From an uncultured Clostridia bacterium (GTDB lineage Bacteria; Bacillota; Clostridia; Christensenellales; UBA1242), in the NCBI GenBank assembly GCA_947624105.1, contig CANQIX010000010.1, positions 1-35,266 of the forward strand: a DNA stretch of 35,266 bases. The letters run 5' to 3'. The position numbers and the translations under genes were made by a program. Of this stretch, positions 1 through 35,266 are shown piece by piece. The notes under the pieces are model-generated. The model did not search any database. It was not told the DNA's origin and saw nothing but the letters and a program-made list of their open reading frames with translations. The stretch's first letter is position 1. Each line of letters starts with the position of its first letter.

Positions 1-221
1 GCTGGATAACAAAGATGGTTTTAAAGCATATGAAATTAAACAAATCAGTAAGTTGCCCACACTTTATCGCTTACGAAACACAATATCTACCAAACAGATT
101 CGTAAAAAAATATAAGGATCTCCCACTTCTTGCTTGGGTAGTTCAAAGCAACGAGGAATACCACAGAGTAATAAAATATTCCGATAACATCATATTTGAA
201 AACTTTATTCCAGAAATATAA
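1..221 (+). CDS. Glycerophosphodiester phosphodiesterase family protein, C-terminal part (5' end outside window)
   Basis: The reading frame is open from the window edge to a TAA at 219-221, so the gene begins upstream and only about 73 C-terminal residues are visible. The tail has the pattern that ends GDPD TIM barrels: a hydrophobic strand containing LLAWVVQS, then a short helix, then a strand reading DNIIFENF, matching the usual 'W-T-V ... aD-iI-e/t' ending. GDPD enzymes hydrolyse glycerophosphodiesters to glycerol-3-phosphate and an alcohol. The catalytic His and metal-binding Glu residues lie in the missing part, so activity cannot be judged. The frame is followed at once by a hairpin terminator, so it is the last gene of its transcript. 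The family call is inferred from the tail alone. Confidence 0.55.
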   Translation, partial: WITKMVLKHMKLNKSVSCPHFIAYETQYLPNRFVKKYKDLPLLAWVVQSNEEYHRVIKYSDNIIFENFIPEI

Positions 222-247
222 TCCACTTCAATGTGGATTTTATTTTT
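220..247 (+). terminator. Rho-independent terminator after the GDPD-like gene
   Basis: Stem AATCCAC (220-226) pairs with GTGGATT (233-239) around a 6-nt loop and is followed by TTTATTTTT. The stem overlaps the stop codon. It separates this gene from the ribosomal-protein promoter downstream. Confidence 0.75.
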
Positions 248-277
248 AAGAAATTTTGAAAAATTGTTTAAAATGTG

Positions 278-307
278 TTGACATATCGCCTTTTGTGGTG
301 GTATACT
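278..307 (+). promoter_or_regulatory. Sigma-A promoter of the rplJ-rplL operon
   Basis: A -35 box TTGACA (278-283), an 18-nt spacer and a -10 box TATACT (302-307) preceded by TGG, an extended -10. Transcription would begin near 314, just ahead of the L10 leader. Confidence 0.8.
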
Positions 308-317
308 AAGCGAGTAA

Positions 318-435
318 AAAATCTTCCATAGACCGCAAGTGCCATTTGGCGTAAACGTAAGTGCTTGCCGAGGAAAAGTTCATAAGTAGATAAATATTAT
401 TGTCTCTGTGTCTTTTCCTGCCACAGAGATTTTTT
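318..435 (+). promoter_or_regulatory. L10 ribosomal protein leader (autoregulatory attenuator)
   Basis: The untranslated leader contains the hallmark L10-leader layout: GCAAGT near 334-339 pairs with GCTTGC near 363-368 to enclose a structured arm, immediately followed by CCGAGGAAAAG. This is the Firmicute L10 leader, where the L10(L12) complex binds an rRNA mimic and represses rplJ-rplL. AGGAAAAG (371-378) is complementary to CTTTTCCT (412-419) in the loop of the downstream terminator hairpin, so it could act as the switching strand; that part is my inference from pairing. Confidence 0.85.
403..435 (+). terminator. Leader attenuator terminator upstream of rplJ
   Basis: An 8-bp perfect stem, TCTCTGTG (403-410) with CACAGAGA (422-429), followed by six T. 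It lies before the rplJ ribosome binding site, so it is an attenuator and not an end-of-gene terminator. Confidence 0.85.
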
Positions 436-473
436 ATGAAACACAAAATTTTTTAAAAGGAGGCAATTTACTG

Positions 474-989
474 ATGAGTGCTAATTTTGAAGCCAAAAAA
501 CAATTAGTCGAAGAAATCAAAGAAAAGTTTTCTAAGGCTAAAACTCTTGCTTTTGTTGATTACCGCGGCATTAATGTCGAAGAAGACACTGCTATGCGCC
601 GTGCTTTTCGCGCTCAGGGTTGTGAGTATAAAGTTTATAAAAATCGTTTGATGCTTAAAGCTTTGACCGACCTCGGTATCAACTGCTCTCCATCTTACTT
701 TGAAGGCAGTACCGCTGTTGCTATTGGTTATGACGACGAAGTTGCTCCTGCAAAAATCTTGAGCGACACAATCGACAAAATCAAAAAGATGACAATTAAG
801 TTTGGTGTTTTGAACGGTGCCCCAGTTTCTGCTGAAGAAATCAATGCACTTGCTAAACTTCCATCTAAGGAAGAACTCATTGCTAAACTTCTTGGCACTT
901 TGAACAACACTGCTTCTAGTTTGTGCAGAGTACTCGTAGCCCCAACACGTGGGCTTGTGGTTGCTTTGAATGCGGTTGCAACCAAATAA
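474..989 (+). CDS. rplJ: 50S ribosomal protein L10
   Basis: L10 anchors the L7/L12 dimers to 23S rRNA, forming the ribosomal stalk base that recruits translation GTPases. The 171-residue product is of family length. It begins with the usual N-terminal helix rich in Lys/Glu, followed by FVDYRGINVEE and the Arg/Lys-rich RNA-binding strand, and ends in the C-terminal helix that carries L12. An in-frame start exists at 408, but it lies inside the terminator hairpin; the ATG at 474 has AAGGAGG at 457-463 with a 10-nt gap and gives the normal N-terminus MSANFEAKK. It is first in a two-gene operon with rplL and is controlled by the L10 leader upstream. Confidence 0.97.
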   Translation: MSANFEAKKQLVEEIKEKFSKAKTLAFVDYRGINVEEDTAMRRAFRAQGCEYKVYKNRLMLKALTDLGINCSPSYFEGSTAVAIGYDDEVAPAKILSDTIDKIKKMTIKFGVLNGAPVSAEEINALAKLPSKEELIAKLLGTLNNTASSLCRVLVAPTRGLVVALNAVATK

Positions 990-1037
990 ATAACCGCTTA
1001 AAGACATTTTTATAAGATAATAAAAGGAGATAAAAAA

Positions 1038-1415
1038 ATGGCTGATATTAAAACTATTGTTGAAGAAATCAAAAAATTAACTATTGTTGAAGTTTCTGAG
1101 CTTGTTAAGGCTCTTGAAGAAGAATTTGGCGTTTCTGCTGCTGCTCCTGTTGCTGTAGCCGCTACTCCTGCTGCTGGCGCTGCTGCTCCTGCTGCTGAAG
1201 AAAAGTCAGAATTCACTGTTGCTTTGAAAGAAGTTGGCGCAAACAAAATCGCTGTAATTAAGGTTGTTAGAGAAGTTACAGGTCTTGGACTTTCTGAGGC
1301 TAAGGCTCTTGTTGACGGAGCACCTTCTACAGTTAAGGAAAACGTTCCAACTGCTGAAGCAAAAGAAATCGAAGCCAAGTTCAAAGAAGCTGGCGCTGTT
1401 GTTGAATTAAAGTAA
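1038..1415 (+). CDS. rplL: 50S ribosomal protein L7/L12
   Basis: L7/L12 forms the mobile stalk dimers that bind elongation factors and stimulate their GTPase activity. At 125 residues it has family length. The N-terminal dimerisation domain (about 1-32) is followed by an Ala/Pro-rich flexible hinge (about 33-55) and the compact C-terminal domain with [19 protein letters not shown], the factor-binding signature. AAAAGGAGA sits 8-9 nt before the ATG. It follows rplJ by 48 nt in the same transcript and is followed by a strong hairpin terminator. The antisense frame over this gene is a compositional shadow. Confidence 0.98.
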
Positions 1416-1445
1416 TTTTATTTAAAATTTTAATTTTGTGTTTCA

Positions 1446-1480
1446 AAAAAACTTGCTACAATGTTGTAACAAGTTTTTTT
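1446..1480. terminator. Bidirectional terminator between rplL and clpX
   Basis: AAAACTTG and CAAGTTTT form the lower stem, extended by TACA/TGTA. There is a T run at 1474-1480 for the + strand and an A run at 1446-1451 giving a T run for the - strand. It can end both rplL and the convergent clpX transcript. Confidence 0.8.
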
Positions 1481-1499
1481 ATTGCTATTAAATTATTTG

Positions 1500-2765
1500 T
1501 TATGCGATTTGGTCTTGTGTTTCCCTTCTAATAAGCACTGGTTCAGTGCCCTTTTCCATAAAATCTCTAGTGATTATAACCTTGCTGTAAACTTTTGGAT
1601 CTGGAAGGTCAAACATAAGTTCGGTCATACGCGTTTCCATAATTGTTCTTATTCCTCTTGCGCCGGTTTTAAGTTCCATAGCCTTTTGCGCAACATAAGA
1701 GATGGCATCTTCTTCAAATTCAAGTTCAAAGCCGTCCATTCTAAAGAGTTCGGTGTATTGCTTGATAAGAGAGTTCTTAGGTTCAACCAAAATCTTCTTT
1801 AATGCTGCTTCGTCAAGGTTATCTAGGCCCGTAACTATTGGAAGACGCCCAACAAATTCTGGAATAAGCCCATATTTTATGAGGTCGTCTGGCTGAAGGT
1901 CCTTAGAATAGTTGACCTTTGCCTTTTCCTTAGAGTTTTTAACCGCTGCGTTAAATCCAAGTGCAGTTGCTGCCGTGCGCTTGTAAATTATGTCGTCAAG
2001 CCCAACAAAAGCACCACCACAGATAAACAGAATGTTTGTTGTGTCAATTTGAATCATCTCTTGATGTGGGTGTTTTCTGCCGCCTTGTGGTGGAACAGAA
2101 GCAACTGTGCTTTCGATAATTTTCAAAAGTGCCTGTTGAACACCCTCGCCACCAACATCACGAGTAAGCGAACGATTTTCGCTCTTGCGAGAAACTTTGT
2201 CGATTTCGTCGATATAGATTATTCCGCGCTCTGCCTTAGATACGTCATAGTCGGCGTTTTGAATAAGTTTTAGAAGCACATTTTCAACATCTTCGCCCAC
2301 ATATCCGGCCTCTGTTAAGGTTGTGGCATCTGCACAAGCAAATGGAACGTCTAAAATCTTTGCTAAGGTCTTAACAAGAAGAGTCTTTCCAGAACCAGTA
2401 GGCCCAATCATAAGCACATTGCTCTTTTCAAGTTCAATGTTATCTTTCTTCGCGTCTTGCCCTTTGTTGTGGTAGTTATAATTTATTCTCTTATAGTGGT
2501 TAAAAACAGCAACAGAAAGCACTTTTTTTGCTTGTTCTTGCCCAATTACATAGGCATCAAGTTGCTTTTTTATATCCTTTGGAGATGGAATTACAAGGTC
2601 TTTAAACACCTTAACTTTAACTGCCTCTTCCTTTATGATATCGGCACAAACTCTTACACAATCATCACAGATAAAAGCATCTCCATTTGGACTTGCAATC
2701 AGTTTTTTAGCGGCTCTCTGCGGTTTTCCACAGAAACTACAAGTGCACATTTCAATGTCTTTCAT
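1500..2765 (-). CDS. clpX: ATP-dependent Clp protease ATP-binding subunit ClpX
   Basis: ClpX is the AAA+ unfoldase that recognises tagged substrates and threads them into ClpP. The 421-residue protein has an N-terminal C4 zinc finger (Cys9-x2-Cys12 and Cys33-x2-Cys36), a Walker A motif GPTGSGKT at 121-128, a Walker [10 protein letters not shown], a sensor region, and a C-terminal small AAA+ domain with TGARGIR. The ClpP-docking loop reads LGF in place of the E. coli IGF, as is common in Bacillota. AAAAGGGAGA precedes the ATG. It is the last gene of tig-clpP-clpX and begins 11 nt after the clpP stop. Confidence 0.97.
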
Positions 2766-2776
2766 AAATCTCCCTT

Positions 2777-3358
2777 TTAATTGCGTGAATAGAATATGTT
2801 GTCAATCAGCCCATATTCCTTTGCTTCTTCGGCGGACATATAGTTATCTCTGTCGGTGTCTTTTTCAATTTCTTCAAGTGGTTTTCCGGTATTTTTGCTT
2901 AAAATGTTATTAAGTTGTGATTTAATCTTTTGTATATGGCGTGCTTGAATTTGAATATCGCTCGCCTGCCCTTGTGCTCCGCCAAGTGGCTGATGAATCA
3001 TAATTTCGCTGTTTGGCAAAGCAAAGCGCTTACCTTTTGCACCACTGGAAAGCAAAAACGCTCCCATAGATGCTGCCATACCAACACAGATTGTCGATAC
3101 ATCGCACTTGATGTATTGCATAGTGTCATAGATTGCCATTCCAGCACTAACCGATCCGCCAGGGCTGTTTATATACAAATAGATGTCTTTGTCTGGATTT
3201 TTACCTTCAAGGTAAATAAGTTGTGCGATAACGATGTTTGCACTTGCATCATTAACCTCTCCTGTAAGAAAGACAATTCTGTCTTCAAGAAGTCTTGAAT
3301 AGATGTCGTAAGATCTTTCATTTGCGCCACTTTGGTCAACTACCATAGGTATAAGCAT
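2777..3358 (-). CDS. clpP: ATP-dependent Clp protease proteolytic subunit ClpP
   Basis: ClpP is the tetradecameric serine peptidase chamber served by ClpX or ClpC. The 193-residue sequence contains the full triad: Ser97 in GMAASMGA, His122 in MIHQPLGG, and Asp171 in [13 protein letters not shown]. The N-terminal MLIPMVVDQ segment is short, as in enzymes with little propeptide. An AGGAGGT site lies 5 nt before the ATG. It lies between tig and clpX, the classical order, which couples nascent-chain folding with protein degradation. Confidence 0.97.
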
Positions 3359-3387
3359 AAATTACCTCCAAAAATTAAATTTTTGTA

Positions 3388-4689
3388 TTAGTTGTGGTGA
3401 TGGTCGCAGCCTACTTTGTTGCGGTCGTCGTCAACTTCAACAATTTTGTTATTCTTAATTAAGAAACTGTAAATTTTGTCGACAAGCAAATCATTTTCAA
3501 CAGCGGCTCTTGCGCGTTCTGGATTTGATTTTGCGTAAGGAACTGTTTTAAGTTTTTCTTCGATTTCTGCTGGTGTAACCTCAATCTTGTTCTCGTCGAT
3601 AATCTGTCTAAGCACATATCTGCCCTTAACGTTTTTAAGTGCTTTTTCGTGGCTTGCCGTTCTGTATTCTTGAAGAGTTGTTCCCATAGATGCAAAATAA
3701 TTTTCAAGTTTCATTCCATAGGCTTTGCAAGCGTCAGAAAGATGTGCAATGTTTTCGTCAAGTTCCATATTTACAAGCGATTCTGGAACTTCCATTTCAG
3801 TGTTTGTTATGATGTAATCAAGAATGTCGTTTTCAAGATTTGTTGTAGCCTGTTTTTCCTTCATAGATTGAATATGCTCCGCTACGTGCTTTTTATACGC
3901 ATCAACAGTTTCAAACTCTGTCGCATTTGAGATAAGTTTGTCATCAAGTGTTGGAAGCACCTTTTCTCTAACGGTTCTTACGTTAACTTTAAAGAGTGCT
4001 GGCTTGCCTGCAAGTTCTGTTGCGCCATATTCCTTTGGGAATGTTACATTAACGTCAACTTGTTCGCCGGCTTTCTTTCCAACAAGTTGGTCTTCAAAGG
4101 TGTCGATAAAGGAATGAGAACCAAGTTCCAAAGAATAGTTTTCTGCCTTTCCGCCTTCAAATTCAACTCCATCAACAGAGCCAACAAAGTCGATAACAAC
4201 GGTGTCGCCAAGTTTAGATGCGCGGTCTACGTCGTTAAACTCTGCGTTGTCTTCAAGCAAATGTCCAATTTCGTGTTCGATTTCGTGTTCAGTTGCCTCT
4301 GATTTACCTTTCTTAAATTCAAGTCCGGTGTATTTGCAAAGTTTGAATTCTGGCATAATTTCAAACAAAATATCAAACTTAACGCCCTCTTCAGCAGAGA
4401 ATGCTTGAAGAGCAGTGCTTGGATATGAAACTGGTTCATATTTTGGATTTTCTTTCATAAAGTTTGTAAGTGTTTCGCGAGCAAGGTTTTCAAATGTATC
4501 GTCAAAGAAGACGTTTTCGCCATATTGTTGTTCGATAACTCTTCTTGGAGCGTGTCCATTTCTAAATCCAACAACCTTAAATTTTGATTTAGTTGCTTCG
4601 TAGGTCTTTTGAAGGCCTTCTTCCCATTCTTTTGCATCGAATGATGCAGAAATTGTTACTTTTGATTTTTCTACCTTAAATGTATACAT
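3388..4689 (-). CDS. tig: Trigger factor, ribosome-associated peptidyl-prolyl isomerase chaperone
   Basis: Trigger factor binds near the ribosomal exit tunnel and folds nascent proteins. Domains run in order: an N-terminal ribosome-binding domain with the signature VVGFRNGHAPRRVIEQQYG (a G-F-R-x-G-x-x-P-x-x-x-I pattern), an FKBP-type PPIase domain (about residues 145-235) and a helical C-terminal domain. The ATG at 4689 gives 433 residues and has AGAGG 11 nt upstream; a longer in-frame start at 4713 has no ribosome binding site and would add eight residues not typical of the family. The last residues are unusual, ending in CDHHHN, a small potential metal-binding tail. It heads the tig-clpP-clpX operon. 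Confidence 0.95.
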   Translation of the reverse strand: MYTFKVEKSKVTISASFDAKEWEEGLQKTYEATKSKFKVVGFRNGHAPRRVIEQQYGENVFFDDTFENLARETLTNFMKENPKYEPVSYPSTALQAFSAEEGVKFDILFEIMPEFKLCKYTGLEFKKGKSEATEHEIEHEIGHLLEDNAEFNDVDRASKLGDTVVIDFVGSVDGVEFEGGKAENYSLELGSHSFIDTFEDQLVGKKAGEQVDVNVTFPKEYGATELAGKPALFKVNVRTVREKVLPTLDDKLISNATEFETVDAYKKHVAEHIQSMKEKQATTNLENDILDYIITNTEMEVPESLVNMELDENIAHLSDACKAYGMKLENYFASMGTTLQEYRTASHEKALKNVKGRYVLRQIIDENKIEVTPAEIEEKLKTVPYAKSNPERARAAVENDLLVDKIYSFLIKNNKIVEVDDDRNKVGCDHHHN

Positions 4690-4740
4690 AAAAATTATTA
4701 CCTCTTTTTGCAAAATTAACTTGTATAAGTTTCACGCAAT

Positions 4741-4769
4741 ATTTTAGCATACAAAAAATTAAAAAGCAA
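4741..4769 (-). promoter_or_regulatory. Probable promoter of tig-clpP-clpX
   Basis: On the minus strand, TTGCTT (4764-4769), a 17-nt spacer and TAAAAT (4741-4746) preceded by TGC, an extended -10. The start would be near 4734, leaving a leader of about 45 nt. Confidence 0.55.
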
Positions 4770-4875
4770 ATAATATGCCAATATTATATATAAATTTAAT
4801 ATCTTATTTTGTATAATTTCCCCTTTCTTTCCGTTTTTATTGCTAAAAAGTTTTGCAAAAAAACATGAAAATTTC

Positions 4876-4903
4876 TTGACTACCCCCCCCGCGAGACTAT
4901 AAT
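4876..4903 (+). promoter_or_regulatory. Promoter with a C8 tract in its spacer
   Basis: TTGACT (4876-4881), a 16-nt spacer containing eight consecutive C (4883-4890), and TATAAT (4898-4903). It points away from tig into an interval with no start codon and no convincing reading frame. The C run is striking in such AT-rich DNA. Confidence 0.6.
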
Positions 4904-4909
4904 CGTAGA

Positions 4910-5011
4910 TAGGTATTATAAGCCACAAACTTACAAAAAAGAAAGTCGAACAAGTTTAAACTGTAAATCAGCACAAAAAAATAAAGTAGGAATCCCCTGC
5001 TTTATTTTTTT
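4910..5011 (+). ncRNA. Candidate small RNA of about 100 nt
   Basis: The region between the promoter at 4876-4903 and the terminator at 4979-5011 contains no ATG or GTG start followed by a useful frame. AAACTT (4927-4932) can pair with AAGTTT (4952-4957) to form a first hairpin, followed by an A-rich single strand and the terminator stem. This is the main content of the 367-base gap between tig and the recombinase gene. The RNA is inferred from promoter plus terminator only; I do not recognise an RNA family. Confidence 0.4.
4979..5011. terminator. Bidirectional terminator between the small RNA and the recombinase gene
   Basis: A 12-bp stem: AAATAAAG (4979-4986) pairs with CTTTATTT (5000-5007), and TAGG pairs with CCTG (one G-T) above it. 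T runs follow in both directions. On the minus strand it lies 46 nt after the recombinase stop and can end that transcript too. Confidence 0.8.
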
Positions 5012-5056
5012 AATAACTCTTTTAAACTCATTCGCTTTCCATTTGCGTCAAAATAA

Positions 5057-6097
5057 TTACTCTTCCGTTGACAGTTTCACCTTTGATGCAACGTTCTTTC
5101 GCATATCTTCGCTTATTGCCGCATAGTGGCGCTTTGTGGTGTTGACATCTTTATGCCCTAAAACATCTGCAACGATGTAAATATCTTTTGTTTCCCTATA
5201 CAAGTTTGTGCCGAAAGTGGAGCGTAATTTGTGTGGCGAGATTTTTTTAAGTGGTGTCGATTCTTTTGCAAATTTCTTTACAAGATTTTCCACCGTTCGA
5301 ACGCATATACGCCTGTTTTGAAGCGAGATAAAGAGGGCGTGTTCGTCTTTGTCTAGTGGAAGTGTGCTTCTGTGTGCTATCCACTCTTCAACGGCGTATT
5401 TAACCTCATTTGGATAATACAAAATCGTTTGATTTCCACCTTTTCTCGTAACTTTAAAGGCGTTTTGGTCAAAGTCGAAATCTTCAACATTAAGCCCAAC
5501 AAGTTCGCTAACTCTTATGCCCGTTCCAAGAAAAAGTGTAACGATTGCGTTGTCGCGGATTTTGGTGTTTTCGTTGTATTTTTTCTGCCTTTCGCTGAAA
5601 GTTTTAGGTTCGATAACGGCGTCTAAGATTTTGTCAACTTCATTCCCCTCAAGCCTAATAATCTCCTTGTTGTGCAGTTTTGGAGTTGGCACTTTGCTTG
5701 CCACATTTTTCTCTATCATATCGTGGTTGAAGAGGTATTTGAAAAAACTCCTCACGCTAGCAAGTTTTCTCGCCTTTCCCCTCTCGTTGTTTTTGTAAAC
5801 TTTATCACCCATCTCATAAAAAGAGAGATATGAAAGAAAGCCCTCGATGTGGCGCGCCTCTATCGAATCTAAATCGGCAAGAGTGATGTCTATTGCCGGT
5901 TTTTTGAAGATGTTTTTCGCAAAATAATCAAAAAATATCGACAAATCCATTGCATAGTTTACTCTTGTCAGCGAAGATGTGTTGTTTTCGATTCCGGTAA
6001 AAAAGTCATAGCAATATTCGGGAAGATCTTGCAAATATCCCCCGATTTTTTTCATATTATTCAAATCTCTTTTTTCAAAATATGTAAGATTTTTCAC
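5057..6097 (-). CDS. Tyrosine recombinase (XerC/XerD family)
   Basis: Tyrosine recombinases cut and rejoin DNA through a covalent 3'-phosphotyrosine. The 346-residue frame has an N-terminal SAM-like core-binding domain (about 25-130) and a catalytic domain with the complete set: Arg195 in GTGIRVSEL, Lys219 in TRKGG, His289-x2-Arg292 in SPHKLRSTF, His315 in LGHKDVNTT and Tyr325 in RHY. Length and layout fit chromosomal Xer or Xer-like enzymes, and no phage or att-like DNA flanks it. The GTG at 6097 has no ribosome binding site, but a promoter places the mRNA start right there, so it may be leaderless; an ATG at 6055 (332 residues) is the alternative. Whether it is the dif recombinase or a paralogue cannot be told here. 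Confidence 0.85.
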   Translation of the reverse strand: MKNLTYFEKRDLNNMKKIGGYLQDLPEYCYDFFTGIENNTSSLTRVNYAMDLSIFFDYFAKNIFKKPAIDITLADLDSIEARHIEGFLSYLSFYEMGDKVYKNNERGKARKLASVRSFFKYLFNHDMIEKNVASKVPTPKLHNKEIIRLEGNEVDKILDAVIEPKTFSERQKKYNENTKIRDNAIVTLFLGTGIRVSELVGLNVEDFDFDQNAFKVTRKGGNQTILYYPNEVKYAVEEWIAHRSTLPLDKDEHALFISLQNRRICVRTVENLVKKFAKESTPLKKISPHKLRSTFGTNLYRETKDIYIVADVLGHKDVNTTKRHYAAISEDMRKNVASKVKLSTEE

Positions 6098-6104
6098 AAG
6101 AGAT

Positions 6105-6132
6105 ATTATAGCATATCAAAATCGTTTTTCAA
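6105..6132 (-). promoter_or_regulatory. Promoter of the tyrosine recombinase gene
   Basis: Minus strand TTGAAA (6127-6132), a 16-nt spacer and a perfect TATAAT (6105-6110) preceded by TGC. The -10 box ends 7 nt before the GTG at 6097, so the predicted start nucleotide is at 6097-6098. Confidence 0.7.
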
Positions 6133-6163
6133 AATATTTTTAAATGTTTTGCGAATAGTTTGT

Positions 6164-7309
6164 TTAACACGCCATCCAATCGGAATATACCGCATAACCC
6201 TTTGTCGAATCGGATACGAAAACGTGCGTAACTGCGCCGATAATTTTGCCGTTTTGAAGAATTGGAGATCCGCTCATTCCCTGCACTATTCCGCCGGTAA
6301 GTTCCAACAGACGTCTGTCTGTTACGCGGATCACCATACTCTTGTCGTTCGCCTTTTTTTGATAGTTGGCTTTTATTATTTCAATCTCATATTCTTCTCT
6401 TATTCCACTTATGTTAGACACTATGTATGCCTTTCCCGGCGTTACCGACAATCTGCCACCAAGTTGTGCCGTAAGGTTTGTGTCAACAAGTCCGTCTTTG
6501 TTTTCTAACGTGCCTTTTATGCCAAATTTATTGTTGTCTTCAATACTTCCACTGCCATCGCCGCCCTCAACAAAAACGCACCTAAGTTGCCCCGGATTGT
6601 TCCTCTCGCCCTTGTTTATTCCAAGAAGTTCGCACTTGTATATCTTCCCACTTTCCACCGGTATTACGCTTTTGCTTGGCTCTTCGGTTACCGAATGCCC
6701 AAGCGCGCCAAATTTGCCGGTTTTGGTATTTACAAACGTGAGCGTTCCAATGCCGGTAACTTCGTCTTTAACGACCACTCCAAGTTTATATTTTTCCTCA
6801 GTTTTTAGTGTTTTAACAAGGTTTCTTATCTCCTTGTTGTCCCGTATGTATTTTATCTCCACCTCATCGTCCGTCAGTGCATCGGCTATGTCGTCTATTC
6901 GTTCTATCTTTGTGCCGTTTATTTCGGTTATGATGTCGCCTTTCTTTATCGTGTCATTTCCGTCAATCACAACCGCGCCGGCAGTGGTTATCGAAAATCC
7001 TATTGGCACGCCACCGATGTAATAGTCATCTTGCGTGGACATATTGACATACAATTTGCGAATTGGAATAAATCCAAACAGTTTAAAGACGATTTCTCCT
7101 GTGTTTTCGCGCGTCATATCTGTCGATTTGTCCTTTTGCTTTAAATCTCCCCTTACAAACTTGCCAAACACCCCATTTCTGTTCGCCATTTCAACCTCTT
7201 CATAGGTGGTATAGAAGTCGCCTTCAATCTGCATAACTTCAAAAATAGGCACAAATATGAAAAGCGCAAAAAGCATAAAGAAAAAAGAAGAAAGAAACAA
7301 TTTTTTCAT
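6164..7309 (-). CDS. spoIVB: SpoIVB-type serine peptidase (stage IV sporulation, family S55)
   Basis: In Bacillus, SpoIVB is secreted from the forespore into the intermembrane space and cleaves SpoIVFA, starting pro-sigma-K processing. This 381-residue protein has an N-terminal signal-anchor helix (about 4-22), a PDZ domain (about 98-170, with VIDGNDTIKKGDIITEING), and an S55 domain. The triad matches in residue and spacing: His205 in GALGHS, Asp331 in VTDRRLL and Ser346 in GMSGSPI, against His236, Asp363 and Ser378 in the B. subtilis enzyme. It follows the YgjP-like gene by 35 nt and is probably co-transcribed. No strong ribosome binding site precedes the start, but the signal segment makes the start plausible. 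Confidence 0.92.
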   Translation of the reverse strand: MKKLFLSSFFFMLFALFIFVPIFEVMQIEGDFYTTYEEVEMANRNGVFGKFVRGDLKQKDKSTDMTRENTGEIVFKLFGFIPIRKLYVNMSTQDDYYIGGVPIGFSITTAGAVVIDGNDTIKKGDIITEINGTKIERIDDIADALTDDEVEIKYIRDNKEIRNLVKTLKTEEKYKLGVVVKDEVTGIGTLTFVNTKTGKFGALGHSVTEEPSKSVIPVESGKIYKCELLGINKGERNNPGQLRCVFVEGGDGSGSIEDNNKFGIKGTLENKDGLVDTNLTAQLGGRLSVTPGKAYIVSNISGIREEYEIEIIKANYQKKANDKSMVIRVTDRRLLELTGGIVQGMSGSPILQNGKIIGAVTHVFVSDSTKGYAVYSDWMAC

Positions 7310-7344
7310 TCTTCTATTATCTTTCGTTTGCGGTAAAATATGTA

Positions 7345-7974
7345 TTAAAAGACGCTTTTCAGCACAAAGGTATAGACGTCAAGTTTCTTTTTAAGAGTTT
7401 TATATTCTGGGCAATATTTTGCTACCTCCGCCCAAAATTTAGGTTTGTGATTCATATGTTTGCTGTGGCACAACTCGTGAATGATGACATAGTCAACAAG
7501 TTCTTCGGGCAAAATAATCAGTTTAAAGTTTAACCTCATTTCACCCTTATTGCTAAACGTTCCCCACTTGCAAGTTGACGCAAATGGCATAACCTTGTTT
7601 ACTTTAAAGTTATACTTTTCTGCAAGAACCTTTACTCTCTCTTGAAGAGTTGAAAACATTGAAAGGTATTGTTTCTTTATCGCCTTTTTCTGTTTTACTT
7701 CGCTTTGACTTGCAAAACCAATCGCAACATCTTCGGTGAGCATATAGACTTTTCCAAATTGATAAATCTCTTTGTAAAAATCAAACCTGCTTGCAAACTC
7801 CTCTCCCTCAGCAAGTTTTGCAACGTGCTTTTCAATCCAACTCTTTTTTGAATTTATAAACTCAGTAATTTTTTCGTTGCTAACTTTTAGAGGTGCTTTC
7901 ACAACAGCAAGGTCCTTGCTTTCAAGTTTAAGTGATATTGTCTTTCTCTTCTCTTTAATAATTTCAATTTTCAT
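7345..7974 (-). CDS. YgjP-like (DUF45) zinc metalloprotease
   Basis: The 209-residue protein is a YgjP-like metallopeptidase, a family related to WLM/SprT-type gluzincins whose substrates are largely unknown. The zinc site is HELCH (His166, Glu167, His170) followed by the third ligand in MNHKPKFW (His176), the usual H-E-x-x-H ... N-H-x-x-x-F-W arrangement. The N-terminal half begins with the family's beta-strand pattern IEIIKEKRKTISLKL. The ATG at 7974 lacks a properly spaced ribosome binding site, and a promoter -10 box ends 7 nt before it, pointing to a leaderless mRNA. It lies directly ahead of spoIVB; a role in sporulation is possible but not shown. Confidence 0.85.
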   Translation of the reverse strand: MKIEIIKEKRKTISLKLESKDLAVVKAPLKVSNEKITEFINSKKSWIEKHVAKLAEGEEFASRFDFYKEIYQFGKVYMLTEDVAIGFASQSEVKQKKAIKKQYLSMFSTLQERVKVLAEKYNFKVNKVMPFASTCKWGTFSNKGEMRLNFKLIILPEELVDYVIIHELCHSKHMNHKPKFWAEVAKYCPEYKTLKKKLDVYTFVLKSVF

Positions 7975-7981
7975 ATTCCCT

Positions 7982-8010
7982 ATTCTAACATTTCAAAAAA
8001 AATAAATCAA
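7982..8010 (-). promoter_or_regulatory. Promoter of the YgjP-like gene
   Basis: Minus strand TTGATT (8005-8010), a 17-nt spacer and TAGAAT (7982-7987). The predicted start is 7975, one base before the ATG at 7974. Confidence 0.6.
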
Positions 8011-8033
8011 CCAAAAGTTGCTCACTTTAAGTG

Positions 8034-8083
8034 GTATGCAACAATTTTTATTTATAACACAATCCGTATGGTAGTATGCAACA
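8034..8083. repeat. Direct repeats GTATGCAACA, possible operator
   Basis: GTATGCAACA occurs at 8034-8043 and again at 8074-8083, start to start 40 nt, close to four helical turns. The first copy also forms an inverted pair with GTTGC just upstream (8018-8022). The pair lies between the divergent YgjP-like and PadR-like genes, where PadR autoregulatory operators are usually found. Function is inferred. Confidence 0.45.
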
Positions 8084-8147
8084 TAACACCACAACATATT
8101 GGAGTGATATTCAACTTTCAAAATCTTGCATAATACCCTAAATTTGT

Positions 8148-8177
8148 TTGACAAGGATATTAAATAAATTATATAAT
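8148..8177 (+). promoter_or_regulatory. Promoter of the PadR-like gene
   Basis: TTGACA (8148-8153), an 18-nt spacer and TATAAT (8172-8177), both perfect. The ATG at 8202 follows with AGGAGGTG at 8189-8196. Confidence 0.8.
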
Positions 8178-8201
8178 ATAAGTGCAATAGGAGGTGAAAG
8201 T

Positions 8202-9974
8202 ATGACATTCAACTCTAACGGACTTATACAATACTTGATTTTAGATTCCCTTTCAAGCGGTTCAAAATATGGGCTTGAAATAATCGAATCGATTTCAAAA
8301 CGCACAAATGGCGGATATATTTTAAAAAAGCCAACTCTTTATTCTTGCCTTACTCGCCTAGAAAAAAGAGGTTACATTTTTTCCTCATATTGGGGAGAAA
8401 GCGAACTTGGCGGAAAGCGTCATTACTACTCACTCACAAAAACCGGACGTGAAAATCTGTCGTTAAATTCAAACGAATTTGAACAGATGCTAAGCGACTA
8501 TAAATCTGGCAACTTTATTAGCGAAGAAGAAAAAGAACCCGTTGTCGCCCAAAGCAGCACAGCAGATAACACAACAGAAGAAAAACCAGTATACCTTGAA
8601 CAAAAGACTTTGTTTGAAGATGCAATAAGCAGTAAGAAAACTCAAAAGGAAGAACAGCCACAAAATCAAGTGATCGACAATCAAATCGACCTTTTCAGTT
8701 TTGCTTCAACTGTTGCTGCTGAGGAAAAGAAAGAGGAGGAAGAACGCAAAGATGATGCCGTTTTCATCACCGACCCTATCCCAGAGCAAAGCAGCACCCT
8801 AACCGAAACTCAACTTGAACAGAACAAGAAGATTTACGACACTTCAAGCGAACTTAAAAAATATCGCAGCAAGAAGAGTTTTGCCGACAATCAAATCGAA
8901 ATCCCTGTTGTATACACCGACAAGCAAGACGAGGAAGACACAAAAGCAAAGATTGCCGCTTTGAAACAGAGTTTGCTTGATGCAAAACAAAGTTACAACA
9001 CAAATAACTATTATTCAAACTCAATTTACACAAACGTTTCGCAAGAACAAACGGAAGAGCGCGAAGAAGAAAATAAACCTCGTCCATCGTTCATCGATCG
9101 CATTGAAGAACATCGCGGAGAAGTTTACACTCGCCCAACCTATTACAAGCAACCAGAACCTTTGACGGAAACACAGCCAGCAAAACCATCTCCAGACGAT
9201 GCAGTGTTCATTACGGCGTCAGTTGATGCGGATAAGATTCAATATCAAAAGCGCATCGCTCCACCAAATATCGAAATAAGTGTATCTGCCGAAAATCTCC
9301 CAGCGCCAATGAGAGATAGCAAACTTGAACCAACCTACAAAGATATGGTTTCAAAGATTATGGAAAAGAAAAAGGAAAAGCCTGCTCCTCAAAGTGAACT
9401 AAGCGATGAGATTTCAGAGCCTGCCTACAAAAACGCTTATGCTGACAGCAGTTACGTTGATGGCGAATTGAACTTTGTCGACTATGAAACTTTGAAGAAT
9501 TATTATTCAACGCACGGCATAACCTTTAAAGAATACCGCAAAACAAAGGTTGAACGCATACACAACACAAACTTCTTAAACTTCATTGCTTCTGCAATTT
9601 TACTTCTTTTAAGCGCTGTTGGAAGTGGACTTATATACCTAATCACCTGGGCTTGCCACTTGCTTATGCCAGCAACCAACTTTATGTATTACACAATCAT
9701 AATCGCTTTTGCAGTGTTTGTTGCAGTTGAATTTATACTCTACAAATTTACAAACAGCAAAAAAGCGTCCTTAAAATATGACGCAATAGTAAACTGGATA
9801 ATCTTCCTACTCTCCTGTGTTGTAATACTTGTTGTAAACGTATGCTTTGGAATGCAAGTTGAAAACTTTGCAACTTTCCTCACTTCAATGCTTGTGCCTG
9901 CATTTGCTATTCTGCTTATTTTCCCAATCAACTTCCACATTAGAAAGTTCTTATACAAAAAATTTGCAAAATAG
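8202..9974 (+). CDS. PadR-type transcriptional regulator with a long linker and four C-terminal membrane helices
   Basis: The 590-residue product begins with a PadR winged-helix domain (about 8-95): LILDSLSSGSKYGLEII, the recognition helix region KKPTLYSCLTRLEKRGYI, and the wing RHYYSLTKTG. A charged, Gln/Glu-rich, low-complexity linker of about 350 residues follows, containing DDAVFIT twice (184-190 and 332-338). Four hydrophobic helices lie at about 457-483, 494-515, 529-552 and 560-583, ending in a basic tail. Soluble PadR regulators are 100-200 residues, so this would be a membrane-tethered repressor. An in-frame TTG at 8148 is really the -35 box; the ATG at 8202 has AGGAGG. It is transcribed alone and followed by two small-RNA-like units. 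Ligand and targets are unknown. Confidence 0.8.
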   Translation: MTFNSNGLIQYLILDSLSSGSKYGLEIIESISKRTNGGYILKKPTLYSCLTRLEKRGYIFSSYWGESELGGKRHYYSLTKTGRENLSLNSNEFEQMLSDYKSGNFISEEEKEPVVAQSSTADNTTEEKPVYLEQKTLFEDAISSKKTQKEEQPQNQVIDNQIDLFSFASTVAAEEKKEEEERKDDAVFITDPIPEQSSTLTETQLEQNKKIYDTSSELKKYRSKKSFADNQIEIPVVYTDKQDEEDTKAKIAALKQSLLDAKQSYNTNNYYSNSIYTNVSQEQTEEREEENKPRPSFIDRIEEHRGEVYTRPTYYKQPEPLTETQPAKPSPDDAVFITASVDADKIQYQKRIAPPNIEISVSAENLPAPMRDSKLEPTYKDMVSKIMEKKKEKPAPQSELSDEISEPAYKNAYADSSYVDGELNFVDYETLKNYYSTHGITFKEYRKTKVERIHNTNFLNFIASAILLLLSAVGSGLIYLITWACHLLMPATNFMYYTIIIAFAVFVAVEFILYKFTNSKKASLKYDAIVNWIIFLLSCVVILVVNVCFGMQVENFATFLTSMLVPAFAILLIFPINFHIRKFLYKKFAK

Positions 9975-10004
9975 TGAATAATTTGCAAAATCGCGCATAT
10001 ATTA
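9975..10004 (+). promoter_or_regulatory. Possible promoter of tandem RNA unit 1
   Basis: TGAATA (9975-9980), 15 nt, then CATATATTA (9996-10004). The stretch matches the better sigma-G-like site of unit 2 base for base over much of its length, but its spacing is 2 nt shorter. It starts directly at the stop of the PadR-like gene. Confidence 0.35.
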
Positions 10005-10010
10005 TTAATA

Positions 10011-10104
10011 GGTTAGCGCAAATGCTAACCACTTAAAGGGCTCTACAACAGCCCTATCCGAGAAAGAAAGAGGTCATATCAATCAGTTTTCCTCTTTCTT
10101 TTTT
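10011..10104 (+). ncRNA. Candidate small RNA, tandem unit 1
   Basis: Three hairpins in 94 nt: GGTTAGC/GCTAACC (10011-10017 with 10024-10030), AGGGCT/AGCCCT (10037-10042 with 10050-10055), and a 10-bp terminator stem AAGAAAGAGG/CCTCTTTCTT (10064-10073 with 10091-10100) followed by T. No reading frame of note. It shares its upstream element and the shape of its terminator loop with unit 2. It could instead be the structured 3' end of the PadR-like mRNA. Confidence 0.5.
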
Positions 10105-10139
10105 GTTGCCTAAGTTGGTGTAAAAAATTTTAATAATTG

Positions 10140-10169
10140 TGAATAAGATTTTAAAATACGCGCATAGTA
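10140..10169 (+). promoter_or_regulatory. Sigma-G-like promoter of tandem RNA unit 2
   Basis: TGAATA (10140-10145), exactly 17 nt, then CATAGTA (10163-10169), close to the B. subtilis sigma-G pattern of TGAATA-type -35 and CATnnTA -10. No good sigma-A alternative is seen. Sporulation genes elsewhere in the window make a forespore promoter plausible. Confidence 0.45.
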
Positions 10170-10174
10170 TATCT

Positions 10175-10250
10175 GTGCTTAGAAAGAGAACTTCTTAGCA
10201 CCTTAGAAGAGAGAACTTGGCATCAGTCAATCTTCTCTTTTCTTTTTTTT
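10175..10250 (+). ncRNA. Candidate small RNA, tandem unit 2
   Basis: GTGCT (10175-10179) pairs with AGCAC (10197-10201), with AGAA/TTCT inside; then a terminator stem AGAAGAGA (10205-10212) with TCTCTTTT (10234-10241) and a run of eight T (10243-10250). The 3' end is antisense to the last codons of the convergent COG2426 gene, so the terminator doubles as coding DNA on the other strand. Confidence 0.5.
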
Positions 10251-10840
10251 ATCGCCCTTCTAAATATAAAGACGATAAGCGACACAAGAAGATACGCAGC
10301 AATAACGCAGATGGACGCTATAAGCACATAAAACGCCGAATTTTCAAACAAGCAACAAAGCATTAGCATAATTAAGCAACTTGCAAGATCTCCCACCATA
10401 ACCGCCAAAAACGACTGCCAAGGCTTCAAACTGCTTAAGCCTGCAATAATGCTGCCACTATACACTCCCGTAAGAGGTAGTGGCACAGCAACAAATGCAG
10501 CAAGCGCAAACAACTTATAGATGTTTTTGCCTTTTTCGTTTATCTTGCCCACCTGTTTTTCATATTTGACTTGCATATTGTGATAAAAGCGTTCGTAGAT
10601 AAACCCACTTGTCTTCTTTTTTATCGCCCGAAACAGAAATATCACAATTACGCAAACAATCGCTCCGCCCAGCAGCGTTATGAGGACAGCGGTAAGTGGA
10701 CTAAGCGTTTTATCTCCCCAAACAGCAACCGACAGCGCGAGCGGAATCGCAAGTTTTGTTTCTAATGTCGGTATCATTGCCACTAAAAGCACGGCAACTG
10801 CCACACAACTTGAAAAATTATCAGCCAAAAATTCAATCAT
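10223..10840 (-). CDS. COG2426 / small multidrug export family membrane protein
   Basis: A 205-residue integral membrane protein of the PF06695 (Sm_multidrug_ex, COG2426) family, whose transport role is poorly established. The family signature is visible: MIPTLETKLAIPLAL near the N-terminus, a second conserved loop PLPLTGVYSGSIIAG, and about five or six hydrophobic helices with a basic cytoplasmic segment in the middle and a Lys/Arg-rich tail. The ATG at 10840 has GAAGGTG 4-5 nt upstream; the longer frame to 10885 runs through probable promoter DNA. Its 3' end overlaps, antisense, the terminator of RNA unit 2. Confidence 0.75.
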   Translation of the reverse strand: MIEFLADNFSSCVAVAVLLVAMIPTLETKLAIPLALSVAVWGDKTLSPLTAVLITLLGGAIVCVIVIFLFRAIKKKTSGFIYERFYHNMQVKYEKQVGKINEKGKNIYKLFALAAFVAVPLPLTGVYSGSIIAGLSSLKPWQSFLAVMVGDLASCLIMLMLCCLFENSAFYVLIASICVIAAYLLVSLIVFIFRRAIKKRKEKID

Positions 10841-10917
10841 ACACACCTTCAAAAGTCTACAATAAAATATATAAAGCAATAACAAAAAATATTCTCACTC
10901 GTTGCACAAAATTTGAT

Positions 10918-10946
10918 TTGACATTTGTCGCCATAAATCATATAAT
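10918..10946 (+). promoter_or_regulatory. Consensus sigma-A promoter of lgt
   Basis: TTGACA (10918-10923), a 17-nt spacer and TATAAT (10941-10946), a perfect match in both boxes and spacing. It predicts a short leader of about 18 nt. Confidence 0.85.
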
Positions 10947-10970
10947 TTAGCATATAGATTGAGGTTCGAT

Positions 10971-11774
10971 ATGCTTTTAATGCAAAAATACTTTATGCTC
11001 TTTAATTACCCGATCCACTACTACGGTATAATCAGTGCCGTAGGATATCTTATCGGCGTCATTGTCTGCTGCCTAAACGCAAAAAAGAGAGGGTTTAAGT
11101 TTGACGACATAATAACCTGCGCTTGCTATGTTATTCCACTTGCAATTATAGGGGCAAGACTATGCTTTGTGCTTTTTAATATCGAACTTTTTGACAGTTT
11201 CTGGGAAATATTCGACATTACTTCTGGAGGAATCAGCGGACTTGTCTTTTATGGCGGCGTTGTTGGAGGACTGCTTGGCGCTTTGCTCTATTGCCTAATA
11301 CACAAAAAGAACTTCTTAAAACTTGCCGACATTGCCGTTTTAGGACTTCTTGTCGGGCAAGCAATCGGCAGATGGGGAAACTTCATAAACGAAGAAGCGC
11401 ACGGCTTTGAAGTAACAAACCCAAGTTTTCAGTTTTTCCCAATCTGCGTTGAGATAGGCGGAAGATACTTCTTAGCAACTTTCTTCTACGAATTTGTAAA
11501 CAATATGATAATTTTCACCGTGCTTGAAATTTTGCTATATAAAACGAACCTAAAAAGCGGAACTATCGGCCACCTTTACTTAATCGCCTATAGCGCTTGT
11601 CGTTTTGTTGTCGAAGGCTTGCGTGTTGACTGCGTGATGATTGGAAACTTAAAAGCCGCACAGGTAACGAGTGTTTTGCTTATCCTATACGCAACAACTT
11701 ACCTCATAGTGCGCGCAATAATCGATAGAAAGAAAGCCAAAAGGAACAATTCCCCAGACGCGAAAAAAGAATAA
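10971..11774 (+). CDS. lgt: Prolipoprotein diacylglyceryl transferase
   Basis: Lgt moves diacylglycerol from phosphatidylglycerol to the lipobox Cys of prolipoproteins, the first step of lipoprotein maturation. The 267-residue polytopic membrane protein has the Lgt signature GRWGNFINEEAHG (Gly133, Arg134, Asn137), GARLCFVLFN near residue 61, and a C-terminal CRFVVEGLR. At the site where E. coli carries its conserved His103 (a HGG loop) this protein has Tyr94 in VFYGG. The ATG at 10971 has GAGGT 5 nt upstream and is preferred to the in-frame TTG at 10959. A terminator sits on its stop codon. Confidence 0.95.
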   Translation: MLLMQKYFMLFNYPIHYYGIISAVGYLIGVIVCCLNAKKRGFKFDDIITCACYVIPLAIIGARLCFVLFNIELFDSFWEIFDITSGGISGLVFYGGVVGGLLGALLYCLIHKKNFLKLADIAVLGLLVGQAIGRWGNFINEEAHGFEVTNPSFQFFPICVEIGGRYFLATFFYEFVNNMIIFTVLEILLYKTNLKSGTIGHLYLIAYSACRFVVEGLRVDCVMIGNLKAAQVTSVLLILYATTYLIVRAIIDRKKAKRNNSPDAKKE

Positions 11775-11803
11775 TTATCTCCCAAGCGGAGATAATTTTA
11801 TTT
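11773..11803 (+). terminator. Terminator at the end of lgt
   Basis: A perfect 10-bp stem, AATTATCTCC (11773-11782) with GGAGATAATT (11788-11797), 5-nt loop, then TTATTT. The first possible start codon of the next gene is at 11804, immediately after it, so the next two genes depend on read-through or an unseen promoter. Confidence 0.75.
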
Positions 11804-12304
11804 ATGAGAGGACGCATACAGAAGGTAAAGAAATCGGTGATTTTGGAGTTTGTTTTTGTATTGAACACCCTCCTATTTCTTACCGGCATTGCGCTTAACA
11901 TCTTTCTTTTTAAAAGTTACCCTTCTTTATGGTTTTTTGTATTCTGTTTCTGTGTTGGCACTTATCAAATCCTCAAGAGCAGATTTTTAAAGTTAGACAG
12001 CGGATTTTATCTTGGCACTCTGCTTCTTCTTATATCTATCAGCGGTTTCGTCTTCCTATTCACCCACACAACTGCCTACTCATACCTCTACATCGAGGGT
12101 TCGTTTTTCCTATCTTCTCTGCTCACATTTTTCGTCTGTGGGCAGCGATTTCACTTAATAATTTGTTATCTTATCTTTTTCGTCATAATGCTCAGCATTC
12201 TTTTTGTATTTTCTTTGGTGAGTTTGCCAATTTTAATTGCAATTTCAGTGCTGTTTTTGTTATTATTAGTTGTGATTACTATATTTTCATTTTGGAGTAG
12301 ATAA
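11804..12304 (+). CDS. Small integral membrane protein of unknown function
   Basis: I do not recognise this protein. It has up to 166 residues, with a basic N-terminus and about five hydrophobic helices covering most of its length, and no conserved motif that I can name. The ATG at 11804 follows the lgt terminator directly; its only Shine-Dalgarno-like bases (GGAG) lie in that hairpin. A GTG at 11837 has AGAAGG about 10 nt upstream and would give 155 residues, so the start is uncertain. Its TAA overlaps the ATG of the DivIVA-like gene by one base, so translation is probably coupled and the two products may act together at the membrane. Confidence 0.6.
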   Translation: MRGRIQKVKKSVILEFVFVLNTLLFLTGIALNIFLFKSYPSLWFFVFCFCVGTYQILKSRFLKLDSGFYLGTLLLLISISGFVFLFTHTTAYSYLYIEGSFFLSSLLTFFVCGQRFHLIICYLIFFVIMLSILFVFSLVSLPILIAISVLFLLLLVVITIFSFWSR

Positions 12305-12921
12305 TGGATTTTAACGAACAAGAGTATGGATATAACAAAGACGAAGTGAATCAATACATTGAAAAGATAAAGGCAACTTACGAGGCAAAGTTGATGGAAG
12401 AAAAGTTGAAGACACTTGAAGCCGAACATCGCCTGCTTAAACTTAGAAACGAACACCTCGAACTTGAAAATAAAGAGCAGAACATTTTAAACGCCTTGGA
12501 CGTGTTAGAGAAAGCAAAAAAGTTTGAAGAGGAAGACACAAAAAGTTTCTATGCTCTCGTGTTTGACAAAATCGAACTTTTAATACAAGAACTTGACCTA
12601 CGTTTCCCAGAACTTAAGAAGAATCAAAATTTTGGAAAGGTGTTAAAGGAATTTAAAGACATCTCTGCAAAGTTTAAAGATAAGTTTGTTGTTGAAACGA
12701 ATGTAACAAGCCCTGTAAACTTACCAAACGACAGTATGCGTGTGCTTTTAAATAAGATGCAAGACTACCGCAAAGGGCAAGACACTCCAAAAGAAATCAA
12801 ACTGCAAACCGCAAAACAAAAAGAGCCAGAATCGTCAAGCGGATTTAGTCTGGAAGAGGCATTGAACCCAAAAGATGACCTATCAGAAATTATGAAAGCA
12901 TTTGATTTTTATAATAAATAA
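12304..12921 (+). CDS. DivIVA-like coiled-coil protein
   Basis: The 205-residue protein starts with a short DivIVA/GpsB-like N-terminal motif, FNEQEYGYNKDEVNQYIEKI, followed by a predicted coiled coil (about 15-75) rich in Glu, Lys and Leu, a second helical region (about 80-130) and a polar C-terminal tail. DivIVA-family proteins bind curved membrane and place division, growth or sporulation factors. It is longer than GpsB and lacks the long coil of full DivIVA, so it is best called DivIVA-domain-like. GGAG lies 8 nt before the ATG, and the start overlaps the stop of the small membrane protein gene. A terminator follows. Confidence 0.65.
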   Translation: MDFNEQEYGYNKDEVNQYIEKIKATYEAKLMEEKLKTLEAEHRLLKLRNEHLELENKEQNILNALDVLEKAKKFEEEDTKSFYALVFDKIELLIQELDLRFPELKKNQNFGKVLKEFKDISAKFKDKFVVETNVTSPVNLPNDSMRVLLNKMQDYRKGQDTPKEIKLQTAKQKEPESSSGFSLEEALNPKDDLSEIMKAFDFYNK

Positions 12922-12927
12922 AAAAAG

Positions 12928-12956
12928 AAAAATGAGAAAATTATTCTCATTTTTTT
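12928..12956 (+). terminator. Terminator after the DivIVA-like gene
   Basis: AAATGAGAA (12930-12938) pairs with TTCTCATTT (12944-12952), then T. An A-rich 5' side also gives a T run on the minus strand, so it may serve the convergent exporter gene as well. Confidence 0.75.
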
Positions 12957-13030
12957 ATAAATTATTATTAGTTATATAAAAACAACTAAATAATTCCTAG
13001 GCCGAATTTTAAAATTTTAACAAAATATTT

Positions 13031-13975
13031 TTAAAAATTAATTAAATATGGAATAAATGACAAAATAATTCCGGAAATAATTCCAATAATATATTGCAAA
13101 ATTATAATTAAAATTGTTTCTTTTACTCTCTTTTTGTTCTTTGTTGCAAGCACCATAAGTCCAACACCTGCTCCACTTGTAAGTCCTGCAACAAGAGCCG
13201 GAAACAGAAGTCCACCGCCAAGATAAACTTCAACTAGCAGCACCGACGATGCACAGTTTGGAATCAATCCAACAAGTGCCGCAAGCAGAATTTGAATGTA
13301 TACATTGTTTGTAAGCAGTCCGCTAAGCGACTCCGCGTTGAGATTGTTCACAATCAAATTTATCACAAATGTTGCAATAAAGATGTATATCAAAATTTCA
13401 AAAGTGTGCATTATCGCATCGATAAAAACATTGTCCACGCAGCAGTGGTCTTTTTCATCGCACTCCTCGTGGCATTCGTCTGTGTGGATATGCCCGCACT
13501 CGTGAGTGTGGTGCAAAGAGTGATGTTCGTGTTCTTCCTCTTCCACAGAAAAGTTCTTCTGTTTCTTTTTTGTGGTTATGCCGATTATCATATCAAGCAG
13601 ATATCCCCAGAAGATTGCAAACACAATTTTTATGCCAACAAGCAAAAGCAGACTTAAAATTTTGTCTGGATATGCAAGCATCATAGGGATTGTTTCATCG
13701 CTAGTTGCAATAAACACCGCAATCATCGCTCCAAGCGACACCTTTCTTCTGGTGTAGAGATCCGCCATAACGCTTGAAAATCCACATTGAGGTAGGCAGC
13801 CTAAAAATGCGGCAACTGCCACCCCACCTTTCTTGCTTTTAGTTAAAAATTTGTAGAATTTGTGATTATGGTCATGCGAAAGCCACGAAACAAGCAGGTA
13901 TGCCAAAAACAATATTGGCACAGCACTTAAACTTTCTGTAATTGCGCTCATCAGCGATGTGTAGAAAATTTCCAT
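13031..13975 (-). CDS. Putative 10-TM heavy-metal exporter (ArsP_2-type permease) with a His/Cys-rich loop
   Basis: The 314-residue membrane protein shows the internal duplication of ArsP_2-like permeases: GCLPQCGFSSV (about 59-69) in the first half and GLIPNCASSV in the second, each between hydrophobic helices. The two halves are joined by a loop (about 145-180) packed with His, Cys, Glu and Asp, including HEHHSLHHTHECGH and a Cys-Cys pair, which would bind a soft or transition metal. Related Clostridial proteins are annotated as manganese or arsenic-type exporters; the metal cannot be told here. It is transcribed alone from a promoter at 13985-14013, and I found no clear metal-regulator operator. 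Confidence 0.75.
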   Translation of the reverse strand: MEIFYTSLMSAITESLSAVPILFLAYLLVSWLSHDHNHKFYKFLTKSKKGGVAVAAFLGCLPQCGFSSVMADLYTRRKVSLGAMIAVFIATSDETIPMMLAYPDKILSLLLLVGIKIVFAIFWGYLLDMIIGITTKKKQKNFSVEEEEHEHHSLHHTHECGHIHTDECHEECDEKDHCCVDNVFIDAIMHTFEILIYIFIATFVINLIVNNLNAESLSGLLTNNVYIQILLAALVGLIPNCASSVLLVEVYLGGGLLFPALVAGLTSGAGVGLMVLATKNKKRVKETILIIILQYIIGIISGIILSFIPYLINF

Positions 13976-13984
13976 AACTACAAT

Positions 13985-14013
13985 ATTATATATGAATTAA
14001 AATTATTTGTAAA
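13985..14013 (-). promoter_or_regulatory. Promoter of the metal exporter gene
   Basis: Minus strand TTTACA (14008-14013), a 17-nt spacer and TATAAT (13985-13990). The -10 box lies about 9 nt before the ATG at 13975, so the leader is at most a few bases; no AGGAGG is visible. Confidence 0.6.
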
Positions 14014-14045
14014 GAATTAAGTCGATTTTGTCTTATAATAGGTAT

Positions 14046-14073
14046 AAAAAAACTGCAACATCGTGCAGTTTTC
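14046..14073 (-). terminator. Terminator of rplM-rpsI
   Basis: Minus strand AAAACTGCA (14064-14072) pairs with TGCAGTTTT (14049-14057), 6-nt loop, followed by T. It lies 12 nt beyond the rpsI stop. Confidence 0.85.
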
Positions 14074-14084
14074 TTTTGCAAATA

Positions 14085-14492
14085 TTATCTCTTTGAGAAT
14101 TGTGGTGCTTTTCTAGCCTTCTTAAGACCATACTTCTTACGTTCTTTCATTCTTGAATCTCTAGTAAGCAATCCAGCGGCCTTAAGTTCTGGTTTGTATG
14201 TTTCACTTGCAAGAACAAGTGCTCTTGCGAGTCCGTGGCATACAGCCCCAGCCTGTCCTGCAATTCCGCCACCAAAAACGTTTACAACAACATCATAATC
14301 GTTTTGCTTACTAAGAAGTGTAAGTGGTTGTTTTGCAATTGCAACAAGTGCATCGGTTGAGAAATATTCTTCAACAGTTTTTCCGTTTACTGTTACAACA
14401 CCAGAGCCTGGATAAAGTCTAACTCTAGCAACAGATTTCTTTCTTCTACCAGTAGCGATAAATGCGCCAGGTTTAACAAGTTTTTTAGCCAT
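14085..14492 (-). CDS. rpsI: 30S ribosomal protein S9
   Basis: S9 is a small-subunit head protein whose C-terminal tail reaches the P-site tRNA. The 135-residue sequence contains [19 protein letters not shown] near the N-terminus, the central [20 protein letters not shown], and the basic tail ending in [12 protein letters not shown], the conserved S-K-R terminus. The ATG overlaps the rplM stop by one base, so the two are translationally coupled, and AAGGAG lies 12 nt upstream inside rplM. Confidence 0.98.
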
Positions 14493-14935
14493 TATTCAAT
14501 AACTCCTTTTAATGTAACAGGTGTTGGTTGTTGTGCCTGTTGATTGTGATTTGCATCTTTGTAAACGTGAAGTCTTGTGAATGCTTTTCTTCCAAGAGTA
14601 GTTTTTGGAAGCATACCTTTAACGGCGTGTTCAACAACTTTTGGAGAATCCTTTGCCATCAAAGTTTTGTAATCAACAGTTTTAAGTCCACCGATGTAAC
14701 CTGTGTGCCATCTAAGTTTCTTTTGTTCTAATTTCTTACCTGTAAGAACAACTTTGTCTGAGTTGATAACAACAACATAGTCGCCTGTATCAACGTTTGG
14801 TGTGTAAATAGTTTTATTCTTTCCTGTCAGTATATCTGCAACTTGACTTGCAAGTCTGCCAAGTGGAACATTTGCAGCATCAACTACAAACCACTTTCTT
14901 TCAACTGTAGCAGGATTTGCCATATAAGTTTTCAT
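14492..14935 (-). CDS. rplM: 50S ribosomal protein L13
   Basis: L13 is an early-assembly large-subunit protein. The 147-residue protein has the family features: [20 protein letters not shown] near the N-terminus, [21 protein letters not shown], and the conserved [27 protein letters not shown] is 6 nt before the ATG. It heads the rplM-rpsI operon, behind a promoter and an approximately 95-nt leader. Confidence 0.98.
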
Positions 14936-15031
14936 TAAAATCTCCTACGTAAATTATAATAAATTGGACATTTTATCAAACATTCAGTGGTAATATCGGG
15001 GCTATTCAATAAATACCGCCTCTAGTAAGAC
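14936..15031 (-). promoter_or_regulatory. 5' leader of rplM-rpsI, possible L13 leader
   Basis: The transcript from the promoter at 15038-15066 would carry about 95 untranslated nt. It includes CTAGAGGCGGTATT and later ATATTACC, which can pair in part (GGTA with TACC). Firmicutes often have a structured L13 leader here; the position and the AGGCGGTA-like core fit, but I cannot fold it confidently. Confidence 0.4.
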
Positions 15032-15037
15032 GATATT

Positions 15038-15066
15038 ATTTTACTCATATACAATTTAATTGTCAA
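15038..15066 (-). promoter_or_regulatory. Promoter of rplM-rpsI
   Basis: Minus strand TTGACA (15061-15066), a 17-nt spacer and TAAAAT (15038-15043). Confidence 0.75.
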
Positions 15067-15109
15067 GCATTTAAAGCGATTTTGGCAAATATTTTTTTGT
15101 GAATTTTCC

Positions 15110-15700
15110 CTATTTTGCCACTATCTGCCCATATAGTTGGTCAATGTTTGCAGCAACGCTCATAAGCCCATTGTAAGATATAACTTTTTTGTAAACAGAA
15201 CTCTTCACTTTTGCATCACTGTCGACCTTTAAAACGTTGTTTGAAATTTCATTCATAAGGTTTCCAGCCGTCTGCGTGATGACATATTCAAGTTGTTTTT
15301 TATTAACCGCTTTTTTGAATTTTTTTGCATAATTTTCCGCATTGACATCTACAAGCGAAGACAACTTTAAAACAAGTTCCTTGTCGTTCTTTGTGTTAAG
15401 CGAGGCCTTTTTAACTTCATCGCAACAATTTGCAAGGATAACTCTTAAGGCATATTCCTTAGATTTTTCTCCACTTTCAACCGAAGATAAAAGAGGAGCA
15501 AGTTCTTGCTTAAAAAATGGTGGCAAAACGGCTGAATCCTCGTTATTTACTGAGTTTTCTTTGACAATATTTTGATTATATTTTGCAACTAAATACAAAA
15601 AATTCGACTCTGCCTTATTTAAGTTTGTATATTTTTTAGTCGCCTTTACTCTTCCGTCTGCATCAAAATCTATTAAATCATAAAAGTATAAAAATGCCAT
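15110..15700 (-). CDS. Hypothetical soluble helical protein
   Basis: I do not recognise this 196-residue protein. It is Lys/Asn/Ser-rich and looks mainly helical, with no signal peptide, membrane helix or Cys motif. It opens MAFLYFYDLIDFDADGR, and conserved-looking short segments include ALRVILANCCDEVKKA and a C-terminal helix ending in QLYGQIVAK. AGAGGA lies about 5 nt before the ATG, and codon use resembles its neighbours, so it is a real gene. It stands alone between the rplM promoter and the racemase gene, both on the same strand, with no clear operon partner. Confidence 0.65.
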   Translation of the reverse strand: MAFLYFYDLIDFDADGRVKATKKYTNLNKAESNFLYLVAKYNQNIVKENSVNNEDSAVLPPFFKQELAPLLSSVESGEKSKEYALRVILANCCDEVKKASLNTKNDKELVLKLSSLVDVNAENYAKKFKKAVNKKQLEYVITQTAGNLMNEISNNVLKVDSDAKVKSSVYKKVISYNGLMSVAANIDQLYGQIVAK

Positions 15701-15836
15701 AAATTCCTCTTTAGTTTAAACAAAACACTGTCTTATCTTAGCACAAATTTTTGTATATCTCAACTATTTTTTGCATATTTATACAAAATTTTTTTGGAGA
15801 AAAGTTTTAACTGCGATGCAAAATAAATGTTGCAAA

Positions 15837-16547
15837 TTAAACTCCATTTTGGTAGAACCACCAAAACTTTGCTATGTCTTGCTGCCTGTTTGAAAAGATG
15901 CTGATTTTGTAATTTATCTCCCGCTCATCAACAAAACTTAGAAGTCTTCTAGCAACTCCATTAGCGCTGTCAAAAACTTTTACATTAAAGAGGCGTTCAA
16001 AGTTGCTACGTAGCGAAAAATAGTGCGTGCAGCCAAGCACAATAGCCTTAAAATCGACGGTTATGCTCTTCTTGACAAATTGGTCAAGACTGTCTAAATC
16101 GTCCAAATTTTCGTCTATCATCTGTGCAAGAGTTGGCAGCGCCAATCGTTTCACTTTTGGATACCTTTTTAAAAGCAAGTTGTTTTTTATTGTTGACGGT
16201 GTTGCTATCACAAGCACATCTTCCTCGCTAAACTCGGTAAGCGCCGGTTTTATCGCTGGCACAGTTCCAATAAAGGTAATTTCCCTAAACTCCTCTCTCA
16301 CCCTGTCTATCGCAACCGCAGTAAGTGTGTTGCACGCCAGAACAACGATGTCGTAATTAAAATATTCTTTTATCTTTTTTAAATTGTCGATTGTGATGTC
16401 TATGAGGTCATTATTCGACTTTTCACCATAGGGCAGATTTTTTGAATCGCAGAACAGCAGATAATTGCAATATGGACAAACTTTGACGCACTCTTTCAAA
16501 ACGTTGACTCCACCAGAGCCACTGTCAATTAGTAGGACATTTTTCAT
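15837..16547 (-). CDS. murI: Glutamate racemase-like protein (Asp/Glu racemase family)
   Basis: Glutamate racemase converts L- to D-glutamate for peptidoglycan. The 236-residue protein (from the ATG at 16547) has the three MurI landmarks: DSGSGG near residue 8, the first catalytic Cys72 in LACNTLTA, and the second Cys173 in LGCTHY, plus the substrate loop PYG at 39-41. It is somewhat shorter than the usual 260-270 residues, mainly after the second Cys. Neither this ATG nor the in-frame GTG at 16568 has a ribosome binding site, so the start is uncertain; the ATG gives the standard N-terminus. It could be a paralogue and not the sole MurI. Confidence 0.8.
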   Translation of the reverse strand: MKNVLLIDSGSGGVNVLKECVKVCPYCNYLLFCDSKNLPYGEKSNNDLIDITIDNLKKIKEYFNYDIVVLACNTLTAVAIDRVREEFREITFIGTVPAIKPALTEFSEEDVLVIATPSTIKNNLLLKRYPKVKRLALPTLAQMIDENLDDLDSLDQFVKKSITVDFKAIVLGCTHYFSLRSNFERLFNVKVFDSANGVARRLLSFVDEREINYKISIFSNRQQDIAKFWWFYQNGV

Positions 16548-16558
16548 AGCAATATATA

Positions 16559-16596
16559 TGCCACGCACAAAAAATGTTTGACTTAAATGCCACGCA
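16559..16596. repeat. Direct repeat TGCCACGCA between murI and rpsT
   Basis: TGCCACGCA at 16559-16567 and 16588-16596, start to start 29 nt, both followed by A-rich DNA. They lie where the murI promoter should be, on the side away from the rpsT promoter. A regulator site is possible. Confidence 0.4.
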
Positions 16597-16637
16597 AATG
16601 CAAAAATAAATATTCCTTAGAAATTTAAGAAAATAAG

Positions 16638-16666
16638 TTGATTTTTAAATTATGATATGTTATAAT
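16638..16666 (+). promoter_or_regulatory. Promoter of rpsT
   Basis: TTGATT (16638-16643), a 17-nt spacer and TATAAT (16661-16666). The leader is short, about 23 nt, with AAGGAG before the ATG. Confidence 0.75.
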
Positions 16667-16695
16667 CTCAGTGTAATTTTTTAAGGAGAAAACGA

Positions 16696-16962
16696 ATGGC
16701 AAACATTAAATCAGCAAAGAAAAGAGTTTTGATCGAGAGAGAAAGAAAGGTAAGAAACAACTCTGTTAAATCCGAAATCAAAACATACGTTAAGAAGTTT
16801 AAAGACGCTCTTGCCACTGACCTTGCTCAGGCTGAAGAAGCATACAAAGCCCTTACTGCACGTCTTGACAGTGCAGCAAGCGACAATGTGATTCACGCAA
16901 ATTCTGCAGCACGCAAGAAGGCACACTTTGCAAAGTTATTAGACGACGCAAAGAAGAAATAA
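16696..16962 (+). CDS. rpsT: 30S ribosomal protein S20
   Basis: S20 is a primary 16S rRNA-binding protein of the small-subunit body. The 88-residue sequence begins MANIKSAKKRVLIERERK, the typical basic N-terminal helix, and contains the conserved C-terminal pattern VIHANSAARKKAHFAKLL. AAGGAG is 9 nt upstream of the ATG. It is transcribed alone and ended by a hairpin. Confidence 0.98.
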   Translation: MANIKSAKKRVLIERERKVRNNSVKSEIKTYVKKFKDALATDLAQAEEAYKALTARLDSAASDNVIHANSAARKKAHFAKLLDDAKKK

Positions 16963-16979
16963 GAGATAAATAGAATATA

Positions 16980-17012
16980 AAAAAACCAAACTTTTCAGTT
17001 TGGTTTTATTTT
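16980..17012. terminator. Terminator between rpsT and the cyclase-domain gene
   Basis: AAAACCAAAC (16982-16991) with GTTTGGTTTT (16998-17007), 6-nt loop, then ATTTTTT. It abuts the convergent gene's stop codon at 17013, and the 5' A run could also end that transcript. Confidence 0.85.
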
Positions 17013-18377
17013 TTACCCTACGTTGAATATTTGCTTAACGTTTCCGTGCTTGTCGGCGCTAAAGCCCTGCATAATGCCATCTTGCGACACCTTTATGCCA
17101 ACACCATATTTTGCCATACATTTTGTTGCCGCAAGTCGCCCTCCACCAAGCGAACCTGCCTCAATTTTAAGTATCGCCCCAACAGCAATTATCGTTCCGT
17201 CAAAGTCGATTATCGTTGCGCCATCAATCGAAACAAATTCTTCAAGAAGTCTTCTGTCAAGTTCTTGCAATTTCTTTCCACCGATAATATTCATAACCGC
17301 TTTCGACTTAAAACATTTGTTTTTGTTTAAATATTCTTCAAACGTGCAACTATACTGACTTCGTATTTCCTTAGAGTTTGCAAGATTGTAAAGTTTGTCT
17401 GCCTCGCCAAGTTCAAGTGCCTTTTTCATTTCAAAGTGTGCTGGCGAAATGATGTCCGCTGAGCCGATATGCAAAAGTGCGTCTTCCGTTTTGTCTTTGT
17501 TTAGATAAATGATGCACGCACCCTTATAGCCGAACGAACAATCGAGGGCGGTGTTGTATAGCGCGCGCCTAATCTGCTTAGCCGTGTAGGAAACGTTGCT
17601 GTATAACAACCTGATAACTTCGTCGTGAGAGTAGATTCCCCACTTCCCGTTGCGCTTTGAGAACATAAGTTGTCTGTTGTAGAAAATCAAGATGTCGCCC
17701 TTTTCTGTTAGCACAATGCCCACTCTTTTATCGTTACAACTTCTTGCCACTTTTTCGTATTTGTTTGGAGCAACTGTTGAAACATTTTTAGAATTCTTAA
17801 CATTGACGTAGTTTATAAGCACTCCTCTCTTATCAAACTCTGCAAAGGAGTTTATTCCATCTGTTAAGAGCGCAAAAAATTCTTTCGACAAGATGTCGCG
17901 AAAGTTTATTTCGTTGTCTTGATGTTCGTAATTGTTGACTAAGTTAACAAAAATTCCCATACGCACTGGACTTCCCTCGTATGTCCTTGATGCCCAGTTG
18001 TCAAGCAGAGAAATAATGCCGATAATTGTGTCGGACGCCGGAGAATCGGTTATGCTTTCGATAATCGCCTTTTCAATGGCAATCGACCTAAGTTTTTGCA
18101 TATAGACAGGGTCGTCGATATTCATTGCGTATATCTTTGTCATTTCAAGCAAAATTGCCTTAACAAGGTTGACTTCAAACGACTTAAATGGCTGACTTCT
18201 ACGCAAAATAATACGATATTCATCTGCCTTTGTTGGTTTTAAAAGTATCGAATTTGTATGCCCTAAAGCAACTTCCAAATCTCTTGATGAGGATTCTTCC
18301 TCTCCGTCTATATATGATCCAGTAAAAAGTGGCACAATCAAATTTTCAACGAAATCGTAAAACTGTTCTTTTTCCAC
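17013..18377 (-). CDS. Diadenylate cyclase (DisA_N/DAC)-domain protein with an altered active-site motif
   Basis: DAC domains make cyclic di-AMP from two ATP. The C-terminal third of this 454-residue protein (about 270-440) matches the DAC fold: GACIIYLNKD, the metal/ATP motif DGA (385-387) in IDGATIIDFDG, and a final KVSQDGIMQGF strand. The usual RHR-A-A motif is replaced by GGGRLAA (411-417), and the loop before it is about four residues shorter than in CdaA. The N-terminal 270 residues have no domain I recognise and could be a sensor module. The start is GTG at 18377, preceded by AAGGAGG. It may be a genuine c-di-AMP cyclase of a divergent class, a cyclase with another product, or a catalytically dead nucleotide sensor. 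Confidence 0.65.
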   Translation of the reverse strand: MEKEQFYDFVENLIVPLFTGSYIDGEEESSSRDLEVALGHTNSILLKPTKADEYRIILRRSQPFKSFEVNLVKAILLEMTKIYAMNIDDPVYMQKLRSIAIEKAIIESITDSPASDTIIGIISLLDNWASRTYEGSPVRMGIFVNLVNNYEHQDNEINFRDILSKEFFALLTDGINSFAEFDKRGVLINYVNVKNSKNVSTVAPNKYEKVARSCNDKRVGIVLTEKGDILIFYNRQLMFSKRNGKWGIYSHDEVIRLLYSNVSYTAKQIRRALYNTALDCSFGYKGACIIYLNKDKTEDALLHIGSADIISPAHFEMKKALELGEADKLYNLANSKEIRSQYSCTFEEYLNKNKCFKSKAVMNIIGGKKLQELDRRLLEEFVSIDGATIIDFDGTIIAVGAILKIEAGSLGGGRLAATKCMAKYGVGIKVSQDGIMQGFSADKHGNVKQIFNVG

Positions 18378-18404
18378 GCGCCCTCCTTACTGAAAAAACA
18401 TATT

Positions 18405-18450
18405 TTTTAGCGATTTTTTTAGTAAAAAACACTAAAATTTAGTTTTTTTC
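18405..18450 (-). promoter_or_regulatory. Alternating hairpins in the leader of the cyclase-domain gene
   Basis: TTTAGT (18418-18423), ACTAAA (18431-18436) and TTTAGT (18438-18443) on the + strand: the middle copy can pair with either flank, so two hairpins exclude each other. They lie in the leader between the promoter and the ribosome binding site. A regulatory switch is only inferred, and the pairs are short and AT-rich. Confidence 0.3.
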
Positions 18451-18458
18451 TCATAATT

Positions 18459-18487
18459 ATATTAAAATTTATTAAAAAAGCTGTCAA
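18459..18487 (-). promoter_or_regulatory. Promoter of the cyclase-domain gene
   Basis: Minus strand TTGACA (18482-18487), a 17-nt spacer and TAATAT (18459-18464). A perfect TATAAT overlaps it with a 20-nt spacer. The leader is about 75 nt. Confidence 0.6.
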
Positions 18488-18528
18488 GCAAATTTAAAAA
18501 AATTTATATAAATTTTTAAAGTAATTTA

Positions 18529-19215
18529 CTACTTTTCAAAATTCTCTCTTATTATCTCAAGCGCCTTATTTTCTATCCTAGAAATATACGAACGAGAAAT
18601 TCCAAGTTTGTCTGCAACTTCCTTTTGCGTAAGCGCTCTTCCGCCAGTGAGTCCATACCGAAGATAGATAATTTCGCGTTCCCTATCATCAAGTTTGCTC
18701 TCTATTATTTTTTTGATTTTTTGAATCGTTATATTGTTTTCAACCTTAACAAAAAGTTCGTCATCATCTGTTGACAAAACGTCTTGAAGTTCAAGGTCGT
18801 TATCTTCATCGCTCGTCGATGTCAAACTATTTAGCGATACCACATTTTTATGCTTTTTGTTTGCGCGAATCAGCATCAAAATTTCATTATTGATGCACCT
18901 TGCGGCGTAGGTGGAAAGTTGAACATTTTTGTCATAGTCAAAACTGTCTATCGCCTTTATCAGTCCAATCGTTCCCACCGAAAGTAAGTCATCTACTTCC
19001 AGCGAATTTGTATATCTTTTAACCACGTGTGAAACAAGCCTAAGATTGTGAGAAATCAATTTGTTGCGCGCGTCCAAATCCCCTGCTTTCATCTTTTTAA
19101 ATTCTTCCCTTTCTTCCTCAGCAGTTAGCGGCTTTGGAAAACCTTGCACGGTGTTGATGTAGTTTGTAAACATATTTATTCGGCTGAAAAAATAGACAAA
19201 ACTCTCAAAGATCAT
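18529..19215 (-). CDS. sigK: Sporulation sigma factor sigma-K with pro-sequence
   Basis: Sigma-K directs late mother-cell transcription (coat and cortex genes). The 228-residue protein is a complete, uninterrupted sigma-70 member: region 2 with RNLRLVSHVVKRY-type sequence, DDLLSVGTIGLIKAI and STYAARCINNEILMLIR, and region 4 with DDREREIIYLRYGL and the helix-turn-helix KEVADKLGISRSYISRIE, closest to sigma-K and not sigma-E. AGGAG 5 nt before the ATG at 19215 selects a start that includes a hydrophobic 18-residue pro-sequence; YINTVQGFPKPL from Tyr19 aligns with the mature B. subtilis start. No skin-type insertion is present. It lies 58 nt after spoIVFB, its likely processing protease. Confidence 0.9.
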   Translation of the reverse strand: MIFESFVYFFSRINMFTNYINTVQGFPKPLTAEEEREEFKKMKAGDLDARNKLISHNLRLVSHVVKRYTNSLEVDDLLSVGTIGLIKAIDSFDYDKNVQLSTYAARCINNEILMLIRANKKHKNVVSLNSLTSTSDEDNDLELQDVLSTDDDELFVKVENNITIQKIKKIIESKLDDREREIIYLRYGLTGGRALTQKEVADKLGISRSYISRIENKALEIIRENFEK

Positions 19216-19273
19216 AAAAACTCCTTTGAGAATTATATGTTGTAAAATGTCGAATTTTGTTTGTCCAAAACTT

Positions 19274-20104
19274 TTATTTCATTAAAAAATTTGAAATAGG
19301 CTTAGTTACATCACTAACAAGCGCCAACCGTAGAATCGAAAGGTCGCTGACGATTATCTTCTGTCCGTCATCTTTAAGAATAATAAAAAAGCAAGTTTTG
19401 TTTGAATCTATATGCCTTAATATTTCGCTTAATTTTGCATCGCCACTAATTGCATAAAACTTTGGCTTTGAAAAATTCTTAACTTTTTTATTAAATATGC
19501 TTATCTTTTCATACTCGCTTGCAAACTTCATATCGCAAACTCCCAAAACTAAAAACACGGCAAAAAGCAGAAAGGTTGGATTGAAATTTATAAAGCAAAA
19601 GAGAAAAAATAGGATAAAAAACAATATACTTAGAAGAATATTCACTGCAATTGTAATTCTGTATGCCACCTTGCGTTTTGTTAAATTTGAAAAAAACATC
19701 ACAAACGCGCGCCCACCGTCAAGCGGATATGCCGGAAGCAGATTTACTAGCGCGATGCCCAGATTGATGATAAAAAATTGATGTGTGCAAGTATATAGCG
19801 CCGGAAAAATCCACCAAAATCCCACGCAACAAAAGGCAAGCACAAGATTAGTTATAGGCCCTGCCAAAGCAATAAAAAGTTCGTCCGCCCCATCTAAAGC
19901 CTGTCCGTAGTAAGATAGTTGTGCTCCGTAAGGCGAAAGAGAAAATTTGGATACGACATATCCCCTGTGCTTTGCCATCAAATAGTGCGCAAGTTCGTGC
20001 AAAAGCACAGCAATAAAATATGCCACAGCACCATTTATGCCGTTTGCAAAGATAATCCAAACTGCAAGAATAACAAAAACCGGATTGACCGAAAATTTTT
20101 TCAT
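19274..20104 (-). CDS. spoIVFB: SpoIVFB-type site-2 protease (M50) with CBS domain
   Basis: SpoIVFB is the intramembrane zinc protease that cuts pro-sigma-K. The 276-residue protein has six or so hydrophobic segments, the zinc motif HELAH (His36, Glu37, His40) and the second motif NLLPAYPLDGGR with Asp129; the B. subtilis enzyme has His43, Glu44, His47 and Asp137. The C-terminal region (about 205-276) has the size and pattern of a CBS domain, which in SpoIVFB senses ATP. AAGGA lies about 12 nt before the ATG. A SpoIVFA gene is not visible; a 44-codon membrane ORF ends one base before this gene's start. Confidence 0.88.
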   Translation of the reverse strand: MKKFSVNPVFVILAVWIIFANGINGAVAYFIAVLLHELAHYLMAKHRGYVVSKFSLSPYGAQLSYYGQALDGADELFIALAGPITNLVLAFCCVGFWWIFPALYTCTHQFFIINLGIALVNLLPAYPLDGGRAFVMFFSNLTKRKVAYRITIAVNILLSILFFILFFLFCFINFNPTFLLFAVFLVLGVCDMKFASEYEKISIFNKKVKNFSKPKFYAISGDAKLSEILRHIDSNKTCFFIILKDDGQKIIVSDLSILRLALVSDVTKPISNFLMK

Positions 20105-20105
20105 A

Positions 20106-20240
20106 TCAAAAGAATATCCTTGTGCAACATATCACCACAATGCAGACAGCAAAAAAGAGTGGCAGCACCACCCTAAGTTTTATCTTATATGTTCCTTTCA
20201 CTATCTTATAGTTTTCGCCATACGACTTCCAAAAATCCAT
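20106..20240 (-). CDS. Possible 44-residue single-helix membrane protein upstream of spoIVFB
   Basis: An ATG at 20240 opens a 44-codon frame ending in TGA at 20106-20108, one base before the spoIVFB ATG. The predicted product has a polar, Lys/Tyr-rich N-terminal half and one strong hydrophobic helix, LPLFFAVCIVVICC, near the C-terminus. The ATG lacks a ribosome binding site, so the evidence is only topology, tight junction and position between the scpB terminator and spoIVFB. SpoIVFA is membrane-anchored and sits upstream of spoIVFB in Bacillus, so a reduced partner is conceivable. It may equally be the spoIVFB leader. Confidence 0.35.
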   Translation of the reverse strand: MDFWKSYGENYKIVKGTYKIKLRVVLPLFFAVCIVVICCTRIFF

Positions 20241-20273
20241 ATTTTAATATATGAATTTTCGTCTGCCAAAAGA

Positions 20274-20304
20274 ATAAAAAAACGGAAGATTAGTCATCTC
20301 CCGT
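20274..20304 (-). terminator. Terminator of scpA-scpB, overlapping the scpB stop
   Basis: Minus strand ACGGGAGAT (20296-20304) pairs with ATCTTCCGT (20282-20290) with one G-T pair, 5-nt loop GACTA, followed by seven T. The scpB TAA begins in the loop, so the last codons form the stem. Confidence 0.8.
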
Positions 20305-20949
20305 AATTTTCTTTAATCCATCTTCGTCTTTTAAAAAGTCAGGCAATTCCTCAGTTTGAAGTTCAAACTCGTTATACAAACTGTCGCTGCTCTCTTCTTC
20401 TGTCGCGGTGTTTATAACCTTTATTCTTTCAAGCAGTTCTTCATAGTCTGGAAGTTCTCCTAAATCCTTTAGATTAAAGCGCTTTAAAAAGTTTTCGTTT
20501 GTTCCAAACAGAAGAGGTTTTCCTACGGAGTCTTTTCTTCCAACGATTTCAATCATATTTTGCTCCAAAAGGAGTTGTATTGCATAGTCTGCATTCACGC
20601 CACGGATATCTTCGATTTCAAGTTTTGTGATTGGTTGTTTGTATGCAATTATTGCAAGAGTCTCAAGTGAGGCGCGCGTCAAAGCCTTTTCTCTTACTGG
20701 ATTTAAAACTTCACTAATGTAATCGGCATAGAGTGGATTTGAAGCAAGTTGGACTTTGTTCTTATACTTAATAACGTGGATTCCGTTGCTGCCAGAATAT
20801 TCTTTGCAGAGTTCGTCAATCACGTTGTCAAGTTGTTTAGGTGTTACTTCAAGATGCGACAAAATAAACTCCTTATCAAGCCCATCGCCTGAAACAAACA
20901 AGATTGACAAAATAATATCTTTCAAATCTTTAATATTTTCGATTTTCAT
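20290..20949 (-). CDS. scpB: Segregation and condensation protein B
   Basis: ScpB is a kleisin-associated winged-helix protein that with ScpA and Smc forms the bacterial condensin. The 219-residue protein has the two winged-helix domains (about 5-80 and 90-165), the family signature LETLAIIAYKQPITKLEIEDIRG, and an acidic C-terminal tail, EELPDFLKDEDGLK. Its ATG follows the scpA stop by 2 nt, so the two are translationally coupled. The coding end is part of its terminator. Confidence 0.95.
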   Translation of the reverse strand: MKIENIKDLKDIILSILFVSGDGLDKEFILSHLEVTPKQLDNVIDELCKEYSGSNGIHVIKYKNKVQLASNPLYADYISEVLNPVREKALTRASLETLAIIAYKQPITKLEIEDIRGVNADYAIQLLLEQNMIEIVGRKDSVGKPLLFGTNENFLKRFNLKDLGELPDYEELLERIKVINTATEEESSDSLYNEFELQTEELPDFLKDEDGLKKITGDD

Positions 20950-20951
20950 TT

Positions 20952-21719
20952 TTACTCCTCATTCGATGTAATGACAATATGCCCAAAAAGTTCGCTTTGA
21001 ACAACCTTTACATTTTGCAATTTCAAAAGTTCAAGAAGTGCCAAAAAGACGTTAATAAGTTCGCTCTTTGTCATATCGTCAGCAAACAACTCTTCAAATT
21101 CAAAACGTCTGTGCTCTCTGGCGTAGTTACGGATCGAAATTATCTTCTCTGCAACGGTAAATCTATCTTTAACAATCTTCTTTGGATCTTCATTCTTTAC
21201 CGCTTTTTTAAGTTCTTCTCTTGTCATAAGTTTGGCAAAGGCGTCTAAAAGTTGATCCAAAACGACATCTTTCATTATTACCTTAACTTTTTCGGTTTCC
21301 TTGCCTGGTGCACGGTAAAGTTTGTTTATGTCTTCAATCTCTTTAAGTTCTTTGCCCTTTTCTTTGAACAAAGCATACTCTTGCAGTCTTCTCTTTAAGA
21401 TAACTTCTTCATCTTCCTCGTCAGGTTCTGCCTCTTGTTCAACAGGCAAAAGTTTTTTCGATTTAATTTCGATAAGCGTTGCTGCAACTGTGATAAATTC
21501 GCTTGCGCTGTCCATATCCACACTGCCAATATCTTCCATATACTTAAGATATTGGTCGGTTACGTCTGCAAGTTTAACGGTTGCGATATCAAGTTTCGCG
21601 TCTTTGATTAAATGATAGAGTAAGTCGAGAGGTCCCTCGAAATTGTCTAACTTAAATCGGTATGTCGAAAGCAGTATATCTTCCTGCTCTGGCAAGGTTG
21701 TCTCTTCTGTATCTGCCAC
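20952..21719 (-). CDS. scpA: Segregation and condensation protein A (kleisin)
   Basis: ScpA is the kleisin that bridges the Smc heads in chromosome condensation. The 255-residue protein begins with the kleisin signature YRFKLDNFEGPLDLLYHLI, continues with helical TLIEIKSKKLLP and an acidic middle, and ends with a winged-helix region containing FLALLELLKLQNVKV. The start is GTG at 21719 with AGGAG 5 nt upstream. A frame extended to 21791 runs through the promoter and is not used. It has its own promoter and is followed directly by scpB. Confidence 0.95.
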   Translation of the reverse strand: MADTEETTLPEQEDILLSTYRFKLDNFEGPLDLLYHLIKDAKLDIATVKLADVTDQYLKYMEDIGSVDMDSASEFITVAATLIEIKSKKLLPVEQEAEPDEEDEEVILKRRLQEYALFKEKGKELKEIEDINKLYRAPGKETEKVKVIMKDVVLDQLLDAFAKLMTREELKKAVKNEDPKKIVKDRFTVAEKIISIRNYAREHRRFEFEELFADDMTKSELINVFLALLELLKLQNVKVVQSELFGHIVITSNEE

Positions 21720-21737
21720 GCTTACTCCTACAGCAAA

Positions 21738-21767
21738 ATTATAGCAAAATCGCATCAAAAATAGCAA
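21738..21767 (-). promoter_or_regulatory. Promoter of scpA-scpB
   Basis: Minus strand TTGCTA (21762-21767), an 18-nt spacer and TATAAT (21738-21743) with TGC before it, an extended -10. Confidence 0.7.
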
Positions 21768-21802
21768 GCAAAACGCCGAAAAACCTTGCAACGATTAAAT
21801 AT

Positions 21803-21839
21803 TCAAAAAGGCAGAAAACCTTTAAATTTTCCGCCTTAA
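21803..21839 (-). terminator. Terminator of dacF
   Basis: Minus strand AAGGCGGAAAA and TTTTCTGCCTT pair over 11 positions with one G-T pair, then five T. It separates dacF from scpA-scpB. Confidence 0.8.
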
Positions 21840-21851
21840 ATTGATTTTTCT

Positions 21852-22997
21852 CTACCAACCTGCAACAACATTTTTAATACTGTCAAAATATGATATGTGC
21901 GAAACGTCTTCCTTAGTAACAACGTCAATTTCTTTTACAACATTGCCGTCCCTGGTAACAAGCACCTTTCCAACCTTCTCGCCTGCCTTTAATGGTGCAT
22001 AGATTTTTTCTGGCGCATCTACAACAACTTCAAAACTAGAGTTGTCGCCCTTCTTCACAATGGTGCTGTAGCACTCTGCCGCATAAAGATTGCAAACTTC
22101 GCTTTTCCCCTTTTCAATCTTGGCAGAAGAGAGTGCCTCATTGCAGTTTACAAGCACTTTGTTTTCAAAGTTGTTAAAACCATAGTTTAAAAGCGCTGAA
22201 GATTCGTTAAAACGCATTTTGCTGTTTTGTGCGCCCACGATAACCGAAATAAGTCGCATACCATCTCTGCTTGCAGATGCGGTAAGGCAGCAGCCTGCCT
22301 CGTTTGTCGAGCCTGTTTTTCCACCATCGCAGCCGTTATAATATCTTATCAGTCTGTTTGTGTTTGTAAGTTCTGTCTTTCTGCCAGATGGATGAACAAG
22401 TTCGTCAAGCCAAATTGACGAATAGTTGTGATAGATTTCGTGCTTTAAAATTTCACGCATAACTATTGCAGAATCCTTTGCGCACGAATATTGTTCTGGC
22501 GATGGCAAGCCGGTGCAGTTTACATAGTTTGTGTCAGTCATACCAAGTTCTTTCGCTCTCTTATTCATTTTTGCAACAAAGTTTTTCTCTGTTCCGCTAA
22601 AATACTCTGCAAGCGCAACTGATGCATCATTTGCCGAAGCAATAATCACCGATTTCAAAAGGTCTTCAAATCGATATTCGACATAAGGGTCAATAAACAC
22701 CTGCGAGCCACCCATTCCAGATGCATTTTCGGTTGTCGTTATTGGGCTGTCGAGCAAAACATTTCCACTTTCATACTCTTCAAGCGCAAGCAAGATTGTC
22801 ATCATCTTCACCATACTTGCAACCGGCAAATGTTCTTTGGCATCTTTTTCGTATAGAACCTCGCCACTTGCGTAGTCCATCAAAAGCCCGCTTTTAGACA
22901 AAATATCAAGTTCCGTTTCCGCTGCTGCAATCTGCGTGCTAGAAAAAAGGCAAACAACAGACAGCACAGCAATAAACAATGCAATAATTCTTTTCAT
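21852..22997 (-). CDS. dacF: D-alanyl-D-alanine carboxypeptidase (DacF/PBP5 type)
   Basis: A low-molecular-weight penicillin-binding protein that trims the terminal D-Ala from peptidoglycan stems. The 381-residue protein has a signal peptide (cleavage likely after the AAA at 24-26), the catalytic S-x-x-K Ser61-Lys64, S-x-N Ser121-Asn123, and KTG 228-230, followed by the PBP5 C-terminal beta-domain and a short amphipathic tail, SYFDSIKNVVAGW, likely to dock on the membrane. AAAAGGAG is about 5 nt upstream of the ATG. SpoIIM lies just upstream; in B. subtilis dacF and spoIIM also lie in one chromosomal neighbourhood and DacF sets spore cortex cross-linking. A vegetative DacA role is the alternative. 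Confidence 0.9.
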   Translation of the reverse strand: MKRIIALFIAVLSVVCLFSSTQIAAAETELDILSKSGLLMDYASGEVLYEKDAKEHLPVASMVKMMTILLALEEYESGNVLLDSPITTTENASGMGGSQVFIDPYVEYRFEDLLKSVIIASANDASVALAEYFSGTEKNFVAKMNKRAKELGMTDTNYVNCTGLPSPEQYSCAKDSAIVMREILKHEIYHNYSSIWLDELVHPSGRKTELTNTNRLIRYYNGCDGGKTGSTNEAGCCLTASASRDGMRLISVIVGAQNSKMRFNESSALLNYGFNNFENKVLVNCNEALSSAKIEKGKSEVCNLYAAECYSTIVKKGDNSSFEVVVDAPEKIYAPLKAGEKVGKVLVTRDGNVVKEIDVVTKEDVSHISYFDSIKNVVAGW

Positions 22998-23054
22998 AAA
23001 ATCTCCTTTTGATTATTCTCTTTCAAAAGTAGATTTTTATGCAATACATAAATT

Positions 23055-23675
23055 CTAAATAACCATTATCACCTTTCCATTTAAAAGGAACAGAAATAGC
23101 GTTTCCACTAAATTTATTAAAACAAGCACAGCAAAACCGATAATTAGGAATAAAATTCGATTGTATGACGCCCTGCCATACTTTTTTGCACAAGAATTGA
23201 AGTGAGTTAAGAGCAAATAAAAGACGATAAGTGCGGCGATTGTAAGAAGTTGACAAGGCAGAATAACGACTATTGCCGTCAAACTGCCACCAAGCCCATA
23301 CATAATAAACACCAAAGCAAAATTAAGCCCAAAGAGGTAGCCTCGATACGCAAACAGCACCTGCGCAAGCGGAAATAAAAGCGGACTGAACGAAAAGACA
23401 AACAGCAAAACGGAATTTATGCAAAGTGAGATAGTGCGCGAAAAGAACGCCGAAGATGAGCCGGCAAAACCAGAGAGAAATTTGTCTAACGAAATCTCTT
23501 GCAAACTTGCTAAGCGTTCGCTGTTGTTATACTTTATCGCAATGAAGACTCCGGTAAATATTGCAATAACGGAGATAATTATTGAGATAAAAAGTTTCCA
23601 TTTTTTCTCTTTTAATGCACTTAAAAGCGAATATTTAAAATTGACGAGATTTGCCGAACGATTAAACTTACCCAT
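23055..23675 (-). CDS. spoIIM: Stage II sporulation protein M-like membrane protein
   Basis: SpoIIM is a polytopic membrane protein of the SpoIIDMP complex that drives septal peptidoglycan degradation and forespore engulfment. The 206-residue protein has a basic N-terminus, five hydrophobic helices, and the family's middle region GYLFGLNFALVFIMYGLGG followed by a long loop and a helix rich in Leu and Ile. Length is close to the family's usual 210-215. The ATG at 23675 has no good ribosome binding site, so its start could be slightly different. It lies 57 nt before dacF on the same strand and both are likely co-transcribed. Confidence 0.8.
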   Translation of the reverse strand: MGKFNRSANLVNFKYSLLSALKEKKWKLFISIIISVIAIFTGVFIAIKYNNSERLASLQEISLDKFLSGFAGSSSAFFSRTISLCINSVLLFVFSFSPLLFPLAQVLFAYRGYLFGLNFALVFIMYGLGGSLTAIVVILPCQLLTIAALIVFYLLLTHFNSCAKKYGRASYNRILFLIIGFAVLVLINLVETLFLFLLNGKVIMVI

Positions 23676-23711
23676 AAGATATATTTATTTATCTAGTCAA
23701 TCATTAAGAAC

Positions 23712-23736
23712 AAAAAAGATTCGATAGAATCGAACC
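23712..23736 (-). terminator. Terminator of the miaB-mutS-mutL-miaA-ynbB operon
   Basis: Minus strand GGTTCGAT (23729-23736) pairs with ATCGAATC (23718-23725) with one G-T pair, 3-nt loop, then a T run. It lies just beyond the operon's last stop codon at 23740. Confidence 0.75.
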
Positions 23737-23739
23737 TCT

Positions 23740-24963
23740 TTACTTGTTTTTGAAATCTAATAAGTTGTATGCAACAATCCTAAGTTGCTCGTAGGTAAGC
23801 CCACCTTGGAAGTATGCAATGTATGGTGCGCGGATTGGACTGTCGCAACTAAGTTCAATCGATGCCCCTTCAACAAAAGTCCCTGCCGCCATAATAATCT
23901 TAGATTCATAGCCTGGCATATCGTCTGGAATTGGAACGGCGTTGCTGTCAATTGGCGAGAGTTTTTGAATAAGTTGAACAAACTCAATTAGTTCTTCTGG
24001 TGTTTTAAAGACGATGGATTTGATGATGTCAAAAGAATCCTCGCTGGTATCTGGAATAATCTTATACCCCTGACGCTTCATAACTTCGCCGATTAGGTAT
24101 GCTCCTTTAAGTGCTTGACTTACAATGTGTGGCGCCATATAGAATCCTTGATAGAACAATCTATATCCCATCTCATAAGAACCTGTTTCTCTGCCAAGCG
24201 ATGGACAAGTGAGACGTCTTTCAATTATGCTTAGCGCCTTTTTTGTTCCAACGATATAGCCGCCATTAGGGGCAAGTCCGCCTCCTGGATTTTTGATTAA
24301 ACTGCCCATAGCAACATCAGCGCCAACTGAGGTAGGTTCTCTTGTTTCGATAAATTCGCCATAGCAGTTGTCAACCACTATAAAACTCTCTGGCGACAGC
24401 GCCTTTATCTTTGCAAACAGCCCCTCCATAGCGTTGACCGACAACGCCTTTCTTGCTGCATACCCTCTTGAACGTTGAACATACACAACTCTTGGTTTAA
24501 GCGCCTTTACTTCGCTTAATATCTTTTCTTCGTCAAAGCAGTCGTCTTTAAGGTCGACAAACTTAAGATTTACGCCTAAACTTTCAAGGCTTCCGTTGTC
24601 CTTTCCAAACAGAGTGCCGTGAATGGTGTCGTAAGGCATACCCGTGATTGAAAGGTAGGTATCTCCCCTGCGGAGCAATCCTAAAAGTGCCACCGATATT
24701 GTATGTGTTCCACACGTAAAGTGAGGAGTAACAAGTGCATCTTCTGCATCAAAGGTTTCTGCATACACTCTTGCAAGTGCCTCCTTGCCCTTATCTGTGT
24801 TTCCGTAGCCTGTCGTTCCAATAAAGTGAGTGTTTGATATGCCGTTATTCCTAAACGCATCAAGCACCTTTTTTTGATTGTAGAACGCAACCTCTTCTAT
24901 CTTTTCGAATCTGCTTGCAAGTGATTTTTCAATCTCTTTAAGTTCTTCAAGTTTTTTATCCAT
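23740..24963 (-). CDS. PLP-dependent methionine gamma-lyase-like protein (YnbB / 'aluminium resistance' family)
   Basis: The 407-residue protein belongs to the YnbB family of fold-type-I PLP enzymes. Visible are the family opening with FNQ-like FYNQKKVLDAFR, the glycine-rich TTGYGNTDKGKEALARVYAE, the cofactor strand FIVVDNCYGEF, and the Schiff-base lysine Lys224 in GSLIKNPGGG. The family is annotated as methionine gamma-lyase or aluminium resistance, and the real substrate is uncertain. Its start overlaps the miaA end by 8 nt. The miaA-ynbB neighbourhood also occurs in Bacillus. It is the last gene of the miaB operon. Confidence 0.85.
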   Translation of the reverse strand: MDKKLEELKEIEKSLASRFEKIEEVAFYNQKKVLDAFRNNGISNTHFIGTTGYGNTDKGKEALARVYAETFDAEDALVTPHFTCGTHTISVALLGLLRRGDTYLSITGMPYDTIHGTLFGKDNGSLESLGVNLKFVDLKDDCFDEEKILSEVKALKPRVVYVQRSRGYAARKALSVNAMEGLFAKIKALSPESFIVVDNCYGEFIETREPTSVGADVAMGSLIKNPGGGLAPNGGYIVGTKKALSIIERRLTCPSLGRETGSYEMGYRLFYQGFYMAPHIVSQALKGAYLIGEVMKRQGYKIIPDTSEDSFDIIKSIVFKTPEELIEFVQLIQKLSPIDSNAVPIPDDMPGYESKIIMAAGTFVEGASIELSCDSPIRAPYIAYFQGGLTYEQLRIVAYNLLDFKNK

Positions 24964-25858
24964 TTAGCCACCTCTGTATTTTCTCACTCATCTCATCAAA
25001 TGCCTTGTCTATGTCATTTGAATCGACATAATTTACATTTTCCATTCCACGCAAGAATGTTAATTGTCGTTTTGCATAATTTCTGCTGTGCTGCTTTATA
25101 TTTTCAACCATCTTCTCATACGAAACATCGCCGTCTAAATATTCAAGCACTTCTTTGTAGCCTATCGCCTTCATAGATTGATGCTCTTTTGTAAGTCCTC
25201 TTTCCTTTAACTTTCTAACCTCATCAACAAGCCCCTCTTTAAGCATAATATCAACGCGCATATTGATTCTGTCATATAAAAGTTGTCTATCTCTTACAAC
25301 AGCAAAGATAAGAGTATCTAAATTTGACTTGCTACTTTTCTTCTCTCCGTTATTAAGCGCAATTTCAAGTGCACGTATCACTCTGACTGGATTTTTTAGG
25401 TCAATCTTAGCCGCTTCCTCTGGGGCGTGCTTTTCTAACATCTTAACAAGCGCCTCTAAGCCCTCTTTTTCAAGTATGCTTTCAAGTTCTGCGCGCTTTC
25501 TGTCGTCTTTCTGCGCTCCGCCAAAGTTATAGTTTAAAATAACCGATTTCACATACAGACTTGTTCCACCACAGATAATAGGAAGTTTTCCTTTTTGCGA
25601 TATTTGTGTAATCTTCTCTTTGATAGCACAAGCGTAGTCATAAGCGGTAAACTCTTCCTCCGGTTCTTTTATATCGATTAGGTGATGCGTAACATTTTGC
25701 ATCTCTTCCTTTCTTATCTTAGCCGAACCGATGTCAAGTCCTTTAAATATCTGCACCGAATCGCAAGAGATAATTTCCCCGTTAAACCTTTTGGCGATTT
25801 TTATTGATATATCCGTCTTTCCAACTGCTGTTGGCCCAAGAATAAACAGCGCTTTCAC
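24956..25858 (-). CDS. miaA: tRNA dimethylallyltransferase
   Basis: MiaA adds the dimethylallyl group to N6 of A37 in tRNAs reading UNN codons; MiaB, encoded in the same operon, then methylthiolates it. The 300-residue protein has the P-loop GPTAVGKT (8-15), ISCDSVQIFKGLDIGSAK, the catalytic YDYA region, and the C-terminal QHSRNYAKRQLTFLRG tRNA-binding motif. The start is GTG at 25858, overlapping the mutL TAG by one base. Its 3' end overlaps the next gene by 8 nt. Confidence 0.95.
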   Translation of the reverse strand: MKALFILGPTAVGKTDISIKIAKRFNGEIISCDSVQIFKGLDIGSAKIRKEEMQNVTHHLIDIKEPEEEFTAYDYACAIKEKITQISQKGKLPIICGGTSLYVKSVILNYNFGGAQKDDRKRAELESILEKEGLEALVKMLEKHAPEEAAKIDLKNPVRVIRALEIALNNGEKKSSKSNLDTLIFAVVRDRQLLYDRINMRVDIMLKEGLVDEVRKLKERGLTKEHQSMKAIGYKEVLEYLDGDVSYEKMVENIKQHSRNYAKRQLTFLRGMENVNYVDSNDIDKAFDEMSEKIQRWLNG

Positions 25859-27798
25859 TATAGTGTCCTTTTAAACATCTTCTCAAAATCCGCCTTGGTG
25901 ATTTTGACAACTATTGGTCTTCCGTGTGGGCAAAGCAGAACTCCACCCTTCATCTCTTCAATTAGGTATGCAATCTCTTCTTTTGTTACTTCATCTCCAG
26001 CACGGATTGCGTGTTTGCACGCTGTTTGACAAAGTTTGTTGTTAATAAGTTCGCTTGCCGTTCTGTCTTTTATCGTTTCATCGCCTAAGATGTCTTCGAT
26101 AAACTTGTTTAGTTGAATATTAAACAACAAAAATGGAACAGTTTTTATCTTAAAATCGTTGCCATTCTGCTCTATCTCAAAACCCAGCGCCTTTAAGTTC
26201 TCAATCTTCGATTCAAACTTCTCTGCATCTAAGTCTTTCAGCGAAAATTCATAAGGGAAGAGTAAATCTTGCTTAACAAGTTTCTTTTCATCTATCTGCT
26301 TTCTAAGTTTGTCGTATAGTTGTCTTTCGTGCATAGCGTGTTGGTCGACAACATACATACTGTCGTTATATTCAGTGAGTATATACGTTTTAAAGATAAC
26401 TCCAACAATCTTTATTTCATCAACTACCTTTGCCTCTAAAAAACTTTCGCTTTTAACTTCCTTGTTTTTCTCAATCTTAGGAAATCCTGCGCTTTCTGGC
26501 ACTAAAGTTTCTTCAACTTGGTCAAATTCGATATATCCGCCTGGTTGATTTTTCCCTCTGCTACCTATCTTTATATTCGAAAAATCTGGCATATTTATCG
26601 TTTCAATCTTGTCGCTTTTATGAGGAATTATGTCCTTATTTTCAAAACTATCCACCTTAACTTTGTAACTAGCACCTGCAGTGTCGCTAAGAGGTTCGAT
26701 GTTTGTCTTTTGCTCAGCAAAGAAAGAAGTGCGCTCTGGAGATTCATCGTTTTTGATTGAAAGATTCTCCCATTCGTGTTGTTCTCTGCTTGTAAATTCA
26801 AAGTCAGCAATAAGATTTGCATCAACAAGAGTCTTTTCAACGGCACGGCGGATCGCAACAAACACCTTTGAACTTTCTTGGAACTTGACTTCCCTTTTGT
26901 TTGGGTGAATATTTACATCGACCTTTTCAAAAGGAATTTCGAGATTTAAGATGTAGATTGGAAAGCGCCCTTTCATCAAAAAGTGCTCATAAGCACCTTG
27001 AATGCACGCAGAAACCATATAGTTTTCAACATATCTGCCATTAACAAACAGCGTCTGCATATTTCTGTTTGGTCTGCTTAACTTTGGCGAGCAGACAAAT
27101 CCTGTTACTTTTGCTGCGTCATCATCTAACTTAACTTCAAGCAAGTTGTCATAAACTTCCTTTCCATAGATGGCGTATATAACGTCATTTAGCCCTTGTG
27201 CGTTTGTGGTGTAAATTTGTTTGTTGTCGACATAATATTCAAAACAAATCTCTGGACGAGAGAGCATAAACTTTTCGACAAGATGAGTTATCTCTCCCTC
27301 CTCCGTTTTAGGCTTGCGCAAAAACTTTGCGCGAACCGGAGTGTTATAGAAAAGGTTTGACACACTTATCGTCGTTCCTTGAACGCGTGCAACCTCGGAT
27401 ATCTTTGAAATATCTCCACCGCTTGACTCAATCATATAGCCGGTGTCAGAAGAAGCAGTTTTTGTCGAAAGTTTAACCATCGAAACGGCACAAATGCTTG
27501 CAAGCGCCTCACCGCGAAATCCAAGTGTTTCGATGTCGTCAAGGTCATCTAGATTAGAGATTTTGCTTGTTGCGTGTGGCAAAAAAGCAAGAGGCAAGTC
27601 GTCTTTATCGATTCCGCATCCGTTGTCAGAAACGACAATCTGTTGTATTCCGCCACCGGTAACTTCAATTTTAATTCTTGTTGCCCCTGCATCTATGCTG
27701 TTTTCAACAAGTTCCTTAACAACACTAGCCGGTTTTTCAACAACTTCGCCTGCCGATATTCTGTTGTAAATTTGTGGAGATAAAACATTGATGCTCAT
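25858..27798 (-). CDS. mutL: DNA mismatch repair protein MutL
   Basis: MutL couples MutS mismatch recognition to excision. The 646-residue protein has the GHKL ATPase domain: KELVENSIDAGA with Glu29 and Asn33, DNGCGI with Asp58, GFRGEALASI, and a linker (about 340-450) followed by the C-terminal dimerisation/endonuclease domain. The endonuclease motif DQHA-x2-E is at 485-491; the final Glu of the DQHA(x)2E(x)4E pattern is Asp496 here, a conservative change. ACKHAIRAGD and CPHGRP, which bind the regulatory metal, are present. This is the methylation-independent nicking type. AGGAG precedes the ATG, 11 nt after mutS. Confidence 0.95.
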   Translation of the reverse strand: MSINVLSPQIYNRISAGEVVEKPASVVKELVENSIDAGATRIKIEVTGGGIQQIVVSDNGCGIDKDDLPLAFLPHATSKISNLDDLDDIETLGFRGEALASICAVSMVKLSTKTASSDTGYMIESSGGDISKISEVARVQGTTISVSNLFYNTPVRAKFLRKPKTEEGEITHLVEKFMLSRPEICFEYYVDNKQIYTTNAQGLNDVIYAIYGKEVYDNLLEVKLDDDAAKVTGFVCSPKLSRPNRNMQTLFVNGRYVENYMVSACIQGAYEHFLMKGRFPIYILNLEIPFEKVDVNIHPNKREVKFQESSKVFVAIRRAVEKTLVDANLIADFEFTSREQHEWENLSIKNDESPERTSFFAEQKTNIEPLSDTAGASYKVKVDSFENKDIIPHKSDKIETINMPDFSNIKIGSRGKNQPGGYIEFDQVEETLVPESAGFPKIEKNKEVKSESFLEAKVVDEIKIVGVIFKTYILTEYNDSMYVVDQHAMHERQLYDKLRKQIDEKKLVKQDLLFPYEFSLKDLDAEKFESKIENLKALGFEIEQNGNDFKIKTVPFLLFNIQLNKFIEDILGDETIKDRTASELINNKLCQTACKHAIRAGDEVTKEEIAYLIEEMKGGVLLCPHGRPIVVKITKADFEKMFKRTL

Positions 27799-27809
27799 AT
27801 CCGCTCCTT

Positions 27810-30425
27810 TTATTCTTCTTTCGACTTTGTAACTAAATCATTTAACATTTCAAAACTTTCCATAGGAGAAATTCTGTTCATATCGATATCTTTAAGAATC
27901 GACAAAAGTTTAAGTCCAAGTTTAGAGTTCTTCTCTGCCTTTTGTCTTTCCGCGTCCTCTTGAAAGATGTTTAAATCGAGTTTGTTGTTTACCTTTTCAA
28001 GATTCAAACTTATCTCCTTTGCTCTGTCAATAACTGTCGATGGAGCACCTGCAAGGCTTGCTACTTCAATACCAAAACTCTTGCTTGCGTGCCCACGAAC
28101 AATCTTTCGCAAAAAGACGATTTTATCTCCTATCTCTTTTAGTGTTATCTTATAATTTTTAACGCCGGCAATCACGCCTTCAAGTTCCGAAAGTTCGTGA
28201 TAGTGCGTTGCAAACAGCGTTTTGCAGTTTAGGTTCTTTGCTATATATTCAACAACCGCCCACGCAATAGAAAGTCCATCAAAAGTCGATGTTCCTCTGC
28301 CTATTTCATCAAGCACAACAAGGCTTTTGCTTGTTGCATTTGCAAGTATCGTTGCAACTTCGCTCATTTCAACCATAAAAGTGCTCTGCCCAAAAGCAAG
28401 GTCATCACTTGCACCCACTCTTGTGAATATGCGGTCAGTGATTGATATTTCGGCACTCTTTGCAGGCACAAACGAACCGATATGCGCCAAAAAGGTTATG
28501 ATGGCAACCTGCCTCATATATGTGCTCTTGCCTGCCATATTAGGGCCGGTGATAATCATCATCTTGTTTTCATCATTATCAAGCAGTGTATCGTTTGAAA
28601 TAAACGCTTCTTTTACAAAATTTTCGACAATTGGGTGTCTGCCGTCGATAATCTTTATCTGTTTAACGTTCTTGGTGATTGTTGACTTAACAAAATTATA
28701 CTTAACGGCACAATCGGCAAGAGATAACAGCGAATCGATTTCTGCAATCGTATCGCTAACTTTTTGGAAGTCTTTGATGTAGTTTACAAGATATTCAACA
28801 AGAGTTTTATATATCTCTGCTTCAAGTTTAATCGAATTTTCGCTTGCGTTCACAACCTTATCTTCAAGTGCTTTTAGTTCCTCAGTTGTGTATCTTTCGT
28901 TGTTGGTCAAAGTCTGTTTTCTTATGTATCTAATTGGCACAAGTTCCGCCTCTCGCTTGCTCACTTCAATATAGTATCCAAAAACGCTGTTATATCCTAT
29001 CTTCAAGGTCTTAATGTTTGTTGCTTCTTGCTCGCGCTTTTCAAGTTCTTTAATAAAATCGTTGGCGTTTTGTCGAATATTTCTTAATTCGTCTAGTTCT
29101 GCGTTAAAGCCCTCTTTGATGTAACCGCCCTCACGCATAACGGCTGGTGGATTGTCGTTTATCGCCCCGTCTAGCAAACTTTTTATATCTTTAAAATCGG
29201 CGATACCATCTCTAAGGTCGGTCAATTTCTTAGACTTTACGTTCTCCATACACATCTTAACTGCTGGCAACTGCTCAAGCGATTTTGTAAGTGCAACAAG
29301 GTCGCGTGGGAGCACGTTTCCATAGCCTATCTTTCCGCTTATGCGTTCTATGTCGCGTATATCACGCAAAGTTTCAGCAAGTCTATCGCGCATAATAAGA
29401 TTTTTCGTGAATTCTTCAACGCTGTCAAGCCTTAAATTGATTTCTGTTGAATCGCGAAGAGGTTGGTCGAACATCGTTCTAAACTTTCTTGCGCCCATAC
29501 TTGTTTTGGTCTTATCTAAAAGCCAAAGCAAACTGCCATACTTTTTGCGTTCTCTAATACTTTCGACAAGTTCAAGATTGCGTCTTGTGTTCATATCAAT
29601 CACCATAAAGTTGTCTTTATAGTGTTTAACAATCTTGTTTATGTTCTTCATCGAGCGCTTTTGCGTTTCGTTCAAATAATCCACAAGTGCACCGATTGCA
29701 CAAATATCTTGTTTGTTTTTAAGTTCAAACACCGTAAGAGCATTTTCGCCAAACTGCCTTTCGATATTGTCTTTTGCGCGCGAAAATTCAAACGCATAGT
29801 CATAAAATTCTTCAAACTTAGGCATATTTCCAACGCGCTGAATCGCTAAACTGTTATAAAATACCTTTGCGGTTTTATTTCCAATAACCTGCGATGGCAT
29901 AACGCGTGTAAATAGGTCGCTAAACGCCGTTTCGATATCCTCTTCGATGTGGTATAAGTTCAAAACGCCGGTCGTTATATCTCCGTAGACAACGGCAAGT
30001 TTGTCGGCGGATACGTCGTCAACGTAGTTTAGGCACATTATGTAGTTGTTTTTTGTTTCGTCAAGCATAACATCGTCGGTAACCGTTCCGGCAGTAACAA
30101 CACGAATAACATCTCTTTCGACAATCTGCCCTGGCTTTGGGTCGGTTAACTGCTCGCAGATTGCAACCTTATAGCCAAGTGAAACAAGTTTGGCAATATA
30201 TGTGTCTGCCGCGTGAAATGGAACTCCGCACATAGGTGCACGCTCTTCCGTTCCGCAATTTTTGCCAGTGAGTGTAAGGTCAAGCACTCGAGAAATTTCG
30301 ATGGCATCTTCATAGAAGAGTTCATAAAAATCTCCTAAACGATAAAAGAGAATGCAGTCTTTATACTGCTCCTTCATCGTTAAATAGTGCTGCATCATTG
30401 GCGAATGTTCTTTTTTAATTTCCAT
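27810..30425 (-). CDS. mutS: DNA mismatch repair protein MutS
   Basis: MutS recognises mismatches and small loops and recruits MutL. The 871-residue protein is of family length. The N-terminal mismatch domain has Phe33-x-Glu35 in GDFYELF, followed by the connector, the lever and clamp regions, and the ABC ATPase with Walker A GPNMAGKST (about 627-635), DDLAFGQSTFMVEM and Walker B LVVLDEIGRGTST, then the dimerisation helix-turn-helix. AAAGGA precedes the ATG, which overlaps the miaB end by 11 nt, so the two are translationally coupled. Confidence 0.97.
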   Translation of the reverse strand: MEIKKEHSPMMQHYLTMKEQYKDCILFYRLGDFYELFYEDAIEISRVLDLTLTGKNCGTEERAPMCGVPFHAADTYIAKLVSLGYKVAICEQLTDPKPGQIVERDVIRVVTAGTVTDDVMLDETKNNYIMCLNYVDDVSADKLAVVYGDITTGVLNLYHIEEDIETAFSDLFTRVMPSQVIGNKTAKVFYNSLAIQRVGNMPKFEEFYDYAFEFSRAKDNIERQFGENALTVFELKNKQDICAIGALVDYLNETQKRSMKNINKIVKHYKDNFMVIDMNTRRNLELVESIRERKKYGSLLWLLDKTKTSMGARKFRTMFDQPLRDSTEINLRLDSVEEFTKNLIMRDRLAETLRDIRDIERISGKIGYGNVLPRDLVALTKSLEQLPAVKMCMENVKSKKLTDLRDGIADFKDIKSLLDGAINDNPPAVMREGGYIKEGFNAELDELRNIRQNANDFIKELEKREQEATNIKTLKIGYNSVFGYYIEVSKREAELVPIRYIRKQTLTNNERYTTEELKALEDKVVNASENSIKLEAEIYKTLVEYLVNYIKDFQKVSDTIAEIDSLLSLADCAVKYNFVKSTITKNVKQIKIIDGRHPIVENFVKEAFISNDTLLDNDENKMMIITGPNMAGKSTYMRQVAIITFLAHIGSFVPAKSAEISITDRIFTRVGASDDLAFGQSTFMVEMSEVATILANATSKSLVVLDEIGRGTSTFDGLSIAWAVVEYIAKNLNCKTLFATHYHELSELEGVIAGVKNYKITLKEIGDKIVFLRKIVRGHASKSFGIEVASLAGAPSTVIDRAKEISLNLEKVNNKLDLNIFQEDAERQKAEKNSKLGLKLLSILKDIDMNRISPMESFEMLNDLVTKSKEE

Positions 30426-31542
30426 TATTTTTCCTTTCTTGTATCTCTTTTTCGAGTTTTAAAAGTTCGTTTACTCGTCTGTTTTTAACACTTTCATCAA
30501 TTTGCCCTTGCATCTCTTTTGCAACAGTGCCCTCGCGTGGCGAATACATAAAGGCAAATATGCCATCAAATTCAACTTCTCTTACAAGCGACATCGTATC
30601 TTGAAATTCCTCTTCAGTTTCGGTTGGAAAGCCGACGATAAAGTCCGATGTTATCCTTACGTTTTTAATCTTTTCTTTTATCTTCCTTATGATGTCAAGG
30701 TATTTTTCACGCGTGTATTTTCTGTTCATAAGCGCTAAGATTCGGTTGTTTCCGCTTTGCGCTGGAAGATGTATTTCTTTCAAAATCTTATCTTCGCTTG
30801 CAATAACATCGATAACTTCGTCTGTTAAATCCTTTGGGTGCGAAGTCATAAAGGTAAGTTTAAAATCGCCATCAAGTTTGCAGATATCTCTTAAAAGTTT
30901 CGCAAAGTTCTCGCCGGTTTTAAGATCGTTTCCATAGGAGTTTACATTCTGTCCTAAAAGGGTGATTTTTTTGTATTTTCCCTCTGCGATAATGCCTTTA
31001 ATCTCGTTTAAGATGTTTTCTTCTCTTCTACTCTTCTCTCTGCCCTTAACGTAAGGCACGATACAATAAGTGCAAAAGTTATTACACCCCTGCATAATGT
31101 TCACCCAAGCGTTGTCGCCACTTGTCCTTTTGTATGGGATAACTTCGTCAAGATCTCCCTCGCTGTAAAGTTCAAGTTGACGGCCTCTCTTCACTGCGTT
31201 TACGTAGTATTCAAAGTTTGGCAAATTAAACGTGCCAATAACGATGTCAACAAATGGAAAGGTCTTCATAATATAGTTTGCGGTGCTTTCCTTTTGTGTC
31301 ATACACCCACAAACTGCAACAATAAGATTAGGACGTTGTTTTTTTAGTTTTTTCAACGCCCCAACATTTCCAAAAACTCTGTCTTCTGCCCCTTCTCTAA
31401 CTGCACAAGTGTTAAATATTATCAAATCTGCATCTTCACGCTTTTCGGTGTGCTCGTAGCCCATTTTTTCGCAAATATATGCAAGTTTTTCACTTTCGTG
31501 CACATTCATCTGGCAACCATAAGTAACGATATTATATTTCAT
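30415..31542 (-). CDS. miaB: tRNA-2-methylthio-N6-dimethylallyladenosine synthase MiaB, lacking the TRAM domain
   Basis: MiaB is a radical-SAM methylthiotransferase that completes ms2i6A37 after MiaA. From the ATG at 31542 the protein has 375 residues. The N-terminal cluster cysteines are Cys10 (TYGCQMN), Cys46 (FNTCAVR) and Cys80 (CGCM), and the radical-SAM C-x3-C-x2-C is Cys153, Cys157 and Cys160 in QGCNNFCTYC. MiaB proteins normally carry a further TRAM domain of about 60-70 residues; here the frame stops after the radical-SAM barrel and mutS begins 11 nt before the stop, leaving no room. No ribosome binding site precedes the ATG, and the promoter's -10 box ends 7 nt before it, so the mRNA is probably leaderless. 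Confidence 0.92.
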   Translation of the reverse strand: MKYNIVTYGCQMNVHESEKLAYICEKMGYEHTEKREDADLIIFNTCAVREGAEDRVFGNVGALKKLKKQRPNLIVAVCGCMTQKESTANYIMKTFPFVDIVIGTFNLPNFEYYVNAVKRGRQLELYSEGDLDEVIPYKRTSGDNAWVNIMQGCNNFCTYCIVPYVKGREKSRREENILNEIKGIIAEGKYKKITLLGQNVNSYGNDLKTGENFAKLLRDICKLDGDFKLTFMTSHPKDLTDEVIDVIASEDKILKEIHLPAQSGNNRILALMNRKYTREKYLDIIRKIKEKIKNVRITSDFIVGFPTETEEEFQDTMSLVREVEFDGIFAFMYSPREGTVAKEMQGQIDESVKNRRVNELLKLEKEIQERKNNGN

Positions 31543-31549
31543 AGTATAT

Positions 31550-31578
31550 ATTATACATAAGATAAGAAAATTTGGCAA
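31550..31578 (-). promoter_or_regulatory. Promoter of the miaB-mutS-mutL-miaA operon
   Basis: Minus strand TTGCCA (31573-31578), a 17-nt spacer and TATAAT (31550-31555). The predicted start is at 31542-31543, the A of the miaB ATG. The -35 box overlaps the -35 box of the divergent promoter. Confidence 0.75.
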
Positions 31579-31600
31579 GAGAAGAGGTGTATTTTATAAA
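31572..31600 (+). promoter_or_regulatory. Promoter of the penicillin-binding protein gene
   Basis: TTGGCA (31572-31577), a 17-nt spacer and TATAAA (31595-31600). It shares 31573-31577 with the divergent miaB -35 box. Confidence 0.65.
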
Positions 31601-31624
31601 AAATTTGAAACATAATAAGGAGAA

Positions 31625-33862
31625 ATGAAGAAAATTGTCAAAACGTGTTTAATTGTGGTGTTTTTAATAATTTTGTTTTTCGTTTTGCTTGTTTCAGGCT
31701 ATTTTCTATCTGTCTATGTCAAAGCGCAGACGATTCCGCTTAACACCCAAGCACTCACAGACGCCTCTCTTTCAATCGAAGTTTACGACAGCGCCGACAA
31801 CATAATAAGCGAAAGCAACAACTTTAATATGCCCTATGTTTCAATCGAAGATATCCCAAACCACACAAAACAAGCCTTTATCAGCATTGAAGATAAAAAG
31901 TTTTACACTCACAAGGGTCTTAACCTAAAACGTATGCTTAAAGCCCTTTACACCAACCTTACCTCTATGTCGTTTAAGGAAGGCGCATCGACAATAAGTC
32001 AGCAACTTATAAAAAACACACAACTATCAAATCAAAAGACGCTAGAACGCAAAATCAAAGAAATTGCCCTAACTAAGAAACTTGAAAAATCCTTTAATAA
32101 GGACGAGATTTTAGAGTTTTATCTCAACATAATCTACTTTGGAAATAACTGCTATGGTATAGAAAGCGCATCAAACTATTATTTTTCAAAGAGCACTAAA
32201 GAGTTGACTCTTGCAGAGAGCGCCCTACTTGCCGGACTTATAAAATCGCCTAATCGCTACTCGCCAATCACCCATAAAGAAGATGCAACAAAGCGAAGAA
32301 ACTTAGTTTTAAGAGAGATGCAAAAAGACGGCGTGATAACCGAAGAGGAGTGCCTAAAGCAGACACAAACGCCAATCGAATTAGAGATAAAATCAAACAT
32401 CGAAAACAAACAAAACTCCTACACCGAAAGTTGCATCGATGAGGCGCTTAAAATTTTGAAGATTCCGGCAAAACAAATTGCGCTTTCAGGATACAAGATA
32501 CACAGTTATCAAAACCCAGAACATCAAAAACTTCTTTCCAATTCCTTTGAAAAAACTGATTTAAAGGGCAACGATTACGCCGGAATTGTGATTGACAACA
32601 AATCCTATGGCATAACCGCATACAACGGAAAAAGCGTATATAAAGTGCTTGACGCAAAAAGACAAGTTGGTTCGTGCATAAAACCCGTGCTTGTATATTG
32701 CCCAGCGCTAAACGAAAACATCATCACCCCAGAAACCGAAGTGTTAGACGAAAAGATAACGATTGGAGAATATTCTCCAAGCAATGTAAACGGCAAGTAT
32801 AATGGGTTTACAACAGTAACTGATGCCGTAAAAAACTCAATCAACACGGTTGCGATAAAAGTGTTAAGTTATATCGGCATTGAAAGTGGAAAGTCATATG
32901 CCAGCAAACTTGGTTTTACATTTGACGAGAAGGACGACAGTTACGCCCTTGCACTTGGCGGAATGACCTATGGCGAAAACATAAAAACGCTTGCAAATTC
33001 CTATGTAAGTTTTGCAAACGGTGGCAAATATTCGCAGGCACGCTTTATTTCATACATAACCGACAAAAACGGCAGAGTTATCTATAAACACACTCCAAAT
33101 GAAAAGCAAGTGTTTAGAGATGATGCGGCATACCTTATGACCGACATCTTAAAACAGACCGCCAAAACTGGCACTGCACGAAAACTAAGCACGATAGAGC
33201 AAACAGAAGTCGCCTCAAAAACCGGAACAGTAGGCAAGAAAAATTCTTCGCTTAACACCGACGCCTACAACATCGCCTATACTCCAGACATAACAATAGG
33301 TGTTTGGTGTGGCAACTTAAACAACGCGCCAATAAGCATAAACGGCGGAAACGAGCCAACCGAAGTTGCACGAAAATTTTTGGCAGAATTTAAGCCAACA
33401 AACACCACCTTTAAAAAGCCATCAAGCGTAACCGAAGCAAAAATAGACCTTATCGAAAAGGAGAAGAATCATAAACTTGTTTTAGCAAATTCAAACACTC
33501 CCGAGCGATACACAAAATCCGCCCTCTTTTCGCGCTTTAATTTGCCAAACGAAATATCGACAAACTTTGTTGAACTGCCAAACCTAGACGCAACGTGCAA
33601 GCAAGAAAATTCAAGTTGCATCTTGACGCTAAACACACAAAAGCAGATTGAATATGACATCTTTTTAAATGGAGAATATTACAAAACAATCAAAGAATCC
33701 GAGGGCAAAACAAAGGTGTCTATGCCACTTAGAGAGAAGGAAAATGAGGTAAAAATTGTATATAAATTTTCGGTAAAAAATTCTCCCGAAAAAACAGAAA
33801 TATTTAAACTTTTTTCTACTAAAAAAATTCAACAAAAAAATTCAAAAGAATGGTATATTTAA
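31625..33862 (+). CDS. Class A penicillin-binding protein (transglycosylase/transpeptidase)
   Basis: A PBP1A-type bifunctional enzyme that polymerises and cross-links peptidoglycan. The 745-residue protein has an N-terminal membrane anchor (about 8-31), a GT51 transglycosylase domain with the catalytic Glu89 in ISIEDKKFYTHKG, GASTISQQLIKN (120-131), and NIIYFGNNCYGIESAS. The transpeptidase domain has Ser350-x-x-Lys353 (GSCIKP), Ser405-x-Asn407 (NSINTV) and KTGT from Lys532. The C-terminal 150 residues are a Lys/Glu-rich tail of unknown role that resembles a Fibronectin-like extension in only a loose way. AAGGAGA lies just before the ATG. It is transcribed alone. Confidence 0.92.
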   Translation: MKKIVKTCLIVVFLIILFFVLLVSGYFLSVYVKAQTIPLNTQALTDASLSIEVYDSADNIISESNNFNMPYVSIEDIPNHTKQAFISIEDKKFYTHKGLNLKRMLKALYTNLTSMSFKEGASTISQQLIKNTQLSNQKTLERKIKEIALTKKLEKSFNKDEILEFYLNIIYFGNNCYGIESASNYYFSKSTKELTLAESALLAGLIKSPNRYSPITHKEDATKRRNLVLREMQKDGVITEEECLKQTQTPIELEIKSNIENKQNSYTESCIDEALKILKIPAKQIALSGYKIHSYQNPEHQKLLSNSFEKTDLKGNDYAGIVIDNKSYGITAYNGKSVYKVLDAKRQVGSCIKPVLVYCPALNENIITPETEVLDEKITIGEYSPSNVNGKYNGFTTVTDAVKNSINTVAIKVLSYIGIESGKSYASKLGFTFDEKDDSYALALGGMTYGENIKTLANSYVSFANGGKYSQARFISYITDKNGRVIYKHTPNEKQVFRDDAAYLMTDILKQTAKTGTARKLSTIEQTEVASKTGTVGKKNSSLNTDAYNIAYTPDITIGVWCGNLNNAPISINGGNEPTEVARKFLAEFKPTNTTFKKPSSVTEAKIDLIEKEKNHKLVLANSNTPERYTKSALFSRFNLPNEISTNFVELPNLDATCKQENSSCILTLNTQKQIEYDIFLNGEYYKTIKESEGKTKVSMPLREKENEVKIVYKFSVKNSPEKTEIFKLFSTKKIQQKNSKEWYI

Positions 33863-33901
33863 AAAATACATAAAAATTCTAAAAATCCCATTTTATCGCA
33901 T

Positions 33902-33940
33902 AAAAAAACATATATCGATTGATATATGTTTTATTTTTTT
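33902..33940. terminator. Bidirectional terminator between the PBP gene and recA
   Basis: A perfect 12-bp stem, AAAACATATATC (33905-33916) with GATATATGTTTT (33921-33932), 4-nt loop, with T runs on both sides. It ends the PBP transcript and, on the other strand, the recA transcript. Confidence 0.85.
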
Positions 33941-33958
33941 AATTATCTTTTAATTTAT

Positions 33959-34993
33959 TTATTCCTCAACGGTTTCTTGTGAATTATTTGAAGATAAATT
34001 TGCCCCAGAATTCATTTTTTCTCTTATTTTTTCTTCGATTTCTTCCATAAATTTAGGGTCTTTTTCAAGGTATGCTTTTGTGTTCTCTTTGCCTTGTCCA
34101 ATTTTCTCATCGTTATATGAGAACCAAGCGCCTGACTTTTTGATTATGTCAAGATTTATCGCCATATCTAAGATGCAGCCACTCTTTGAAATTCCCGTTC
34201 CATACATAATGTCAAATTCGGCAGTTTTGAATGGAGGAGCAAGTTTGTTTTTAACAACCTTAACTCTTGTTTTGTTTCCAATTATGTTTGCGCCCTCTTT
34301 GATAACATCAATCTTTCTTACATCAAGACGAATGCTTGCATAGAACTTAAGTGCCTTACCACCTGTTGTAGTTTCTGGAGAACCAAACAAAACTCCAACC
34401 TTTTCACGAAGTTGGTTAATGAAGATAACTGTTGTATTACTTTTGCTTGTGATAGGAGTCAACTTTCTAAGCGCCTGACTCATCATTCTTGCTTGCAATC
34501 CAACGTGATTATCTCCCATCTCGCCATCGATTTCCGCCTTTGGAGTGAGGGCAGCAACAGAGTCGATTACAATCACAGAGAATGCACCACTTGCAACAAG
34601 TGTGTCGCAGATGTTAAGCGCTTGTTCGCCGTTATCTGGTTGCGAAACATAGAGTTCACTTGTGTTAACTCCAAGATGCTCTGCATACACTGGGTCTAAG
34701 GCGTGTTCTGCATCGATAAAGGCACAAGTTCCGCCTTGCTTTTGCGCTTCCGCAATGATGTGCAAAGAAACTGTGGTTTTACCAGATGATTCTGGTCCAT
34801 AGATTTCCACAATTCTTCCGCGAGGGATTCCCCCGATTCCAAGAGCAACATCAAGTGCCAAACAGCCGGTTGGTATTACTTCAATCTTTGGATACGCCTG
34901 CGCACCAAGTTTCATAATTGAGCCCTTACCAAATTGTTTTTCAATTTGAAGGAGCGCTTGGTCAAGCAAATCCGCCTTTTTATCTTTTTCCAT
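33959..34993 (-). CDS. recA: Recombinase RecA
   Basis: RecA forms nucleoprotein filaments for homologous recombination and triggers SOS by LexA cleavage. The 344-residue protein has Walker A GPESSGKT (66-73), Walker [11 protein letters not shown], the L1/L2 DNA-binding loops including [19 protein letters not shown] and the [20 protein letters not shown] region, and an acidic C-terminal tail ending in ETVEE. AGGAG is 6 nt before the ATG. No LexA-type inverted repeat is obvious in the 39-nt gap before it, so any SOS promoter lies further upstream in or beyond pgsA. Confidence 0.98.
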
Positions 34994-35032
34994 AAAAACT
35001 CCTATATGTTATATTTTGCTAAAAAGTGATAA

Positions 35033-35266
35033 TTACTCTGCTTTTTCAGTTTTTTCTTCTTTAAAAACAGCCTTGTTTTTGACAATATAGTTTATTGCCG
35101 ACAAGATGGTAAGAATAACAGTTATTGCAAGTAAAACATAGCCTATAACGCCCAAGATTGTGTTTGCCACTGTGCCGATAACGCTGTAAAATTCTTCAAC
35201 CATAAATGCGTAGAAAATGTAATAACTTACTGTGATAAACTGCATAGTAGCCTTAACTTTTCCAAA
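35033..35266 (-). CDS. pgsA: CDP-diacylglycerol-glycerol-3-phosphate 3-phosphatidyltransferase, C-terminal part (5' end outside window)
   Basis: PgsA makes phosphatidylglycerol phosphate. Only about 77 residues are visible: the frame runs to the window edge, beginning FGKVKATMQFITV, which matches the conserved G-K-x-K-T region of PgsA, followed by two hydrophobic helices and a Lys/Glu-rich tail. The catalytic CDP-alcohol phosphotransferase motif (D-G-x2-A-R-x8-G) is upstream and not seen. It precedes recA by 39 nt, and a pgsA-recA neighbourhood is typical of Clostridia and Bacilli. Confidence 0.8.
   Translation of the reverse strand, partial: FGKVKATMQFITVSYYIFYAFMVEEFYSVIGTVANTILGVIGYVLLAITVILTILSAINYIVKNKAVFKEEKTEKAE

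Follow-up and report, generated by a model that had tools for sequence, protein, structure and literature searches.

Tandem small-RNA-like units with sigma-G-type promoters in an uncultured lineage of Clostridia

The locus and its two units

The window analyzed here is a stretch of 35,266 nucleotides from an uncultured Clostridia bacterium, the genome of which comprises 958,864 bases in 50 contigs and is 98.25% complete. Two short units, which a preliminary description had taken for a pair of small-RNA-like elements, both lie between a padR-like gene and a gene for a putative small multi-drug export protein (Sm_multidrug_ex), which form a convergent pair. The PadR-like protein, which is encoded in 110 of the 112 genomes of the genus, carries, joined to its PadR-like domain, a long C-terminal region, the end of which looks membrane-spanning. 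The product of spoIVB, located farther upstream, just missed the cut-off of the NCBIfam model TIGR02860 (290 bits; cut-off, 305). The features of the window that are relevant here are the following:

308-444, + strand: ribosomal protein L10 leader (RF00557, 69.9 bits)
4722-4751, + strand: third loose sigma-G-type match, TGTATA-17-TAGCATA
6164-7309, − strand: spoIVB, S55 peptidase family (PF05580)
8148-9974, + strand: gene for the PadR-like protein (PF03551; 608 aa as listed from a TTG start); upstream neighbor and synteny anchor
9975-9980, + strand: unit 1 −35 box TGAATA (sigma-G type), directly 3' of the padR-like stop codon (9972-9974)
9998-10004, + strand: unit 1 −10 box TATATTA, 17 nt from the −35 box, with one mismatch to CATNNTA; placed by alignment with relatives
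10011-10030, + strand: unit 1 hairpin 1 (GGTTAGC...GCTAACC), the conserved 5' hairpin, based on folding
10037-10055, + strand: unit 1 extra hairpin (AGGGCT...AGCCCT), by eye absent from the other rows of alignment A2 (see below)
10059-10105, + strand: unit 1 Rho-independent terminator
10140-10145, + strand: unit 2 −35 box TGAATA
10163-10169, + strand: unit 2 −10 box CATAGTA, 17 nt from the −35 box
10175-10201, + strand: unit 2 hairpin 1 (GTGCTTAG...CTTAGCAC), beginning 5 nt past the −10 box
10205-10250, + strand: unit 2 Rho-independent terminator, overlapping the 3' end of the opposite-strand Sm_multidrug_ex gene
10223-10885, − strand: Sm_multidrug_ex gene (PF06695), the downstream convergent neighbor

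The upstream boxes from which the preliminary description started are located where it had placed them, with GTGAATAA at 9974 and 10139 and CGCGCATA at 9992-9999 and 10159-10166. They do not form a matching layout, as CGCGCATA starts 18 nt after the start of GTGAATAA in unit 1 and 20 nt after it in unit 2 and is, therefore, out of register. We take TGAATA and CATNNTA to be the sigma-G form, and the consensus of the genus may differ from it. On this basis, the sigma-G-type promoter proposed for unit 2 stands, while its restriction to unit 2 does not, since unit 1 has TGAATA-17-TATATTA; this promoter had been overlooked because the CGCGCATA box of unit 1 sits two bases out of register. With the two units aligned on the hairpin, the distance from the −10 box to the first hairpin is 5-6 nt in both. 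Also, unit 2 is not devoid of a sigma-A alternative as had been claimed: a weak sigma-70-like sequence (TTAATA-16-TAAAAT; 9/12) is located at 10130-10157. This match weighs little either way because a scan of 801 nt returned six sigma-70-like matches versus 2.1 in shuffled sequences.

On both strands of the window, a loose sigma-G motif has three matches, two of which are the units (50 shuffles: mean, 0.52; maximum, 4). The exact pattern TGAATA-N15..19-CATANTA has two matches in the genome, of which one is unit 2, and the reversed-pattern control has one; the second exact site, with a spacing of 18, is antisense inside a reading frame and was set aside. Within the window alone, the promoter motif is thus suggestive evidence for the units, and it is the relatives that make the case.

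Each unit has the hairpin and the terminator that had been described, although the two differ in that unit 1 folds into three hairpins and unit 2 into two. Compared with dinucleotide-preserving shuffles, the folding of 9999-10110 (unit 1) has a z score of −6.5, with none of 200 shuffles as good, and that of 10168-10253 (unit 2) a z score of −3.1, with one of 200 as good. We infer that the unit 1 RNA starts near 10010-10012. As noted previously, the terminators share a block, which spans 27 nt at 78% identity (10078-10104 versus 10222-10248). The reading frame of the convergent gene ends inside the unit 2 terminator, such that 10223-10250 carries codons on one strand and a terminator on the other; this overlap with the coding 3' end of the neighbor places an extra constraint on the sequence of the terminator. 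Among open reading frames (ORFs) of at least 20 aa, neither unit has a usable one, consistent with the preliminary description. The plus-strand ORF starting at unit 1 (9974-10036) has 20 aa and a GTG start, while the ORF over unit 2 (10217-10366) has 49 aa and a TTG start that lies inside the terminator.

Conservation of promoters and stems in relatives

To follow the units by synteny, 3' flanks of the padR-like gene were inspected in 90 genomes, including that of the window. Based on promoter score and inspection by eye, a unit consisting of promoter, 5' hairpin, and terminator is present in 45 of these 90 flanks. Its common form in relatives is AAGTTAAG-loop-CTTAACTT, followed by an A-rich linker, GAAAAGAGAT...ATCTCTTTTC, and a T run. 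In several close relatives, the next gene follows directly after padR, and in some relatives, there is just a plain terminator 3' of padR. The strict promoter form TGAATA-17-CANNNTA occurs in 23 of the 90 flanks and in none on the other strand, with a mean of 0.13 and a maximum of 1 in 100 shuffles; a looser form occurs in 32, again with none on the other strand (shuffles: mean, 0.48). Among 33 hits in relatives that were chosen by the promoter alone, 22 have a 7-bp stem starting 6 nt past the −10 box, versus 1.2 in shuffles. By DNA similarity to a 301-nt stretch (E ≤ 1), matches were obtained in 57 of 61 genomes, mostly 16-45 nt long and at chance level.

Covariation of the stems was assessed in two alignments. 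A1 comprises 39 relatives and none of the window sequence; it is a MAFFT sequence alignment and was not fitted to a structure. RNAalifold predicts two helices in A1 with 15 pairs, of which 10 have double changes, and in helix 1 both sides vary at six of seven pairs. The covariation score of A1 is 0.404 versus 0.211 in shuffles, and none of 500 shuffles reaches it; double changes were counted in 65 cells versus 17.4 in shuffles. A1 itself was the source of the predicted structure, and relatedness alone can lift sequences above shuffles even if they have no structure, so that controls in which the pairing was slid matter: 95.0% of the 585 cells of A1 are paired, compared with at most 60.8% after sliding by 1-3 columns. 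Similarly, A2, which comprises 37 rows with promoters and includes both window units, has 89.2% of its cells paired and at most 63.6% after sliding. Across 27 rows, the inner helix of the terminator loop has 100 of its 108 cells paired, versus 28-62 when slid. As the terminators are A/T-rich, terminator function by itself could account for the conservation of the second helix. Compensating base changes, which the preliminary description had suggested looking for, are present in the stems of relatives, clearly in excess of the controls. The same description had named a lack of conservation of stems and upstream boxes as an outcome that would speak against it; both are conserved, and the stems carry compensating changes.

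A covariance model (R1) built from A1, and thus made without the window, ranks unit 1 first (26.9 bits, E = 0.021) and unit 2 second (26.0 bits, E = 0.029) among 27 matches in the window with filters off. The third match is the antisense strand of unit 2 (23.8 bits). In the genome search, R1 reports matches in 47 of the 112 genomes of the genus at E ≤ 0.1; genome G000 has no R1 report under the stricter filters of this search. Among the R1 hits away from the locus with E > 0.001, those viewed (L157-L169) looked like plain terminators, tails of coding sequences, or chance matches.

A second model (R2) was built from A2 with the promoter included, such that its matches to the window units are by construction. 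In the genome of the window, R2 reports solely the two units. At E ≤ 0.1, it has hits in 92 of the 112 genomes of the genus (89 at E ≤ 0.001), and 20 genomes have no R2 hit. Among the 92 positive genomes, 33 gave training rows and 59 did not. At the level of the family, 27 of 98 genomes have R2 hits at E ≤ 0.1, a threshold at which about 10 chance hits are expected; 23 of these genomes are outside the genus, with hits at 25 places. By eye, 13 of these places were read as convincing (L211, L212, L213, L243, L245, L246, L247, L249, L250, L252, L254, L259, and L263), 2 as borderline (L244 and L248), and 10 as chance matches. A search at the level of the order, a weak test in which nine candidates per genome were scored, gave hits in 26 of 396 genomes at E ≤ 0.05, with 19 in the genus; outside the family, L214 was the sole hit read as convincing. 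Altogether, these sequence comparisons support that the RNA family spans this genus and, more weakly, its family.

Copies of the element are not confined to padR. In three genomes (G011, G084, and G065), the RNA is flanked by a tyrosine recombinase-like gene and spoIVB (L206, L208, and L209; Pfam was used to check the neighbor families at L206 and the spoIVB at L209), and its hairpin is GTGAAGGAGATATGCTTCAC or a near copy. In G023, one copy is 3' of spoIVB on the same strand. G133, G093, and G089 have a second copy, located where a gene with an HD domain ends (domain found with Pfam in G093); we take this gene to encode RNase Y. Outside the genus, the hit L211 adjoins transketolase and uvrA genes, and L214, in another family of the order, lies between ksgA- and tatD-type genes. 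A rho gene, taken by eye as the neighbor at L156, has no Pfam match, and we do not claim it. The location of copies beside spoIVB and other, changing genes argues that the element is a gene of its own rather than a padR tail. The hairpin form GTGAAGGAGATATGCTTCAC or a near copy, with AAGGAG at the loop, is found at L206, L208, L209, L210, L220, and L080 and often adjoins spoIVB.

Tandem pairs were called by R2 in G005 and G026 and by eye in G119 (L080), giving a total of 4 of 112 genomes by this count. A simple tandem duplication as the origin of the two window units is not supported, since each unit is nearer to the units of at least a dozen relatives than to its partner; in global alignments of the transcripts, the partner unit is at ranks 13 and 15 among 37, counted from 0 with self as 0. 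We therefore reject a recent tandem duplication of the pair, as the units are closer to those of other species. Rather, the alignments suggest that both units are family members without being each other's closest relatives.

Sporulation genes of the genus and comparison with known RNAs

The best match of the sigma-G model in the genome of the window scores 385 bits, and the next, C45, which we read as sigma-F, scores 231.7 bits. The curated sigma-G cut-off of 457 bits is reached by none of the best matches of the 112 genomes; such scores may simply reflect the distance of the lineage. In seven of the 112 genomes, there is no sigma-G match better than ~1e-70 (G028, G094, G103, G115, G119, G126, and G129). 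While several of these seven are incomplete, G028 has a stated completeness of 98%. An R2 hit is nevertheless kept in five (G028, G115, G119, G126, and G129). The absence of sigma-G thus failed as a natural control because nearly all genomes have it and five of the seven apparent exceptions keep the RNA. Genes for alpha/beta SASP (PF00269) were not detected in any of the 16 genus members searched (G000-G015) and were found in 1 of the 26 genomes searched in total, although a sigma-G-like gene and spoIVB are present. Consequently, SASP promoters are unusable as a yardstick. Upstream regions of spoIVB, used as a promoter yardstick, have a score of ≥1.5 in 1 of 16 cases, and there is none in the window.

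When the window was compared with 4,227 Rfam families, the L10 leader alone reached its gathering threshold; likewise, at 20 loci of relatives, the gathering score was reached only by an L10 leader beside the L210 copy. With E values up to 10, the region 9900-10320 has weak matches far below the cut-offs, and the ylbH element RF00516 is not among them. Consistently, a literature search of titles and abstracts yielded no named RNA of this layout in this lineage. The absence of a named family, as stated in the preliminary description, thus agrees with the lack of Rfam gathering-score matches to the units. In one survey of human microbiomes, structured RNAs were reportedly predicted by the thousands (PMC8040213), and this element could be among them without a name.

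Among described RNAs, three invite comparison. CsfG of Bacillus subtilis is a small non-coding forespore RNA under the control of sigma-F and sigma-G, without a known mRNA target (PMC9147052, PMC3574147), and it has CU-rich conserved stretches in terminal loops or between helices (PMC3574147). The units share with CsfG a small-RNA, forespore-type setting in endospore formers, based here on the promoters; they differ from it in being shorter, at another location, and in having a conserved 5' hairpin whose distance from the promoter is fixed. Bvs196/S547 of Bacillus velezensis and B. subtilis is a forespore sporulation sRNA mainly controlled by sigma-G, the deletion of which changes spore resistance (PMC9147052). 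It is a Bacillus RNA of 294 nt, while the units are predicted to have ~76-96 nt, and the comparison is by description rather than by sequence. Finally, a few ncRNA start sites of Clostridioides difficile have promoters that are probably read by sporulation sigma factors (PMC7438776); the similarity in promoter type is likewise one of description and not of sequence.

Proposed function and alternative explanations

Based on the sequence comparisons, the units are quite likely non-coding RNAs that are independently transcribed from sigma-G-type promoters, and the best reading is that they look like members of a new family of sigma-G-driven sporulation small RNAs. In this model, the two units would be independent small RNA genes. 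Their RNAs would measure ~96 nt (near 10010-10105) and ~76 nt (near 10175-10250), and the transcription of each would start from a sigma-G-type promoter belonging to the unit itself and stop at the unit's terminator. With such promoters, transcription by sigma-G would be expected inside the forespore at a late stage of sporulation. The RNA would begin at the base of the 5' hairpin and would thereby have its 5' end protected.

We speculate that the RNA perhaps acts in trans on forespore mRNAs via its less paired linker and loops, a function that we give somewhat less than an even chance. Other sporulation sRNAs are thought to act in this way, and by analogy, the combination of a sporulation-type promoter, a structured 5' end, a terminator, and no reading frame would be the design of a trans-acting small RNA; CsfG and Bvs196 are forespore RNAs of this type. 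It is improbable that the units belong to a widespread class of forespore RNAs in which the 5' hairpin itself is the working part and the RNA, as a decoy, sequesters a translation regulator or ribosomes at the shutdown of the forespore. This hairpin occurs in variants, of which one branch is GTGAAGGAGATATGCTTCAC with the Shine-Dalgarno-like AAGGAG at the loop, while others have AGGTTA, GTAAGG, or GTAAAG stems.

The location of the units between convergent genes and the strong terminators in which they end fit with another explanation, i.e., that they are mere terminators and 3' tails of the padR-like mRNA and the convergent neighbor and that the promoter match is accidental in A/T-rich DNA; the relatives in which padR has a plain terminator and no more point in the same direction. 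However, the strict promoter is confined to one strand and far exceeds its frequency in shuffles, and the 5' hairpin covaries, is at a fixed distance from the promoter, and is found in copies that adjoin other genes, making this explanation unlikely. The units could also be short mRNAs for forespore micro-peptides, given that forespore genes for very small proteins exist and that the second hairpin form in relatives has a string of AAGGAG and ATG. In this string, however, the ATG is just 2 nt away from AAGGAG and the frame stops after 4-5 codons (L210 and L208); moreover, in 33 hits of relatives, the longest ORFs found up to 100 nt from the promoter have 4-30 codons without a fixed length, and the window units have no frame of note. 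We consider micro-peptides very unlikely.

More specific alternatives concern the identity of the RNA and of the sigma factor. That the units are divergent members of CsfG, with which they would share the setting of a small RNA under sigma-F/sigma-G control in an endospore-former lineage (PMC9147052, PMC3574147), is hardly credible: RF00516, which covers the csfG region on the opposite strand, is over its cut-off in none of 61 genomes on either strand, 37 of them of this genus, while the B. subtilis control was positive; the sub-threshold match in G051 looks like a chance match to a terminator; the YlbG family PF09902 is absent from the genome of the window (the B. subtilis control was positive), such that the location of CsfG between ylbG and ylbH has no counterpart; and CsfG-type CU-rich conserved loops were not seen by inspection of A1 and A2. 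Transcription by sigma-F, or by sigma-F and sigma-G jointly, instead of sigma-G alone is a more serious contender, even if we consider it the less probable case. The sigma-F and sigma-G promoter sequences of C. difficile overlap (PMC7438776), and C45, the weaker sigma match read as sigma-F, is present in the genome. By contrast, TGAATA/CATNNTA, in the form noted above, argues for sigma-G.

We favor the reading of the units as sigma-G-type small RNAs, and they would add to the few small RNAs known to be switched on inside the forespore, of which CsfG, according to PMC9147052, has no identified mRNA target. Moreover, our findings suggest that the lineage keeps a working forespore program although SASP were undetected in the 16 genus members searched. 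These candidate RNAs, which form a compact family with clear promoters and numerous natural variants in uncultured bacteria whose genomes measure ~1 Mb, would provide a testable set across dozens of species.
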